Part shown: positions 1-64,000 of the stretch, one piece after another
How positions within the stretch are numbered: the stretch's first letter is position 1
Layout: every line of letters starts with the position of its first letter
Assembly (NCBI GenBank): GCA_934466475.1
Contig: CAKSLI010000004.1
Coordinates: 110,656 to 174,655 of the forward strand
Direction: 5' to 3'
Length of the DNA stretch: 64,000 bases
Source: an uncultured Oscillospiraceae bacterium
Lineage (GTDB): Bacteria; Bacillota; Clostridia; Oscillospirales; Ruminococcaceae
Program-made: the position numbers and the translations under genes
Notes under the pieces: model-generated
Seen by the model: the letters and a program-made list of their open reading frames with translations, nothing else
What the model was told of the DNA's origin: nothing
Database searches by the model: none

Positions 1-65
1 TACAAAGCGTAAAGAGAAATACCGGTAAAAAACCGGTAAATACTTGAACAAAAGAGGTACTTATC

Positions 66-437
66 ATGAAGATTTCTAAGATTGCTCTTTCTGCTGCTAT
101 TGCAGCTACACTCGCAGTTTCCACTGCTGCTGTTGCTTCCGCTACTGACGAGGCTGCAACAAACGAGGTCGTAGCTATCGCTGCTAACGGCACCGCTGAG
201 GCTGTTGTTACAACTGCCGAGGCTGAGACTGCTGATGCTTCCACTGCTGATGCTTCCACTGCTGATGTTGCAACCGCTGAGGCTGCTACTGTTGAAGAGA
301 CTACAATAGAGGTTGCTGCTCCTGCTGAGGACGGCAAGGGCTCTCCTGATACAGGCGTAGCTGGCGTAGCTGGCGCATTTGGCGCTGCTGTTGTAGCTGG
401 CGGCGTAATGCTCATCGCTAAGAAGTCCAGAAAGTAA
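66..437 (+). CDS. Small secreted surface protein with SPDTG sorting-like tail
   Basis: A 123-residue protein. Residues 1-26 form a signal peptide (Lys-rich start, Ala-rich core, cleavage likely after ASA). The middle (about 27-90) is low-complexity Ala/Thr/Glu with short repeats of ASTAD. The end has SPDTG, a hydrophobic stretch of about 20 residues and the basic tail KKSRK. This is the layout of a sortase substrate, although SPDTG differs from classical LPXTG; PDTG-type tails are common on surface proteins of ruminococci. Covalent anchoring to the wall is inferred. The RBS AGAGGT lies just upstream and a strong terminator follows, so it is probably a one-gene transcript. Codon use is strongly biased to GCT, suggesting high expression. 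No binding domain is visible, so the role is unknown. Confidence 0.75.
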   Translation: MKISKIALSAAIAATLAVSTAAVASATDEAATNEVVAIAANGTAEAVVTTAEAETADASTADASTADVATAEAATVEETTIEVAAPAEDGKGSPDTGVAGVAGAFGAAVVAGGVMLIAKKSRK

Positions 438-465
438 TTTTTCTGAATAAAACTCCATAAAAAAG

Positions 466-495
466 TGCTCACCGCAATAGTGGTGGGCATTTTTT
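466..495 (+). terminator. Intrinsic terminator after the SPDTG protein
   Basis: An 8-bp stem (TGCTCACC with GGTGGGCA, one G-T pair) and an 8-nt loop are followed by a run of T. Confidence 0.8.
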
Positions 496-539
496 ATATG
501 TATTCTGTTCAGGAGTCTGAAAAAAGTGAAAAATAATAC

Positions 540-568
540 TTGACATTTAATGCGGAATGTAGTACAAT
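540..568 (+). promoter_or_regulatory. Sigma-A type promoter of the SLOG protein gene
   Basis: TTGACA at 540-545, a 17-bp spacer and TACAAT at 563-568. The start codon lies 30 bp downstream. Confidence 0.85.
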
Positions 569-597
569 ATAATTAACATTCACAGGGAGGTAAAAAT

Positions 598-1086
598 ATG
601 TACAGGGTATCATTTACAGGCTACCGTCCGCAGAAGCTCCCGTTTTTCAGTGAGGACGACCCTATGTGCGTTGACCTGAAGCGGCGCATATACAAGGAAA
701 TAGAGAAGCTCCACGAAAGCGGGGCAGTGGATTATTACAGCGGAATGGCGCTCGGAGTTGACATTTGGTGCGCTGAAGCTGTCCTGAAGCTCCGGGAAGC
801 ACATCCGGACGTGAAACTGACCGCAGTAGTTCCGTGCCGCGGTCAGGAGGTAAAGTGGAACCCGGCAGACCAGCAGCGTTATCACGATGTGCTGAAAAAA
901 TGCGATAAGGTAATGTGCCTGTCCCCAAAATATACCCCCGACTGCATGAAAAAAAGAAATTCCGCGCTGGTAGACCTGTGTGATGTGCTTGTAGCCGTGT
1001 TTGACGGCAAGCCAGGCGGCACGAAGCAGACCGTTGACCTTGCGGCAAGGCGCGGAAGAAAAACCATCGTGATCCCCCCAATGTGA
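598..1086 (+). CDS. SLOG-family (DUF1273/YpsA-like) protein
   Basis: A 162-residue protein matching the DUF1273/YpsA branch of the SLOG (DprA/LOG-like Rossmann) superfamily. Visible hallmarks are the N-terminal FTGYRPQKLPF, the central GMALGVDIWCAE, VVPCRGQ with a following W, a KRNSALVD stretch and the C-terminal VFDGKPGGTKQTV glycine loop. These proteins are thought to bind nucleotide-related ligands; YpsA affects cell division in some Firmicutes, but the biochemical role is unsettled. The start is fixed by GGGAGG seven bases upstream and by a consensus promoter. It is monocistronic and convergent with proS, sharing the hairpin between them. Confidence 0.85.
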   Translation: MYRVSFTGYRPQKLPFFSEDDPMCVDLKRRIYKEIEKLHESGAVDYYSGMALGVDIWCAEAVLKLREAHPDVKLTAVVPCRGQEVKWNPADQQRYHDVLKKCDKVMCLSPKYTPDCMKKRNSALVDLCDVLVAVFDGKPGGTKQTVDLAARRGRKTIVIPPM

Positions 1087-1115
1087 AAAACACCCCGCGG
1101 TATGACCGCGGGGTG
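1086..1115 (-). terminator. Terminator of proS (shared hairpin)
   Basis: An 11-bp perfect stem (1091-1101 with 1105-1115) closes an ATG triloop. Read on the minus strand it is followed by five T, so it ends proS transcription. On the plus strand the hairpin is present without a T tract and may also slow the SLOG-gene transcript. Confidence 0.85.
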
Positions 1116-1134
1116 CCGTGTTTATTCAGAAAAA

Positions 1135-2859
1135 TCAGTCAACATCGAACTGCATCATTTCAGAGATCTTCTGCTGAACTCTGTCAGCCACCTCAGCGGG
1201 GGCAAGCTTCTCGCTGAAGCTCTTGTCCCTTGCGGAGATCTCGATAACGCCGTCCTTGAGGTTTCTCGGGCTTACGATAACGCGCAGCGGGATTCCCAGC
1301 AGGTCGGCGTCGGAGAACATTACGCCTGCGCTGACTGCACGGTCGTCATACATTACCTCTACGCCGCGCTTTGTGAGCTCGTCGTAGATTGCGTCCGCCT
1401 TCTCCCTGACCTCGGCGTCATCGGCGCGTACTGCGCAGATGTGTACCTGCCACGGAGCGATAGCCATGGGCCAGATAGGACCATAATCATCATGGTGTAC
1501 CTCGCATACGGAAGCTGCAAGTCTGCCAACGCCGATACCGTAGCAGCCCATTATCGGAACCTGAGCGTTGCCGTCCTTGTCAAGATAGGTCATTCCCATG
1601 CTCTTGGTGTACTTGGTTCCGAGCTGGAATATGTTTCCGACTTCAATGCCGCGGGATATCGTTATGTGCTTCTTGCCGCAGCTCGGGCAGATTCCGCCCT
1701 CGATTATCTTGGCAAAATCGCGGTACTCAACGTTCTTCACATCGCGGTCGAGGTCAAGACCGGTGTAGTGGTACTCTTCCTTGTTTGCACCGCAGGAGAG
1801 ATTGTTCGTGTTCTGGAGCGAACGGTCGAACAGGACTGTTATTCCCTCGGGAAGTCCGACAGGACCGATATAACCAGGGTTGAGACCGCACTCCGGCGTG
1901 ATGACTGCCGGGTGGATATCGCAGCCGAGGTAGTTTGTGAGCTTTGTCTCGTTGATGTCGAGGTCGCCGCGAATGAATACTACAACGTAGCTGTCATCGT
2001 GGTTGCGCTGGTAAACGACAGCCTTGCAGCTCTTTTCCTGCGGGGTATGCAGGAACTCGCAGATCTCCTCTATGGTGTGGATATTCGGGGTGTAGACCTC
2101 GGTGAGAGGCTGGCTTTCTGCGTCGCGGGTATTTTCGATTATGGATTCGGCAGCCTCCATGTTTGCGCGGAAGCCGCAGTCCTTGCATATAGCGATAGAA
2201 TCCTCGCCGATAGGAGTGAGCAGCATGAACTCATGGGAAATGCTGCCGCCCATCATTCCTGAGTCGGACTTTACAGAGATGACCTCGGGAATGCCTGCGC
2301 GCGCATAGATACGCTCGTAAGCCTTGTGGCATCTCATGTAGTATTCCTCGAGATCCTCCTGGGAGGTATGGAAAGAGTACGCGTCCTTCATGGTGAACTC
2401 GCGCACGCGGATAAGACCGCCGCGGGGACGCGCCTCATCGCGGAACTTTGTCTGTATCTGGTAGATCATGAACGGATACTTGGTGTAGCTGTTGGCGCAT
2501 TCGCGGACGAGCTGAACAGCGGCTTCCTCGTGGGTCATGCCGAGCACCATCTGAGCCTTATTGCGGTCGGTGAAGCGAAGCAGCTCGCTGCCTATGCTCT
2601 CGTATCTGCCGGATTCCTGCCAGAGGGTGGCGGGCATTACGACAGGGAAGGATACCTCCTGACCGTCTATGGCGTCCATTTCCTCGCGGATTATCTGTTC
2701 GATCTTGCGGGTTATGCGCTTAAGCGGCATATAGCTGGAGAATATTCCGTTTGCAACATACTTCATGTAGCCGCCGCGTATCATAAGTGCATGGCTGTCG
2801 ATGTTACAGTCGGAGGGGCGCTGCTTGAAGCGGTCGCCTACTAACTTTTCGAGCTTCAT
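1135..2859 (-). CDS. proS: Prolyl-tRNA synthetase
   Basis: Cytosolic class II enzyme that charges tRNA-Pro. The 574 residues match the usual bacterial ProRS length of about 570. Class II motif 2 is seen at about residues 138-155 (FRDEARPR with the loop to VREFTMKD), the inserted editing domain lies at about 225-400 (starting near the FRANMEAAE segment), motif 3 is GIGVGRL, and the anticodon-binding domain forms the C-terminus. The reading frame runs 16 codons further upstream, but ATG at 2859 is chosen because AAGGAAG lies just before it and MKLEKLVGDRF is the normal start of the family. It is controlled by the T-box leader upstream. Confidence 0.96.
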   Translation of the reverse strand: MKLEKLVGDRFKQRPSDCNIDSHALMIRGGYMKYVANGIFSSYMPLKRITRKIEQIIREEMDAIDGQEVSFPVVMPATLWQESGRYESIGSELLRFTDRNKAQMVLGMTHEEAAVQLVRECANSYTKYPFMIYQIQTKFRDEARPRGGLIRVREFTMKDAYSFHTSQEDLEEYYMRCHKAYERIYARAGIPEVISVKSDSGMMGGSISHEFMLLTPIGEDSIAICKDCGFRANMEAAESIIENTRDAESQPLTEVYTPNIHTIEEICEFLHTPQEKSCKAVVYQRNHDDSYVVVFIRGDLDINETKLTNYLGCDIHPAVITPECGLNPGYIGPVGLPEGITVLFDRSLQNTNNLSCGANKEEYHYTGLDLDRDVKNVEYRDFAKIIEGGICPSCGKKHITISRGIEVGNIFQLGTKYTKSMGMTYLDKDGNAQVPIMGCYGIGVGRLAASVCEVHHDDYGPIWPMAIAPWQVHICAVRADDAEVREKADAIYDELTKRGVEVMYDDRAVSAGVMFSDADLLGIPLRVIVSPRNLKDGVIEISARDKSFSEKLAPAEVADRVQQKISEMMQFDVD

Positions 2860-2892
2860 TTTTTTCTTCCTTTCAGTGTTGAATGTTGAATT

Positions 2893-3168
2893 TTTCTGAG
2901 AATACAAAAAGCCCCGAGCAAAATGCTCAGGGCGAACTGTACAAAGTCCGTGTTACCACCTGAATTCGGGAATCTCCCGCGCTCCGCGTCAATAACGCTT
3001 TCTCATTTAACGGTGAGCACCGGCGCCGCTTACTTCTGCGAAATGCAGGTTCCGGGCGCAGCTCAAAGACGGGTTCGGCATATCCTCATTAACGGCTCGC
3101 ACCACACCGCCGCTTCTCTGAAAAATCAGAAGTGCCTACTGTTTCTTGTCACAGCTTTTCGTATTCAT
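2893..3168 (-). promoter_or_regulatory. T-box riboswitch leader of proS
   Basis: The minus-strand leader between the promoter and proS carries the T-box core AGGTGGTAACACGG (2948-2961), whose bases pair with the acceptor end of uncharged tRNA, followed by a G+C-rich terminator at 2906-2933. The long stem I region (about 3010-3150) contains GAA-CCC-GTC at 3068-3076, a reasonable specifier loop with a proline codon (CCC, or CCG one base later). Uncharged tRNA-Pro should favour the antiterminator and raise ProRS synthesis. The T-box call is firm from the motif. The exact specifier is inferred. Confidence 0.9.
2906..2933 (-). terminator. T-box regulated terminator hairpin
   Basis: GCCCTGAGC pairs with GCTCGGGGC around an ATTTT loop, followed by TTTTT on the minus strand. 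It sits directly after the T-box core, as expected for the terminator that competes with the antiterminator. Confidence 0.85.
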
Positions 3169-3175
3169 TGGTTTG

Positions 3176-3204
3176 ATTATAGCACTTTTTGTCGGGGTTG
3201 TCAA
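3176..3204 (-). promoter_or_regulatory. Promoter of the proS T-box transcript
   Basis: On the minus strand: TTGACA (3199-3204), a 17-bp spacer, TATAAT (3176-3181). It lies just after the stop codon of the upstream small gene, so proS has its own promoter. Confidence 0.9.
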
Positions 3205-3213
3205 GGCGTTGCC

Positions 3214-3480
3214 TTAATTTTTGCTGAATTCCGCAAACTGCCTCAGCGCGTTAATAACGGTTTTGTTGGAGAGATTGCCTATATCCTCATAAATGCCGCC
3301 CTGGTCGTACTTGGGAAGGATCTCGTCAATCTGGGCGCTGAGCTGGCTCCGGGATAATCTCTCGTTGTCGCATACCTTATCTATTGCGTTGTAGTAGCTG
3401 TACGCGGTGCTGGGATTGCCAGACGGTGTGTATTCCTTGAATCCCTTGTCAATGAGAAATTTGTAAAAAGCGTCTTTCAT
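3214..3480 (-). CDS. Small hypothetical protein
   Basis: An 88-residue soluble protein, rich in Tyr and charged residues, with the segment KGFKEYTPSGNPST near the N-terminus. I do not recognise a named family. A strong RBS (GGAGG) stands at the right distance from the ATG. It lies 20 bp after the 166-residue gene on the same strand, so the two probably share the promoter at 4026-4054. It is unlikely to be co-regulated with proS, which has its own promoter just downstream. Confidence 0.6.
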   Translation of the reverse strand: MKDAFYKFLIDKGFKEYTPSGNPSTAYSYYNAIDKVCDNERLSRSQLSAQIDEILPKYDQGGIYEDIGNLSNKTVINALRQFAEFSKN

Positions 3481-3500
3481 GTTTTTTCCTCCGTTTTGAA

Positions 3501-4001
3501 TTAAATTGTTGTAATGTTGAAGCCAAGTTCCTCGGCTCTTTTTATAAAGTTGTTAATGTTGAATTTTCCCCATTGACTGCAAACAACACAATCTTCTGTT
3601 GAAGTATGTATTATTTCGTTCTCTTTGGTGAAAAAACGCTTTTCGTAGTCAGAACAGTAGTCCTTGGCAAAATTAAGTGTCCTAACGACGCCAAGTGCAC
3701 CTTGTATTCTTGGGGCGAAAGAAGAGGTTAGTTCAATGGCATTTAAGTCGGGGTGTTGAAGCATATATTCTTTTACAACTGCAAGAACGAGCCGTCCTTT
3801 ACCATACGGTGAGCCCTTAAACAAATATTTGGTTGTGTCTTTTTGGTCCACATTATTGGTAAGCATACTATTAGTGTTTGACTCAGAAGTAAAATCAGGC
3901 AGTAATTTTTCTTGGCTAATAATTTTGGTGAGTTTGTCAACTTTGTCCTCAAGAATGAGCACTCTGTTTAATAATTCAATTATGATACGTTCATTATCCA
4001 T
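3501..4001 (-). CDS. Hypothetical protein, AT-rich gene
   Basis: A 166-residue protein without signal peptide or membrane segment. Residues 1-30 look like a short coiled coil (ELLNRVLILEDKVDKLTKII), then comes a Ser/Asn-rich linker, and the second half is a compact domain with KGSPYGKGRLVLAVV and CSQWGKFNINNF. I recognise no family. GC content is clearly lower than in the neighbouring genes, which suggests recent acquisition. It has its own consensus promoter and a GGAGG-type RBS. Confidence 0.6.
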   Translation of the reverse strand: MDNERIIIELLNRVLILEDKVDKLTKIISQEKLLPDFTSESNTNSMLTNNVDQKDTTKYLFKGSPYGKGRLVLAVVKEYMLQHPDLNAIELTSSFAPRIQGALGVVRTLNFAKDYCSDYEKRFFTKENEIIHTSTEDCVVCSQWGKFNINNFIKRAEELGFNITTI

Positions 4002-4025
4002 GATGTGTATTCCTCCTTGCTTTAG

Positions 4026-4054
4026 ATTATATCATGTTTTTTCTAGTTTGTCAA
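4026..4054 (-). promoter_or_regulatory. Promoter of the two AT-rich minus-strand genes
   Basis: On the minus strand: TTGACA (4049-4054), 17 bp, TATAAT (4026-4031), followed by AAGGAGG and the start of the 166-residue gene. Confidence 0.85.
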
Positions 4055-4146
4055 GAAAAAACTAAAGAAAATCTAAGAAAATCGTAGAAAGAAAAATGTG
4101 AGAATGAATGTGAAAAATAGCATAGCCGAAAGTATAATATAAGGTC

Positions 4147-4368
4147 ACCTCTAAAAACCTTGTTTGAGTGAAAATGTGTATAGCACACCGACTGCTACTT
4201 TCAACGAGCGAAATTTCTGATGCGACGGCGTCCATGCCGTCGCCCGGTTATTTCGCTTTGCAACATCGTGTTGCACCTCCTCGTAAGGCATACAGCCTTA
4301 CTTCGTCGGTTTTCATCGCATTCGGCGCACTCTACCCATTTTCCCTTTTCAAACCGGTTTTTAGAGGT
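4147..4368. repeat. 222-bp hairpin-rich element with terminal inverted repeats (MITE-like)
   Basis: The ends are perfect 13-bp inverted repeats (ACCTCTAAAAACC at 4147-4159 and its complement at 4356-4368), with weaker matching continuing inward (GTTTGA, GAAAATG, GTA). Inside are further palindromes: AGCGAAAT/ATTTCGCT (4207-4214, 4250-4257) enclosing GCGACGGC/GCCGTCGC (4222-4229, 4236-4243), then GCAACA/TGTTGC (4260-4274) and GTAAGGC/GCCTTAC (4283-4301). No credible gene lies inside. No clear target duplication is seen at the borders. It sits between the AT-rich genes and the rimP promoter. Confidence 0.6.
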
Positions 4369-4393
4369 TCCCATAAATTTTTCAAAAAACCTA

Positions 4394-4422
4394 TTGATTT
4401 TTCTGAAATAACGTGGTATAAT
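4394..4422 (+). promoter_or_regulatory. Promoter of the rimP-nusA-infB operon
   Basis: TTGATT (4394-4399), 17 bp, TATAAT (4417-4422). The leader that follows has two hairpins (4443-4469 AAAGACTGG/CCAGTCTTT and 4486-4504 ATGCGCTC/GAGCGCAT) before the rimP RBS. Neither has a T tract. They could serve mRNA stability or regulation. Confidence 0.75.
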
Positions 4423-4534
4423 ACTATAAGATAGATTAGACTAAAGACTGGGGTTTCGCTCCAGTCTTTAAGTTTTAATCGGGGTATGCGCTCAATGAGC
4501 GCATTTGCCGGATTATCTGAAAGGAGCTGTCTGA

Positions 4535-5041
4535 ATGGCACTTGCAAAGGGCTTCAGCACGATAGAGGCGGCAGCAGAGGCTGCGGTAAGGCCTATCGTT
4601 GAGGAGCACGGCTTTAAACTCTGGGACGTGTGGTTCGCTAAGGAGGGCGCGAAGTGGTATCTCCGCATTCTCATCGACCGTCCGGGCGGAGTATCCATTG
4701 ACGACTGCGAATCTATCGACGGACTTATCAACGCGGAGATAGACAAGCAGGATTTCATCGACAAGATAGACTATCTGGAGATAGGCTCTGCCGGGCTGGA
4801 GCGTCCGGTCAGGAGGATCGCCCAGCTTGAACAGTCTGTGGGGAAAAAGGTCGTCGTCAAGACCTACAAGCTGTGCGAGGGCGCGCCGTCCAAGGCGTTC
4901 AGCTGCGTCCTTTCGGGATATGAGGACGGAACGATAAAGGTTACAGGAGATTTCGGAGAGCTGGCGCTGCCAGTCGCCGATGTTTCTGCGATAAATTACG
5001 ATGATTTTGACGATCACGAGCTGCTTGACAGCGGAGAGTGA
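4535..5041 (+). CDS. rimP: Ribosome maturation factor RimP
   Basis: A 168-residue cytosolic factor for late 30S subunit assembly. The family pattern is clear: the N-terminal alpha/beta domain with LWDVWF and LRILIDRPGGVSIDDCE, then GSAGLERPV, and a C-terminal SH3-like barrel. The length is usual. AAGGAG stands 9 bases before the ATG. It is the first gene of the nusA-infB operon, its normal place in Firmicutes. Confidence 0.95.
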   Translation: MALAKGFSTIEAAAEAAVRPIVEEHGFKLWDVWFAKEGAKWYLRILIDRPGGVSIDDCESIDGLINAEIDKQDFIDKIDYLEIGSAGLERPVRRIAQLEQSVGKKVVVKTYKLCEGAPSKAFSCVLSGYEDGTIKVTGDFGELALPVADVSAINYDDFDDHELLDSGE

Positions 5042-5078
5042 CGCAATAACGACATTATAATGGAGGAATTAACGGAAA

Positions 5079-6296
5079 ATGGCTAAGAAAAAGGTACAGC
5101 CCAAGGACGATATCAAGGATTTTTTCACCGCGCTGGCTGAATACGCAAAGGAAAAGGGAATAGACGAGCAGGTGTTCGTGGAAAAGATCAAGAGCGCTAT
5201 TGAAAAGAGCCTCAAGACAAGCATGCACGTTGAGGACAAGGACAGCGAGTGCGTATTCGTCAACATAGACCTTAACAAGGAGATTTTCGATGTCAGCGTA
5301 CTTAAGGAAGTAATCGAGGTAGTAGACACCCTGTATGAGCCTGAGATCGAGATAGTTCTTGAAGAAGCGCGCAAGATCAACCCGAATGTTGAGGTCGGCG
5401 ACAAGATCCGCGTTCCTGTGGATACACACGAATTCAAGCGTATCGCAGCGAAGAACGCCAAGGACCTTATCAAGCAGGGCTTCCGCGATGTAGAGCGCCA
5501 GCAGCTCAGCGAGATGTGGGGCGAGTACGAGAACGAGGCGGTTTCCGCTATTGTTACCAGGATCGAGCCCAAGACCGGCCACGCTACCATTGAGATCAAT
5601 CACAACGAGGTTCTTCTCATGCGCCAGGATCAGATCCCCGGAGAGATTCTCCATGTCGGCGATGTTATCAAGGTGTTCATCACCGGCGTTTCCAAGGAGT
5701 ACAAGGAGGGCGCAAAGAAGCAGTCCCTGCGTATCACCAGGACAGACAAGGGTCTTATCAAGCGCCTGTTTGAGCTTGAATGCCCCGAAATCTATGACGG
5801 AACCGTTGAGATAAAGGCAGTCAGCCGCGCTCCCGGATCCCGCTCCAAGATAGCAGTTATCAGCAACGACCCGAACGTTGACGCAGTAGGCGCATGTATC
5901 GGTACGCAGAAGAGCAGGATCAACGCAGTCACCAAGGAGCTCAAGGGCGAAAAGGTTGACGTTGTTATGTACAGCGAGGATCCCGAGGAGTTCATCAAGC
6001 AGGCGCTCAAGCCCGCCGAGGTGCTCCGCGTGGTCATCAACGATCCTCATGTAAGGGCATGCAAGGCGATAGTTCCTGACAACCAGCTCTCGCTTGCCAT
6101 AGGCAACAGGGGTCAGAACGCGCTTCTCGCAGCAAAGCTCACCGGATTCAAGATCGACATCAAGGCTGAGAGCAAGGTAACTCCGGAGGACCTTGAGGTC
6201 ATCGAGTACCCGCCGGAGCCTGAGACTCCCGCAGAGGAAGATCCCGCCGAGGCTCCCGCTCAGGAAGTTCCCGAGGCTCAGCCGGAGGAGCAGTAA
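5079..6296 (+). CDS. nusA: Transcription termination/antitermination factor NusA
   Basis: A 405-residue RNA polymerase-associated factor. In order: N-terminal polymerase-binding domain (1-125), S1 domain (about 135-200, AIVTRIEPKTGHATIEI), KH1 and KH2 (about 230-345, with IGTQKSRINAV and LAIGNRGQNALLA), and a Pro/Glu-rich acidic tail (about 370-405) instead of the extra repeats found in enterobacteria. Its stop codon overlaps the ylxR start by one base (TAATG), indicating translational coupling. Confidence 0.96.
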   Translation: MAKKKVQPKDDIKDFFTALAEYAKEKGIDEQVFVEKIKSAIEKSLKTSMHVEDKDSECVFVNIDLNKEIFDVSVLKEVIEVVDTLYEPEIEIVLEEARKINPNVEVGDKIRVPVDTHEFKRIAAKNAKDLIKQGFRDVERQQLSEMWGEYENEAVSAIVTRIEPKTGHATIEINHNEVLLMRQDQIPGEILHVGDVIKVFITGVSKEYKEGAKKQSLRITRTDKGLIKRLFELECPEIYDGTVEIKAVSRAPGSRSKIAVISNDPNVDAVGACIGTQKSRINAVTKELKGEKVDVVMYSEDPEEFIKQALKPAEVLRVVINDPHVRACKAIVPDNQLSLAIGNRGQNALLAAKLTGFKIDIKAESKVTPEDLEVIEYPPEPETPAEEDPAEAPAQEVPEAQPEEQ

Positions 6297-6565
6297 TGCA
6301 GGAAAAGCATGTTCCGATGCGCAAGTGCATAGGCTGCGGTGAAATGATCGGAAAAAAAGGCGCTGTGAGAGTAGTGCGCAGCAAGGACGGAGAGCTTTCC
6401 GTCGACCTCACAGGGAAAAAAGCCGGGCGCGGCGCTTATCTCTGCCGAAGCAGAGAGTGTCTGGAACTCGCACGGAAGGGCAGGAAGCTCGAGCGGGGAC
6501 TGAAATGCGCTATACCCGATGACATATACGAAATTCTTGAAAAGGAGCTGACCTCGGATAAATAA
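6296..6565 (+). CDS. ylxR: YlxR family RNA-binding protein (RNase P modulator)
   Basis: An 89-residue DUF448 protein. It has the N-terminal CIGCG motif and the family signature GRGAYLCRSRECLE. Family members bind RNA and have been linked to RNase P regulation. The start overlaps the nusA stop. The 3' end carries AAAGGAGC (6541-6548), which serves as RBS for the next gene. Confidence 0.93.
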   Translation: MQEKHVPMRKCIGCGEMIGKKGAVRVVRSKDGELSVDLTGKKAGRGAYLCRSRECLELARKGRKLERGLKCAIPDDIYEILEKELTSDK

Positions 6566-6863
6566 GGTACTTTCGACAATAAGCCTTTGCCGCCGTGCCG
6601 GAAAGCTGGTCATGGGCTTTGACGCGGCCGTGCAGGAAATGGCTGCGCCCAGGTCAAAGGCAGCGGGCGTGATACTGGCGGCGGACGTGTCGCAGAAAAC
6701 AGAAAAGGAGCTCCGCTTTCACGCGGAGAAATGCGGCATAGGGGTAGTCAACGGCGGGTTCACCATGGACGAAGCCAAGGACGCTGTCGGAAAACGCACA
6801 GGCATCTTTCTGGTGCTTGACGCGGGATTATATAGCTCTATCACCAAACATATAATGTCATAA
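6558..6863 (+). CDS. ylxQ: YlxQ, L7Ae-family RNA-binding protein, apparent AUA start
   Basis: L7Ae/L30e-type kink-turn RNA-binding protein, about 101 residues. The first ATG in frame (6612) would delete the conserved start; homologues open with M-N-K followed by LS..L..RAGKLV. Here codons 6561-6611 encode NKVLSTISLCRRAGKLV exactly, and the codon before N is ATA at 6558. AAAGGAGC ends nine bases upstream of that ATA, an ideal position. The frame is closed by TGA at 6549 and has no ATG, GTG or TTG before 6612. I infer initiation at AUA, overlapping ylxR by 8 bp. The gene itself is certain; the start is inference. Confidence 0.85.
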   Translation: MNKVLSTISLCRRAGKLVMGFDAAVQEMAAPRSKAAGVILAADVSQKTEKELRFHAEKCGIGVVNGGFTMDEAKDAVGKRTGIFLVLDAGLYSSITKHIMS

Positions 6864-6884
6864 AGAGTATGGAGGAAAGTTACA

Positions 6885-9800
6885 TTGCCAAACAAAAAAT
6901 ATAGAGTACAGGATATCGCAGCAGACATCGGTGCAGAGCGCAGCGATGTTATAAAGCTGCTGGAGAGTGCGTTTGAAGGCACCAAGAAGGCTCAGACCTC
7001 GCTTACCGACCAGGAGGTCAGCTATGTGCTGGAGGTTTTCTCCAAGAAGCACGAGGTAAAGAGCTTTGATGATTATTTCAATGCTACGGCAGGTCAGAAG
7101 ACCGAAAAGCCCAAGCCCGAGGAGAAGAAGCCGGCTGCCAGGAAGAAGCCCGCAGCCAAGAAGGAAACTCCCGCTGAGACCGCTGACAAGGCGGATGCAA
7201 AGGCTGAAACAAAGCCGGAGTCCAAGCCCGAGGTAAAGGCAGAGGCAAAGCCGGAGCCCAAGCCCGAGGTAAAGACAGAAGCAAAGCCTGAGCCCAAGCC
7301 CGAGGTAAAGGCAGAGGCAAAGCCTGAGCCCAAGCCCGAGGTAAAGGCAGAGGCAAAGCCGGAGCCCAAGCCCGAGGTAAAGGCAGAGGCAAAGCCGGAG
7401 CCCAAGCCCGAGATAAAGGCAGAGGTAAAGCCTGAGCCCAAGCCTGAAGTAAAGGCAGAGACAAAGCCGGAGCAGAAGCAGGACAGACCCGCCCCCAGAC
7501 AGAACGGCGACCGTCCGCAGTTCAACCGCGACAATAACGGCAGACCGGGCGACAGACCTCAGTTCAACCGTGACAACAACGGCAGACCGGGCGACAGACC
7601 CCAGTTCAACCGCGACAACAACGGCAGACCGGGCGACAGACCCCAGTTCAACCGTGACAATAACGGCAGACCGGGCGACAGACCCCAGTTCAACCGTGAC
7701 AACAACGGCAGACCGGGCGACAGACCCCAGTTCAACCGTGACAACAACGGCAGACCCGGCGACCGTCCTCAGTTCAGCCGCGACAACAGAAACGGCGGAT
7801 TCAACCGCGACAACCGCGGCGATTTCCGCAGGGAGCAGGTAAATCCGCTGGCTGACAGCTCCAAGCAGAGCATAAAGAAGCCCGCTATCGACTCCTCCAA
7901 GATAAAGGTAAACACTCCGCCCACACAGAAGCAGAAGGGCGAGGCTGTTCAGCGCGGCGAGCAGGTCACCAAGATGGTAGACACCAGAGGAAGCTATGTT
8001 GAGCTCGACAAGTACAACGAGCGCTATGAGAACATTGCTCCAGTTGCAAGAATGAACAACGACAGCTTCCAGCGCAAGCAGAAGATCCAGCAGAAGTCCC
8101 AGCAGAAGGGCAAGCCTTACAGCGCAAAGCGCGAGACCGAGGCTCAGAAGCTCAAGCGCCTGGAGCTGGAGCGCGCAAGAAAGCAGCAGCTCAAGGTTCA
8201 GATCCCTGATGAGATCGTAGTTTCCGAGCTCGCTACACGTCTTAAGGTAACAGCCACCGAGGTCATCAAGAAGCTGTTCAACCTCGGCGTAATGGCAAAC
8301 CTTAACGAGACTATCGACTTCGACACCGCTTCCCTCGTTGCTGAGGAACTCGGCGCAAAGGTAGAGAAGGAAGTCGTTGTTACCATTGAGGAGCGTCTGT
8401 TTGAGGATACTCCCGACGCACCGGAGAATCTCAAGCCGCGTGACCCCGTAGTTGTAGTTATGGGACACGTTGACCATGGTAAGACCTCCCTGCTGGACTA
8501 TATCAGACATGCAAGCGTTACTTCCACTGAGGCGGGCGGAATCACACAGCATATCGGCGCGTACAGAGTCCACATCAATGACCGCGACATCACATTCCTT
8601 GATACTCCCGGACACGAGGCGTTCACATCAATGAGAGCGCGCGGCGCCAGCATCACGGATATCGCTATCCTGGTAGTTGCGGCGGACGATGGCATCATGC
8701 CGCAGACCGTTGAGGCTATCAACCATGCAAAGGCAGCCGGAGTATCCATTATCGTTGCGATCAACAAGATGGATAAGGAGGGCGCAAACCCTGACAAGAT
8801 CAAGGAAGAGCTCACCAAGTACGACCTCGTTTGCGAGGAATGGGGCGGCGACGTTATCTGCGTGCCTGTTTCCGCAAAGACAGGCGACGGTATCTCCACG
8901 CTGCTCGAGATGGTCTGCCTTACCGCAGACGTCCTTGAACTCAAGGCTAACCCCGACAGACTCGCAACCGGCGCAGTAATCGAGGCAAAGCTTGATAAGG
9001 GCAGAGGTCCTATCGCAACTGTCCTGGTACAGAACGGTACCCTCCACACAGGCGATGTGCTCATCGCAGGCATGTCCGTCGGCAGAGTCCGCGTAATGCG
9101 CGATGACAAGGGCAGAACCGTCAAGGAGGCAGGCCCCTCCGTTCCTGTTGAGATCATGGGTCTTGCAGACGTACCGTCCGCAGGCGACACGTTCGCAGCA
9201 GTCGAGGACGAGAAGCTCGCCCGCGAACTCGTTGAGAAGCGCCGCCAGGAGGCAAAGGAGGAGCAGTTCAAGGCTTACCACCAGGTAACTCTCGACAACC
9301 TGTTCTCCTCTATTGAAGAGGGCACCGTAAAGGAGCTCCCGATAATCGTAAAGGCAGACGTACAGGGCTCTGTGGAGGCCGTAAAGCAGTCGCTTGAAAA
9401 GCTCTCCAACGAGGAAGTGCGCGTAAGAGTGATCCACGGCGCAGTTGGCGCGGTAAGCGAGAGCGATGTAATGCTCGCGGCTGCTTCCGGCGCTATCATC
9501 GTAGGCTTCAACGTAAGACCTCATCCGTCCGCGCAGGAGAACGCAAAGCGCGATGGAATCGAGATCAGGCTCTACCGCGTAATTTACGACGCTATCGAGG
9601 ATATCACCGCCGCAATGAAGGGCATGCTTGCTCCGAAGTTCAGAGAGGTAGACCTCGGCAGAGTAGAGGTACGTCAGGTTTATAAGATCACAAATGTCGG
9701 CATAGTTGCAGGTTCCTACGTCCTTGACGGCAAGGTGGCAAGAAACGGTCAGGTTCGTATCGTGCGCGATGGCATCATCGTTGGCGACGACAAGATCGCA

Positions 9801-9935
9801 GGCCTCCAGCGCTTCAAGGATTCCGTAAAGGAAGTCGCAGCCGGCTACGAATGCGGTATCAGCCTTGAGAAGTTCACCGATATCAAGGTGGGCGACATCT
9901 TCGAGGCTTATACCATGGAAGAATACAGAGACTAA
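6885..9935 (+). CDS. infB: Translation initiation factor IF-2
   Basis: A 1016-residue GTPase that places initiator tRNA on the 30S subunit. Order: IF2_N helix domain (1-52), a long low-complexity region (about 65-330), a second IF2_N domain (about 438-490), G domain from about 520 (G1 GHVDHGKT at 527, G3 DTPGH, G4 NKMD), domains II-IV to the end ([10 protein letters not shown]). The low-complexity region holds two repeat arrays described separately, which makes it longer than Bacillus IF-2. The start is TTG at 6885 behind GGAGGA. Co-transcribed with nusA and ylxQ. Confidence 0.97.
7203..7454 (+). repeat. 36-bp tandem repeat within infB
   Basis: Seven units of 12 residues, consensus [12 protein letters not shown], in frame in the N-terminal region of IF-2, followed by a broken eighth unit. 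Units differ mainly by single-residue changes (Thr, Ile, Val), so the array probably grew by slippage or unequal exchange. Confidence 0.9.
7506..7799 (+). repeat. 42-bp tandem repeat within infB
   Basis: Six nearly identical 14-residue units [14 protein letters not shown] (7506-7757) and a seventh degenerate unit (7758-7799, with NRNGG). Differences between units are mostly synonymous, which points to recent amplification. The composition (Arg, Asp, Asn, Gly) suggests a disordered, possibly RNA-contacting arm. Confidence 0.92.
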
Positions 9936-9989
9936 TTCCGGAATTGCCGGGGAAATCCCCGGCGCACGGTTCCGGTGCAGGGAGGTTTT

Positions 9990-10382
9990 ATGGCTAATTT
10001 CAATATTAAAAGACTTTCCGAGGATATCAAAAGGGAGATCTCCGCTGCGGTCAGCGGCGTGAAGGATCCCAGAGTTTCCAAGAACTTCGTTACGGTCACT
10101 CACTGCGAGCTTACCAACGATATGTCCTACTGCAAGGTGCACGTTGCGTGTCTCGGCGGCGAGGGCAGGACTGATAAGGCAGTTGAGGGAATGACCGCAG
10201 CCTCCGGATATTTCAAGAAAGCGATAGCTTCAAGGATCCGCATGAGAAAAATGCCGGAGCTTATATTCCTGCCGGATAATTCACTGGAGTACAGCGCGCA
10301 TATCGAGGAGATAATCGCGAAGCTCCCGAAGCCGGCACAGCAGGACGAGGAAGAACCGGAGGAGCCCGATGAGGAGAATTGA
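9990..10382 (+). CDS. rbfA: Ribosome-binding factor RbfA
   Basis: A 130-residue KH-fold protein that matures the 30S subunit. It has IKREISAAVSGVKDPR near the start and FLPDNSLEYSAHIEEII near the end, as in the family. The start is ATG 9990 behind GGGAGG; an in-frame ATG five codons upstream lacks an RBS. A GCCGGGG/CCCCGGC hairpin without a T tract lies between infB and rbfA. The last 14 bp overlap the next gene. Confidence 0.94.
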   Translation: MANFNIKRLSEDIKREISAAVSGVKDPRVSKNFVTVTHCELTNDMSYCKVHVACLGGEGRTDKAVEGMTAASGYFKKAIASRIRMRKMPELIFLPDNSLEYSAHIEEIIAKLPKPAQQDEEEPEEPDEEN

Positions 10383-11331
10383 CCTTAAAGAAGCCGCAGA
10401 CTTCCTGCGAAACAGCGACAATTTTCAGATACTCATGCACGGAAGCCCTGACGGAGACACTATCGGCTGCGGAACGGCATTATGCGCGGCTTTGCAGCAG
10501 ATCGGCAAGAAAGCGAAGGCGGTATGCCCCGACCCTGTTCCGAAAAAATTCGCTTATATGTTCCGCGAGATAGAGGAGCAGGATTTCGAGCCGCAGACGA
10601 TCGTTGCAGTAGACGTTGCAGACCCAAAGCTGCTGTATTCCATGCAGGAGGTCGGCGAAAGGGCGCAGCTCTGCATTGACCACCACGTCAGCAACACGGA
10701 GTACGCGGAGCGCCTGCTTCTGGCTCCGGAATATGCGGCGGCGGCGGAGCTCATGTTTGAGCTGCTGAAGTCCATGCCGGAGGTAAAGATAACGGACGCT
10801 ATCGCGGACAGCCTTTACACGGGCATTGCAACGGACAGCGGCTGCTTCAAGTACAGCAACACATCTCCGCAGACCCATGTCTATGCGGCTGAGCTTATCC
10901 AGCTCGGCGCGGACATCGTGCCCATAAACTACGCGATGTTCGACATGAAGAGCCAGGGCAGGCTGAAGCTTGAACAGGCGGTCCTCAGCAGAATACGCTA
11001 CTACTCAGGCGGCAGGATAGCCGTGATAGATGTAACTCAGGCGCTTCTGGATTCCATTGAGGGTATCGACAGCGAGGACGTTGGCGCTCTTGCGGCTATT
11101 CCGAGACAGATAGAGGGCGTTGATATAGGCGTATGTATAAAGGAAAAGAAGCCGGGGCTTATGAAAGTCTCGCTCCGTTCCAGCGAAAATGCGGATGTTT
11201 CGGCGATAGCAAAGCAGTTCGGCGGCGGAGGTCATGCAAGAGCCGCGGGCTGCGCGTTCGAGTGCTCCATTGAGGATACCGAAAAGCAGATAGTCTGGGC
11301 GTGCGCAAAGGGACTGGGTAACACGCTATGA
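10369..11331 (+). CDS. nrnA: DHH/DHHA1 phosphoesterase, NrnA-like
   Basis: A 320-residue protein of the NrnA branch of DHH phosphoesterases, which degrades very short RNAs (nanoRNAs) and, in some members, 3'-phosphoadenosine 5'-phosphate. Metal ligands are visible in HGSPDGDTIG, VDVAD and the DHH motif IDHHVSN. The C-terminal DHHA1 domain has FGGGGHARAAGC. It overlaps rbfA by 14 bp and truB by 4 bp. This position between rbfA and truB is the usual one in Firmicutes. Confidence 0.92.
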   Translation: MRRIDLKEAADFLRNSDNFQILMHGSPDGDTIGCGTALCAALQQIGKKAKAVCPDPVPKKFAYMFREIEEQDFEPQTIVAVDVADPKLLYSMQEVGERAQLCIDHHVSNTEYAERLLLAPEYAAAAELMFELLKSMPEVKITDAIADSLYTGIATDSGCFKYSNTSPQTHVYAAELIQLGADIVPINYAMFDMKSQGRLKLEQAVLSRIRYYSGGRIAVIDVTQALLDSIEGIDSEDVGALAAIPRQIEGVDIGVCIKEKKPGLMKVSLRSSENADVSAIAKQFGGGGHARAAGCAFECSIEDTEKQIVWACAKGLGNTL

Positions 11332-12212
11332 CAGGAATAATCTGCGTGAACAAGCCGCAGGAGTTCACCTCATTTGATGTGGTGGCTTCAATGCGGCGCT
11401 GTTTTGGGACTAAAAAGATAGGCCACGGCGGCACTCTCGACCCGATGGCCACCGGAGTGCTTCCGGTGTTTGTCGGCGGAGCTACCAAGGCGGTAGATCT
11501 CGTTCCGGACGACAGCAAGAGCTACCGTGCGGGGTTCCGGCTGGGGTTCGTTTCCGACACACAGGATATATGGGGCAAGCTGCGCTCACGCTGTGAAAAC
11601 GGCATAACGGAGGCGGAAATGCAGTTCGGTCTGGAGGATTTCCGGGGCGAGATAATGCAGATACCGCCGATGTACTCCGCGCTGAAGGTCAACGGGCAGA
11701 AGCTCTGCGACCTCGCGCGCCGCGGAATTGAGGTGGAGCGCAAGCCGCGCCCTGCAACGATCTCCCGGCTGGAGCTAGTCAGCTTTGACGGCACTGACGG
11801 CGTTCTGGACGTTGACTGCTCCGGCGGCACATATATACGCACCCTGATAAACGATATCGGGGAAAAGCTGTGCACAGGCGCGGTAATGACCAGCCTCTGC
11901 CGGACAAGGAGCTGCGGCTATACCCTGGAGCAGTGCCATGAGCTGGACGAGATACGCTCCGCTTCTCCGGAGCAGCTCGAAAAGTGGCTCATGCCGGTGG
12001 AGAGCGTTTTCGCTGACCTGCCGGAGATACCGCTTGACGAGGTGCAGCAGCGTATGTACCTCAACGGAGTGCGCCTTGACGCGGACAGGCTCCGGAAGCG
12101 AACGGAAACGGACGCGCTCAGCCGGATAACATACGGCGGAGCATTCCTCGGAGTAGGACGCATAAATGCCGGCGGCGAGCTTGTTTCAGTCAAGCAGTTC
12201 CGCATGGAATGA
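11328..12212 (+). CDS. truB: tRNA pseudouridine-55 synthase TruB
   Basis: A 294-residue enzyme making pseudouridine 55 in the T loop of tRNAs. The catalytic motif GGTLDPMATGVLP has the nucleophile Asp at residue 38. YRAGFRLG, IPPMYSALKVNGQKLCDLAR and SGGTYIRTLI are further family blocks. Start ATG overlaps the stop of nrnA (ATGA). Usual length. Confidence 0.96.
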   Translation: MTGIICVNKPQEFTSFDVVASMRRCFGTKKIGHGGTLDPMATGVLPVFVGGATKAVDLVPDDSKSYRAGFRLGFVSDTQDIWGKLRSRCENGITEAEMQFGLEDFRGEIMQIPPMYSALKVNGQKLCDLARRGIEVERKPRPATISRLELVSFDGTDGVLDVDCSGGTYIRTLINDIGEKLCTGAVMTSLCRTRSCGYTLEQCHELDEIRSASPEQLEKWLMPVESVFADLPEIPLDEVQQRMYLNGVRLDADRLRKRTETDALSRITYGGAFLGVGRINAGGELVSVKQFRME

Positions 12213-12249
12213 AAAATACCGGCTTTCCGGTAAAGATGGTGAATTTTAA

Positions 12250-13152
12250 TTGATCGACATAACATACAGCGGCGGACAGGCAGCGGAAAAGACCGCGGTG
12301 GCTCTCGGCTACTTTGACGGTCTGCACCTCGGCCATGTCGGGGTCATACGCACGGCGATCGCTCAGGCGGGACTTAAGCCCGCAGTGTTCACATTCAACT
12401 GCGACACTACGCTGCCGAAATTCCGCGGCCCGGAGGATATAATCTCCTTCGAGAACAAATGCGAGCTCATGGAAAAAATGGGCGTTAAATATCTCTACGC
12501 GCCGGACTTCGCCGAGGTGTGCAGGCTCACGGACGAGGAGTTCGTGAAGAATGTGCTTATCGACAGGCTGAATGCCGGGTTCGCCTGCTGCGGAAGCAAT
12601 TTCCGGTTCGGAAAAGGCGGCAGCGGCACCCCGGAGCGGCTGGCGGAGATAGGCGCGCGGTATGGAATGCGCGTCGAGGTCGTTAAGGACATCTGCCTTG
12701 ACGGGCAGATGATAAGCTCCACGCGTATCCGCGAGCATATCCGCCGCGGAGAAATAGAGGAAGCTAACCGTCTGCTCGGCTATGAGCTGTGGTACAGGCT
12801 GCCGGTCATCAGGGGCAACGAGATCGGAAGAACGATCAGTTTCCCAACGATAAACCAGGTGATACCGGAGACTAATATAATCCCGCGATACGGCGTATAC
12901 AAGAGCTATGTCGAGGTAGGCGGGAAGCAGTATCACGGCGTTACCAACATCGGCGTGAAGCCTACGGTGGAGCACCGTCATGACGGCACCGGAGCCGTTA
13001 TGGAAACCCACATCATCGGGTTTGACGGCGATCTTTACGGACAGAATATAGCAGTGGCGCTGGTTAGGTTCATAAGACCGGAGACCAAGTTTTCCGGTCT
13101 TGAGGAGCTTAAAAACCAGATCGCGCGGGACAAGGAGAACGCGCTCCACTGA
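12250..13152 (+). CDS. ribF: Bifunctional riboflavin kinase / FAD synthetase
   Basis: A 300-residue cytosolic enzyme converting riboflavin to FMN and FAD. The N-terminal adenylyltransferase domain has GYFDGLHLGH (nucleotide-binding HxGH type) and ISSTRIRE. The C-terminal flavokinase domain has GRTISFPTINQ, RYGVYKSYVEV and the ending HIIGFDGDLYG. Start TTG at 12250 with only a weak GGTGA upstream. A short TACCGG/CCGGTA hairpin separates it from truB. Confidence 0.93.
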   Translation: MIDITYSGGQAAEKTAVALGYFDGLHLGHVGVIRTAIAQAGLKPAVFTFNCDTTLPKFRGPEDIISFENKCELMEKMGVKYLYAPDFAEVCRLTDEEFVKNVLIDRLNAGFACCGSNFRFGKGGSGTPERLAEIGARYGMRVEVVKDICLDGQMISSTRIREHIRRGEIEEANRLLGYELWYRLPVIRGNEIGRTISFPTINQVIPETNIIPRYGVYKSYVEVGGKQYHGVTNIGVKPTVEHRHDGTGAVMETHIIGFDGDLYGQNIAVALVRFIRPETKFSGLEELKNQIARDKENALH

Positions 13153-13220
13153 AGGCAATCTCTGCGTTCCCTTGCGGGGCTCAGGAGAGCGCCTGGAAAT
13201 ACACGAAAGGACTAAGTGAA

Positions 13221-14669
13221 ATGGAAGTCAGAACCAGATTTGCACCCAGCCCGACTGGGTACATGCACATAGGAAATCTGCGCACAGCGCTGTATACCTA
13301 TCTTATCGCAAGGAAGAACAAGGGAAAGTTTATCCTGCGTATCGAGGACACCGACCAGGCACGCTACGTTGAGGGCGCAACTGATGTAATTTACAGAACG
13401 CTCAGGACCTGCGGGCTCAACTGGGACGAGGGTCCGGATATCGGCGGACCCTGCGGACCGTATGTCCAGAGCGAGAGAATGGGTATGTTCAAGGAATATG
13501 CGGAGAAGCTGGTAGAGAACGGCAATGCGTACTACTGCTTCTGCACCAAGAACGAGAACAGCAGCGAGGACACCGCGAGCGGACTTGCCTCCGCGAGCCG
13601 CTGCCCCTGCCGCGACCTTGACCCCGCCGAGGCAAAGAAGCGCCATGATTCCGGCGAATCCTGCGTTATCCGCCAGAAGATCCCGAACGAAGGCACGACT
13701 ACATTCCACGATGAGATATACGGAGACATCACGGTCGAGAACGCCGACCTGGACGATCAGGTGCTCCTGAAGTCCGATGGAATGCCGACTTACAACTTCG
13801 CGAACGTTGTTGACGACCACACCATGGGGATCACCCACGTTGTCAGAGGCAACGAGTACCTTTCCTCCGCGCCGAAGTACAATCTGCTTTACGCAGCGTT
13901 CGGCTGGGAGCCCCCTATGTATATCCACGTTGAGCACATCATGCGCGACGCTACCCACAAGCTCTCCAAGCGCGACGGCGACGCTTCTTTTGAGGATTTC
14001 CGCGCAAAGGGCTATCTTACCGAGGCTATCCTGAACTACATTCTGCTCCTCGGCTGGGCGCCCAAGGGCGAGAAGGAGATATTCACGCTTGATGAGATGA
14101 TCGAAGCGTTCGATCTTTCAGGTATATCCAAATCTCCGGCAATTTTTGACCCGATGAAGCTCACCGCGATCAATGCGGAGTATATCCGCGCGCTCCCGCT
14201 GGAGAAGTTCGTGGAGCTCGCAGAGCCGTGGATACGCCAGACCTGCAAGCGCACGGACATCGACCTGCCGCTCCTCTGCCAGGGACTTCAGCCCAGAACA
14301 GAGGTGTTCAACGATATTCCCGAGCGTGTTGACTTCATTGACGCCATGCCGGAGTACTCCGTTGATATGTACGTCAGCAAGAAGATGAAGACTACCCCGC
14401 AGACATCCCTTGAGGCGCTCAAAAAGCTCATTCCTGTCATTGAGGGCGTTGAGGACTTTACCGCTGAGAACATTCATGACGCGCTCTTTAAGCAGATAGA
14501 GGTTGACGGCGTAAAGAACGGACTGTACCTCTACCCGCTGCGCGTTGCGCTGAGCGGCAAGGCTGTAACCCCGGGCGGCGGCGTTGAGCTTGCCAAGATC
14601 CTCGGAAAGCAGGACACCCTCGCACGCATGAACAAGGCAGTCGAGAAGCTCACCGCTGAAATCGGCTGA
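13221..14669 (+). CDS. gltX: Glutamyl-tRNA synthetase
   Basis: A 482-residue class I synthetase. The HIGH-type motif is PTGYMHIGNLRTAL and the KMSKS-type motif is HKLSKRDGD. A Cys-x-Cys pair at YCFCTK and another at RCPCRD form the zinc-binding insert. Whether it charges only tRNA-Glu or also tRNA-Gln (for the amidotransferase route) cannot be read from this. AAAGGA is upstream of ATG. About 70 bp separate it from ribF, so it may be read from the same transcript. A weak AAAAGC/GCTTTT hairpin follows the stop. Confidence 0.95.
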   Translation: MEVRTRFAPSPTGYMHIGNLRTALYTYLIARKNKGKFILRIEDTDQARYVEGATDVIYRTLRTCGLNWDEGPDIGGPCGPYVQSERMGMFKEYAEKLVENGNAYYCFCTKNENSSEDTASGLASASRCPCRDLDPAEAKKRHDSGESCVIRQKIPNEGTTTFHDEIYGDITVENADLDDQVLLKSDGMPTYNFANVVDDHTMGITHVVRGNEYLSSAPKYNLLYAAFGWEPPMYIHVEHIMRDATHKLSKRDGDASFEDFRAKGYLTEAILNYILLLGWAPKGEKEIFTLDEMIEAFDLSGISKSPAIFDPMKLTAINAEYIRALPLEKFVELAEPWIRQTCKRTDIDLPLLCQGLQPRTEVFNDIPERVDFIDAMPEYSVDMYVSKKMKTTPQTSLEALKKLIPVIEGVEDFTAENIHDALFKQIEVDGVKNGLYLYPLRVALSGKAVTPGGGVELAKILGKQDTLARMNKAVEKLTAEIG

Positions 14670-14872
14670 CGTGAGGCGCGCTGATAAAAGCTTCTTTCAC
14701 CGAGGCTTTTAAGGTGCCCAAAATCATTTAACATTTTACTGCATATTCATGGTTAATTCACAGTTTCATCACTTTAGTGTGATAAGATAATATGTGCATG
14801 GGCATATATCTGCCATATTACGGAAAATATGCCTCAGAACGTACCGTATTTATGCGGAAAAGGACATATATA

Positions 14873-15841
14873 ATGATCGAAGTAAAAAATCTGAGCAAAA
14901 GCTACGGCAGCAAGCTCGCAGTGGACGGAATAAGCTTTTCCGCAGGGGAGAGCGAGATCCTGGGATTCCTCGGGCCTAACGGCGCGGGTAAATCCACCAC
15001 GATGAATATGCTGACCGGATATCTGTCGTCCTCCGGAGGGCAGGCGCTGATAAACGGCGTTGATATCCTGGAGGATCCGGTAAGGGCGAAGAAGGACATC
15101 GGCTATCTGCCGGAAATGCCTCCGCTTTACCTTGACATGACGGTGATGGAGTACCTGAGCTTCGTTTACAGCCTGAAGAAGTGCAAGCTGCCGAAGCGCT
15201 CCCATCTTGCTGAAATATGCAGCCTTGTAAAGATAAACGAAGTCTCCGGACGTGTTATCCGCAACCTTTCAAAGGGCTACAAGCAGCGTGTGGGACTTGC
15301 ACAGGCGCTTGTCGGAAATCCCAAGGTGCTTATCCTTGACGAGCCGACCGTAGGTCTTGACCCCAAGCAGATAATCGAGATACGCACTCTGATAAAGAAG
15401 CTGGGAAAGAACCACACGGTTATCCTTTCCTCGCACATTCTGTCTGAGGTTCAGGCGGTATGCGACAGAATAGTTGTCATCGACCGCGGAAAGCTGGTAG
15501 CCAACGACACCACCGAGCACCTTTCGCACAACCTGTCCGCAGACCATAAGCTGACTGTCCAGGTGGAAGGTCCTACTAAGGAAGTAAAGGCGCTGCTTGA
15601 GCAGATACCGCAGATGGTGGAGGTCCACCTCAACCGCACGATCGACAAGACTATCGGCGAGTACGAGCTCAACGCCGAGGAGGGCTGCGACATCCGCCGA
15701 GAGGTATTCAAGCGCATGGCGGCGAGAAACTACCCGATACTCCTGATGAGAAGCAGCGAGCTTACCCTTGAGGAGATCTTCCTGAAGCTCACCACCGGCG
15801 ACTTCTATGGCAATATCGACAACGGAGGTGCGCGGAAATGA
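14873..15841 (+). CDS. ABC transporter ATP-binding protein (GldA-like)
   Basis: A 322-residue ATPase of the ABC-2/DrrA type. Walker A GPNGAGKSTT, signature LSKGYKQRVG, Walker B VLILDEP and the H-loop SSHIL are all present. The C-terminal 90 residues form the usual DrrA-type accessory domain. The frame is open 27 codons further up, but ATG 14873 has AAAGGA and gives the family start MIEVKNLSKSYG. It begins a four-gene operon with a permease, a GldG-like and a DUF4340 protein, the arrangement known as GldA-GldF-GldG. The exported substrate is unknown. About 200 bp upstream hold no gene, only small hairpins and a possible GATAAT -10 box at 14786. Confidence 0.9.
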   Translation: MIEVKNLSKSYGSKLAVDGISFSAGESEILGFLGPNGAGKSTTMNMLTGYLSSSGGQALINGVDILEDPVRAKKDIGYLPEMPPLYLDMTVMEYLSFVYSLKKCKLPKRSHLAEICSLVKINEVSGRVIRNLSKGYKQRVGLAQALVGNPKVLILDEPTVGLDPKQIIEIRTLIKKLGKNHTVILSSHILSEVQAVCDRIVVIDRGKLVANDTTEHLSHNLSADHKLTVQVEGPTKEVKALLEQIPQMVEVHLNRTIDKTIGEYELNAEEGCDIRREVFKRMAARNYPILLMRSSELTLEEIFLKLTTGDFYGNIDNGGARK

Positions 15842-16563
15842 CAGCAATCCTGAAGCGCGAATTCGCGTCCTATTTCACATCTCCGCTGGGTTACGTTTAC
15901 CTTGCGGTATTCTATGGGTTCTCGGGACTGTTCCTGTGGATAACCTGCCTTACCAGCGGCTCCGCAGACATGCAGTACGTTTTCCTGTGGATGTTCTTTA
16001 TAATGATGATACTTATTCCGATACTCACCATGAGGACCATGGCGGACGACAAGCGCCAGAAGACCGATCAGCTCACGCTGACGGCTCCAGTGAGCCTTTT
16101 CGGGATAGTTGCGGGGAAGTTCCTTGCGGCGTTCTTCATTTTCCTTATCGGCGCGGCGGTAATGCTCGTCTATGCGCTGGGACTCTCTGCGGCGGTCGCG
16201 GGCTCTGACACCGGGCTTACATTTGCATGGGCAGGCTTCTTCGGAAACTTTGTCGGCATAATCCTTATGGGCGCGGTGTTCATTTCGGCGGGAATATTCA
16301 TTTCCAGCCTTACCGAAAACCAGATGATCGCGGCTATCGGCAGCATAGGTCTCAACATACTCCTGTGCCTGTTCGATGTTATCTCTAATTTTGTTTCCGT
16401 TGATTTCCTCAAGGATATCATCAATTCTCTTTCCGTGCTGTACAAGTACAGGGAATTCACCTACGGAATATTCAGCCTGAAGAATATCCTGTTCTTCCTG
16501 AGCATGATAGTAATTTTCAACTTCCTGACGATGCGGATAATCGAACGCCGCCGCTGGAGCTGA
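15838..16563 (+). CDS. ABC-2 type permease (GldF-like)
   Basis: A 241-residue integral membrane protein with about six transmembrane segments and the N-terminal LKREFASYFTSPLGYVYL, typical of ABC-2/GldF permeases. A cytoplasmic loop with TMRTMADDKRQKTDQL follows the second segment; this motif is conserved in the family. The start overlaps the ATPase stop by 4 bp, so the two are surely partners. Confidence 0.9.
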   Translation: MTAILKREFASYFTSPLGYVYLAVFYGFSGLFLWITCLTSGSADMQYVFLWMFFIMMILIPILTMRTMADDKRQKTDQLTLTAPVSLFGIVAGKFLAAFFIFLIGAAVMLVYALGLSAAVAGSDTGLTFAWAGFFGNFVGIILMGAVFISAGIFISSLTENQMIAAIGSIGLNILLCLFDVISNFVSVDFLKDIINSLSVLYKYREFTYGIFSLKNILFFLSMIVIFNFLTMRIIERRRWS

Positions 16564-16579
16564 GAGAGGGGGAGCAGAT

Positions 16580-18295
16580 ATGACAGACAACAAAAAGAAT
16601 CAGCTTGAAGAAAGCACTGCCCCTGAGACGGCTCCCGAAACTGCGGAGGCAAAGACCGACAAGCCCTCCGGGGGAAAGAAGCCCGCAAAGCAGCAGGCTG
16701 AGATACGCAACGGAAATCCCGCCGAGAGAAAGCACCAGGTCAACGTGCGCACACTGAAGCACGGCACCATGGCTGTGGTACTGACCATTCTGTTCGTGGC
16801 GGCGGTAGTCGTGCTGAACGTTATCGTCAGCATAATCTCCGACCGGGTGGATACAACGGCTGACCTCACCGACACCGGAGTTTACACGCTGGATGACGCT
16901 ACGGTGAACTACCTCAGCACGTTCGACAAGGACGTTACGGTTTCCGTAATGAACTCCGAGGCGAGCTTCGAGAGCGGCGGAACCTATTATAAGAGCGTAA
17001 ACGAGCTCCTCAAGAAAATGGCTATGGAGAACGAGCACTTCAAGCTCCAGTATCTCCTTATCGACCAGAATCCGGATTTTACGTCCAGATTCAACGGCGA
17101 GACGCTTTCTGAAAACTATATCGTGGTGGAATCCGCCGATACCGGAAGGCACCGCATAATCACGCCGGGCAATTATTTCTCCTGCCCGACATTCCGCGAT
17201 AATCTTTCGCAGTACGGCTATCCGGAGAACTATATCGAGCAGTACGTTAACCAGTACGTCAACAGCTCCTATGCTTCCCAGATAATCGAGGGAAGCAATG
17301 TTGAGCAGGCGGCGATATCCGCGCTGATGTACGTCACCAACACCGACCCCGTGCGCGTTGCGTTCACTGAGGGCTTCGGCGAGGAGGACAGCAGCTCGCT
17401 TTCCGCGCTTCTCGACAAGAACGGCTACGATGTTGAGACTATCAATATTCAGAGCATTTCCGAGATAGACAGCGGCATTGACTACGTGGTAATGTACGCG
17501 CCTTCCATGGATTACGACAACGACAGCCTTTCCAAGCTGTCCAGATTCCTTGACAACGGCGGCGCATTCGGAAAGAACCTGATATACTTTGCTTCTTACA
17601 GCCAGCCCAGCTATGCTCCGGCTGACGATGAGAGCAGTTCCATGAAGAACCTCGCTTCGTTCCTTGCGGAATGGGGTATCGAGATAGGCGACAGCCTTGT
17701 GCTCCAGAGCAACGCTTCCTACACCTACGGCGGCATGGAGTATGTTCATCTCCAGGAGATCCAGGACACTGACTACGCAGGGAACACCTACGGAAGCAGC
17801 CTGCTGACATACGACGCTTACGTCCGCCCGGTTATCCAGATGTGGGACGGCGGCACCAAGGGCAGCGTTGAGCAGGAGATCCTGATAAAGAGCCACGATG
17901 GGGCATACCTCCGTCCGATAAGCACTCTTTCCGACAGCAGCTTCGACGCTTCCTCGGCGGAATCCGGCGCATTCAATGACGCAGTCTGCGCATACAAGGT
18001 GCACAGCACTACTCAGGACGTTACGAGGGTTGTAGCGTTCGGTTCCGGAATGATCGCCAACAGCATGTTCATGAACTACGCAAACTCCAACAATCAGGAC
18101 TTCCTGATAAATATGTTCAACTATATCTCCGGAAAGACCGAGGGTATCACGATAACCGCGAAGTCCTTCTCCAATGTCGGCTTCGAGGTAAATCAGGAGA
18201 ACGCCAATGTCCTGGCGGTAGTCCTCTGCATCGTAGTGCCGATAGTTGTTATCGTCCTTGGTATAGTTATCTGGGTGCGCAGGAGGCACAGATAA
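16580..18295 (+). CDS. GldG-family ABC-associated membrane protein
   Basis: A 571-residue protein with a cytoplasmic Ala/Glu/Lys-rich N-terminus, a membrane segment at about 58-82, a large extracytoplasmic region and a C-terminal membrane anchor (about 545-566) ending RRRHR. The outer region has the GldG/IFT52-like layout, with TADLTDTGVYTLDDATVNYL just after the first helix and the FTEGFGEEDSSSLSALL segment. Such proteins accompany GldA/GldF exporters. In Bacteroidetes they support gliding, while in Firmicutes the role is unknown. It ends directly before the next ATG. Confidence 0.85.
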   Translation: MTDNKKNQLEESTAPETAPETAEAKTDKPSGGKKPAKQQAEIRNGNPAERKHQVNVRTLKHGTMAVVLTILFVAAVVVLNVIVSIISDRVDTTADLTDTGVYTLDDATVNYLSTFDKDVTVSVMNSEASFESGGTYYKSVNELLKKMAMENEHFKLQYLLIDQNPDFTSRFNGETLSENYIVVESADTGRHRIITPGNYFSCPTFRDNLSQYGYPENYIEQYVNQYVNSSYASQIIEGSNVEQAAISALMYVTNTDPVRVAFTEGFGEEDSSSLSALLDKNGYDVETINIQSISEIDSGIDYVVMYAPSMDYDNDSLSKLSRFLDNGGAFGKNLIYFASYSQPSYAPADDESSSMKNLASFLAEWGIEIGDSLVLQSNASYTYGGMEYVHLQEIQDTDYAGNTYGSSLLTYDAYVRPVIQMWDGGTKGSVEQEILIKSHDGAYLRPISTLSDSSFDASSAESGAFNDAVCAYKVHSTTQDVTRVVAFGSGMIANSMFMNYANSNNQDFLINMFNYISGKTEGITITAKSFSNVGFEVNQENANVLAVVLCIVVPIVVIVLGIVIWVRRRHR

Positions 18296-19921
18296 ATGGC
18301 AAAGCTTTCAAAAACCACAAAAACCGTTATCATTGCGGCGGCTGTGCTTCTGGTGCTGGGAGCGGTGCTCCTGGTGCTTCTTATGACGAAGCCCGCGGAC
18401 GGCTCGGAGGATAATTCCTCCGGGACTTCCGGAACATCGTCCGTTTCGGACAGCTCCACGACCGGCGAAACGGAGAGCAGCGCTTCCGATGCAGGCTCCT
18501 CTGACAGCGACAAGGTCGTTATCAACGAAAAGGAGCAGCAGAACGTCCTGAAGCTGGAGGTTTCAAACGAGACCGGCAGCTTCTCGTTCGAGCGTCAGCA
18601 GCGCGAGGTCGCTTCCACTGACGACGACGGAAACGTGACCACATCGACTGAGTACTACTGGACCAGTCCGCAGCTTGAGGGCGTGGAGCACAACAGCTCC
18701 ACGATAGGGGCGTTCGTGCGCAGCATGGCGGGACTTTCGGCGGCTTCCACCGTTGAAAGCGGCGCCTCCGACCTCGGAAAATACGGGCTTGCCGAGCCGG
18801 TTTCCACCGTGAAGATAACGTTTGACGATGGCACGACAAACGAGATGTGCTTCGGAATACGCAACCCGGCGGCGACCAACTATGTTTATTTCTGCGAAAA
18901 GGGCAGCAATGACGTTCTCCAGGTAAGCTATTACAGCACCGGAAGCGTGTTCTATGACATCAAGGACTTCGTTAGCCTGGTGCTGACCGAGTCCTATGAC
19001 GCCAACAATCCGCAGGAGCTCGACTATCTCACTATCGAGCGCAAGGACCTTTCCGAGCCGGTCGAGATAGAGTATATGTACGACATCAAGGAGGAAGCGG
19101 AGGACGAGGATTCCGTCATCACAACGTTCAACTCCCACCGCATAACTTCCCCGATAACCGCCGAGGTGGACACCACCAGCGGTCAGACGATATGCTACGG
19201 ACTGTACGCGCTCAACGCGGCTTCCTGCCAGTATATCGACCCCACCGAGGAGGAGCTTGCGCTCACGGGCCTTGACGATCCGTACTGCCGCATAAGCTTC
19301 AAGTACGGCGGAAAGGCGAGGGTGCTGCTTCTCGGAAACGAGATACGCTCCACTGACGACTCTGACGACAGCTCCGGCTCGCTTTCCAAGGTGACCGGAT
19401 ATTACGCGATGTTCGAGGGCGACAGGCTCATTTATGCGATAAGCACTGCGAACGCCCCGTGGTACACGTTCAAGGTCGAGGATATCATGTCCCGCAGACC
19501 TATTTCCCCGTATATCTACACGGTGGACACGCTGACGGTCACAACGCCGGACGGCGAGTACAAGTTCACTGTTGACGGAGATTCCGACAACCACACGTTC
19601 TACTATGGCAGCGAGGCGCTTGACGAGACCAAGTTCAAGAGCTTCTATCAGCACCTTATCACGTCCATGGGCGAGGAACTCTTCTTTGAGGATTCCGAAT
19701 ACGAGCCTTACATTACTGTAAAGTTCGAGTACCGTCCGGAGTATGAGAGCACCTACGGCAGACTTGAGGACACGCTGGAGTTCTACAAGTCCGATGACCG
19801 CAAGAGCATAGTCCGCGTAAACGGAGACGTGCTCTACAAGGTGCGCGAGGTCTATACTGAGCGTCTGCTCAGCAACCTTGACGCTCTGCTCAACGGCGGA
19901 GATATCCAGCTCAACTGGTAA
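18296..19921 (+). CDS. DUF4340 domain membrane-anchored protein
   Basis: A 541-residue protein with one N-terminal membrane helix (about 8-28), a Ser/Thr/Asp-rich linker (about 35-75) and a large outer region. The segment with LEGVEHNSSTIGAFVRSMAGLSA, then KYGLAEPVSTVKITF and NYVYF matches the DUF4340 repeat. It begins one base after the GldG-like gene ends. Gene fusion and neighbourhood patterns in Firmicutes place DUF4340 proteins with GldFG exporters, so I infer it works at the outer face of this ABC system. Confidence 0.85.
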   Translation: MAKLSKTTKTVIIAAAVLLVLGAVLLVLLMTKPADGSEDNSSGTSGTSSVSDSSTTGETESSASDAGSSDSDKVVINEKEQQNVLKLEVSNETGSFSFERQQREVASTDDDGNVTTSTEYYWTSPQLEGVEHNSSTIGAFVRSMAGLSAASTVESGASDLGKYGLAEPVSTVKITFDDGTTNEMCFGIRNPAATNYVYFCEKGSNDVLQVSYYSTGSVFYDIKDFVSLVLTESYDANNPQELDYLTIERKDLSEPVEIEYMYDIKEEAEDEDSVITTFNSHRITSPITAEVDTTSGQTICYGLYALNAASCQYIDPTEEELALTGLDDPYCRISFKYGGKARVLLLGNEIRSTDDSDDSSGSLSKVTGYYAMFEGDRLIYAISTANAPWYTFKVEDIMSRRPISPYIYTVDTLTVTTPDGEYKFTVDGDSDNHTFYYGSEALDETKFKSFYQHLITSMGEELFFEDSEYEPYITVKFEYRPEYESTYGRLEDTLEFYKSDDRKSIVRVNGDVLYKVREVYTERLLSNLDALLNGGDIQLNW

Positions 19922-19951
19922 TTTATATATTGTATATGGAGGTAATTAACA

Positions 19952-20236
19952 ATGGCTGAAAGTAATTTTGTCTACTACCGCGGTTTCCCTCTGGTGAGAA
20001 GCGGAAATGAGATTTACTACGGAAGCATGGGCGACAAGGTCGTGACCAAGCTTACGATCCGCGAAAGCGAAACCTTCAAGGACGGCGAGATCCCCACAAA
20101 GGTGATGGTCCAGATGGTTCCGACCGGAACGGAGCCGGTTGACCTCACAAAGATCCGCAAGGGCGAAATGGGCAGCCTGTACGAAGCGCTCGATACCGCT
20201 TATGTATGGCTCTCCAAGGAACTTTTCGGGGCATAA
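19952..20236 (+). CDS. Hypothetical protein of 94 residues
   Basis: A small soluble protein starting ESNFVYYRGFPLVR, with the pattern GNEIYYGSMGDKVVTKLTI. No signal peptide or membrane segment. I do not recognise a family. It has a GGAGG RBS, lies 30 bp after the DUF4340 gene and is followed by a strong terminator, so it is probably the last gene of the ABC operon. Confidence 0.7.
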   Translation: MAESNFVYYRGFPLVRSGNEIYYGSMGDKVVTKLTIRESETFKDGEIPTKVMVQMVPTGTEPVDLTKIRKGEMGSLYEALDTAYVWLSKELFGA

Positions 20237-20242
20237 TGATGC

Positions 20243-20283
20243 GACTGCCGCCAGAGGTGATGACCTCCCGCGGCAGTCTTTTT
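20243..20283 (+). terminator. Intrinsic terminator of the Gld-like ABC operon
   Basis: GACTGCCGC (20243-20251) pairs with GCGGCAGTC (20270-20278). An inner GAGGT/ACCTC stem extends it, and five T follow. Confidence 0.88.
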
Positions 20284-20289
20284 ATACAA

Positions 20290-20525
20290 AAATCCCCTCC
20301 GGAAATCGGAGGGGACAGCTTGTCGAAAAGTATCATTTGCCCGCGAAGCGGGCTTTTGAAATCCGTTTTTTGCCTCAGCTTTGCCGAGGCAAAAAACACT
20401 TCTATCCGCGCAAGTGTGCGAATTATCAGCGTAGCTGATAATGAGTGCGCGCGGCGCGGATGTTCGGCGGGAAAGTCACTTTAGTGACTTTTTCGACGGT
20501 TTCTGTCCTCCGGAATCGGAGGGGA
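20290..20525. repeat. Hairpin-rich intergenic element (second type)
   Basis: About 235 bp without a gene. The ends are imperfect inverted repeats: GGAGGGGACAG...TGTCGAAAAGT on the left and the complement of GGAGGACAG...CGTCGAAAAAGT on the right. Between them stand at least five separate palindromes: GCCCGC/GCGGGC (20339-20353), TTGCCTC/GAGGCAA (20370-20392), CGCA/TGCG (20409-20420), ATTATCAGC/GCTGATAAT (20422-20442) and AAAGTCAC/GTGACTTT (20472-20491). Loops are only 3-9 nt. The right half also holds a CCTCCGG/CCGGAGG-type palindrome repeated at both borders. Confidence 0.6.
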
Positions 20526-20544
20526 ACTTTATGTCAGCCGTGAA

Positions 20545-20811
20545 TTACTGCTGGTCGTCATCAGAAGCGGCACCGGGGATGGGCTCGACGCGATTGCCGT
20601 TGTTAGAATATCTGTACTTGTTTGTATCGAAAAGGTTTATCTCGTTGTTCCAGTATGTAACGTTGTACTTTCCAACGTTTACGACAGCGTATGTACCCTT
20701 CGGGGAAGCGTAAACCACCTCGCCCTGTACGATAGGACGTGTGTTGCCATCGCTGTAATAGCTTTCCTTGAGTCTTACAACTACCTTATCTCCTGCGTGA
20801 ATATTATCCAT
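20545..20811 (-). CDS. Small hypothetical protein, beta-rich
   Basis: An 88-residue protein with MDNIHAGDKVVVRLKESYYSDGN at the start, GEVVYASPKGTYAVVNVGKYNVTYW in the middle and an acidic, Gln-rich end. The pattern of alternating hydrophobics suggests a small beta barrel (SH3/KOW-like), which is inference only. AAGGAGG lies before the ATG and a consensus promoter is 60 bp upstream. No named family recognised. Confidence 0.7.
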   Translation of the reverse strand: MDNIHAGDKVVVRLKESYYSDGNTRPIVQGEVVYASPKGTYAVVNVGKYNVTYWNNEINLFDTNKYRYSNNGNRVEPIPGAASDDDQQ

Positions 20812-20873
20812 TTATAATTCCTCCTTGGTTTATTTAAGCTGTCATCGATCATTCGACAGAAATTACAATGATA

Positions 20874-20902
20874 ATTGTAACACATATTATTCAGCCTGTC
20901 AA
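20874..20902 (-). promoter_or_regulatory. Promoter of the 88-residue protein gene
   Basis: On the minus strand: TTGACA (20897-20902), 17 bp, TACAAT (20874-20879). Confidence 0.88.
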
Positions 20903-21016
20903 GCGGAATCGCAAAAAAAATCCTACAAATAAAGCGGCGTTTGCAGACTCCGCTTTTCCGTAACAGACAAACAGCCGCAGAAGAATCTGGCGGTAAATGT
21001 AGTTTATGCCTTTCTA

Positions 21017-21045
21017 TTGACATTCCGTAATAAAAGCGTTATCAT
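21017..21045 (+). promoter_or_regulatory. Promoter of the 4Fe-4S protein gene
   Basis: TTGACA (21017-21022), 17 bp, TATCAT (21040-21045), followed by AAAAGGAG and ATG 21095. Confidence 0.75.
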
Positions 21046-21094
21046 ATATACGGCGGCATTGCCGCTGAAATCAATGGGAAAAGGAGAACATAAC

Positions 21095-21805
21095 ATGATT
21101 CGACAGATCATACATATAGACAAGGAGAAATGCAATGGCTGCGGTCTCTGCGCGAATGCCTGCAAGGAAGCCGCGATAGGCATAGTAAACGGAAAAGCGG
21201 AGCTCCTGCGGGAGGACTTCTGCGATGGACTGGGCAACTGCCTGCCCGCCTGTCCCATGAATGCTATCAGCTTCGTGCAGCGCGAGGCGCCCGAGTTTGA
21301 CGAGGAGGCGGTAAAGCGCCACCTCGCAGAAAAGGAAGCTCCGAAGCCTGCGGCAAAGCCGGCGTTTACAGGCTGCCCGGGAATGCGCGCAGCCCAGATG
21401 AAGCCGAAGACGGCTCCGGCGAACGCGGGGGAGGTCCCGAGTATGCTCGGTCAGTGGCCGGTACAGATAAAGCTGGCGGGAGCCCGGGCTCCGTACTTCA
21501 GCGGCTGCGACCTGCTCATCGCCGCGGACTGCACCGCTTACGCCTTCGGAGATTTCCACAGGAAGTACATCAGCGGCAGGGTAACGCTCATAGGCTGCCC
21601 CAAGCTCGATGATGTGGATTATGCAGAGAAGCTCGGTGAAATAATCCGTGCAAACGAAATAAGGAGCATAACCGTAGTCCGCATGGAGGTCCCTTGCTGC
21701 GGAGGCATCGTAAGCGCCGTGGAGCGTGCGGTCAGCGCAAGTGGAAAGAGCATTCCGGTGCGTGTGGACGTTATCACTACGGACGGACAGGTAATTTCAG
21801 AATAA
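21095..21805 (+). CDS. 4Fe-4S dicluster ferredoxin-like protein
   Basis: A 236-residue iron-sulfur protein. The first cluster motif is CNGCGLCANAC. The second is irregular, CDGLGNCLPACP (C-x5-C-x3-CP), a spacing known from this ferredoxin subgroup. Residues 75-115 form a Pro/Ala/Lys linker. The C-terminal domain (about 120-236) has FSGCDLLIAADCTAYAFGDFH and EVPCCGGI, with additional Cys that might bind metal. A cytosolic redox or sensor role is inferred; the partner is unknown. ATG 21095 is chosen over an upstream in-frame start because AAAAGGAGA precedes it and the promoter overlaps the earlier codons. Confidence 0.85.
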   Translation: MIRQIIHIDKEKCNGCGLCANACKEAAIGIVNGKAELLREDFCDGLGNCLPACPMNAISFVQREAPEFDEEAVKRHLAEKEAPKPAAKPAFTGCPGMRAAQMKPKTAPANAGEVPSMLGQWPVQIKLAGARAPYFSGCDLLIAADCTAYAFGDFHRKYISGRVTLIGCPKLDDVDYAEKLGEIIRANEIRSITVVRMEVPCCGGIVSAVERAVSASGKSIPVRVDVITTDGQVISE

Positions 21806-21856
21806 CCACAGGCAGCCTGAAAACTATTTTACGGTAGTCTTTTAGATGTTACCTGC

Positions 21857-21891
21857 TTTCAGCCGGGAGAAACATCCCGGCTGAAATTTTT
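21857..21891 (+). terminator. Intrinsic terminator after the 4Fe-4S gene
   Basis: A perfect 12-bp stem (TTTCAGCCGGGA with TCCCGGCTGAAA) around GAAACA, followed by five T. Confidence 0.93.
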
Positions 21892-21943
21892 ATGAAAACG
21901 ACTATTTGCGCCGTTTCAGGGGCAATATTTAGTGAATTTCGAT

Positions 21944-21972
21944 TTGACAAAACCGCAATATAGTGGTATAAT
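21944..21972 (+). promoter_or_regulatory. Promoter upstream of the radical SAM-ruvCAB series
   Basis: TTGACA (21944-21949), 17 bp, TATAAT (21967-21972), a perfect consensus. The first gene starts 35 bp downstream. Confidence 0.93.
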
Positions 21973-22007
21973 ATAATGAATAATTTTATGTGTAGGAGTG
22001 TATCTAT

Positions 22008-22625
22008 ATGACGATTTTTTACAAATTTGATGGTCAGATGTACATTAATATAACCAACGGCTGCCCCTGCAACTGTGTGTTCTGCCTGCGGAACAATTCC
22101 GATTCCGTGAAGGATAACGGCAGTCTCTGGCTGGAGCATGAACCCTCCTTTGATGAGATAACCGCCGCTTACGAGGCTTTCGACAAGACCGGCTGCACGA
22201 ATGCGATATTCTGCGGCTACGGCGAGCCCACAGTCCGCGCGGATATGCTGGTAAGGACCGCGGAGTATATCCGTGAGCATTCCGACATGAAGATACGCCT
22301 GAACACTAACGGTCTTGTCCGCATGATCCACCCGGATTTCGACATCGAGCGTTTCCGCGGGCTTATCGACATAGCTTCCATAAGCCTTAACGCCCCGGAC
22401 GCGAAGCGATACAATGAGGTCACGAGGCCGCATTTCGGCGAGCCGGCATTCCAGGCAATGCTGGATTTCGCCAGGGATATGAAGAATATGGGCGTACAGA
22501 CCAAGTTCACAGTGGTCGATGTCATCTCCGCGGAGGAGATAGAACGCTGCCAGGAGCTTGCGGACAGCATGGGGATACCGCTCAGGGTACGCGAGTACAT
22601 CACGGATAACGAAAGCTACACATGA
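22008..22625 (+). CDS. Radical SAM protein (TatD-associated type)
   Basis: A 205-residue protein with the radical SAM cluster motif C-x3-C-x2-C in NGCPCNCVFCLR, the glycine motif FCGYGEPTVR and RLNTNGL. It is short, only a core partial barrel. The NITNGCPCNCVFCLR context resembles the small radical SAM family usually found beside TatD nucleases. No tatD is present here; instead it overlaps ruvC by 4 bp. Substrate unknown. Confidence 0.85.
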   Translation: MTIFYKFDGQMYINITNGCPCNCVFCLRNNSDSVKDNGSLWLEHEPSFDEITAAYEAFDKTGCTNAIFCGYGEPTVRADMLVRTAEYIREHSDMKIRLNTNGLVRMIHPDFDIERFRGLIDIASISLNAPDAKRYNEVTRPHFGEPAFQAMLDFARDMKNMGVQTKFTVVDVISAEEIERCQELADSMGIPLRVREYITDNESYT

Positions 22626-23170
22626 GGATAATCGGAATCGACCCGGGTTACGCGATAGTCGGCTATGGGGTCCTTGACTACGTCCGGGCGCAGTTTTCCG
22701 TGGTGAACTACGGCGCGATCACGACTGACGCCGGGACAAGCTTCGATCTCAGGCTTATGGAGATATACAGCGATATGAACAAGGTGCTGGATATGTTCCA
22801 GCCGGATTGCATGTCCATTGAGAAGCTGTACTTCACCAACAACAAGACCACAGGAATTGACGTTGCACAGGCGCGCGGGGTGATCCTGCTGTCCGCCGTT
22901 CAGCATGACGTTGACATTTACGAGTACACGCCCATGCAGGTGAAGCAGGCGGTGGTAGGCTACGGAAAGGCGGAAAAGCACCAGGTTCAGGAAATGGTGA
23001 AGAATATCCTGCACCTGAACGAGATACCGAAGCCGGACGACACCGCGGACGCCGTGGCTCTTGCAATATGCCACGGACATTCCAGCGGCTCTCAGCTTTC
23101 CGAGCTCATAGCCAGGGCTTCCGAGAATGACGGCGCACGGGGGAAGATATTCCACAGGAACAAGAGGTAA
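22622..23170 (+). CDS. ruvC: Holliday junction resolvase RuvC
   Basis: A 182-residue endonuclease that cuts Holliday junctions. The catalytic acidic residues are seen in IIGIDPG, SIEKLYF and DDTADAVALAICH. Start overlaps the radical SAM stop (ATGA). Forms the RuvABC set with the genes downstream. Confidence 0.95.
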   Translation: MRIIGIDPGYAIVGYGVLDYVRAQFSVVNYGAITTDAGTSFDLRLMEIYSDMNKVLDMFQPDCMSIEKLYFTNNKTTGIDVAQARGVILLSAVQHDVDIYEYTPMQVKQAVVGYGKAEKHQVQEMVKNILHLNEIPKPDDTADAVALAICHGHSSGSQLSELIARASENDGARGKIFHRNKR

Positions 23171-23175
23171 TTTAC

Positions 23176-23775
23176 ATGATATACAGCTTACACGGCGAAC
23201 TTATCCATACCGAGCCCAACCTTGCAGTGGTGGAGTGCGGGGGAGTAGGCTACGCCTGCCGTACCACGATGAACACGCTGAAAAAGATAGGCGGCAGCGG
23301 CGAGGTGAAGCTCTTCACGCAGCTCAACGTCCGCGAGGACGCGGTCGACCTGTTCGGTTTCGCGGACACCGCGGAGTTACAGGCGTTCAGGCAGCTTACT
23401 TCCGTTTCTGGAGTAGGTCCAAAGGCGGCGCTGTCGATCCTTTCGGATATCACGCCGTCAAAACTCGCGCTCTGCATAACCACTGGCGACAGCAAGACCC
23501 TGACCCGCTCTCCGGGAATCGGTAACAAAATAGCCCAGAGGATCGTTATGGAGCTCAAGGACAAGGTCGCCAAGGAGCAGCACATTTCTGCGGCGGATTT
23601 CGGCACCGAGCCGGTCACAGCCGCGGCGGCAGGCGGAAACGCGGCTGCGGAGGCGGTCACGGCGCTCTGCGTGCTCGGATTTGCACTGCCGCAGGCTCAG
23701 GCGGCGCTCAGCGGCGCGAACCCTGACAGTACGGTGGAGGAGCTTATAAAGTACGCGCTGAAGCGGCTTGGCTGA
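23176..23775 (+). CDS. ruvA: Holliday junction DNA helicase subunit RuvA
   Basis: A 199-residue junction-binding tetramer subunit. It has the N-terminal OB fold (MIYSLHGELIHTEPNLAVVECGGVGY), the helix-hairpin-helix motifs SGVGPKAALSIL and PGIGNKIAQRIVMELKD, a variable Ala-rich linker and the C-terminal RuvB-binding three-helix domain (ALCVLGFALPQAQAAL). Starts 5 bp after ruvC. Confidence 0.95.
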   Translation: MIYSLHGELIHTEPNLAVVECGGVGYACRTTMNTLKKIGGSGEVKLFTQLNVREDAVDLFGFADTAELQAFRQLTSVSGVGPKAALSILSDITPSKLALCITTGDSKTLTRSPGIGNKIAQRIVMELKDKVAKEQHISAADFGTEPVTAAAAGGNAAAEAVTALCVLGFALPQAQAALSGANPDSTVEELIKYALKRLG

Positions 23776-23807
23776 GTTTCAGCCGGTAATAAATCTGGTT
23801 ATGGGAG

Positions 23808-24737
23808 GTGAGCGCTCTGAAGCGGTCGGAATTATCCGGAAATATATTTGCAGTGCTTGCAGGCTGTGAGTTCCTGCTGTTTATTATATTGTTCCTTGGC
23901 GATGAGAAATACAATTTGATGTGTATGTCCGGAATTATTCTGTGCGGAATGACGCTTGTTGTGGTTGTTCTCAGCATGATTTTTTCGCTTATTAAGGAAA
24001 AGATCGATCTGCGCCGCGCTGCGTTAAAAGCGCTCGGAAAGCACGGGCTGAAAGTAGTCGCAAGCGACGAGAGCGCCCGCGTTGCTTACAAGGGAATCGT
24101 GAAGCTGTTTCAGGGCAATTACCCTGACGCGGAGGAGCTCCTGATGAAATCGCTCAGCATGGCAAGCGTGCGGCAGAATCAGCTTTTCTGCGTGGAGTGG
24201 CTCATCAAGCTGTACGAGGAGACTGAAAGCGAGCCGCGCCTGCTGTGGGCTTTCCGCAAGGCTGCGGAGGTCGCTCCGGACAACCCCGAGATACAGTCCA
24301 GACTTGGCCACGCGTATTACGCCGACGGAAAGCTGGAAAACGCTGAGTACTGCTTTGAGCAGGCGCTGAAGTACGACCCGAATCACGGATACTCCTATTA
24401 CAGCCTGTCGCTCATCTATATGCTGCGCGGCGAGGACGACAGGGCTCTTGAGACCCTGAAGAAGCTGGAAAAAATACAGGAGGGGCACCCTCTTGTCCAG
24501 GCGGAGCTTGCCACATGGTACGCAATGCACGATGATGAAAAATCCGCCGAGGAGCATTACGACAAGGCGATACTCTGTGGCTACAAGGATCCGGAGCAGC
24601 TCTCAAAGCGCATGACCGCGCTGCGCATGTTCAATCATGCGGAGGAAGCGGACGGCGAAGACCTGCCGGAAAATTACTACCGTCACATAGAAAAGGAAGA
24701 ACCACAGGACACGGAGGAGAAGGACAAAGATGCTTGA
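23808..24737 (+). CDS. Membrane-anchored TPR protein between ruvA and ruvB
   Basis: A 309-residue protein with two N-terminal membrane segments (about 13-30 and 40-63) and then tetratricopeptide repeats over about 90-275 (for example the repeat with [32 protein letters not shown]). The TPR face is cytoplasmic if the two helices form a hairpin. The start is uncertain: GTG at 23808 overlaps the Shine-Dalgarno GGGAGG itself, while CTG at 23817 stands at the ideal distance. It overlaps ruvB by 8 bp, so it is translated with the recombination genes, although no link to DNA repair is known. Confidence 0.8.
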
Positions 24738-25785
24738 AATGTCTGAATTCGGGGGAAATCCCGGGAACAGTAACAGAATAGTCGAGCCGGAATATAATGA
24801 GGCAGATACCGATATCGAGTATTCCCTCCGCCCGAAGGTACTTGACGAATACATAGGCCAGGAAAAGGTCAAGGAGAACATGAAGGTATACATAGAGGCC
24901 GCAAAGAAGCGCGGCGAGTGCCTTGACCATGTACTGCTGTACGGACCTCCGGGACTGGGAAAGACCACGCTCTCCTGCATTATCGCGAATGAGATGGGCG
25001 TGAATATCCGCGTTACGTCAGGTCCCGCGATAGAAAAGGCGGGAGACCTTGCGGCGCTGCTGACCAACCTCCAGCCGAATGACGTCCTGTTCATTGACGA
25101 GATACACAGGCTCTCCCGGCAGGTGGAGGAAGTCCTCTACCCGGCAATGGAGGACTATGTGCTGGACATAATCATGGGCAACGGTCCGTCTGCGCGGTCC
25201 ATTCGCATAGACCTGCCGAAGTTCACGCTGATAGGCGCCACAACGCGCTCTGGTCAGCTTTCAGCGCCGCTGCGCGACCGTTTCGGCGTTATCCAGCGGC
25301 TGGAGCTGTATACTCCCGAGGAGCTTTGCAGCATAGTGCAGCGCTCGGCGGTGATACTCGCGATCCCCTGCACAAAGGACGGCGCAATGGAGATAGCGAA
25401 GCGCTCCCGCGGGACGCCGCGAATCGCGAACCGGCTTTTAAAGCGTGTGCGCGACTATGCCGAGGTGCTCGGAGACGGAAAGATAACTCAGGAGATCGCG
25501 GATATCGCCCTTGCCCGCGAGGATATCGACAGGCTTGGTCTCGACCGTCTTGACCGCCGCTTCATCGAAATGATAATCAAGGGCTACAACGGAGGACCGG
25601 TGGGGCTTGAAACGCTGGCGTCGGCGCTTGGCGAGGAATCCGTCACGCTGGAGGAGGTCTGCGAGCCGTTCCTCATGCAGCTCGGCTTCATTGCGAGGAC
25701 TCCGCGCGGCAGGACTGCGACAGCGCTTGCATACAGACATCTTGGGATACTCCAGAACGGTCAGCAGACTCTGGACGACATCTGA
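24730..25785 (+). CDS. ruvB: Holliday junction branch migration ATPase RuvB
   Basis: A 351-residue AAA+ motor. Walker [11 protein letters not shown], Walker B FIDEIHRL, sensor 1 GATTRSG, the Arg finger region LRDRFG and the C-terminal winged helix ([21 protein letters not shown]) are all present. Start overlaps the TPR gene. Confidence 0.97.
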
Positions 25786-25822
25786 TAAAATTCCGCACTG
25801 CGGATAAAATATGGGGGTCAAT

Positions 25823-27184
25823 ATGGGAAGAATTTTCGGCACTGACGGCGCAAGGGGCGTGGCAATAACCGAGCTCACCTGCGAAAGAGCCATGGAGATA
25901 GGCAGGGCTGCGGCTTACGTCCTGACAAAGGAGAGCGGAAAGGCTCATCCGAATATACTTGTCGGCATGGATACCAGAATTTCCTCAAAGATACTTGAGG
26001 CGGCGCTGTCGGCGGGGCTTGCTTCCGTGGGAGCCAACGCGCTTCAGCTCGGAGTAGTCCCCACCCCGGCGGTGGCTTACCTCGTCAGGGAATACAACGC
26101 AGACGCGGGAGTTATGATATCCGCGTCGCATAATACCGTGGAATACAACGGCATAAAGCTGTTTTCCTCCAGCGGATTCAAGCTGCCCGACAGCACCGAG
26201 GAGGAGATAGAGTCCCTGATCCTTGACGGGACCGCCGATATCCCGCTGTGCAGTGGAACAGATGTCGGCAGGATAACGCGTCTCAGCAGCGCATGCAAGG
26301 ATTACATACAGCATATCCGCAGCTGCGCAGGGGCGGGAGACTACGCGGGGCTGAACAAGAAGTTCTGCTTTGACTGCGCCAACGGAAGCTCCGCTGCGAC
26401 TGCGCGAAAGCTGTTTGCATATCTCGGGAATGACTGCGAGTTCATTGCAGACGAGCCGGACGGCACCAACATCAACGACAACTGCGGCTCCACGCATATC
26501 GACCAGCTCTGCGAGTACGTCAGCAACAGCGGAGCGGCTGCAGGATTCGCATTCGACGGCGACGCGGACAGGTGCCTTGCAGTCGATGAAAACGGAAACG
26601 TCATAGACGGCGACCGTATAATCGCAGTGCTCGCAAAGCGCATGAAGGAAAAGGGCATACTAAAGGGAGATTCCGCGGTTGTTACCGTTATGAGCAACCT
26701 TGGTTTCCATGACTTCATGAAGCAGAACGGCATGAAGACCGTCTGCGCCAAGGTCGGCGACAGGTACGTCCTGGAAGAAATGCTGAAAAACGGCTATAAT
26801 ATAGGCGGGGAGCAGTCCGGGCATATAATCATGCTCGACCACGCGACCACCGGAGACGGTCAGCTTACCGCCGCAATGCTGATAAAGGTGATGCAGGACA
26901 CCGGGAAGAATCTCTCCGAGCTCTGCCGGGATATCGTGGATTACCCGCAGCTCCTGGTGAACGTGAAGATAACCGAGAGCGGCAAGGGCAAGTGGAGCAC
27001 CGTCCCCGCGATAACCGAGAGCATTTCAGCCGCTGAAAGGGAGCTCGCCGGAAACGGGCGCGTCCTCGTCCGCGAGAGCGGCACGGAGCCGCTGGTGCGC
27101 GTTATGGTCGAGGGCAAGGACATGGAAATGGTGAAGCGCCTTGCCGACAGCATAGCGGATGAAGTAAGAAACAGCCTTACATAA
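25823..27184 (+). CDS. glmM: Phosphoglucosamine mutase
   Basis: A 453-residue cytosolic enzyme converting glucosamine-6-phosphate to glucosamine-1-phosphate for peptidoglycan precursors. The phosphoserine loop is ISASHN with Ser at residue 102, the magnesium loop is DGDADR, the sugar-binding loop is GGEQSGH and the phosphate-binding end is RESGTEPLVRVMVEG. ATG 25823 is chosen because MGRIFGTDG is the family start and GGGGGT precedes it; an ATG four codons upstream is also in frame. Confidence 0.96.
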   Translation: MGRIFGTDGARGVAITELTCERAMEIGRAAAYVLTKESGKAHPNILVGMDTRISSKILEAALSAGLASVGANALQLGVVPTPAVAYLVREYNADAGVMISASHNTVEYNGIKLFSSSGFKLPDSTEEEIESLILDGTADIPLCSGTDVGRITRLSSACKDYIQHIRSCAGAGDYAGLNKKFCFDCANGSSAATARKLFAYLGNDCEFIADEPDGTNINDNCGSTHIDQLCEYVSNSGAAAGFAFDGDADRCLAVDENGNVIDGDRIIAVLAKRMKEKGILKGDSAVVTVMSNLGFHDFMKQNGMKTVCAKVGDRYVLEEMLKNGYNIGGEQSGHIIMLDHATTGDGQLTAAMLIKVMQDTGKNLSELCRDIVDYPQLLVNVKITESGKGKWSTVPAITESISAAERELAGNGRVLVRESGTEPLVRVMVEGKDMEMVKRLADSIADEVRNSLT

Positions 27185-27197
27185 GGCGGAGGATACA

Positions 27198-27557
27198 ATG
27201 TTAGTTTGTGCAAACAATGGAAATTTCCCGGCTGACGACAGCGAGCAGCTCAGAACTGCGCTGAAAGCCGCCTGCGGCGAGATATGGCTCGGCGAGGGAA
27301 CGGACACCTATCCATGCATGGCGATACTCTGCTGCGAGGAGGGCGCTTCGATAAACTACTTCGAGAGCGAGGGCGGCACGGCGTATGTTTCCATAGGAGA
27401 CAAAACCCGCCACGGCGTGATAAACGTTGACATAGACGGTGAAGTCTATCAGCTGAACCGCGGGCAGATAGTACCGGAGGAAAAGATACTTGAGATAGCG
27501 GAGGAGTTCATTAAAGAGATGAAGCTCCCGGGCTGTATCGAGTGGGAAAAGCTCTGA
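27198..27557 (+). CDS. Hypothetical protein of 119 residues
   Basis: A small soluble acidic protein. It starts MLVCANNGNFPAD and has an alternating beta pattern around SINYFESEGGTAYVSIGD and a helical end. The general look recalls small immunity-type or SUKH-like proteins, but I cannot assign a family. GGAGG upstream; it lies 13 bp after glmM. Confidence 0.65.
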   Translation: MLVCANNGNFPADDSEQLRTALKAACGEIWLGEGTDTYPCMAILCCEEGASINYFESEGGTAYVSIGDKTRHGVINVDIDGEVYQLNRGQIVPEEKILEIAEEFIKEMKLPGCIEWEKL

Positions 27558-27579
27558 GTCAACAGGGAGGAACTGAAAT

Positions 27580-28212
27580 ATGCCGTTTGATTTCAAAAAG
27601 GAATATAAAGAGTTCTATATGCCGCCTAAAAAGCCGGGTATTGTAAACGTCCCTGTGATAAACTATATAGCAGTTCGCGGAACAGGCGACCCCAACAGTG
27701 ATAACAGCGAGTACAGGGAGTCAATCGGGCTGCTGTACGCTGTTGCGTTCACTATAAAGATGAGCAAAATGGGCAGCCACATAATGGACGGCTATTTCGA
27801 TTATGTGGTTCCGCCGCTTGAGGGATTCTGGTGGCAGGACGGCTCTGATGCAATCGACTATTCTCATAAGGAGGATTTCCACTTCATTTCGGCAATAAGG
27901 CTGCCCGATTTTGTTACTGTTGAAGAATTTAACTGGGCGGTGGGGGAAGCTTCCAGAAAGAAGAATCTTGATCTTTCCAAAGTGGAATTTTTCACCTATG
28001 ATGAAGGACAATGTGTGCAGTGTATGCACATCGGTTCATATGACGATGAGCCGAAAACCATAGAAGCAATGCATGAATACGCGGCACAGAACGGATTTGT
28101 TCCGGATATAAGCGCCGAACGAATGCACCATGAAATTTATCTTTCAGACCCGCGAAAGTGTGCGCCGGAAAGACTGAAAACAGTTGTCCGCCACCCGGTC
28201 AGAGCTAGGTGA
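27580..28212 (+). CDS. GyrI-like small-molecule-binding domain protein
   Basis: A 210-residue protein of the GyrI-like family. Typical parts are NVPVINYIAVRGTGDPN at the start, the central FWWQDG segment, and HIGSYDDEPKTIEAMHEYAAQNGF followed by HHEIYLSDPRK. Members bind hydrophobic small molecules, sometimes without a DNA-binding domain as here, and may act in drug sensing or sequestration. GGGAGG precedes the ATG. Confidence 0.85.
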   Translation: MPFDFKKEYKEFYMPPKKPGIVNVPVINYIAVRGTGDPNSDNSEYRESIGLLYAVAFTIKMSKMGSHIMDGYFDYVVPPLEGFWWQDGSDAIDYSHKEDFHFISAIRLPDFVTVEEFNWAVGEASRKKNLDLSKVEFFTYDEGQCVQCMHIGSYDDEPKTIEAMHEYAAQNGFVPDISAERMHHEIYLSDPRKCAPERLKTVVRHPVRAR

Positions 28213-28245
28213 GCGTTAAGAATAAGCAGAACAGAGGACAAAAGA

Positions 28246-29109
28246 ATGAGATTATCAGACAAATGGCAGGATTACTGCCTTATAGACACATCAGACGGCG
28301 AGCGTCTGGAGCGCTGGGGTGACGTCACCCTTATCCGCCCAGACCCTCAGATAATCTGGAAGTGCATCGGCGAGGCGCCGGAATGGCGCACCGCCCATGC
28401 GAAATATAACCGCTCCTCATCGGGCGGCGGATCCTGGGATTACCGCAGGAAGCTTCCGGAGAGCTGGCAGATAAAGTACGGGGAGCTCACCTTCATGGTG
28501 AAGCCTACCGGATTCAAGCACACCGGATTGTTCCCGGAGCAGGCGGTCAACTGGGACTACTGTATGAACGCGATACGCTCCGCGGACCGTCCGATAAACG
28601 TGCTCAACCTGTTCGCGTACACCGGCGGAGCCACGCTTGCCTGCGCGGCGGCGGGAGCCTCCGTGTGCCATGTGGACGCGGTAAAGGGCATGGTGGACTG
28701 GGCGCGCACCAACGCGAAGCTCTCCGGGCTGTCGGACAAGCCGATACGCTGGATAGTTGACGACGCGCAGAAGTTTATCAACCGCGAGATACGCCGCGGG
28801 AACCACTATGACGGAATAATCCTTGACCCTCCGAGCTACGGCAGGGGCACTAACGGCGAGATGTGGAAGCTTGAAGACTGCATTTACGACCTTATGGAGA
28901 GCTGCACGCAGCTCCTTTCCGACAAGCCGCTGTTCATCCTGCTGAACAGCTACACCACCGGGCTTTCCGCCAGCGTTATGAGCTACCTGCTCCAGATGAC
29001 GGTCGGCAGGCGTTTTGACATCACGGTGGATTCCCAGGAGATAGGGCTTCCGGTAAAGCAGACCGGAATGGCGCTCCCCGCAGGAAGCACCGCGATAGTA
29101 CATTTTTGA
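28246..29109 (+). CDS. Class I SAM-dependent methyltransferase, RlmI-like core
   Basis: A 287-residue Rossmann methyltransferase. The SAM motif is VLNLFAYTGGATLACAAAGA, followed by VDAVKGMVDWARTNAKLSG. The catalytic-type motif is IILDPPSYGRG. KHTGLFPEQAVNWDY just before the SAM domain is typical of the RlmI/YccW group, which methylate C5 of rRNA cytosines. The PUA domain of true RlmI is missing; the N-terminal 85 residues are a different short beta region. The target RNA is not known. Confidence 0.85.
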   Translation: MRLSDKWQDYCLIDTSDGERLERWGDVTLIRPDPQIIWKCIGEAPEWRTAHAKYNRSSSGGGSWDYRRKLPESWQIKYGELTFMVKPTGFKHTGLFPEQAVNWDYCMNAIRSADRPINVLNLFAYTGGATLACAAAGASVCHVDAVKGMVDWARTNAKLSGLSDKPIRWIVDDAQKFINREIRRGNHYDGIILDPPSYGRGTNGEMWKLEDCIYDLMESCTQLLSDKPLFILLNSYTTGLSASVMSYLLQMTVGRRFDITVDSQEIGLPVKQTGMALPAGSTAIVHF

Positions 29110-29127
29110 GATAACAGGTGAAAACGT

Positions 29128-30882
29128 TTGAATATAATAGAAGTTGAAAACGTCAGCTTTGACTATGTTGCCCGGGACGAGGACGGAAAAGAGATAAGCC
29201 GCAGCCAGGTGCTGAAGGACGTGAGCCTTTCCGTGCCGGAGGGACAGTTCCTTGCGATACTGGGGCACAACGGCTGCGGAAAGTCCACTCTTGCGAAGCA
29301 CTTCAACGCGATACTGATCCCGACAAAGGGTAAGGTGACTGTCGCGGGCATAGATACCTCGGACGAGGACAGGCTGTTCGATATCCGCCAGACTGTGGGA
29401 ATGGTGTTCCAGAATCCTGACAACCAGCTGGTTGCAACGATCGTTGAAGAGGACGTTGCATTCGCACCGGAAAACATGGGGATCCCCCAGCCGGAGATAC
29501 GCCGGAGGGTAGACGAAGCGCTGAAGCAGGTGGATATGTACGAATACCGCGAGCACGCTCCGCACCAGCTTTCCGGCGGTCAGAAGCAGAGAGTGGCGAT
29601 CGCGGGAGTCATCGCCATGCAGCCGCGCTGTATAGTCATGGACGAGCCCACCGCCATGCTGGATCCCAAGGGCAGGCGCGAGGTAATGAACACGATACAC
29701 GCGCTCAACCGCGAAAAGGGCATTACAGTGGTGCTCATCACGCATTACATGGACGAGGCGGCGCAGGCTGACCGCGTTGTCGTAATGGACGGCGGAAACA
29801 TCATCATGGACGATGTTCCGAAGAAGATATTCTCGCAGGTGAAGCGGCTGAAATCCGTTGGTCTGGACGTTCCGCAGGTGACGGAGCTGTGCGATATGCT
29901 CCGTGAAAGGAATGTTGATATTTCCCCGGAAATAATCGGCGAGCGGGAATGCGCCGAGGCTCTTTTCAGGCTCACAGAGGGCAGGAGCGCGGCGATACCT
30001 CCGAAACCGGCGGATAATTCTGAGGATGACCGCCCGGTGGTGCTCCGGTGCGATAAAGTCACCTACAAATACAGCATAGGCACTCCGTTTGAAAAGACTG
30101 CGGTGAACAGCGTTGATCTGTCCATAAGGCAGGGCGAATTCGTGGGAATAATCGGGCACACCGGCAGCGGAAAATCCACGCTGATACAGCATTTCAACGG
30201 GCTTGTGAAGCCAACCTCCGGCACCGTCCTGGTTGATGGCGCGGATATCTGGAGCAAGGGCGTGAATATCCGGGACATACGCTTCAAGGTGGGACTTGTG
30301 TTCCAGTATTCCGAGCACCAGCTGTTCGAGGAGACCGTGGCAAAGGATATAGCCTACGGTCCGAAGAACATGGGGCTTTCCGAGGATGACATAAAAAAGC
30401 GCGTCCGCAGCGCCGCAGAGAGCATGGATATAGTTCATCTGCTGGACAGGTCTCCGTTTGAGCTTTCAGGCGGTCAGCAGCGCAGGGTCGCCCTCGCGGG
30501 GGTGCTTGCGATGGACCCGGAGGTGCTCATTCTTGACGAGCCCGCCGCAGGTCTCGACCCGAAGGGCAGGGACAAGATACTGGCGCAGATAAAGCGCTAC
30601 CATGATAAATTCGGCAAGACGATACTTCTGGTCTCCCATTCGATGGAGGATATCGTGAAGTACGCGGGGAAGGTCCTCGTTATGAACAAGAGCAGGCTTT
30701 TCTGCTATGATACCGTGGATAACGTGTTCAGCAGGACGGACGAGCTTGCGAAGATAGGACTTGACGTCCCGCAGATAACCAGAATGAGCCATATATTAAA
30801 AGACCTCGGCACCGATATCGGCAGCGACATCTACACGACCGAAAGGGCGGCAGAACGCCTGCTTCCGCTGATAAAGGGCTGA
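29128..30882 (+). CDS. Fused ECF transporter ATPases (EcfA-EcfA')
   Basis: A 584-residue protein with two complete ABC ATPase domains of the energy-coupling factor type. First half: Walker [11 protein letters not shown] (about 47-56), Q-loop [10 protein letters not shown], signature LSGGQKQR, Walker B CIVMDEP. Second half (from about 305): [36 protein letters not shown]. The two halves correspond to EcfA1 and EcfA2, normally separate genes. The join is a Pro/Asp-rich linker at about 295-310. Start TTG at 29128. With EcfT downstream it powers uptake of vitamins or metals; the substrate-binding S components lie elsewhere. Confidence 0.93.
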
Positions 30883-30904
30883 AACAGAAGGAACAGAACA
30901 AAAG

Positions 30905-31717
30905 ATGATAAAGGACATTACGATAGGGCAGTATTTTCCGGGTAATTCGGTCATACACAGGCTTGACAGCCGCGTAAAGCTCGTGCTGGATATCCTGTTC
31001 CTTGTTATACTTTTCACCGCGCAGAGCTACACTGGCCTGCTGCTGGGAATGCTTTTCATGGTGCTTTGCTATGTGCTGGCGAAGATAAAGCTCATCATGA
31101 TACTGAAAAGCGTGAAGCCTATCCTTCCGCTGATGATATTCACGGGCATACTGAATTTGTTCTTCGTGAAGGGCGAGACCCCGCTGTTCAAGTGGGAGTT
31201 CATCGAGATTTATCCGGAGGGAATAAACACGGCGCTGTTCATGCTGATACGCGTTCTCACACTGATCATCGGTATGTCGCTGCTGACCTACACCACATCT
31301 CCGATAATGCTGACGGACGCTATCGAGCGGCTGCTTTCTCCGCTGAAGAAGATACACGTCCCGGTGCATGAGCTTTCCATGATGATGACCATTGCGCTGC
31401 GCTTCATTCCTACGCTGGTCGAGGAAACGGACAAGATAATGTCCGCTCAGAAAGCAAGGGGCGCGGAAATGGACACCGGAGGGCTTGTCAAAAAGGCAAA
31501 GTCCCTTATCCCGGTGCTGATACCGCTGTTCGTCTCGGCGTTCAAGCGCGCGAACGAGCTTGCTACCGCAATGGAATGCCGCTGCTACCACGGCGGCGAG
31601 GGCAGGACGAGGCTGAAGGTGATGCACACGGCTCCCAGGGACTATGTCGCTATCGGCTGCATGGTGCTGCTGCTTGCGGCGGTCATTGTGATAAACTGCT
31701 TCCCGGTCCTTCCGTGA
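30905..31717 (+). CDS. ecfT: ECF transporter transmembrane protein EcfT
   Basis: A 270-residue integral membrane protein coupling the ATPases to exchangeable S components. It starts with IGQYFPGNSVIHRLDSRVKL, has about five hydrophobic segments and carries the coupling motif Ala-Arg-Gly in QKARGAEMD, with a second related site near RANELATAMECRCY. Starts 22 bp after the fused ATPase gene; truA follows, the normal Firmicutes order. Confidence 0.94.
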   Translation: MIKDITIGQYFPGNSVIHRLDSRVKLVLDILFLVILFTAQSYTGLLLGMLFMVLCYVLAKIKLIMILKSVKPILPLMIFTGILNLFFVKGETPLFKWEFIEIYPEGINTALFMLIRVLTLIIGMSLLTYTTSPIMLTDAIERLLSPLKKIHVPVHELSMMMTIALRFIPTLVEETDKIMSAQKARGAEMDTGGLVKKAKSLIPVLIPLFVSAFKRANELATAMECRCYHGGEGRTRLKVMHTAPRDYVAIGCMVLLLAAVIVINCFPVLP

Positions 31718-31734
31718 GCAGCAGGAGGTAGGAT

Positions 31735-32478
31735 TTGCGTAATCTCAAGGTTTTCATAGCTTACAACGGCGCGGAGTACCACGGCTTCCAGCGGCAGGAC
31801 AACGCCATTTCCATTCAGGAGGTGGTCGAAAACTGCATCGGAAAGCTGCTGAAAATTCCCGCCCCGGTAATATACGGCTGTTCAAGGACGGACACCGGAG
31901 TGCACGCAAGGCGGTTCTGCTTCAACGTCCATCTGGACAGCAGGATCCCCTGCGAGGGCTTTATGAAAGGCATGAACACGCTGCTGCCGCCGGATATCGC
32001 GGTGCTTTCCTGCGAGGACGCCCCGGAGGATTTCCATGCGCGCTACTGCACAAGGGGCAAGGAGTACGTCTACCTTATAACGAACGCCCCGCAGCGGGAC
32101 GTGTTCTTCCAGAAGCTGGCATATCACTACCCCTACGAGCTGGACGTCGAAAAGATGAACGAAGCGGCGCAGCTGCTTGTCGGGGAGCATGATTTTGCGG
32201 CGTTCTGCCGTGCCGAGGGAAAGGCGCGTATGAAATCGACCGTCCGGGAGATATACAGCTTCACGGCGGAAAAGAAAGAGGGCGTGTGCGAGCTGCGAAT
32301 AAGCGGCAGCGGATTCCTGTACAATATGGTGAGGATATGCGCGGGCACGCTCATATACGTCAGCGAGGGGAAGCTGACGACCGACGACATAAAAAAGGCA
32401 CTTGAGACCGGCGACAGAAATTACGCCGGAAAGACGCTCCCGCCGGAGGGATTATATCTCAACGAGGTGTGGTATTGA
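31735..32478 (+). CDS. truA: tRNA pseudouridine synthase A
   Basis: A 247-residue enzyme modifying uridines 38-40 of the anticodon stem. The catalytic Asp is in the motif GCSRTDTGVHA. FIAYNGAEYHGFQRQ at the start and GSGFLYNMVRI near the end are family blocks. TTG start at 31735 preceded by AGGAGGT. Confidence 0.95.
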   Translation: MRNLKVFIAYNGAEYHGFQRQDNAISIQEVVENCIGKLLKIPAPVIYGCSRTDTGVHARRFCFNVHLDSRIPCEGFMKGMNTLLPPDIAVLSCEDAPEDFHARYCTRGKEYVYLITNAPQRDVFFQKLAYHYPYELDVEKMNEAAQLLVGEHDFAAFCRAEGKARMKSTVREIYSFTAEKKEGVCELRISGSGFLYNMVRICAGTLIYVSEGKLTTDDIKKALETGDRNYAGKTLPPEGLYLNEVWY

Positions 32479-32499
32479 GCTGGGGAAAGCTGGTGCATA

Positions 32500-33630
32500 A
32501 TGGATAAAAAGAACGATATAGGCAGATTCCGCAGAAAGCGCGAGGCAAAGCGCTTCGGGATAAGGCTGATAATAATTGTCGCGGCGCTGCTGGTCATCAT
32601 GGTGATCGCGGCGAACTGGAGCACCATAATCGCTCCGCTCAAGGACGCGGCGCTCGACGTGGGCGAGGGAGGATTCCCGGTAGACCTGCCCGGCAGCACC
32701 GATTATGTCCTGGAGGAGCTTGGCGAGAATTTCTGCCTGCTTACGGATACATACTTCTACACCTATAATTCTGACGGAGCGATGATCATGAACGAGCAGC
32801 ACGGAATGCAGAATCCGGTGATATCCAGCAGCAGCCGGCGCGCGCTCATATACGACCGCAACGGCAGGGATTTCAGGCTGTATTCGAGAACGGGTCAGGT
32901 GTATTCGACAGCAACCGGGGACACGATAGATTTTGCGCAGATAAGTCATAATGAGCGCTGCGCGGTAGTCACCAAGTCAACGAAGTATTCGAACTGTCTG
33001 TATGTGTTCAACGGCGAGGGACACCAGATATTCCGCTGGGCTTCCCCGATGTACCTTATCGACCGCGTGGAGTTCTCCCAGGACGACAGCAGCATTTTTG
33101 TTTCCGTCTGCGGGGCCGACAACGGAGAGCTTGAATACCGCATACTCCGCTTTGACCTGGGGAATGCGGACGGAAGCGTCTGGCAGACTGACATTGGCTC
33201 GGACATGGTGTTCAGTATGGAGTGCAGCAATGGAAGCCTGTTTGTGGTCTGCTCCTCCGGCGTGAAGCTGCTGGATATCGCTTCCGGAGATATCACCGCT
33301 GAAGCGGGTTCAGTCAAGACGGTCATGCAGATACCCGGCGGCAGTGTGCGCTCGGTGCTGTTCAAAGACAGCTCCGGCAGCGAGGTGCTCACGGTATACG
33401 ATGATACGCTGGAAGCCTCGGCGGCGCTGGCGCTCAGCGATGTCACAAGGGTGCGGAGCTCCGGGAGCGCGCTGTATGTCCTGGCAGGACGCGAGCTCAC
33501 AAGGTATGACGGGACGCTTTCAGAGGTCAGCATCACTGAGCTGGACGATGACTATTCCGACATGATAGTGATCGGCGGAAACGCCTACCTGCTGGGATAT
33601 AACAAGGTTCAGCTCCAGGCTTTGTCATAA
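32500..33630 (+). CDS. DUF5711-like membrane-anchored beta-propeller protein
   Basis: A 376-residue protein with a basic N-terminus, one membrane helix (about 21-42) and an extracytoplasmic region of repeated beta patterns (NPVISSSSRRALIYDRNGRDFRLYSRTGQ and similar) that resembles a WD/PQQ-type propeller. It matches the DUF5711 group found in clostridia. It lies between truA and a CvpA-family gene. Function unknown. Confidence 0.75.
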   Translation: MDKKNDIGRFRRKREAKRFGIRLIIIVAALLVIMVIAANWSTIIAPLKDAALDVGEGGFPVDLPGSTDYVLEELGENFCLLTDTYFYTYNSDGAMIMNEQHGMQNPVISSSSRRALIYDRNGRDFRLYSRTGQVYSTATGDTIDFAQISHNERCAVVTKSTKYSNCLYVFNGEGHQIFRWASPMYLIDRVEFSQDDSSIFVSVCGADNGELEYRILRFDLGNADGSVWQTDIGSDMVFSMECSNGSLFVVCSSGVKLLDIASGDITAEAGSVKTVMQIPGGSVRSVLFKDSSGSEVLTVYDDTLEASAALALSDVTRVRSSGSALYVLAGRELTRYDGTLSEVSITELDDDYSDMIVIGGNAYLLGYNKVQLQALS

Positions 33631-33641
33631 AGGAGAGATAT

Positions 33642-34676
33642 ATGGGATCACAGTTTGCGATAATTTACGATGTGGTGATCGTTGCAGTGCTGGTGATGGC
33701 AGTGTTCGGAGGCTTCCGCAAAGGCTTCGTCAGCACGATAGTCAGCATGGCGGCGGTGTTCGTGGCTTTCTTCTGTGCGCTGGGATTTTGCAGTCCGGCT
33801 GCAGAATGGGTATACGCCTCGGCGGTGGAAAAGCCGGTCAGCGAGGCGGTCAGCAGCACTCTTGACGACAGCATGGGAAAGCTCACGCTGAGCGCCCTGT
33901 CCGATATGGATTACAGCAGGGTCACGATATCGGGAGTCCCTGCGGACGAGGTGAAACTGAATTACGAGGGCACCGGCAAGGTAATCGTTGAGCTCTCCGA
34001 TGTCGGACTTACCGGCACCGGGTTTGAGAAGGCGGACCTCAGCAATTTCGGCTTTGACGGCACGGAAGACCTTTCCTCCATGAACGGAAAGACCGCTGAG
34101 TTCACGATGAGCGAGGTCAGCGAGAACGGGCTCGGCAAGCTTGCAGTGGCGCAGGTCATCGCCGTGAAGCTCCAGGGGAGCAGCATTTTCTCAGCGCTCA
34201 CCGAATACACTTCCGCAGTAGGGGACGCTGTTCCGGCGCTGTTCGGAAGCATGGCGCAGAGCATAGACGGCGGGGAGCTTTCCGCGCTGCGTTCGCTGGT
34301 TCTGACGATGATGGACACCTCCTCGTCCGTGAAAACGGCAGTGGTGGACAACATTATCCGGCCAACGTTCATGGCGGTTATGGAAACGCTGTTCTTCGTG
34401 CTGATATTCCTGATAGTGACCGCGGTGCTGGAGATAATCGCCTCCGCGCTGAAGATAGTCAACAAGATACCGGTCGTCGGCAGCCTGAACGGATTCCTGG
34501 GAGGCTGCACGGGTCTAGTCAAGGGACTGCTCATGGTGTGCGTTATCTGCATAGTGGTGCGGTTCATCGTGATACTCACCGGCGGAGAGGTAATGCTGCT
34601 GAACGACCAGGCTATTGAGTCCACGTACCTGTTCAAGTACCTGTACAACTTCGACGTGCTGAATTTTCTTTCCTGA
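33642..34676 (+). CDS. CvpA family membrane protein, enlarged
   Basis: A 344-residue protein. The N-terminus has the CvpA signature (IIYDVVIVAVLVMAVFGGFRKGF) with two membrane segments. The C-terminal part has two more, with GSLNGFLGGCTGLVKGLL. Between them an extracytoplasmic region of about 180 residues (about 60-240) is inserted, making it twice the size of E. coli CvpA. CvpA proteins affect envelope functions and colicin production. RBS AAAGGAGAG. Confidence 0.85.
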   Translation: MGSQFAIIYDVVIVAVLVMAVFGGFRKGFVSTIVSMAAVFVAFFCALGFCSPAAEWVYASAVEKPVSEAVSSTLDDSMGKLTLSALSDMDYSRVTISGVPADEVKLNYEGTGKVIVELSDVGLTGTGFEKADLSNFGFDGTEDLSSMNGKTAEFTMSEVSENGLGKLAVAQVIAVKLQGSSIFSALTEYTSAVGDAVPALFGSMAQSIDGGELSALRSLVLTMMDTSSSVKTAVVDNIIRPTFMAVMETLFFVLIFLIVTAVLEIIASALKIVNKIPVVGSLNGFLGGCTGLVKGLLMVCVICIVVRFIVILTGGEVMLLNDQAIESTYLFKYLYNFDVLNFLS

Positions 34677-34731
34677 TGGCAACTGCCCTCCGGAGGTCCC
34701 GGAGGATATGAGATAAAGGTGGTTTTGATCT

Positions 34732-37092
34732 ATGATGATGTGTTCCAGATGCAAGAAGCGTCCCGCGGTGGTGTTCATTTCCTCAATGCAGGGGAGCGAG
34801 CGCCGCACGGAGGGACTCTGCCTCCACTGCGCCAAGGAGATGGGTCTGCCGCAGGTGAACGATTACCTGAAGCAGATGGGTATCTCCGAGGAGGAGTTTG
34901 AAAAGGCATACGATGAGTTCTTTGACGAGAACGGCAACCCGAACCAGGAATTCCTGAAGAATATCGGGCTGACAGATATAACCAACGGCTTTAAGCCGGA
35001 CGACTCCGGCGATGATGACGATGAGGACGGCGAGAATGGTTCGGAGCAGTTCTTTGAGAACGGCGGCTCCGGCACTATCTCTGATTTCGCGAAGTTCTTC
35101 GGTCTCCAGGAGAACAAGGATTCCGCGGACGGCGACAAGGATCAGAAGAAAAAGCGCGAGAAGCCGGAAAAAACCGACAAGAAGCGCAAGACCCTTGAGA
35201 CTTTCTGCACGAATCTCACTCGCCGCGCAAAAGACGGCAAGATAGACCGCATAATCGGCAGGGACAAGGAGATAGACCGAGTTATCCAGATCCTCTCCCG
35301 CCGCACCAAGAATAACCCATGCCTTATCGGCGAGCCCGGCGTTGGTAAGACGGCTATCGCCGAGGGAATCGCCCTGCGGCTTGCGAGCGGTGATGTTCCG
35401 TTCAGGCTCCAGGGTAAGGAGCTCTACCTGCTCGACCTGACCGCGCTTGTTGCGGGGACTCAGTTCAGAGGGCAGTTCGAGAGCCGCGTGAAATCCCTCA
35501 TAGACGAGATAAAGAATGCCGGAAACGTAATGCTGTTCATTGACGAGGTGCACAATCTTGTAGGCACGGGCGACGCTGACGGCACCATGAACGCCGGAAA
35601 CATGTTCAAGCCCGCGCTTTCCCGCGGCGAACTCCAGGTGATCGGAGCTACCACGTTCAACGAGTACAGAAAGTACATCGAAAAGGACAGCGCGCTGGAG
35701 CGCCGCTTCCAGCCGGTAACAGTGGCGGAGCCCTCCATTGAGGACACTGTGAAGCTCCTCGAGGGAATAAAGGACTATTACGAGGATCACCATAAGGTAA
35801 AGGTCTCCCCGGAGATAACCAGAATGTGCGCGGTGCTTTCCGAGCGCTACATCAACGACAGATTCCTGCCGGACAAGGCGATAGATCTGCTGGATGAAAG
35901 CTGCGCCTGCGCGAGCCTCGGCAACCCCTACATCACTGAAAACGAGAAGCTGAAAGCAAAGCTGGCTCAGCTCCGTGTTGACGAGGATAAGACGACCTCA
36001 GCCTCCGATGTTGACTATGAGAAGCTCGCTGACATTAAAATGCAGATAGCCCAGACCACTGACGCACTGGACAAGATAAAGGGCAAGGCGGACGATGTTC
36101 AGGTAACGATGGACGACCTCTCCAAGGTCATCGAGCTGTGGACGGGTATCCCAGCCAACAAGATAAAGGAAACGGAGCTCAAGCGTATGGGAAGCCTTGA
36201 GCAGAACCTCAAGGAGCACGTCATAGGTCAGGACGAGGCGTGCGAGCTTGTCGCAAAGGCGATAAAGCGCACCAGAGTTCAGCTCACCGAGCGCCGCAGA
36301 CCGGCTTCGTTCATATTCGTGGGTCCGACAGGCGTAGGTAAGACCGAGCTTGTAAAGGTCCTTGCAAAGGAAATGTTCGATACGGTCGAGCCGCTGATAA
36401 GGCTTGACATGTCGGAGTTCATGGAGAAGCACAGCGTGTCCAAGATAATCGGTTCGCCTCCAGGATATGTCGGCTATGACGAGGCGGGTCAGCTCACCGA
36501 AAAGGTGCGCCGCAAGCCGTATTCCGTGGTGCTCTTCGATGAAATAGAGAAGGCTCACCCGGACGTAATGAACATACTGCTCCAGATCCTTGACGAGGGC
36601 AGGATAAACGACGCACACGGCAGGTCGGTAAGCTTCGAGAACACCATAATCTGCATGACCTCCAACGCAGGCTCCTCCACCGGGACCAACGGCGTCGGCT
36701 TCACCAAGACCGAGGGCGAAATAACCAAGGAGCGCGCGATGAAGGGTCTCCGCGACTTCCTCAGACCGGAATTCCTTGCGAGAGTTGACGAGGTAATCGT
36801 GTTCAAGCCGCTGAGCGTTGAGAGCTATGCGAAGATCTCCAGGCTCATGCTGAGCGAGCTGTATTCGCCGCTTAAGGAGAAGAACATCACGCTGACGATC
36901 GCTGACAGCGTTTATGACGCAGTTGCAAAGAAGTCTCACGGCGGAAAATACGGCGGCAGAGATATCCGCAGGGTTATCCGCAGCGATATCGAGGACAGGA
37001 TAGCCGAGCTAATAATCGACCATGCAGACAACCCCCTGTCCGAGATAAACCTCGGCACTGACGGCGATGAGATAACGGTGACCGGAAAGTGA
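34732..37092 (+). CDS. ClpE-like AAA+ unfoldase with N-terminal zinc finger
   Basis: A 786-residue two-ring Clp ATPase. The N-terminus has a C-x2-C ... C-x2-C zinc finger (CSRCKKR and CLHCAK) instead of the double Clp_N domain, followed by an acidic linker (about 75-160). AAA1 has Walker [10 protein letters not shown] at about 201, AAA2 GPTGVGKTE at about 533, with a short coiled-coil middle region (about 405-460). This is the ClpE arrangement, although ClpC-like in the ATPase domains. It should deliver proteins to ClpP (gene at 49116). ATG 34732 follows AAAGGTGG; two more ATGs follow at once. Confidence 0.9.
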
Positions 37093-37796
37093 GCGTTATC
37101 CTTGTTACAGGCGGAACCGGGGCAATAGGCAGCGCCATTGCCGCTGAATTTGCGAAAACCGACGATGTTGTGATCACCTACAATTCCCGCGCTGACGAGG
37201 CGGAGCGGCTCTGCCGTGAGCTCCGCTGCCAGGCGGTGCAGGCGGACGTTGCGGACTATGAGTCCGCGCGGCGGGCGGTAGAGCAGGTCGTGCACGACTA
37301 CGGCAGGCTCGACGTGCTCGTGAATAACGCCGGGATAGCTCAGATAAAACTGTTCACGGACATAACTCCCGAGGACTGGAACAGGATAATTTCCGTGAAT
37401 CTGACCGGAGTGTTCAACATGACCCAGGCGGCGGTGAAGCCGATGATATCCCGCAAGAGCGGCGCAATCGTTAATATTTCGTCAGTCTGGGGAGTGTACG
37501 GCGGCGCGTGCGAGTCCGCGTATTCCGCTTCCAAGGCGGGGATCATCGGGCTCACCAAGGCGCTTTCCAGGGAACTCGGAGCCTCCGGGATCACGGTGAA
37601 CGCCGTTGCCCCCGGAGTTATCGACAGCCCCATGAACAGCTCCCACCTTGACGCGCAGGAGCTCGCAGAGCTCGCAGAGCAGACCCCGCTGTGCCGGCTG
37701 GGTCAGCCGGAGGAGGTCGCAAAGGCAGTGCGGGCGCTGGCTGAGAACAGGTTCATCACCGGTCAGGTACTGGGAGTTGACGGAGGCTTCTGCTGA
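37089..37796 (+). CDS. Short-chain dehydrogenase/reductase, FabG-like
   Basis: A 235-residue classical SDR. The NADP-binding motif is TGGTGAIGSA, then NNAGIA, the catalytic Ser in NISSVWG, Tyr-x3-Lys in YSASKAG, and the C-terminal GQVLGVDGGFC. The last feature and the general sequence favour 3-oxoacyl-ACP reductase, but no other fatty-acid genes are nearby. GTG start overlapping the Clp gene by 4 bp. Confidence 0.88.
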   Translation: MSVILVTGGTGAIGSAIAAEFAKTDDVVITYNSRADEAERLCRELRCQAVQADVADYESARRAVEQVVHDYGRLDVLVNNAGIAQIKLFTDITPEDWNRIISVNLTGVFNMTQAAVKPMISRKSGAIVNISSVWGVYGGACESAYSASKAGIIGLTKALSRELGASGITVNAVAPGVIDSPMNSSHLDAQELAELAEQTPLCRLGQPEEVAKAVRALAENRFITGQVLGVDGGFC

Positions 37797-37893
37797 AGCT
37801 CCCAGGAAATGACGTTAAATCAGTTTAACATTTTGTCCAAAAAATAACGCAGAAATAATAAATGTTTTGTCAAAAAAAACACAAAGTTTACGG

Positions 37894-37922
37894 TTGAATT
37901 TTGGGCGGAAATATAGTATAAT
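37894..37922 (+). promoter_or_regulatory. Promoter of the decarboxylase subunit operon
   Basis: TTGAAT (37894-37899), 17 bp, TATAAT (37917-37922). The first gene starts about 50 bp downstream. Confidence 0.85.
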
Positions 37923-37973
37923 AAATATGATTGAAAATCCGAAAGGCGATTTCGGCAAAAAAGGAGACTTAAT

Positions 37974-38552
37974 ATGAACATCGCTTTATCCATTCTGTCG
38001 GCTGCAGCAGGCACACTTGAAGCGGCTGGCACCACAGAAGCGTACTCCGGACCGTGGGAAAACGTCTATAATGCCATTCAGTCCACTGCCGAGGCAGCAG
38101 CAGACGGATCAGCAAACGTTATCGACCGGATCCAGGCGCTGCCTGACGCTCACGCACAGCTGGGCGATCCGGACTACTGGGGCTCCGTCGGCATAATGAC
38201 GCTGACTGGTATCCTTGTAGTATTCTTTATCCTTGCTATCCTGATCTTCCTGTTCTGGCTGCTTGGCAAGACATTCCAGACTATCGACAAGAACAAGAAG
38301 GCAAAGGCTGAGGCTGCCAAGGCTGCCGCTGAAGCTGCAAAGCCTGCTGCTCCTGCTCCCGCACCGGTCGAAGAGGTCGTTGAGGAAGAGGATAACGATG
38401 ATGAAATAATGGCTGTTATCAGCGCTGCTATCGCAGCTTATGCCGAGGAAGAGGGAACCTCCTACACCATCAGAGACGTGAAGAAGCGCGACAAGAGAGC
38501 ACGCTCTGCATGGAGCCTCGCAGGAATCGGCGAGAACACCCGCCCGTTCTGA
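37974..38552 (+). CDS. OadG-like gamma subunit of a sodium-pumping decarboxylase
   Basis: A 192-residue protein. N-terminal signal-like hydrophobic region, an outer segment of about 45 residues, a membrane helix (about 73-97, IMTLTGILVVFFILAILIFLFWLL), an Ala/Pro/Lys linker (about 105-135), and a C-terminal DDEIMAVISAAIAAYAEEE segment that is typical of OadG/MadM-type gamma subunits. It is larger than usual gamma subunits. It should hold the complex together and help biotin-domain docking. The next gene is the beta subunit. Confidence 0.82.
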   Translation: MNIALSILSAAAGTLEAAGTTEAYSGPWENVYNAIQSTAEAAADGSANVIDRIQALPDAHAQLGDPDYWGSVGIMTLTGILVVFFILAILIFLFWLLGKTFQTIDKNKKAKAEAAKAAAEAAKPAAPAPAPVEEVVEEEDNDDEIMAVISAAIAAYAEEEGTSYTIRDVKKRDKRARSAWSLAGIGENTRPF

Positions 38553-38578
38553 GAACAGACAGAAAGGAATAATGAAGC

Positions 38579-39853
38579 ATGGAAATATTTGTTGATACCA
38601 TAAAATCGCTCGCGACCGGCTCGGGTTTTGCAGGCTTCGGCGTTGAAAACGGCTGGCAGAGCATAATTATGATTCTGCTTTCCTTCGTCCTGTTCTATCT
38701 GGCGATCAAGAAGCAGTACGAGCCGCTGCTGATGCTCCCTATCGCATTTGGTATGCTGCTCACAAACCTCCCGTTCAGCGGTCTTTATCACGCTGAGCTG
38801 TGGAACCCCTCCACTAACCCCTACTTTGCCCCTGAATACATCCAGGAGGGTGCGAATCTCCTGGTGACCTATACCAAGGAAGTCAGCCTGGATTACGGCC
38901 GCGTGCTTCACGAGGGCGGTCTGCTGGATATGCTTTACCTCGGCGTTAAGCTCGGTATCTATCCTCCGATCATCTTCCTCGGAATCGGTGCAATGACCGA
39001 CTTCGGTCCGCTTATCGCAAACCCGAAGAGCTTCCTCCTCGGTGCGGCTGCACAGGGCGGTATCTTCTTCACGTTCCTTGGCGCGTGCGCTATCAACGCT
39101 ATCGGTCTCGGCGACGGCTTCACACTGAAGCAGGCGGCCTCCATTGCCATCATCGGCGGTGCGGACGGTCCTACGGCGATCTTCCTTACCTCGAGACTTG
39201 CTCCTGAGCTGCTCGGCTCCATCGCGGTCGCGGCTTATTCCTACATGGCTCTGGTTCCTGTAATCCAGCCGCCTATCATGAAGCTGCTCACCACCGAAAA
39301 GGAGCGTTCCGTAAAAATGGGTCAGCTCCGTCAGGTTTCCAAGCTTGAGAAGATCGTATTCCCGATCGCGGTTACAGTTATCGTTTCCCTTATCGTTCCG
39401 GACTCCGCTTCCCTTGTTGGTATGCTGATGCTCGGTAACCTGATGAAGGAATCCGGCGTTTGCGACCGTCTGGTAAAGACTGCTACAAACGAGCTGATGA
39501 ACATTATCACGATATTCCTCGGCGTAACAGTTGGTGCTACCGCTGTTGCACAGAACTTCCTCAAGGTCGAGACGCTCCTTATCATTGCGCTGGGTCTGCT
39601 GGCGTTCTGTGTTGGTACCGCGTGCGGCGTGCTCCTTGGCAAGCTGATGTACCTGCTTTCCGGCGGCAAGATCAACCCGCTCATCGGTTCTGCGGGCGTA
39701 TCTGCGGTTCCTATGGCTGCGCGTGTTTCCCAGAAGGTTGGCCAGGAAACAAACCCATCCAACTTCCTGCTCATGCACGCTATGGGTCCGAACGTTGCAG
39801 GCGTTATCGGTTCCGCTGTTGCGGCGGGCGTTCTCCTGAGCGTACTTGGTTAA
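38579..39853 (+). CDS. oadB: Sodium ion-translocating decarboxylase beta subunit
   Basis: A 424-residue membrane protein with about nine to ten hydrophobic segments. It carries the family signature IIGGADGPTAIF and the region with NPKSFLLGAAAQGGIFF, where conserved Asp and Asn residues form the sodium pathway. The reaction is decarboxylation of carboxybiotin driving sodium export. Neither the alpha (carboxyltransferase) nor biotin carrier gene is in this window, so oxaloacetate, methylmalonyl-CoA or glutaconyl-CoA remain possible substrates. Confidence 0.92.
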   Translation: MEIFVDTIKSLATGSGFAGFGVENGWQSIIMILLSFVLFYLAIKKQYEPLLMLPIAFGMLLTNLPFSGLYHAELWNPSTNPYFAPEYIQEGANLLVTYTKEVSLDYGRVLHEGGLLDMLYLGVKLGIYPPIIFLGIGAMTDFGPLIANPKSFLLGAAAQGGIFFTFLGACAINAIGLGDGFTLKQAASIAIIGGADGPTAIFLTSRLAPELLGSIAVAAYSYMALVPVIQPPIMKLLTTEKERSVKMGQLRQVSKLEKIVFPIAVTVIVSLIVPDSASLVGMLMLGNLMKESGVCDRLVKTATNELMNIITIFLGVTVGATAVAQNFLKVETLLIIALGLLAFCVGTACGVLLGKLMYLLSGGKINPLIGSAGVSAVPMAARVSQKVGQETNPSNFLLMHAMGPNVAGVIGSAVAAGVLLSVLG

Positions 39854-39861
39854 ACATTCAG

Positions 39862-39889
39862 GCGGTCCGGTTTTCCGGGCCGCTTTTTT
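39862..39889 (+). terminator. Terminator after the decarboxylase beta subunit
   Basis: GCGGTCCGG pairs with CCGGGCCGC around TTTT, followed by six T. Confidence 0.92.
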
Positions 39890-39940
39890 ATGCCCTGGAT
39901 CAGAAAAATCCATGTATATCTGTTATGTCGAAAAAAGATA

Positions 39941-39969
39941 TTGAAAAAGAACATCATTAGTGATATAAT
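39941..39969 (+). promoter_or_regulatory. Promoter of pyrB
   Basis: TTGAAA (39941-39946), 17 bp, TATAAT (39964-39969). The TTG start codon is at 40001. The distance is too short for a PyrR-type attenuator. Confidence 0.85.
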
Positions 39970-40000
39970 AAATAAAAATAGTACAGGAAAGGTGATAAAC

Positions 40001-41083
40001 TTGAACCAGAGATTCAATCATCTCATAGATATGGACGATTACAGCGTTTCCCAGTGGAATGCCATGGTGAAGCTTGCGGAGGACATCATGCGCCGCCCGG
40101 AGAGCTACGCGGACAAGTGCCGCGGAAAGATCATGGCTACGCTGTTCTACGAGCCGTCAACAAGGACCCAGATGAGCTTCCAGGCGGCTATGATAAGGCT
40201 TGGCGGCAGCGTTATCGGCTTTGACAATCCGAGCAACTCATCTGTTTCAAAGGGCGAAAATCTGAAGGATACCATTAAAATAGTAAGCAGCTATTCCGAT
40301 ATACTGGTAATGCGCCACAACCAGGAGGGCTCCGCGAGGGCGGCGGCTCTTTCCGCTGACTGCCCGGTGATCAACGCCGGCGATGGCGGACATCTCCACC
40401 CGACCCAGACACTCACGGATCTGCTCACCCTGAAAACGGAGCTCGGCAGGCTCGACAACCTGACGATCGGACTCTGCGGCGACCTGAAATACGGCAGGAC
40501 TGTTCACTCGATACTGAAAGCGCTTTCCTGCTATAAGAACAACAAGTTTATCCTGATCTCCACACCTTCGCTTGCGCTTCCGCAGTACATCAAGGACGTC
40601 CTGAGCGCCCGCGGCTGCGAGTTCAGGGAGGTTTCCACCATTGAGGAGGCGCTTCCGGAGCTCGACATGCTTTACATGACCAGAATCCAGCAGGAGCGCT
40701 TCGCCACTCGCGAGGAATACGAGAAGCAGAAGGGCGTATATATCCTCACGCGCGAAAAAATGCAGCTTGCAAGGAAAGACATGATCGTTATGCACCCGCT
40801 GCCCAGGGTGAACGAGATAGAGGTTGAGATAGACGACGACCCGCGCGCCGCGTATTTCCGCCAGGCAAGGTGCGGAATGTACGTCAGAATGGCTCTGATA
40901 CTCACAACGCTGAACAGCGAGCTGAAAGCAAATCCGCTGCTTGTCGGAACGATCCACAACAACTGTCGCTGTTCAAATCCGAAGTGCATCACACAGACCG
41001 AGACCTACCTGCCACATAGCTTCAAGAAATACGGCGATATGCTGGTCTGCGAGTACTGCGATGAACGCACGCTCATGGACTGA
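40001..41083 (+). CDS. pyrB: Aspartate carbamoyltransferase with fused PyrI-type zinc domain
   Basis: A 360-residue enzyme of pyrimidine synthesis (carbamoyl phosphate + aspartate). Catalytic blocks: YEPSTRTQMSF, the HPTQTLTDL loop, DMLYMTRIQQERF and MHPLPRV. The catalytic chain normally ends near residue 308. Here about 45 residues follow, with Cys 324, 329, 350 and 353 spaced 4-20-2, and CSNPKCIT before LVCEYCDE. This is the zinc-binding domain of the regulatory subunit PyrI (in E. coli 4-23-2). The nucleotide-binding half of PyrI is absent. TTG start behind AGGAAAGGTGAT; an upstream in-frame ATG lies before the promoter and is excluded. Confidence 0.93.
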   Translation: MNQRFNHLIDMDDYSVSQWNAMVKLAEDIMRRPESYADKCRGKIMATLFYEPSTRTQMSFQAAMIRLGGSVIGFDNPSNSSVSKGENLKDTIKIVSSYSDILVMRHNQEGSARAAALSADCPVINAGDGGHLHPTQTLTDLLTLKTELGRLDNLTIGLCGDLKYGRTVHSILKALSCYKNNKFILISTPSLALPQYIKDVLSARGCEFREVSTIEEALPELDMLYMTRIQQERFATREEYEKQKGVYILTREKMQLARKDMIVMHPLPRVNEIEVEIDDDPRAAYFRQARCGMYVRMALILTTLNSELKANPLLVGTIHNNCRCSNPKCITQTETYLPHSFKKYGDMLVCEYCDERTLMD

Positions 41084-41101
41084 ACGTAAATGAACGCCTG
41101 C

Positions 41102-41126
41102 GCCGCCCCCAACAAGGGCGGCTTTT
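41102..41126 (+). terminator. Terminator after pyrB
   Basis: GCCGCCC pairs with GGGCGGC, 7-nt loop, followed by four T. The short T run may allow read-through into the next gene, which starts 16 bp later. Confidence 0.7.
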
Positions 41127-41141
41127 GGTTATGGAGGGAAT

Positions 41142-42239
41142 ATGGTTAAGGGAACGGCATTCGCAAAATATCGCGGAGAGAGGAGCACGGAGCTGGCGCT
41201 TTCGTGCTATATAACACGTCATTCGGTCAGCGCGGTGCTTTATGATATGGAGCTTTCGAGAAGATACGCCCGGGCGGTCAGCTACGGAAGCATTATGACC
41301 TCGGCGGACGCGGCGGAACCTGTCGCGCTTACGATACAGAGAGCAATGCGCGGCAGCGGCACACCCGGAAATGTGGTGAAAAGAGTAGGCTTTGCGGCTC
41401 CGCCGGATATAACGATGACCATTGAGGAACAGCTGACTCCGGGGGATCTTTTTTTGTCTCCTGACACAGAGATGCTGGTCATGCCGATGATGAATTCGGT
41501 GCTCGGCGGGGATTTTACGGCGGCGCTGGCTTCAGCAGTTTCAGATGGCAGAAATGTGCTTGCAGCGGATGTTTCCGGAAGCCTGCGGCTGGCTTCCTGC
41601 CGGGGAAGCGCAGTAAAATACGCGCATATTCCAATGGCGGGAGGATTTGACGGCTCCGCGATAGAAAGCGGCATGCCCCTTGAGCAGGGCGCTGTCGAGA
41701 CGCTGCGCCGTGAAAATGACGGCACGATCTCCTATTCCGTGATAGGCGACGGCGATTCGGCTGGGATCTCGGTGCCGGCGGCACTGAGCGCAGTGAACCT
41801 CATGCTGGACGGCGGAGCACTGGATTCGGACGGGATAATGACAGACCGCGATCTTTTCTATATCGGCGAGGATCTGTATGTATCCCAGGCGGACGTGCGT
41901 GCACTGCAGTCAGATAAGGCGTCCTGCCGCGCGGCGCTGGAGCTGTTCGGCAGGGAAACGGGTCGTGCAGAGCGCGTGGTCATATCCGGGGAAGCGTTAG
42001 GTTCGGAGCACGGCGCGGCTATGACAGCGCAGCTCGGCGCGGTTCCCAGGGGACTGGCGGATAGGTACGGCTGGAGCCGCTGCCCGGGAGAACAGGGGCT
42101 TATCAGCTGTCTCGTCTCGCCGGAAAGGCTGGCTGAAATCCACGAAATGTGCGCCCATGCCGAGGACGTTACCGAGCATATTCTGGGGCAGTTTAACGAT
42201 TTGTACATAAATAATCTGGGATTTGCGGCGAAATTGTAA
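41142..42239 (+). CDS. RACo-like ASKHA domain protein, reduced
   Basis: A 365-residue protein. Its central and C-terminal parts resemble DUF4445/RACo proteins, the ATP-dependent reductive activators of corrinoid proteins: a block like AVKYAHIPMAGGF...GAVETL followed by SYSVIGDGDSAGI (in RACo a CGSG-type loop), then ALSAVNLMLDGGALDSDG, LYVSQADVRALQSDKASCRAALEL and a VVISGEALGSEHG stretch in the place of the usual AGGFG. No 2Fe-2S domain and several ASKHA glycine motifs are altered, so ATPase activity is doubtful. No corrinoid enzyme is nearby. The assignment is from pattern memory and moderate. Confidence 0.6.
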   Translation: MVKGTAFAKYRGERSTELALSCYITRHSVSAVLYDMELSRRYARAVSYGSIMTSADAAEPVALTIQRAMRGSGTPGNVVKRVGFAAPPDITMTIEEQLTPGDLFLSPDTEMLVMPMMNSVLGGDFTAALASAVSDGRNVLAADVSGSLRLASCRGSAVKYAHIPMAGGFDGSAIESGMPLEQGAVETLRRENDGTISYSVIGDGDSAGISVPAALSAVNLMLDGGALDSDGIMTDRDLFYIGEDLYVSQADVRALQSDKASCRAALELFGRETGRAERVVISGEALGSEHGAAMTAQLGAVPRGLADRYGWSRCPGEQGLISCLVSPERLAEIHEMCAHAEDVTEHILGQFNDLYINNLGFAAKL

Positions 42240-42260
42240 GAAAATATATCAAAAAAGCAC

Positions 42261-42289
42261 TTGATTTTTTTGTGGAAAGGTGCTATAAT
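42261..42289 (+). promoter_or_regulatory. Promoter of rplS
   Basis: TTGATT (42261-42266), 17 bp, TATAAT (42284-42289), with about 170 bp of leader before rplS. Confidence 0.88.
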
Positions 42290-42296
42290 ATTAAAG

Positions 42297-42461
42297 CATT
42301 TAGTATCCGTTATTCTGCGTTTCGCAGGATGATGTGAGTTAGTGCGCGGCGAAAAGCCAAACATTAAGACGGATAGTCCGCTGATATCAGGGCAGACGCC
42401 CTGGCGAATTTCGCTCGAAAAGGTCGGTATCAAGAATATCCGAAAAAACAGGAGGAAAATT
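42297..42461 (+). promoter_or_regulatory. Structured 5' leader of rplS (possible L19 leader)
   Basis: The untranslated region between promoter and rplS is long and foldable. ATCCGT (42305-42310) can pair with ACGGAT (42369-42374), closing a branch that includes CTGCG/CGCAG (42315-42327); then come CAGGGC/GCCCTG (42388-42403) and GCGAA/TTCGC. Low-GC Gram-positives have an autoregulatory L19 leader RNA at this place, so that is my first guess. I have not matched the consensus. Confidence 0.45.
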
Positions 42462-42803
42462 ATGGACGCATTAAAGATCATCGAGCAGGACAGCATGAAG
42501 GCTGAGGCACCCAAGATCGAAGTAGGTGACCTGGTAAAGGTTCACGTAAAGATCAAGGAGGGTCAGAAGTACCGTATCCAGGTATTCGAGGGCACCGTTA
42601 TCGCTAAGAAGCACGGCGGCATCAACGAGACCTTTACTGTTAGACGTGTTGCTCACGGCGTTGGCATCGAGAGAGTATTCCCGGTACATTCTCCGGTCGT
42701 TGAGAAGGTAGAGGTTATCAGAAACGGTAAGGTTCGCAGAGCTAAGCTGTACTACCTCCGCGACAGAGTTGGTAAGGCTGCCAAGGTCAAGTCCAAGGTT
42801 TGA
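42462..42803 (+). CDS. rplS: 50S ribosomal protein L19
   Basis: A 113-residue ribosomal protein at the 30S-50S interface. [17 protein letters not shown], the [12 protein letters not shown] segment, [22 protein letters not shown] and [17 protein letters not shown] are the complete family pattern. ATG 42462 has AGGAGGAAA upstream; an open frame reaching 40 codons further lies in the leader and is not coding. Confidence 0.98.
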
Positions 42804-42882
42804 TTTTCAAACCGGTTTCCTATTCACGTTCGCTCCGCTCCGGCGGGGCTTAACGTGGATATACTGAGAAAGAGTATGTGCA

Positions 42883-43581
42883 ATGTCTGATAACGAGAAT
42901 CTGGAAGAAAAGTCCGCTGCTGAAACACCGGACGCAGAGAACAGAAAGCAGGCTGACCACCGCCCGCTGATCGAAAAGGCGGCGGAAGCCGCTTCCGACA
43001 TTGAGAAAGCTTCTTACAAGCCGTTCGCTAATGCGATGGACTGGGCTGGAAGCCTTGTGTATGCTGTTCTTGCGATGATCGTGCTCAATCTGTTCGCGTT
43101 CAGATCGATAACCGTTGACGGCGAGTCGATGAACAACACGCTTCAGGATCAGGACAGGGTCATTGCGACCAATTTCTTCTATACCCCGGCAAGGGGCGAT
43201 ATCGTTGTTATCCAGGCGGACAGGGTTCAGAATTATGTGACGTACAAGTACGGCGAGCCGATAATCAAGCGCGTGATTGCTCTTGCGGGCGACACGATAA
43301 AGTTTGATTTCGACAAGGGCGAGGTGTACCTCAAAAAGGCGGGCGAGAGCGATTTCGAACTGCTGGAGGAGGATTACATTGCGGCTCCGACGCTGAATTC
43401 CCTTGACCGTCATACCGGCGAGGAGCATACCGTTCCGGAGGGCTGCGTATTCGTCATGGGCGACAACAGAAACCGCTCACTCGACAGCCGGAGCCTTATC
43501 GTTGGAGATGTTGACACAGATTTGATCATGGGAAAGGCGTTTGTGCGCCTGTTCCCGATAGACCAGTTTACTTTATTATGA
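42883..43581 (+). CDS. lepB: Signal peptidase I
   Basis: A 232-residue membrane protease that removes signal peptides. A cytosolic acidic tail of about 50 residues is followed by one membrane helix (about 54-73). The catalytic Ser is residue 82 (GESMNNT) and Lys is residue 129 (IIKRVIALAGD). The C-terminal box is FVMGDNRNRSLDSR. Its last 4 bp overlap the next gene. Confidence 0.95.
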   Translation: MSDNENLEEKSAAETPDAENRKQADHRPLIEKAAEAASDIEKASYKPFANAMDWAGSLVYAVLAMIVLNLFAFRSITVDGESMNNTLQDQDRVIATNFFYTPARGDIVVIQADRVQNYVTYKYGEPIIKRVIALAGDTIKFDFDKGEVYLKKAGESDFELLEEDYIAAPTLNSLDRHTGEEHTVPEGCVFVMGDNRNRSLDSRSLIVGDVDTDLIMGKAFVRLFPIDQFTLL

Positions 43582-44426
43582 ATGATGTAGGAAATATCCA
43601 GTGGTTCCCCGGCCACATGACAAAGACCAAGCGGATGATCGAAGCAGATCTGAAGATGGTCGATGCAGTGGTGGAGATCACGGACGCACGCATACCCGAA
43701 AGCAGCAGAAATCCTATTCTGGACGAGCTGGTAAAGGATAAGCCCCGCATCATGCTGATGAACAAATGCGATTACGCAGATGAGAATGCCACTAAGTTGT
43801 GGAAGCAGTATTATGAGAAGAAGGGTATTCGCGTGCTTACCTGCGACTGCCGGAGCGGAAAGGGACTCAACCGATTCCTTCCGGAGGTCAAGCTGCTGCT
43901 GGCAGAGCTGATCGAGCGCCGCAAAAAGCGCGGAATGATCGGCAAGGCGCTGCGGCTCATGGTGGTTGGCATACCCAACGTAGGCAAGAGCTCGTTCATC
44001 AACCGCATGGCGAAAACCAAGAAAACCAAGGTGGGAGACAAGCCGGGAGTTACACGCGGAAAGCAGTGGGTATCCATTGACAGGGACGTGGAGCTTCTGG
44101 ATATGCCGGGCATCCTCTGGCCGAAGTTTGACGACCAGCAGGCGGCTCAGCGGTTAGCTTTCACCGGGGCGATAAAAGACGATGTAATGGACACGGAGGC
44201 GCTGGCAAGGGCGCTGGGGGCGCTCCTTAAAGAGCAGTACCCCGAGCTCCTGAACGCACGGTACAAGCTGAAGGGCGATGACGATATTCTCTGTGATATC
44301 GCAAGGTCGCGCGGAATGCTGGTTTCCGGCGGAGAGCCCGACACCGAGCGGGCTGCTGCTGCGCTGCTTGATGAATACAGAGGTGGCAGGATTGGCAGGA
44401 TCACCCTTGAAAGGCCGGGAAAATGA
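43578..44426 (+). CDS. rbgA: Ribosome biogenesis GTPase RbgA (YlqF)
   Basis: A 282-residue circularly permuted GTPase needed for late 50S assembly. Motif order is G4 (NKCD), G5, G1 (GIPNVGKSS), G2, G3 (DMPG), which is diagnostic. IQWFPGHMTKTKR at the start binds near the 50S P site. The position after rplS and lepB and before rnhB is the Bacillus order. Confidence 0.95.
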   Translation: MNDVGNIQWFPGHMTKTKRMIEADLKMVDAVVEITDARIPESSRNPILDELVKDKPRIMLMNKCDYADENATKLWKQYYEKKGIRVLTCDCRSGKGLNRFLPEVKLLLAELIERRKKRGMIGKALRLMVVGIPNVGKSSFINRMAKTKKTKVGDKPGVTRGKQWVSIDRDVELLDMPGILWPKFDDQQAAQRLAFTGAIKDDVMDTEALARALGALLKEQYPELLNARYKLKGDDDILCDIARSRGMLVSGGEPDTERAAAALLDEYRGGRIGRITLERPGK

Positions 44427-45090
44427 GTCCGCCCAGCTCACGATGTTTGACGAGGAAGAACGCGATCTGTTCGGATTCGACAGCAAACTGAGAGCGGAGC
44501 ACGGGATAGTCTGCGGCATTGACGAAGCGGGCAGGGGCCCCCTGGCGGGCGACCTGTTTACGGCTGCGGTCATTTTTGACGAGGGCGTATTCATTGAAGG
44601 TCTTGACGACAGCAAGAAGCTCACTGAAAAGAAGCGCGAAAAGCTGTTTGATGAGATATGCGCAAAGGCGAGGGCGTGGTGCGTTGCCACTGCAAGCGTT
44701 GAGGAGATCGAGAGGATCAACATTCTCCAGGCTGATTTCCGCGCTATGGAGAGAGCCTACGCCGGGCTCGGCATGACAGCCGGGCTGGTCATCGTTGACG
44801 GAAACATGCTCCCGAATATTGACGCTCCTATGCGGAGCATCGTAAAGGGAGACGCGAAGTCGGCGAGCATAGCGGCGGCCTCGGTGCTTGCCAAGGTGTC
44901 CAGGGACAGATATATGAGGCAGATGGCGGAGAAATATCCGCATTACGGCTTCGAGAAAAATAAGGGGTACGGCTCAAAAGCGCACTACGCTGCGCTGGAC
45001 GAGTACGGTCAGTGTGATATCCACAGACCTTTTTTCCTGAGAAAATATTACGCGAAGAAGGCGGAAAATGGACAGACAGGAAAAGGGTAA
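44407..45090 (+). CDS. rnhB: Ribonuclease HII
   Basis: Cleaves RNA in RNA-DNA hybrids, including single ribonucleotides. Catalytic residues: Asp-Glu in GIDEAGRGPLAGD, then VIVDGN and KGDAKSASIAAASVLAKVSRD. The start is uncertain. ATG 44443 has no RBS, whereas TTG 44407 has AGGA six bases upstream and keeps the QLTMFDEEE stretch before the core; I use 44407, which overlaps rbgA by 20 bp. About 227 residues. Confidence 0.92.
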   Translation: MKGRENESAQLTMFDEEERDLFGFDSKLRAEHGIVCGIDEAGRGPLAGDLFTAAVIFDEGVFIEGLDDSKKLTEKKREKLFDEICAKARAWCVATASVEEIERINILQADFRAMERAYAGLGMTAGLVIVDGNMLPNIDAPMRSIVKGDAKSASIAAASVLAKVSRDRYMRQMAEKYPHYGFEKNKGYGSKAHYAALDEYGQCDIHRPFFLRKYYAKKAENGQTGKG

Positions 45091-45451
45091 GCTGGGCGAG
45101 GACGCCGTTTGCAGGCTGCTTGAACAGCGTGGACATGAAATACTTGCCCGGAATTATCACAGACGCTGCGGCGAGGTGGACATCATCTCGAAATGCGGCG
45201 GTTTCGTGGTATTCACCGAGGTCAAGGCAAGAAAGCGCGGCAGCATGATCTCCGGGCTTGAGGCGGTCAACCGCAGCAAGCAGGTAAAGATAATCCGCAC
45301 CGCAGATCTGTGGCTTTCAGATAATGATACAGGGCTCCAGCCGAGATACGATATCGCAGAGGTGACTCTTGCGGGAGAACCGCCGGGGGTCGTCCGCCTG
45401 GATATTTACGAGGACGCCTTTACGGCAGACGGGGTCTACACGATCAATTAG
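45068..45451 (+). CDS. yraN: UPF0102 / YraN family nuclease-like protein
   Basis: A 127-residue protein of the YraN family with a restriction-endonuclease-like fold. Conserved parts are GKLGEDAVCRLLEQRG, ILARNYHRRCGEVDII and FTEVKARK, holding the Glu-Val-Asp and Glu-x-Lys residues of the nuclease core. The activity is not established for most members. It overlaps rnhB by 23 bp, the common order. Confidence 0.93.
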   Translation: MDRQEKGKLGEDAVCRLLEQRGHEILARNYHRRCGEVDIISKCGGFVVFTEVKARKRGSMISGLEAVNRSKQVKIIRTADLWLSDNDTGLQPRYDIAEVTLAGEPPGVVRLDIYEDAFTADGVYTIN

Positions 45452-45480
45452 CTTATTCAGTCTATGAAAGGACGATAACT

Positions 45481-46971
45481 ATGAATTACAGAAGCACTAG
45501 AAATTCTTCCCTTAACGTGACCAGCGCGCACGCAATCACCAAGGGACTTTCCGATGAGGGCGGACTGTATGTTCCTGAGAGCATTCCGCAGCTTTCAAAG
45601 GAAGATATCCTTGCTATGTGCGACATGAGCTACGCTGACAGGGCGTTCGAGGTTTTCAGCCGCCTGCTGACGGACTTCACCGCTGACGAGATCCGTCACT
45701 GCGTTGATTCTGCCTACAACGACAAGAACTTCGATTCCAACAACATAGCTGAGCTCGCCAAGCTCATCCCCGGTACATACGTGCTGGAGCTGTGGCATGG
45801 TCCCACCTGCGCGTTCAAGGATATGGCGCTCCAGATCCTGCCTTACCTGCTGACCACTTCTGCAAAGAAGACGGTTGACGGCAAGCAGATCGCGATCCTA
45901 GTGGCTACCTCCGGGGACACCGGCAAGGCTGCCCTTGAGGGCTTCAAGGATGTTGATGGCACAAGCATTTCCGTTTTCTATCCCGAGGACGGCGTAAGCA
46001 AGATGCAGAAGCGTCAGATGACCACACAGGAAGGCAAGAACGTCAACGTATGCGCTGTAAAGGGCAATTTTGACGACTGCCAGAACGGCGTAAAGGCTAT
46101 ATTCACTGATAAGTCCATCGCAGACAGACTTGCTGCGAACAATATACTGCTTTCCAGCGCGAACTCCATTAACTGGGGCAGACTCGCACCGCAGATCGTT
46201 TACTATGTTTCTACCTATGCAGAGCTCCTGAAGAATAAGGAGATCGAGTACGGCGAGAAGATCAACGTTGTTGTCCCCACCGGCAACTTCGGCAACATTC
46301 TTGCAGCGTACTATGCAAAGCTTATGGGGATCCCGGTAAACAAGCTCATCTGCGCTTCCAACAGCAATAACGTGCTGACTGATTTCATCAACACCGGCGT
46401 ATACGACAGAAACAGAAAGTTCTACACGACCGTTTCCCCGTCTATGGATATCCTGATATCCTCCAACCTGGAGCGTCTGCTTTATCACCTTTCCGGCGAC
46501 AACGACGCAGTCATCAACGACTGGTTCGGCAAGCTCAAGACTGACGGCAGATACGAGATCTCGGCTGATGTAAAGGCTAAGATCGCTGACCTGTTCTGGG
46601 CTGGCTGCTGCAATGATGATGAAACAAAGGCAGAGATAAAGTCCACATTTGAGAACTACAATTATCTCCTCGACACCCACACTGCCGTTGCAGTCAAGGT
46701 TTATGAGGATTACAAGAAGGCTACCGGCGATGAGACCAAGACCGTTATCGCTTCCACCGCTAACCCCTACAAGTTCAGCGGAGCAGTTTACGAGGCTGTC
46801 GGCGGCAAGGTTTCCGAGGACGAGTGGCAGACGATCGCTGACCTGGAGGCAAAGACCGGCACAAAGATGCCCGCTCCTCTTGCGGCGACAAAGAACAAGG
46901 AGATCAGATTCACTGGCTGCGTAGAGAAGCAGGAAATGCCCGCAGTTGTATGCGATTTTCTTAAGTCCTGA
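45481..46971 (+). CDS. thrC: Threonine synthase
   Basis: A 496-residue PLP enzyme forming threonine from phosphohomoserine. It belongs to the longer thrC type, with MNYRSTRNSSLNVTSAHAITKGLSDEGGLYVPE at the N-terminus. The PLP lysine lies in CAFKDMALQ and the phosphate loop is ATSGDTGKAA. PTGNFGNILAAYYAK is a further block. AAAGGAC upstream of ATG. Confidence 0.95.
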   Translation: MNYRSTRNSSLNVTSAHAITKGLSDEGGLYVPESIPQLSKEDILAMCDMSYADRAFEVFSRLLTDFTADEIRHCVDSAYNDKNFDSNNIAELAKLIPGTYVLELWHGPTCAFKDMALQILPYLLTTSAKKTVDGKQIAILVATSGDTGKAALEGFKDVDGTSISVFYPEDGVSKMQKRQMTTQEGKNVNVCAVKGNFDDCQNGVKAIFTDKSIADRLAANNILLSSANSINWGRLAPQIVYYVSTYAELLKNKEIEYGEKINVVVPTGNFGNILAAYYAKLMGIPVNKLICASNSNNVLTDFINTGVYDRNRKFYTTVSPSMDILISSNLERLLYHLSGDNDAVINDWFGKLKTDGRYEISADVKAKIADLFWAGCCNDDETKAEIKSTFENYNYLLDTHTAVAVKVYEDYKKATGDETKTVIASTANPYKFSGAVYEAVGGKVSEDEWQTIADLEAKTGTKMPAPLAATKNKEIRFTGCVEKQEMPAVVCDFLKS

Positions 46972-46991
46972 CATCTGAACGGAGGCTGACG

Positions 46992-47696
46992 TTGCTTTAC
47001 ACAATAGGCGACCTTCATTTATCGCTTGGCACTGATAAGCCAATGGATATTTTCCCGGGCTGGGGCAACCATATTGAGCGTCTGGAGAAGAACTGGAACA
47101 GCAAGATAACCAACGAGGACACCGTGCTGCTTCTCGGAGATCACTCATGGGCGCTGAAGCTCGAAGAAAGCTACAAGGATCTGGAATTTATCCATTCGCG
47201 GCTCAGGGGCAGGAAGATATTCGTAAAGGGCAACCACGATCTGTGGTGGTCCACGATGAACAAGCTCAATGCTTTCGTGAAAAGCAATGGTTTTGATTCG
47301 ATAAGCTTCCTGTTCAATAATGCTTTCCTGGTCGAGGGAATGGCGCTTTGCGGCACCCGCGGCTGGATAAGCGAGCACGGAGAAACTCCGGATATGAAGG
47401 TGCTGCTGCGCGAGGCGGGACGTCTTGAGGCTTCCGTAAAGGAAGCGGTCAGGCTCGGCGGCGAGCTGATAGCTTTCATACATTATCCGCCGATCTACCG
47501 CGCGGAAGAAAATGTTTACCTTACCGATGTGCTCCAGCGCTATGGCGTGAAGCGGTGCTACTATGCGCACCTCCACGGCGGAAGCATAAAGGGCGCGTTC
47601 GTTGGAGTAAGGAACGGCATAGATTACCGGCTGGTGTCGGCTGACAGCGTCGGCTTCGACCCGGTGCTGGTTGAACCCGCGGCAAACGCGGAATAA
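46992..47696 (+). CDS. Calcineurin-like metallophosphoesterase
   Basis: A 234-residue cytosolic phosphoesterase. Metal ligands are seen in GDLHLS, LLGDHSWAL, VKGNHDLWW, FIHYPP and YAHLHG, so the two-metal centre is complete. GTRGWI after the GNHD block is typical of this subfamily. The substrate is unknown. TTG start at 46992 behind GGAGG, 20 bp after thrC. Confidence 0.88.
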   Translation: MLYTIGDLHLSLGTDKPMDIFPGWGNHIERLEKNWNSKITNEDTVLLLGDHSWALKLEESYKDLEFIHSRLRGRKIFVKGNHDLWWSTMNKLNAFVKSNGFDSISFLFNNAFLVEGMALCGTRGWISEHGETPDMKVLLREAGRLEASVKEAVRLGGELIAFIHYPPIYRAEENVYLTDVLQRYGVKRCYYAHLHGGSIKGAFVGVRNGIDYRLVSADSVGFDPVLVEPAANAE

Positions 47697-47740
47697 AAAG
47701 TTAAAAAATTGTCCTAACGGACGAGGAAGGAATAATAATC

Positions 47741-49024
47741 ATGGAGATCATTTCCCAGAACAACACAGCAACAAATACTACTGCCATTGAGTTCGCATTC
47801 ACAGCAGAGGAGTTCGAGAACGCAGTTTCCGCTGCTTACAACAAGAGAAAGAAGAACATCACTGTTCCCGGCTTCCGTAAGGGCAAGGCTCCCCGCAAGG
47901 TCATCGAGGCTCAGTACGGCGAGGGCGTTTTCTATGAGGACGCAGTAAACAGCCTCTACAACCAGAACATCGCAGCAGTTGTAGAGAAGACCGGTCTTGA
48001 GGTCGTTGACGTTGAGAACACCGAGGTCGTTGAGGTAAACAAGGAGACCGGCGTTAAGTTCAAGGCTGACATCATCACAAAGCCCGTTGTAGAAATTTCT
48101 GACTACAAGGGAATAGAAGTTAAGAAAGTGACCAAGGCTGTAACTGATGACGCAGTTAACGCTGAGATCGAGAAAGTTCGCAACAGAAACGCGCGCAGCG
48201 TTACCGTTGAGGACAGAGCAGCAGTTAACGGCGACACCGCAGTTATCGACTTCGAGGGCTTCCTTGACGGCGTAGCATTTGAGGGCGGCAAGGGCGAGAA
48301 GTTCCCGCTCGAGCTCGGCAGCGGTTCCTTTATCCCCGGTTTCGAGGAGCAGATCGTTGGCAAGAATATCGGCGATGAGTTCGATGTAAACGTTACATTC
48401 CCTGAGCACTATCAGGCAGAGAACCTCGCTGGCAAGCCCGCTGTGTTCAAGTGCAAGCTGCACGAGCTGAAGGGCAAGGAGCTCCCCGCTGTTGACGATG
48501 ATTTCGTCAAGGACGTAAGCGAGTTCGATACGCTCGACGAGTACAAGGCTGACATCAGGAGCAAGCTTGAGAAGGCTGCCGCTGACGAGGCTGACACAAA
48601 CCTCGACAACGCTCTTGTTGACGCGCTCGTTTCCAAGATGAAGGCTGAGGTTCCGCAGGTAATGTACCAGCGCCGCATTGACGACATCGTTCGCGAGTGG
48701 TCCGCAAGAAACAGGATCAGAGTTGAGGACTACCTCAAGTATGTTGGTCAGACCATGGATCAGTTCAGAGCAAACTTCACAGAGGTTGCAAAGCGCCAGG
48801 TTGACCTGCGCCTCGCACTCGAGAAGATCGCTGAGATCGAGAACGTTCAGGTTTCCGACGAGGATATCGAGAAGGAATACGCAGATATGGCTGAGCAGTA
48901 CAAGATGGAGGCTGACAAGGTAAAGGCAGCCGTTCCTGCTGACGCTATCAAGAACGACCTCAGAATCGAGAAGGCACTTGACCTGGTTCGCGATTCCGCT
49001 AAGATCGAAGAGGTAACTGAGTAA
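47741..49024 (+). CDS. tig: Trigger factor
   Basis: A 427-residue ribosome-bound chaperone and peptidyl-prolyl isomerase. The ribosome-binding region has [13 protein letters not shown] (the FRKGKAP signature). The FKBP-type domain runs from about 150 to 240 ([33 protein letters not shown]). The helical C-terminal domain follows. Gene order tig-clpP-clpX is conserved. Codon use suggests high expression. Confidence 0.97.
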
Positions 49025-49115
49025 TTTCATACGGAAGCTTTCCCCGGTCTCCGGGGAGAGCCGATGTTTTAAAGAGGCAATAGCACGGCACCGCGAAAGC
49101 GGGGAAAGGAGCAAT

Positions 49116-49718
49116 ATGGCTTATATTCCTTATGTAGTTGAGCAGAGTGCGCATGGAGAGCGTTCCTACGATATCTTCTCCAGACTTCTGAACGACAGAA
49201 TAATCCTGCTGCACGATCAGGTGAATTCTGCTACTGCCAGCGTTGTTGTGGCACAGCTTCTCTATCTTGAGGGGCAGGATCCTGACAAGGATATCTATCT
49301 CTACATCAACAGCCCAGGAGGTTCTGTTTCCGACGGCATGGCTATCTATGATACCATGCAGTACATCAAGTGCGATGTTTCTACGATCTGCACTGGTATG
49401 GCAGCATCCATGGGTGCTTTTCTGCTTTCTTCCGGCGCTAAGGGTAAGCGTATCGCCCTCCCGAACAGCGAAATAATGATCCACCAGCCGCTTATTTCCG
49501 GCAGCGGACTTTCCGGACAGGTTACGGATATCATGATCCATTCCAACTACCTCCAGAGAACCAAGGAGCGCCTGAACCGCATTCTCAGCGAGAACACGGG
49601 AAAGGCTTACGAGGATATCTGCCGCGATACTGAGCGCGACAACTTCATGTCCGCGCAGGAGGCCCTGGAGTACGGTCTGATCGACAAGGTATACAAGAGC
49701 AGAAACGACATCAAGTAA
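49116..49718 (+). CDS. clpP: ATP-dependent Clp protease proteolytic subunit
   Basis: A 200-residue serine protease forming the 14-subunit chamber. Catalytic Ser 98 (GMAASMGAF) and His 123 (IMIHQP) are present, with Asp near residue 172. The N-terminal [22 protein letters not shown] loop docks ClpX. A TCCCCGG/CCGGGGA hairpin (49041-49057) without T tract separates it from tig. Partner of ClpX downstream and probably of the ClpE-like protein at 34732. Confidence 0.97.
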
Positions 49719-49790
49719 ATCAGGATATTATGGCGCCAGAGGGCTGATTTACGGCTCTCTGTGCGTTTTGTTTATGAGAGGAATACAAAT

Positions 49791-51086
49791 ATGATGGTTT
49801 GCTCCTTTTGCGGAAAGGGCGAAGACAGGGTTCGCAGGCTGCTGTATGCCGGCATAGGCGACAAGGCGGTTATCTGCAACGAGTGCGTGCTTGCATCCTA
49901 CAACATGCTGGTGGAAAGCGGCGATATCAAGCCCGGACGCACCTCTGCACCCGCAGCAAAGACGGGCTCCGAAAGCTTCATGTCCAACAGCGGCGAGCTG
50001 ATGAAGCCTGAGCAGATCAAGGCTTATCTTGATCAGTACATCATCGGGCAGGATGAGGCAAAGAAGATACTCAGCGTGTCCGTTTACAATCACTACAAGC
50101 GCACATTCCTCAATGATGAGGAGGCTGACGACGAGGTAGAGCTCCAGAAGAGCAACGTGCTCCTGCTCGGACCTACCGGCGTTGGTAAGACTATGCTGGC
50201 TCAGTCGCTGGCAAAGCTGCTGAATGTTCCGTTCGCCATAGCGGACGCCACAACGCTCACGCAGGCAGGATATGTCGGCGAGGACGTTGAAAACGTGCTG
50301 CTCCGCCTTATTCAGGCGGCAGATTACGATATAGAGGCGGCAGAGCGCGGTATCATCTACATTGATGAGATCGATAAGATATCCCGCCGCAGCGAGAACA
50401 CCTCCATAACGAGAGATGTCAGCGGCGAGGGCGTTCAGCAGGCGCTTCTTAAAATCGTTGAGGGAACGATCTCCAACGTTCCTCCGCAGGGCGGCAGAAA
50501 GCACCCCCACCAGGAATTCATACAGATCAACACGAAGAATATCCTGTTCATCTGCGGCGGTGCATTCGAGGGTCTAGAAAAGATGATAGCTTCCCGCGTT
50601 TCAAGCTCCGCAATGGGCTTCGGCGCAGAGGTCTCCTCCAAGAAGGAGAAGGAGAGCTACAAGATACTGCACCAGGTGAGCCAGGAGGATCTCGTGAAGT
50701 TCGGCATAATCCCCGAGCTTATCGGCAGACTTCCGGTAGTTACAGTGCTTGACCCGCTTGACGAGGACGCTCTTGTAAGGATACTTGACGAGCCGAAGAA
50801 CGCGCTTATCAAGCAGTACAAGTACCTGTTCAACGCAGACGGCATTGACCTTGAGTTCGACAAAGGCGCGCTCCAGGCGATTGCGAAGAAGTCGATCGAG
50901 CGCAACACCGGCGCAAGAGGTCTGCGCTCCATTGTTGAGCAGACTCTGCGCGATGTGATGTTCACATCCCCGAGCGATGAAACTATCACAAAAATCACTA
51001 TCACCGCAGACTGCGTAAACGGCACGGGCAGCCCGGAGATAGAGCACGGCAAAAAGAAGCCTGCTAAGAAAACAGCAAAGAACTGA
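49791..51086 (+). CDS. clpX: Clp protease ATP-binding subunit ClpX
   Basis: A 431-residue AAA+ unfoldase. N-terminal zinc-binding domain (CSFCGKG and CNECV), Walker A GPTGVGKT, Walker [11 protein letters not shown], the pore loop GYVGEDVEN, and the ClpP-binding loop region with [11 protein letters not shown] (the IGF position reads IGR-type nearby). The C-terminus is Lys-rich. ATG 49791 with GAGAGGAA upstream; an ATG ten codons earlier is in frame but has no RBS. Confidence 0.96.
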
Positions 51087-51091
51087 CACTT

Positions 51092-51120
51092 ACGGCGGGC
51101 AGAAATGCCTGCCGTTTTTT
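51092..51120 (+). terminator. Terminator of the tig-clpP-clpX operon
   Basis: ACGGCGGGCA pairs with TGCCTGCCGT around GAAA (one G-T pair), followed by six T. Confidence 0.93.
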
Positions 51121-51145
51121 GTACATTCGTGCAGAAAGGAGCACC

Positions 51146-51463
51146 ATGGCAGATAAACCAGCGTTTGAGAAGATATACGATGTTGTGCGGAGGATACCGC
51201 GCGGCAAAGTCGCGACCTACGGGCAGATAGCGATACTGGCGGGGAATCCGCGGTGGGCAAGGGCAGTAGGCTATGCGCTTCACGCGAATCCTGAGCCGGG
51301 AGTGATCCCATGTCACCGGGTGCTCAACCGGTTCGGCGGAACGGCTCCGGCGTTCGCATTCGGCGGTGCGGACAGGCAGGCGGAGCTGCTCCGGGCTGAG
51401 GGAGTGGAGGTCTCCGCGGACGGTTTTGTTGATCTGGACAGATTCCTTTGGGACGGACTTTGA
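51146..51463 (+). CDS. MGMT-family alkyltransferase-like protein
   Basis: A 105-residue protein with only the C-terminal DNA-binding and active-site domain of O6-alkylguanine transferases: VVRRIPRGKVATYGQIA, RAVGYALHANP and the active-site VIPCHRVLNR. The reactive Cys is present (alkyltransferase-like proteins have Trp there), so alkyl transfer is possible. The N-terminal domain of full enzymes is absent. ATG 51146 follows AAAGGAG. Confidence 0.87.
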   Translation: MADKPAFEKIYDVVRRIPRGKVATYGQIAILAGNPRWARAVGYALHANPEPGVIPCHRVLNRFGGTAPAFAFGGADRQAELLRAEGVEVSADGFVDLDRFLWDGL

Positions 51464-51476
51464 CAGGAGGTGCGAT

Positions 51477-51611
51477 ATGGTAAAGGAAATAATCAAGCTG
51501 GCTTCCAGCCTTGCGATCCTTGCGGCTGTTGTGGTCGGCGTTAAGTACGCTGACAAGCTCGTAAAGGAGATAAAGGGCGAGAGCGGGGACGAGGACATCA
51601 TCGACATTTGA
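51477..51611 (+). CDS. Tiny single-span membrane protein (44 residues)
   Basis: Begins MVKEIIKLASSLAILAAVVVG with a hydrophobic helix, then an amphipathic Lys-rich part (KYADKLVKEIKGE) and an acidic end (DEDIIDI). AGGAGG is ideally placed before ATG 51477, only 13 bp after the alkyltransferase-like gene. The helix is short. It has no recognisable family and could be a small membrane regulator. Confidence 0.65.
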   Translation: MVKEIIKLASSLAILAAVVVGVKYADKLVKEIKGESGDEDIIDI

Positions 51612-51622
51612 TTTTTTCGTTC

Positions 51623-51651
51623 TTTACAAATCCGGTTCTATATGGTATAAT
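51623..51651 (+). promoter_or_regulatory. Promoter of the CapA-fusion / pilus operon
   Basis: TTTACA (51623-51628), 17 bp, TATAAT (51646-51651). The next gene starts 30 bp downstream behind GGGAGG. I see no other promoter or terminator until after 62017. Confidence 0.85.
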
Positions 51652-51681
51652 TAAGAAAACTACGATGCGCGGGAGGTTCCT

Positions 51682-53403
51682 ATGTCCGATTTCACGAACA
51701 AGTTAGACGAAAAACTGGCGCTTCTGCGGGAGAGTTTCCTTGACGGCGGGGATTTTTCCGCTCTTCAGGAGCGCTTCGTTCCCGCAATGAAAGCGGGCGG
51801 GGAATACGCCGCGTTCATTTCCGTGTGCGACACCACGGTAAGGGCGTCCGTGCTGCGCGGCCATGGCGGAACTCCCGAGACAGCATGGAACAGCGCCTGC
51901 CGCGCCGCAATGGAGTACGTCCGGAAATCCGGGATACTTCCGGTGTGGGTCAAGGCGGATATCACCTCCGCCAGCGAACGCGTGACTTTCGCGGAGCTTA
52001 TGGAGCAGGTCACGAACAGCCGGAACGAGTTCTTCCGGCGCGGTATCTCCTTTGACGACAGGCTCGAAACCGCTCTCATAGAGGCGGAAATAAACGGAAA
52101 CCGCGTGATAACCTACAAGCAGCACCTCATCGAGCTGAAACGCGTGAACAAGTACCTTGCCGCCTGCGGGCTCAAGACCCTCCAGGAATTTCCGGAGCAG
52201 GTCACGCTGTTCGACTGCGAGAGCCGCTTCTGCGGGGAAAACAACGATGTACATAAGCTCTACGGCAGCGGGAACAACTGCGGCAGACGCATTACGGAGA
52301 GCTTTGACGACAAGACCGCGCTGGAGGTCATCAGGACCTCGTCGGAGTACCTGTCCATGCAGGTCGCAATGAACGGAAAGTTCGACTATGGATATTATCC
52401 GATATTCCACAAGGAGATACCAGGGTACAACATTCAGCGCCATGCCTCGTCAATATGGAGCCTGATATGCGCCTACCGCCTTACGGGTGACAAGTTCACG
52501 CTGAACCAGATAGAAAAGGCAGTGGGCTTTATGGTTGCGAATACGTTCAAGAAGTACCCGGACCGTGACGGCGAGGACAACACCGTGTACCTTGCGGATC
52601 TCCAGCTGAACGAGGTGAAGCTCGGCGGAAACGCGCTTGCTGTCATAATGCTGACGGAGTACATGGACGCGACAGGCTCGCAGAGGTATGTGAAGCTCTG
52701 CCGGGAGCTGGGCAACGGGCTCATGGAGCTGTTTGATTCCCGCTGCGGAAGATTCTTCCATGTGCTGAATTATCCGTCGCTTTCCCCGAAGGATCAGTTC
52801 CGCACCGTGTATTACGACGGCGAGGCAACTTTTGCGCTGTGCCGGCTCTATGGGCTCACCAAGGACAAAAAGTGGCTGGACGCGGCGGCAATGGCGGCGG
52901 ACAGATTCATACGCAAGGGCTACGAGCAGTACCGCGACCACTGGGTCGCCTATGCGATGAACGAGCTCACGAAATATCTCCCGGAGGATAAATACCTGAG
53001 CTTCGGCCTGAAAAACGCAGACGTGAACCTCGACAGGATATATAACCAGGACACGACCTACCACACCTATCTGGAGCTGCTCTGCGTGACGTTTGAGCTG
53101 TACAGCCGGGTAACTGAGCAGGGGCTTCCATGCCGGTATCTGGAGGAATTTCACACGGAGAAGTTCATCAGGACGATATACCACCGCGCGGACTATATGC
53201 TCAACGGCTACGGCTACCCGGAGTATGTCATGTACCTGAAGTACCCGAATATGTCGCTGGGAGCTTTTTTCGTGCGGCATGACGGTTACAGGATAAGAAT
53301 AGACGACATTCAGCATTTCTGCGGCGCCTATTATTCTTTCTACCGGAATTACGGTAAGCTTGAGGCGCTCCGCACATCTTTTGAACATAAGCGAGAGGAC
53401 TAA
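51682..53403 (+). CDS. Unrecognised helical (alpha/alpha-toroid-like) protein
   Basis: A 573-residue protein without signal peptide or membrane helix. Residues 1-150 form an alpha/beta region with TTVRASVLRGHGGTPETAWNSACRAA and WVKADI. From about 230 to 560 there is a regular helical pattern with aromatic turn motifs (YNIQRHASSIWSLICAYRL, YYDGEATFALCRLYGL, HWVAYAMNELTKYL, TTYHTYLELLCV), like six-hairpin glycosidase or epimerase folds. No catalytic signature that I can name. It ends 5 bp before the giant CapA fusion, so the two are co-translated partners; a role in an envelope polymer is inferred. Confidence 0.75.
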   Translation: MSDFTNKLDEKLALLRESFLDGGDFSALQERFVPAMKAGGEYAAFISVCDTTVRASVLRGHGGTPETAWNSACRAAMEYVRKSGILPVWVKADITSASERVTFAELMEQVTNSRNEFFRRGISFDDRLETALIEAEINGNRVITYKQHLIELKRVNKYLAACGLKTLQEFPEQVTLFDCESRFCGENNDVHKLYGSGNNCGRRITESFDDKTALEVIRTSSEYLSMQVAMNGKFDYGYYPIFHKEIPGYNIQRHASSIWSLICAYRLTGDKFTLNQIEKAVGFMVANTFKKYPDRDGEDNTVYLADLQLNEVKLGGNALAVIMLTEYMDATGSQRYVKLCRELGNGLMELFDSRCGRFFHVLNYPSLSPKDQFRTVYYDGEATFALCRLYGLTKDKKWLDAAAMAADRFIRKGYEQYRDHWVAYAMNELTKYLPEDKYLSFGLKNADVNLDRIYNQDTTYHTYLELLCVTFELYSRVTEQGLPCRYLEEFHTEKFIRTIYHRADYMLNGYGYPEYVMYLKYPNMSLGAFFVRHDGYRIRIDDIQHFCGAYYSFYRNYGKLEALRTSFEHKRED

Positions 53404-53408
53404 CGGCA

Positions 53409-56400
53409 ATGGCACCAATTCTTAGAGCACCAGAGGGATTTTCAGCCACAGGCAGGGACGGCAGCGCATTTATGAAGTGGAATCCGGTTCCCGGCGCGGC
53501 AGGCTACCGGCTGTTCTTTTACAGCGCTGACGCTCCGGAGATCCTGATAAAATCGCGCTATGCGCAGGGAACAAGCAAGGGCATCCTCGGCTTCACGAAC
53601 AAGCGGGAGTACCTTGTGGAGATATGCGCGTTTACTGTAAAGGACGGCAAGGAGGTGCTGGGTCAGCGCTCGGAGAAAAAACGCTTCACGCCCCATGTGC
53701 TCCGGCTGAAAGCACAGCGCGTGCTCTGCCTGAAGCGCGGCGAAAGCGGTCAGATATCCTGGGAATCCGCAATGGGAATGCCGCCTGTGTCATTTTCCTG
53801 CGACAATCCCGCGGTGGCTTCCGTGGACAGCATGGGCACTGTTACGGCGAAGTCCCGCGGTACCGCGAACATCACGCTGACCTCTCTCAACGACAGCCAG
53901 ACCTTTGTGACGAAGATAGCCGTGGACAGAAACCACTCCTGCGCGGAAAAACGCGCCGTCATGATGTTCACCGGAGACCTCATGTGCACGGCGAAGCAGC
54001 AGCGCGCCGCGGCGAAGCACGGGTTCGATTTCCATGACACGTTCCGCCAGCTGCGGGAGATACTCTCCGGCGCGGATTTCTCAGCGGGAGTGCTGGAGAC
54101 CGTCTGCTGCGACACGCAGCCCTACGAGTACGAGCAGCTCCGCCTGGAGGGAGGCTCTCCCAACTGCAACACGCCGACTTCCTTTGCGGCGGCGGCAGCC
54201 TATGCGGGCTTTGACGCGATGATAACCGCCAACAACCACAGCTGCGACTGCGGAATGGCGGGACTGACATCCACGGCTGACGCGGTAAGGCGCTGCGGCA
54301 TGAAAAATATCGGCACCCTCGGCGACGACCCGGTTATTGTCGATGTCAGGGGCATTCGTGTGGCGATCCTTGCCTGTACGATGATATCCAACGGGACTGA
54401 GGGGCTTGTCGGGGTTTCCGGAGCTAATCCCAACGGAGCGTACAGCCGCGAGTATTTCACGGAGATGGTGAACTACGCCAGGAGCATGGGCGCGGAATAC
54501 ATAGTCGCATATATGCACTGGGGCGCGATGAACACCCCGCGTCTGAGAAAGCATCAGCTTGAGGAAGCTAAGTTCCTTGCGGACGCAGGCGCCGACCTTA
54601 TAGTCGGCTCCCACCCGCACCTTGTGCAGAGATTCAGCTGGATAGGCGCTGCGGACGGCAGGCGCGTTCCCTGCGCGTTTTCCCTGGGAAACATGCTCAG
54701 CGCGATGTCCGAGATAGACGGAAACCGCGACGGCGTGGTGCTCCGCGCGGAGCTCCGCCGGGAGAACGGCGCGATACTCACCAGGGTATCCTACATTCCA
54801 TGCATGACGGAGGACAGGAGCTGGGGCTATGAGATAGTTCCGGTGTTCCCGCCGCATAACAGCGAGAGCACGGCTTCATTCGAGCGCACAAAATCGGTGC
54901 TCGGAACTGGAATAAACCACTTCGAATTCCGACCGCTGATATTCCTGAGCGGCTCATCACTGCTGAACAGGATCTTTTCCGCCGGGAGGGGCTTCCGTAC
55001 AGACCGCACTGCGCTGCTGCTTTCACAGCTGTCACTAGGCTGCGGAAAGGGCGCTCCGGCTGAAGCAGTGGAAGCGGCAGAGGGCGATGAGCGCCTTAAA
55101 CTCGATCTGGACAAGAACCTGGCGGACGTCATGGGAGAATCCCAGGCGGATTACTGCGCCGTGGACTTCCTGGCTGCCGCCGCTGCCGCCTGCTACAAGC
55201 TGGCGGGCGAGCCGGGGGAGGATCCTGTGTTCTTTACGGGCTCCAAAAGCTTCAAGCGGAGCGCGTTCTACAAGGAGAACAAGGAGCGCTTCTCAAAGAT
55301 AAACCCGCCGTTCGGTGAAACCGTATGGAAGCCGTTGGTGGAGCGCTACGCAGCCCAGGTGCTGCAAGCATTCCCGCCGGAGCGGATAATCCTGTTCAGG
55401 CATACCTTCGGGGCGCATTCCGTAAAGGACAACGAGCTGCGCAACGCCCAGCCGAAAAACAGCATAAACCGCTTCATCCGCGCAATGGAGGACTACTTTA
55501 TCTCCATTGCCTCGCCGCTGGTCGTTGACCTGTCGAAGCACTATTTCTCGGACGCAGACGGCGTCATGGAGTACGAGGACGCATATTACGCGGACGCATA
55601 CAAGGCTGTTGTGAAGCTGACGGATGGCAGCGGGCGCACCTGCGTATCCCTGCCTGATGAAAGCCTGTGGTTCGACAGGGTCATGAAGTACTACCCGAGC
55701 ATGACCGCCCGGGCGTATCAGAGCTGGCTGCTGGACATGGACTGTGCGGCAGACCTGATAATCGCGCACACCTCCGCTGAATTTGCCGGCAGGAACCGCG
55801 AGCGGCTGCTCCGCCTGAAGCATTCGGGCAGCGCCTCGCTCATGTCCGTCAGGGACTTCTTTGTCGGCGACAGCGGCGCCGAGGAAATTATAAAGGCGGC
55901 GGAGATAATACACGCGCTGCTGAACGGTCACATCGACCGCTCCTATGATTTCTTCGAGCCGGCATTCCGCGGACATTACAACATCGTGCGCAGAATGGTA
56001 AGGCTGCTTTCAAACGAGATTGGTGCCTCCGTCAACGAGAACAGCGCCGAGCTCGCTTTCCTGCTGCGCGGAAAAACGCAGATGAAGCGCTACATAAACT
56101 CCCTGAACAGAATGACCCTGGATATCTGGGGAAGCTGCGTTTCCAGGGAATCCGTGAACCGCAGCCGCGGCGCATACATCGGTACGTACATCTTCAAGCA
56201 GTCGCCGCTGCTTGCATTCGACCCGCCCGTGGACGTAAGGCTACCGGAGGGAACGGACGCGTTCTGCGGCAACAAATGGCGCAGGCGAACAATGGAGGAT
56301 TCGTTCCTGAGAAGCGGAGACGCGGACATCAAGGGCAGCGAGTCCCGCTGGATACTGCTGGATTTCTATGACCTGATAAGCCGCATGGCGGAGTACAGGG

Positions 56401-56909
56401 GCGGTCTGTTCGAGATAGACGATTTCATTCTCCGGACGGATTTCTACAAGGGCATTCAGCCGGAGTGCCGGGAGTGCTACCTGTTCGAAAAGCGCGATAT
56501 GAAGTTCTGCTATGAGGTAATGACGCGCTTCGCCAAGATGATACTGGAAAAATACGGCGAGCATATAATACTTATAAAAACCGAGCCGAAAAACATGTAC
56601 ATCGACCTTGACAACAGGCTGAAGCCACTTGAGGACGATGGAATGTTCGAGATAAAGAAGAAATTCATCTCGCTCTGCGAGGAACGCTTCGCGAGCGTTA
56701 CGGGGTGCTATGTCATCGACATATCGAAGCACTTCTATTCCTCTGACAGCTTCCCGCTGGGCGGCGCGCACATCGTGCATTACGAGGATGAATTCTACCG
56801 CCAGACGGGCGAGTATATAACCGAGATAATCGGCGGCAGCAGCCGGCGTGTGTTCAGCACGGTGGACGATAATTACCTGCTGCTGAGAAATCTGAAGCTC
56901 AACAGATAA
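53409..56909 (+). CDS. Giant fusion: Fn3-like, Big2-like, CapA phosphoesterase, two DUF6270-like units
   Basis: A 1166-residue protein. Residues 1-97: fibronectin-III-like (PEGFSATGRDGSAFMKWNPV). Residues 98-175: Big2-like with VASVDSMGTVTAKSRGTANIT. Residues 182-500: CapA/PGA-cap metallophosphoesterase with FTGDLMC, NNHSCDCG, YMHWG, VGSHPHLVQ and FSLGNM, apparently complete. Residues about 510-745 and 905-1150 look like two copies of a DUF6270/SGNH-like unit; both end in a V-[IV]-DLSKHYF-type stretch (VVDLSKHYFSD, VIDISKHFYSS) with a following YED-x2-Y. The second has WGSCVSRESVNRSRG. A helical spacer (745-905) lies between. No signal peptide or membrane helix is seen, unusual for Fn3 and Big2 domains. 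Confidence 0.82.
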   Translation: MAPILRAPEGFSATGRDGSAFMKWNPVPGAAGYRLFFYSADAPEILIKSRYAQGTSKGILGFTNKREYLVEICAFTVKDGKEVLGQRSEKKRFTPHVLRLKAQRVLCLKRGESGQISWESAMGMPPVSFSCDNPAVASVDSMGTVTAKSRGTANITLTSLNDSQTFVTKIAVDRNHSCAEKRAVMMFTGDLMCTAKQQRAAAKHGFDFHDTFRQLREILSGADFSAGVLETVCCDTQPYEYEQLRLEGGSPNCNTPTSFAAAAAYAGFDAMITANNHSCDCGMAGLTSTADAVRRCGMKNIGTLGDDPVIVDVRGIRVAILACTMISNGTEGLVGVSGANPNGAYSREYFTEMVNYARSMGAEYIVAYMHWGAMNTPRLRKHQLEEAKFLADAGADLIVGSHPHLVQRFSWIGAADGRRVPCAFSLGNMLSAMSEIDGNRDGVVLRAELRRENGAILTRVSYIPCMTEDRSWGYEIVPVFPPHNSESTASFERTKSVLGTGINHFEFRPLIFLSGSSLLNRIFSAGRGFRTDRTALLLSQLSLGCGKGAPAEAVEAAEGDERLKLDLDKNLADVMGESQADYCAVDFLAAAAAACYKLAGEPGEDPVFFTGSKSFKRSAFYKENKERFSKINPPFGETVWKPLVERYAAQVLQAFPPERIILFRHTFGAHSVKDNELRNAQPKNSINRFIRAMEDYFISIASPLVVDLSKHYFSDADGVMEYEDAYYADAYKAVVKLTDGSGRTCVSLPDESLWFDRVMKYYPSMTARAYQSWLLDMDCAADLIIAHTSAEFAGRNRERLLRLKHSGSASLMSVRDFFVGDSGAEEIIKAAEIIHALLNGHIDRSYDFFEPAFRGHYNIVRRMVRLLSNEIGASVNENSAELAFLLRGKTQMKRYINSLNRMTLDIWGSCVSRESVNRSRGAYIGTYIFKQSPLLAFDPPVDVRLPEGTDAFCGNKWRRRTMEDSFLRSGDADIKGSESRWILLDFYDLISRMAEYRGGLFEIDDFILRTDFYKGIQPECRECYLFEKRDMKFCYEVMTRFAKMILEKYGEHIILIKTEPKNMYIDLDNRLKPLEDDGMFEIKKKFISLCEERFASVTGCYVIDISKHFYSSDSFPLGGAHIVHYEDEFYRQTGEYITEIIGGSSRRVFSTVDDNYLLLRNLKLNR

Positions 56910-56941
56910 ACTGAATGTGATTCCGGAGAGGGGGTGCTTCC

Positions 56942-58177
56942 GTGGACAACCGAATGAAACGGCGCAGTATTGCGCTCCTGTTGGCGACAGTCCTGCTTTC
57001 CGGCTGTAATACGGGGACGCCGCCGGTTTCGCCAGCTGAGCCGACAGCGGAGGTCGTACAGACTTCCTCCGCGGGCACGGACCAGCCGGCAGCAGAGCCA
57101 CTGGAGCCCACCCGTGAGCCGGAGATATCCTCTGAAGAACCTCCGGAAACCGCAGAGCATACCTTACAGGCTGAACCCGGTTCCGCAGAGGAAACGGCTG
57201 AACAGACGGTGCAGGCGGCGTCCCAGGAAAATTCCGGGACTCCGGAAACAGAGGCGGAGCCGGAGCCTCCCGCGCAGACCACTGCTCCGCATACCGAGGC
57301 TCCGCCGCAGACTACTGCAACGACTGTACAGACGACCGCTCCTCCCGCAGAGCCGGCAAAGGTGGTCATTCCCGATGTGCTGGTACCGCTGTCGCCTGGC
57401 ACGGAAACCGTTGCCGAGGGCGCTGCCGTTGTGGATTACAGCAATTCCTCGGACGGATATATTTCGGTCTGCTGGACGGATTCCGGCAAGCGCGTGAAGC
57501 TGCGGCTCACCTGCGGCGACAAGGTTTATGACCATGATGTAACGGGCGGCGGCGCAACGGACTACTTCCCGATATCCTGCGGCAGCGGGAGCTACACCGT
57601 CCAGATATACGAGCAGACCGAGGGCAACAAGTACCGCAAGGCTCTGGAGCACCAGATAAATGTGAATCTGAAAAGCGATGTCTTGCCTTTCCTGTACCCC
57701 AACAAATATGTGAGCTTCACGAAAAAGTCCGGCTGCGTGCGCAAGGCGGCTGAGCTCTGCGCCGGAAAGACTGACGAGATAGAGAAGCTGGCGGCGATAT
57801 TCCAGTGGATAACCGACAATGTGACCTACGACAGACAGCTTGCGGCGACAGTGCAGAGCGGCTACTGTCCCGACCCTGACAAGACCCTCGGCAGGAAAAC
57901 CGGGATATGCTTCGACTATGCGTCGCTTATGGCGGCAATGGCGCGCTCGCAGGATATCCCGACAAGGCTGGTGGTGGGCTACGCCAAGGACAACATCTAT
58001 CATGCCTGGAATGAGGTATACACCAGCGAGACCGGCTGGATAACCCCGGAGCTGCTGCTCTCAAGGCGCGGCTACAACATTACTGACGCGACATTCTATG
58101 CCGGCTCCTCCGACAAGGAGAAGATAGCGGCTTATATATCTGACGGCGGGAATTATTCCGCGCTGTATTACTATTGA
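56942..58177 (+). CDS. Lipoprotein with transglutaminase-like domain
   Basis: A 411-residue surface lipoprotein. Signal peptide with lipobox LLSGC (Cys at about 23), a Pro/Thr/Glu-rich stalk (about 25-135), a beta domain (about 140-245) and a C-terminal transglutaminase-core domain. The catalytic Cys is residue 323 (KTGICFDYA) and His 354 (YHAWNEV). The third residue is normally Asp in a W-x3-D motif; here the segment is WITPE, so Glu replaces it. It could be a protease or crosslinking enzyme, or inactive. GTG start at 56942 behind GGAGAGGGGG. Confidence 0.85.
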   Translation: MDNRMKRRSIALLLATVLLSGCNTGTPPVSPAEPTAEVVQTSSAGTDQPAAEPLEPTREPEISSEEPPETAEHTLQAEPGSAEETAEQTVQAASQENSGTPETEAEPEPPAQTTAPHTEAPPQTTATTVQTTAPPAEPAKVVIPDVLVPLSPGTETVAEGAAVVDYSNSSDGYISVCWTDSGKRVKLRLTCGDKVYDHDVTGGGATDYFPISCGSGSYTVQIYEQTEGNKYRKALEHQINVNLKSDVLPFLYPNKYVSFTKKSGCVRKAAELCAGKTDEIEKLAAIFQWITDNVTYDRQLAATVQSGYCPDPDKTLGRKTGICFDYASLMAAMARSQDIPTRLVVGYAKDNIYHAWNEVYTSETGWITPELLLSRRGYNITDATFYAGSSDKEKIAAYISDGGNYSALYYY

Positions 58178-58192
58178 CCCGGAGGTGCAGAA

Positions 58193-59242
58193 ATGCGTAA
58201 TAAAAGGCTGAACTATGCGCAGGTTGAGTTCCTGTGCGAACAGCTGGCGATGATACTGGGCTCTGGCATGAGCATTCCGGACGGACTGACTCTGCTTTGC
58301 AGCGATACCGGGGACAGGCAGCTGACTGAAGTGTGCCGGGCGATAGCCTCGGAAACTGAAAAGGGAACCCCTCTCTCGCAGGCGGTCAGGGACACAGGCT
58401 GTTTCCCGGATTATGCAGCGGATATGATAGCCCTCGGCGAGCTCAGCGGAAAGCTGGAGGAGGTGCTCCGCGGGCTTTCCGAGTACTACGAGGAGCGCGA
58501 TGATATCCGCAGGATGCTGCGTTCCGCCGTGCTTCACCCTATGGTGCTGCTGCTTATGATGACGGTGGTTATAATCGTGCTGGTGCTCGTGGTCATCCCG
58601 ATGTTCGGGGATATCTTCTCGCAGTTCGACAGCTCCGTTGGCGCGACTGTCCAGAAAACGATAGACCTGGCATATAATTCCGGAATCATAATCATGATAG
58701 TGCTTCTGGCGATAATCGCGGTTTCCGCCGTGACAGCGCTGCTTTCGCAGGTAAAGAAGACCGGTGGCGTGCTGCGCAGATTCGCGGCGGCATTCCCGCT
58801 CACCAGAGGCATTTCGGAGAAACTCTCGCTCGCAGAGCTGACCCGTGCGATATGCATAACCGTATCTGCGGGCGTGTCTCCTGCGGAAATGCTGACGCAC
58901 GCGGACCTGCGCAGCTTCATCAGGGACAGGCGTCTCGCGGCGAAGTTCAGCGAGTGCGAAAAGCGCGTGTTTGACGGCGAGGGATTCCCGCAGGCTATCG
59001 AGGAGAGCGGAATGCTCCCGCCGCTGTATGCGCGTTCGCTGAGGCTCGCGTATGATTCCGGCAGGTTTGAGGAGGTCTGGAAGAAGATAAGCGACGCGTA
59101 CAGCGAAGAAGCCTCCCGCAGCCTTGTGAACATTACGGCTGTGATAGAGCCTGCGATAATCGTGATACTCGGCGTGCTCATCGGAGCGATACTGCTTATG
59201 CTTATGGTACCGCTGATGAACATTATGTCTGTACTGGGGTGA
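58193..59242 (+). CDS. Type II secretion/type IV pilus inner-membrane platform protein (PilC/GspF family)
   Basis: A 349-residue protein with two T2SSF domains. The first (about 10-130) has MILGSGMSIPDGLTLL, then two membrane segments around 117-140 and 160-185. The second (about 205-330) has LAELTRAICITVSAGVSPAEMLTHA and ends with a membrane helix, IVILGVLIGAILLMLMVPLMNI. It is the platform of pilus assembly. No PilB extension ATPase is in the window, but PilT-like is downstream. Confidence 0.9.
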   Translation: MRNKRLNYAQVEFLCEQLAMILGSGMSIPDGLTLLCSDTGDRQLTEVCRAIASETEKGTPLSQAVRDTGCFPDYAADMIALGELSGKLEEVLRGLSEYYEERDDIRRMLRSAVLHPMVLLLMMTVVIIVLVLVVIPMFGDIFSQFDSSVGATVQKTIDLAYNSGIIIMIVLLAIIAVSAVTALLSQVKKTGGVLRRFAAAFPLTRGISEKLSLAELTRAICITVSAGVSPAEMLTHADLRSFIRDRRLAAKFSECEKRVFDGEGFPQAIEESGMLPPLYARSLRLAYDSGRFEEVWKKISDAYSEEASRSLVNITAVIEPAIIVILGVLIGAILLMLMVPLMNIMSVLG

Positions 59243-59568
59243 GCGCAATGAAGAGGTCGGAAAGGTTCAGGGCGGTTCTGCCGGGTATCTTGGGGATACT
59301 GCTGTTCGCCGCAATGACCGTGTGGCTGATAGCCGCGCTGGGCAGCGCCTCCGCAGCGACAGAAGGGGAGCGCCTAGAGCAGGTAAGGCAGTCGGTGGAG
59401 AACGGCATAACCCTGTGCTACGCAGTGGAGGGCGCCTATCCTGAGAATCTGGAGCACCTGACGGAAAATTACGGCGTGGTCATAAACGAGGAGAAATACC
59501 TGGTGCATTACGAGTGCTTTGCGGCGAACGTCCGCCCGACAGTCACCGTGATACGGAGGGAGAATTGA
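59239..59568 (+). CDS. Small pilin-like membrane protein (1)
   Basis: A 109-residue protein with one N-terminal membrane helix (about 15-36) and a short outer domain with GITLCYAVEGAYPENLEHLTENYG, similar in layout to minor pseudopilins that sense segment length. No classical prepilin peptidase site (G-FxxxE) is present. The ATG at 59248 is the more likely start than the overlapping GTG at 59239. Part of the pilus block. Confidence 0.65.
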   Translation: MSAMKRSERFRAVLPGILGILLFAAMTVWLIAALGSASAATEGERLEQVRQSVENGITLCYAVEGAYPENLEHLTENYGVVINEEKYLVHYECFAANVRPTVTVIRREN

Positions 59569-59569
59569 T

Positions 59570-60025
59570 ATGGCAGGCAGAAGGATCCCGGACAGCCGCG
59601 GGCGTACTATGGCTGATACCGCCTCGGCGGTGGGGAGTATGCTGCTTTTCGTGCTGTTCGCGATATGCATGCTTATGGCAGTGGCGGTCGCTGCGGATAC
59701 ATACGGCCGTATAAAGAACGGCTATCAGCAGTCGCTGGGCACGGCGGCTTCGATGAAATACGTTTCCAACAAGCTGCGCTCGGCGGACAGCGTGACCCTG
59801 CTCGACAGCGGGGCGGCGGTGGAGAACGGCGGCATGATCAGCGTGATATACTGCGACGGCGGACTGTATGAGAAAAGCGCGGCGTCAGGGGACGATATAT
59901 CCCCGTCAGGCGGCGACAGGATATCCGATATTGATTCCATGAGCATAACGGAGCATGACGGACTGTATGAGATAACGGTAGTCAGCGGGGGACAGACGTC
60001 CTCGATGCTGGTGCGGAAAGGGTGA
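59570..60025 (+). CDS. DUF4860-like pilin-type protein (2)
   Basis: A 151-residue protein with a hydrophilic start, then RTMADTASAVGSMLLFVLFAICMLMAVAVAADTYGRI, a membrane helix preceded by a Met-Ala-Asp-Thr motif, and a small beta-rich outer domain. It resembles DUF4860 proteins that occur with type IV pilus genes in clostridia. It starts one base after the previous stop. Confidence 0.7.
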   Translation: MAGRRIPDSRGRTMADTASAVGSMLLFVLFAICMLMAVAVAADTYGRIKNGYQQSLGTAASMKYVSNKLRSADSVTLLDSGAAVENGGMISVIYCDGGLYEKSAASGDDISPSGGDRISDIDSMSITEHDGLYEITVVSGGQTSSMLVRKG

Positions 60026-60468
60026 GAGAACTGAAGGCTTACAGGAAGACCAACCACCTGCTGTTTGCTGAGATGGTGACGGCTCTGCTGTTCTTCATCA
60101 TCTCGTTTGCGGTTATAATTCGTATATTCGCGGCAGCGGACGGTATGGAACGCCGCGGTCGCCGCCGCGAGCAGGCTTCACTGTGCGCGCAGTCGATAGC
60201 GGAGGCATATTCCGTGAGCGGAGACGCCGGCAGGGCTCTGGAGCTGGTTTTCGGGGACTCTTTCAGCGAATGCTCCGAGATAGGACTGGACGGCTCCATG
60301 AAGCCGTCGGCTCAGCCGGAGATCACGCTCAGCCTTTCAGAGGAGCGGCGCGGGCTTCCGGCGGGGGAGTACTCCCGGCTTTCTATCAGCTTCACCGATG
60401 ACGCAGGGGAGATCTACTCGCTGGAATGCGCCGCGTATATCCCGGAGGGAGGTGCCGCAGTTGGATAA
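60022..60468 (+). CDS. Pilin-like membrane protein (3)
   Basis: A 148-residue protein with LLFAEMVTALLFFIISFAVIIRIFAAAD, a membrane helix with the Glu near its start as in type IV pilins, and an outer domain. The leader is short and basic (MRELKAYRKTNH). GTG start overlaps the preceding stop. No glycine-cleavage motif is obvious, which makes processing uncertain. Confidence 0.65.
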   Translation: MRELKAYRKTNHLLFAEMVTALLFFIISFAVIIRIFAAADGMERRGRRREQASLCAQSIAEAYSVSGDAGRALELVFGDSFSECSEIGLDGSMKPSAQPEITLSLSEERRGLPAGEYSRLSISFTDDAGEIYSLECAAYIPEGGAAVG

Positions 60469-60946
60469 GAAAACAAGATTCGGCGGCACGGTCGGCGTGG
60501 GCTACGTTTCGATAATGCTGATATTTACCGTGATCTGCCTGACCATATTCGCGGTGCTGAGCTTCCAGGCGGCGTATTCCGACAGCAGTCTCATCGACCG
60601 CAGCGAGAGCTTCACTCAGCAGTACTATACAGCGGATTCCAGGGCAAAGGAGATACTGGCGGAGCTTGACAGCGCGGCGCTGGAGGCGTCGCAGGCGCTG
60701 GACTTCGCGGAGGAGTTCGCCGGGGCTGCTTCGCAGACGGAGGGAGTCTCTGCCGTTGAGGCGCCCGGCGGCGTGAGAGTGGATTATTCGGTGGAAATGG
60801 ACGCGGGACGGCGGCTTTCCGTCAGCGTGATGTTTTACGCCGGCAGGCAGGACGAAAGGTACACAGTGCTCAGCTGGCAGAGCATAACGAGCTACACAGG
60901 GGACGAGGGTCACCAGAATGTCTGGGACGGCGGAGACCTGGCATGA
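60461..60946 (+). CDS. Pilin-like membrane protein (4)
   Basis: A 161-residue protein with RFGGTVGVGYVSIMLIFTVICLTIFAVLSFQAAYSD at the start, one helix and an outer helical/beta domain. The TTG at 60461 is chosen because GGAGGGAGG is just before it. An ATG 21 codons upstream would lie inside the previous gene. The layout fits a minor pilin; no family assigned with certainty. Confidence 0.65.
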   Translation: MDKKTRFGGTVGVGYVSIMLIFTVICLTIFAVLSFQAAYSDSSLIDRSESFTQQYYTADSRAKEILAELDSAALEASQALDFAEEFAGAASQTEGVSAVEAPGGVRVDYSVEMDAGRRLSVSVMFYAGRQDERYTVLSWQSITSYTGDEGHQNVWDGGDLA

Positions 60947-60964
60947 TGAAAGGTGAGGTTGCAG

Positions 60965-62017
60965 ATGGATATTCTTGATATACTCAGGACGGCGGCGGAA
61001 AACCAGGCGGCGGATATTTTCATAGTTTCAGGAGCGGCGCTGAGCTACAAGGCGCAGGGCAGAATGTACCGTATAGACGAGAATCCGCTCAATCCGGACG
61101 ACACCAGGCGGCTGGTGCTCCAGATATTTGCCCTTGCAAAGCTTAATGTGGACGAAAATTCACTTCCGGAGCGTGAAAAGGACTTTTCTCTTTCAGTGGC
61201 AGGCATAGGAAGATTCCGCGCGAATATATATAAGCAGCGCAGCTCCTATTCGGCTGTGCTGAGGTATGTTCCGTTTGAGCTTCCGGACGCGCAGAAGCTC
61301 GGTATACCCGAGCAGGTCATGGAGCTCAGCGAAAGCAGGAGCGGAATAGTCCTCATAACAGGCGTGGCGAGCAGCGGCAAGTCGACTACGCTTTCCTGCA
61401 TACTTAACAGGATCAACCAGACGCGCAGCGGGCATATAATAACAATAGAGGACCCCATTGAGTTCCTGCACAAGCATAACCGCTGCATTGTCAGCCAGCG
61501 CGAAATAAACATTGATACGGACAGCTACATCGACGCGCTGAGGGCGGCGCTGCGCCAGTCCCCGGACGTTATCCTCCTTGGCGAGATGAGAGATTACGAG
61601 ACAATAAGCGTTGCGATGACCGCCGCGGAAACTGGTCAGTTGGTGCTTTCAACGCTGCACACGCTTGGCGCTGCGAATACGATCGACAGAATAATCGACG
61701 TGTTCCCGATAAATCAGCAGCACCAGATCCGCGTGCAGCTTTCCATGGTGCTGAACGCCGTAGTTTCGCAGCAGCTTATCCCTGGGGCTGACGGGGGAAT
61801 GGTGCCCGCATTTGAGATAATGCTTATGAACAGTGCCATTAGGACGCTCATTCGCGATGAAAAGACTCATCAGATTGATACCGTCATTCAGTCATCGCCT
61901 GATATGCAGACAATGGACAGCTGCATTGTCGGAATGTACAAAAAAGGTATAATTACCGCCGAAACCGCTGTTGATTATGCATATAACCCGGAGATCATGC
62001 GCAAAAGGCTTGGCTGA
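60965..62017 (+). CDS. PilT-type retraction ATPase
   Basis: A 350-residue secretion ATPase. An N-terminal PAS-like domain with DIFIVSGAALSYKAQGRM, Walker A GVASSGKSTT, Asp box EDPIEF, Walker B DVILLGEMRD, the His box HTLGAANTIDRIID and the C-terminal QTMDSCIVGMYKKGIIT, which is the AIRNLIRE-type PilT ending (here SAIRTLIRD). It would retract pili. A leading GTG at 60953 is in frame, but ATG 60965 has AAAGGTGAGG at the right distance. Confidence 0.88.
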   Translation: MDILDILRTAAENQAADIFIVSGAALSYKAQGRMYRIDENPLNPDDTRRLVLQIFALAKLNVDENSLPEREKDFSLSVAGIGRFRANIYKQRSSYSAVLRYVPFELPDAQKLGIPEQVMELSESRSGIVLITGVASSGKSTTLSCILNRINQTRSGHIITIEDPIEFLHKHNRCIVSQREINIDTDSYIDALRAALRQSPDVILLGEMRDYETISVAMTAAETGQLVLSTLHTLGAANTIDRIIDVFPINQQHQIRVQLSMVLNAVVSQQLIPGADGGMVPAFEIMLMNSAIRTLIRDEKTHQIDTVIQSSPDMQTMDSCIVGMYKKGIITAETAVDYAYNPEIMRKRLG

Positions 62018-62021
62018 GTTA

Positions 62022-62052
62022 AGGGCAGCTAAAAAAAAAAATGCCTTTTTTT
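62022..62052 (+). terminator. Weak terminator after the pilT-type gene
   Basis: GGCA...TGCC with a run of eleven A before and seven T after; the A and T runs could also pair. It is the first plausible terminator after 51.1 kb. Confidence 0.45.
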
Positions 62053-62062
62053 AACAAAGCAC

Positions 62063-62091
62063 TTGACGGAGGTTATATTTTGTGATATAAT
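62063..62091 (+). promoter_or_regulatory. Promoter of the SD-repeat adhesin
   Basis: TTGACG (62063-62068), 17 bp, TATAAT (62086-62091). The adhesin RBS AAGGAG and ATG follow at 62171-62184. Confidence 0.88.
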
Positions 62092-62183
62092 ATTTAAAAG
62101 AATAATATCCAAGGGATAGCTGTATCCTTTTGTAAAATCAGAAATTATTATCATTTTGCGTGAACCTGATAAGGAGAATTACC

Positions 62184-64000
62184 ATGGACAACAACAAGCG
62201 CAAATCAAAAAATGGCAAGACTGCTTTGATGTTTGCCTTTGCGGTTACGGTACTTGCGTCCCGTGCCACTGCTTTGGCGGCTTCCGCTGCACCAGCAGAT
62301 AATAATGAGCTTGGGATCAATAATAGCGATTCCGAAAAAAGCGGCGGTTCCGAAGCGTTTTATAAAGAGCTTTCACCCAATGTTTATTATCAGCTGAATG
62401 CCGACAGGGCAACCTATAATTTTCTTTCAACGCTTGACAGGATAAGAGATTTCTCTACATACGCCAAAACTGTGACCAATCCTGGTCATTTTGAGGGCAA
62501 CGTATGTGTTGGTTCAGCTATCGACTGCGTAGACCTGTTCAATGACAGATACTGCGAAATCGTCAAGGACGGAAAATATATCTGCTATCTTGCAGAGCCT
62601 CCGAAATACAATGGTAATCCGATCAAGCTCAAGGCTGTAAACGATACTAAATATGAGCTTGTTCTGGGATTTGATTATACCACTTTCACCTGGAACAACG
62701 GAAACAGCATCGGATTTGAGGCACAGGGTGTTAGATATGTCATTGAGAATGATCCATCGACCGTATCAATTCGCGCTTACAATCCGGAGGTCGATTCTTT
62801 CAACGATGTTGACGGAATACTTGACGACCTTGCTTACAACGGCAGTAGGCTCTGTACTGCAACTCAGTTTGACGAGAGCAGGTCTGCGACCGATACGCTG
62901 AACAGCGCGATAAACGCTATGATGTCGGCCGATTCCGGCGAAACTATTTTTGTCAATGTTCATGCAAGGGATTTACAGAACAACGACAGGCTGGTTCAGC
63001 AGCTCCTTACTGATAACAATGGTGTTAAGATCGTTGTCAATGTAATGACCGATGGTATTGACTGGATGAGCTTCGGCAATATCAGCGGAGTGAATTTTAA
63101 TCCGAACTGCGGAAATGTTATATTCAACTTTGGCACATATACCGGTCAGATTTCCATCAGTGAATGCGGGGGGATTATTGTTGCTCCATATGCAACAGTA
63201 AGCAATTCCAGCAATATAAATGGTTCAGTCATTACCAGAACTCTTAACAAGAACGGCGAGATCCATCAGGTAACTAACAATTTCGATGTTCCCGATAATC
63301 CTGATGGAGATACTGATACAGATACGGACACTGATACCGATACCGATACCGACACGGATACCGATACAGATACAGATACAGATACCGACACCGATTCTGA
63401 CACAGACACCGATACCGACACCGACACGGATTCTGATACCGATACAGATTCCGACACGGACACAGATTCCGATACAGACACGGACACTGATTCTGACACG
63501 GACACCGATTCCGACACAGACACTGATTCTGATACGGACACGGATTCTGATAGCGACACGGATTCTGATAGCGACACGGATTCCGACAGCGACACGGATT
63601 CTGATACCGATACGGACACCGATTCCGATACAGACACGGATTCTGACACTGACACGGATTCCGATACCGACACGGATTCTGATACCGATACGGACACCGA
63701 TACCGATACGGATACAGATTCTGACAGTGACACGGATTCTGATACCGACACCGATTCCGACACGGACACCGATTCCGACACGGACACGGATTCCGACACT
63801 GACGCAGATTCTGATAGCGACACGGATTCTGACAGCGACACAGATTCTGATACCGACACAGATTCTGACACGGACACCGATTCCGATACAGACACGGATT
63901 CCGACACGGACACCGATTCCGATACGGACACCGATTCCGACACGGACACGGATTCCGACACTGACGCAGATTCTGATAGCGACACGGATTCTGACAGCGA
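62184..64000 (+). CDS. Choice-of-anchor A surface protein with Asp-Thr/Asp-Ser repeats (3' partial)
   Basis: At least 605 codons, open at the window end. A signal peptide ([20 protein letters not shown], cleaved near ALAAS) precedes a globular region to about residue 370. The parts [41 protein letters not shown] and [16 protein letters not shown] are the choice-of-anchor A pattern, known from cell-surface and ice-binding-like proteins. From residue 376 the protein is only (Asp-Thr/Asp-Ser)n, as in staphylococcal Sdr proteins, where it is a stalk between adhesin and wall anchor. The anchor lies outside the window. The first 1.1 kb has lower GC than the neighbours. Confidence 0.82.
63309..64000 (+). 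repeat. GAYWCN-type hexanucleotide array coding for Asp-Thr/Asp-Ser
   Basis: Over 690 bp to the window end, codons alternate GAY with ACN, TCN or AGC. Early units are Asp-Thr only, later ones mix Asp-Ser and Asp-Thr. One GCA (Ala) interruption occurs in the DAD position near 63804 and again near 63964, suggesting a longer repeated block of about 160 bp. Such arrays vary in length by slippage. Confidence 0.9.

Follow-up and report, generated by a model that had tools for sequence, protein, structure and literature searches.

Organization of the locus

The window, a stretch of 64,000 nucleotides, carries nine ORFs in close succession (51682-62017), all on the + strand. Their coordinates, strand and spacing agree with the original prediction of nine same-strand genes separated by anything from an overlap to 32 bp, the successive intergenic gaps being 5, 32, 15, -4, 1, -4, -71 and 6 bp. 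We refer to the first two genes, g1 and g2, as module A and to the remaining seven (g3-pilC-g5-g6-g7-g8-pilT) as module B. The features of the locus are the following.

Probable operon promoter, 51623..51651, + strand: TTTACA-17-TATAAT with TG before the second hexamer (11/12 matches)
g1, 51682..53403, + strand: leaderless protein with an (alpha/alpha)6 barrel of the cellobiose-2-epimerase/GH76 fold at residues 206-565
g2, 53409..56909, + strand: leaderless fusion of FN3-like, Big_2, CapA (MslH-like) and two tandem DUF6270-like domains
g3, 56942..58177, + strand: lipoprotein with a Pro/Thr/Glu-rich spacer and a transglutaminase-like domain; opens module B
pilC, 58193..59242, + strand: T2SSF platform protein of the module-B type
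g5, 59239..59568, + strand: short single-TM protein, pilin-like from position and layout only
g6, 59570..60025, + strand: single-TM protein, DUF4860-like (24.8 bits against a cut-off of 25)
g7, 60022..60468, + strand: pilin-like protein with Glu at +5 and His at -1 (Asn in most host-genus sequences)
g8, 60398..60946, + strand: single-TM protein, pilin-like from position and layout only
pilT, 60953..62017, + strand: PilT-family ATPase of its own clade, Walker A GxAxxGKS; closes module B
Weak terminator-like hairpin and T run, about 62027..62047, + strand: read by eye, missed by the scan
g10 promoter, 62063..62091, + strand: TTGACG-17-TATAAT
g10, 62160..63998, + strand: surface protein with Asp/Ser/Thr repeats, continuing past the window end

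The sites at 51623-51651 and 62063-62091 were the top two in the promoter scan, and the first of these is the operon promoter originally proposed. The scan total of 12 sites lies within chance expectation (mean 9.4, sd 3.6), and the terminator count, taken alone, is also close to chance. The accompanying claim that no second promoter interrupts the operon depends on the threshold, since weaker sites are present within it, e.g. at 57435-57463 (9/12) and 61926-61953 (10/12). Of 20 distinct loci, the window counted, 12 have a promoter with 11-12/12 matches ahead of gene 1 and 8 lack one; an equally strong one precedes the gene after pilT in 26/27 loci. Most relatives also have little space between the genes of the operon, though outliers occur. 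The run from g2 to the gene after pilT is uninterrupted in 26/36 host-genus genomes (in two of them the start of g2 is cut); the later genes are absent in the remaining 10, of which nine were opened and stop at contig ends and one, G419, was left unopened. This conserved layout adds weight to the operon despite the chance-level promoter counts, and the nine genes form a conserved, predicted operon unit.

Between the operon and an ogt/MGMT-like gene lies a small ORF (51366-51611) that L001, L002 and L004 have conserved. Its likely start is ATG 51478, which would give a membrane protein of 44 residues.

Gene products of module A

Profile searches confirmed the following families: CapA, Big_2, DUF6270, the transglutaminase core, T2SSF/PilC and PilT. 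In structural alignments the g1 barrel shares 10-16% identity with cellobiose 2-epimerase, N-acylglucosamine 2-epimerase and GH76 barrels; unlike these, g1 has an added N-terminal domain.

The CapA (PGA_cap) domain of g2 scores 167.4 bits (Pfam cut-off 27) and keeps its metal ligands: Asp190, His402 and His404 are found in 26/26 sequences, Glu230 and Asn276 in 24/26 and His370 in 23/26. The DUF6270 domain scores 38.5 bits (Pfam cut-off 27.5), and profile comparison places a second DUF6270-like copy upstream of the first (E 7e-9). When the entire g2 protein was used in a structure search, the CapA domain accounted for the matches listed; a profile of the C-terminal part compared with solved chains reached only E 0.07 at best.

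The g2 protein shares the CapA/MslH fold with MslH (PDB 8gq9, 8ith), a lasso-peptide epimerase (PMC10406935). Unlike MslH, it carries fused FN3-like, Big_2 and DUF6270-like domains, and the MslH acid/base residues His277 and Asp280 are each retained in 18/26 g2 sequences. A lasso-peptide cluster, the idea raised by MslH, was dropped because none of the nine genes matches a lasso gene above cut-off; the lasso B2 model reaches 14.5 bits on g3 (cut-off 33).

Poly-gamma-glutamate capsule systems combine a membrane-anchored CapA with CapB/CapC partners, and capsule CapA has an N-terminal signal or anchor, unlike the g2 fusion. Neither g1 nor g2 has an N-terminal signal or anchor, g2 lacks any N-terminal hydrophobic segment, and no CapB/CapC-type partner is encoded among the nine genes. 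A capsule/polyglutamate operon was dropped on these grounds, the absence of a signal in g1 and g2 and of a synthase partner among the nine genes, and the original placing of CapA-type proteins in polymer or capsule systems is not supported for this fusion.

Gene products of module B

The g3 lipoprotein contains the triad Cys323/His354/Asp382 and matches the transglutaminase core at 90 bits (Pfam cut-off 23). Across 52 sequences, conservation of the triad and the lipobox Cys is 97% or higher. By triad and Pfam score, g3 is a predicted transglutaminase-like cysteine enzyme.

PilC matches T2SSF at 146 bits, with PilC of 3jc8 as the top solved match. The counterpart of g6 in the relative L116 matches DUF4860 at 85 bits; as the Pfam model finds matches in only 7/299 phylum-sample genomes, G002 among them, it covers at best part of the range. 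The annotated start of g8 is probably over-long. Relatives start at the position of TTG 60461, the probable true start, and its use would abolish most of the 71-bp overlap with g7.

The pilT product scores 400.8 bits with TIGR01420 (NCBIfam cut-off 319.1) and 134.4 bits with the ComGA model, and contains the motifs GVASSGKS, VILLGEMRD and AIRTLIRD. The curated cut-off and the Walker motifs place this predicted protein among PilT/PilU retraction ATPases.

Two modules united in one genus

The operon consists of two modules, A (51682-56909) and B (56942-62017), that, as judged from gene content across relatives, are united in one genus. We hold this anatomy with high confidence. Outside the genus, 39 loci were opened for module-type PilC (21 plus 18 weaker), and all seven module-B genes occur in order in 35 of them (in L265 and L268 the contig ends within pilT). 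Module B runs into the contig end in L184 and L222, g3 is absent in L257, at a contig end, and truly absent in L266, and some module-B genes of L231 and L233 were detectable only by wider profiles. No g1 or g2 fusion was found near module B in any of the 39 loci, two 18-bit g2 matches in L223 being disregarded.

The lipoprotein gene g3 stands first in module B in 37/39 of these loci. The original prediction had placed it with g1 and g2 in one module, an arrangement that these loci contradict. A special partnership of g3 with g1-g2 is ruled out, as g3 heads module B with or without them, and the nine genes as a single ancient module are likewise ruled out, as modules A and B are separate outside the genus.

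Within the host genus, the operon is present or absent as a whole, as a conserved unit of the kind first proposed. The g2 fusion is carried by 36/43 genomes, and module-B pilC by 33 of these 36; the other three (G003, G418 and G425) stop at contig ends, with a cut pilC visible at the contig end in G418. Of the seven genomes that lack g2, none has module-B pilC (0/7) and all keep main-locus pilC (7/7, one with an internal stop), with the caveat that these are mostly metagenome assemblies, so that any single absence may be an assembly gap. In the family sample, module-type pilC was called in about 104/396 genomes, with scores down to 213 bits, and the border with the module type is soft because main-locus PilC reaches about 213 bits. 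Opening the two lowest-scoring module pilC loci (218 and 213 bits) showed both to be genuine. All 10 g2-bearing genomes of the family sample have module-B pilC, as opposed to about 104/396 overall.

Among the matches listed in the genome scan with g2, many of them generic CapA genes, the fusion is present in 20/78 loci. When the window genes were compared by tblastn with the first 20 fusion loci among the matches listed, 19 showed the same gene order up to the limits of their contigs. In some fusion loci g1 does not adjoin g2, and in L015 g2 stands alone. The absence of g1 from some carriers (G006, G008, G015, G256 and G307) indicates that it is not essential. A tree suggests that g1 was present early and lost later, with the qualification that the label "no g1" is wrong or unsure for L006, which has a g1 end, and for L242 and L250, at contig ends, and that five "lone" rows are CapA paralogues.

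Outside the genus, g2 orthologues were opened in five genomes (38-42% identity, one of only 657 aa). All five lie away from module B, and all five genomes have module-B pilC elsewhere. The g1 gene, found in 11/396 family-sample genomes, directly adjoins a roughly 1220-aa CapA paralogue in all five outside-genus genomes opened for it. The original prediction had named, as a finding that would count against it, homologues of the first three genes that usually lie apart from pilus genes; outside the genus this is the case for g1 and g2 (5/5 opened loci each) and not for g3, and inside the genus it is not the case.

In L172 and L175-L178, where g1 is paired directly with this roughly 1220-aa CapA paralogue, the g2 orthologue is found by itself at another site of the genome. 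The gene immediately preceding g2 encodes a U32 peptidase in L007 (7923-9950, Pfam-checked), L169 and L171, loci that come from both inside and outside the genus.

The separation of modules A and B outside the genus, together with the operons that lack g1, would be expected if the two modules adjoin by an accident of genome history and have no joint function. We consider this very improbable. The modules have stayed adjacent even where g2 identity has fallen to about 46-47%, both modules are jointly absent in 7/43 genomes, and the gaps are short and the promoter position shared.

Prepilin processing sites and missing pilus components

PilB, prepilin peptidase, PilM and a standard pilin are all missing from the nine genes of the window. 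Module B is not a complete pilus operon. A PilB-type ATPase is encoded elsewhere in 17/17 relatives tested, although in L109 PilB is the best family for an ATPase that falls below the equivalog cut-off. The main loci that were opened have their own PilC, PilT and GFTLVE-type pilins; PilM was seen in that of L109 and prepilin peptidase in those of L113 and L115.

According to PMC6916266, prepilins are cleaved after Gly as a rule. Among the pilin-like proteins of module B only g7 has Glu at +5; its residue -1 in the host genus (n=27) is Asn in 24 sequences and His, Ile and Val in one each, with Gly or Ala in 0/27. Outside the genus, Gly (8) or Ala (4) occupies -1 in 12 of 37 scored g7 sequences, in which processing is therefore possible; these sites were placed by an automatic rule and some may be misplaced. 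The standard prepilin pattern (Gly/Ala at -1, Glu at +5) occurs in 1/67 g5, 2/66 g6, 12/66 g7 and 1/64 g8 sequences, and 27 ORFs matched it in six main pilus loci, a match count and not a rate. None of g5-g8 matches the N_methyl domain; one main-locus pilin does. The original description of pilC- and pilT-type genes as building and retracting pili is thus doubtful for module B, which encodes neither an assembly ATPase nor a peptidase nor a standard pilin and whose processing sites are non-standard.

Module B might nevertheless form an independent small pilus or a secretion pseudopilus that borrows PilB and peptidase from the main locus. It has its own PilC and four pilin-like proteins, g7 retains Glu at +5, and sharing of PilB is possible because every tested relative has one. 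We regard such a pilus as improbable, given a cluster that lacks a major pilin and the absence of the standard pilin site in the host genus.

PilT normally retracts pili, which leaves room for a role on the main pilus. The complete type IV pilus encoded elsewhere would then draw on module B for minor pilins, for another platform and for one more retraction ATPase, with g3 trimming or cross-linking pilins and g1-g2 decorating them. The module's PilT is a true PilT by its family assignment, a main locus with PilB is present in 17/17 relatives tested, and PMC4858521 presents archaeal transglutaminase-type peptidases encoded next to type IV pilus genes as presumed pilin processors. Against such a helper role, the host-genus processing sites are non-standard, the main loci that were opened already encode a PilC and a PilT, and 7/43 genomes retain main pilC without module B. 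On balance we find it rather unlikely, though a more serious contender than an independent pilus.

Genes neighboring module B

In 26/26 unbroken loci pilT is followed by g10, a constant part of the neighborhood in spite of its separate promoter, whose long Asp/Ser/Thr repeats resemble those of staphylococcal Sdr/Clf adhesins; its NCBIfam matches involve the repeats only and lie far below cut-off. Among g10 relatives, a wall anchor scores above cut-off in L011 and more weakly in L007 and L012, and the relative in L008 is a pAdhesive_15 protein. L221, a locus outside the genus, likewise has a pAdhesive_15 gene after pilT. SpaA/Cna_B, InlB-repeat, MucBP and VWA surface proteins lie close to the module in further loci, these cases having been chosen by eye, mostly from 15 loci. 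Under a strict rule, a surface protein was found near module B in 3/38 outside-genus loci compared with 2/80 controls, so outside the genus the association with adhesins is weak and no more than suggestive.

A BTAD/SARP-type regulator occurs near module B in 14/38 outside-genus loci and in 0/80 control loci, seven of the 14 being seeds of the profile itself and three having been checked with Pfam. The loci are L116, L224, L225, L227, L228, L229, L232, L233, L235, L258, L259, L260, L268 and L274. No BTAD-type regulator was seen in host-genus loci.

A proposed role for the operon

The observed features of the locus (two modules with their gene order and joint presence or absence, recognizable folds with conserved residues, and missing pilus parts) are best accommodated if module B is an accessory PilC/PilT membrane machine, of the type IV filament superfamily, that serves a neighboring wall adhesin, with the module A enzymes added to it. 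We give this reading a probability of roughly 45%. The PilC platform and the PilT-type motor would act on the four pilin-like membrane proteins, which would mostly escape pilin-type processing; the module likely has no filament of its own. The lipid-anchored, transglutaminase-like g3 would work at the outer face of the membrane, and module B could present, process or cross-link the wall-anchored adhesin next to it, the likely client, here g10. A point against this client is that g10 is under its own promoter. The reading as a whole is also weakened by the Gly or Ala at -1 in some g7 sequences outside the genus, by the weak adhesin association there, by the carriers that lack g1, by the usual pilus-retracting role of PilT and by the likeness of g5 and g8 to pilins in layout only. 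The machine may act alone or together with a complete pilus encoded elsewhere. The cytoplasmic g1 and g2 would modify a sugar or peptide, their likely substrate, for the surface protein or for module B itself.

A more far-reaching version of the accessory-machine reading, which we put forward tentatively and think less probable, is that module B belongs to the type IV filament superfamily yet forms no filament. Its PilT-type motor and PilC platform would drive pilin-like proteins that stay unprocessed and permanently membrane-bound, coupled to an external transglutaminase-like enzyme, so as to mature or cross-link wall-anchored adhesins, and the dedicated pair of sugar- or peptide-modifying enzymes would be an addition by the genus. 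If this were true, PilC and PilT would also drive work other than the assembly or pulling of filaments, such a module would be present in about a quarter of one family's sampled genomes, and the plain annotation of these clusters as "type IV pilus" or "capsule" would need correcting.

Comparison with known systems

The original prediction knew of no described system with this composition, and we likewise found no published description of the bacterial seven-gene module B, or of its union with module A, in the literature searched. The same searches returned no papers for "DUF6270" or "DUF4860"; most subscription papers fall outside their coverage.

The monoderm type IVa pilus, as presented for Streptococcus sanguinis and Ruminococcus flavefaciens in PMC6916266 and PMC3672088, shares PilC, PilT and pilin-like bitopic proteins with module B. 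Unlike that pilus, module B does not encode PilB, a peptidase, PilM or a standard pilin within its cluster, its processing sites are non-standard, and it includes a transglutaminase-like lipoprotein.

Like module B, the ComG competence pilus operon combines a single ATPase and a single platform with a set of small pilin-like genes. Module B differs from ComG in that its ATPase is of the PilT type (400.8 bits versus 134.4 bits for ComGA) and is placed last, and in that it has no ComGC-like pilin.

A precedent for a transglutaminase-type enzyme in such company exists in archaea, where, according to PMC4858521, transglutaminase-type surface peptidases adjoin type IV pilus genes in systems described there as lacking PilT. 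As this pairing is already on record, that of module B is not new in principle. Common to both is a surface cysteine enzyme of the transglutaminase superfamily beside type IV pilus genes; module B differs in being bacterial, in the lipid anchor of its enzyme and in the presence of PilT.
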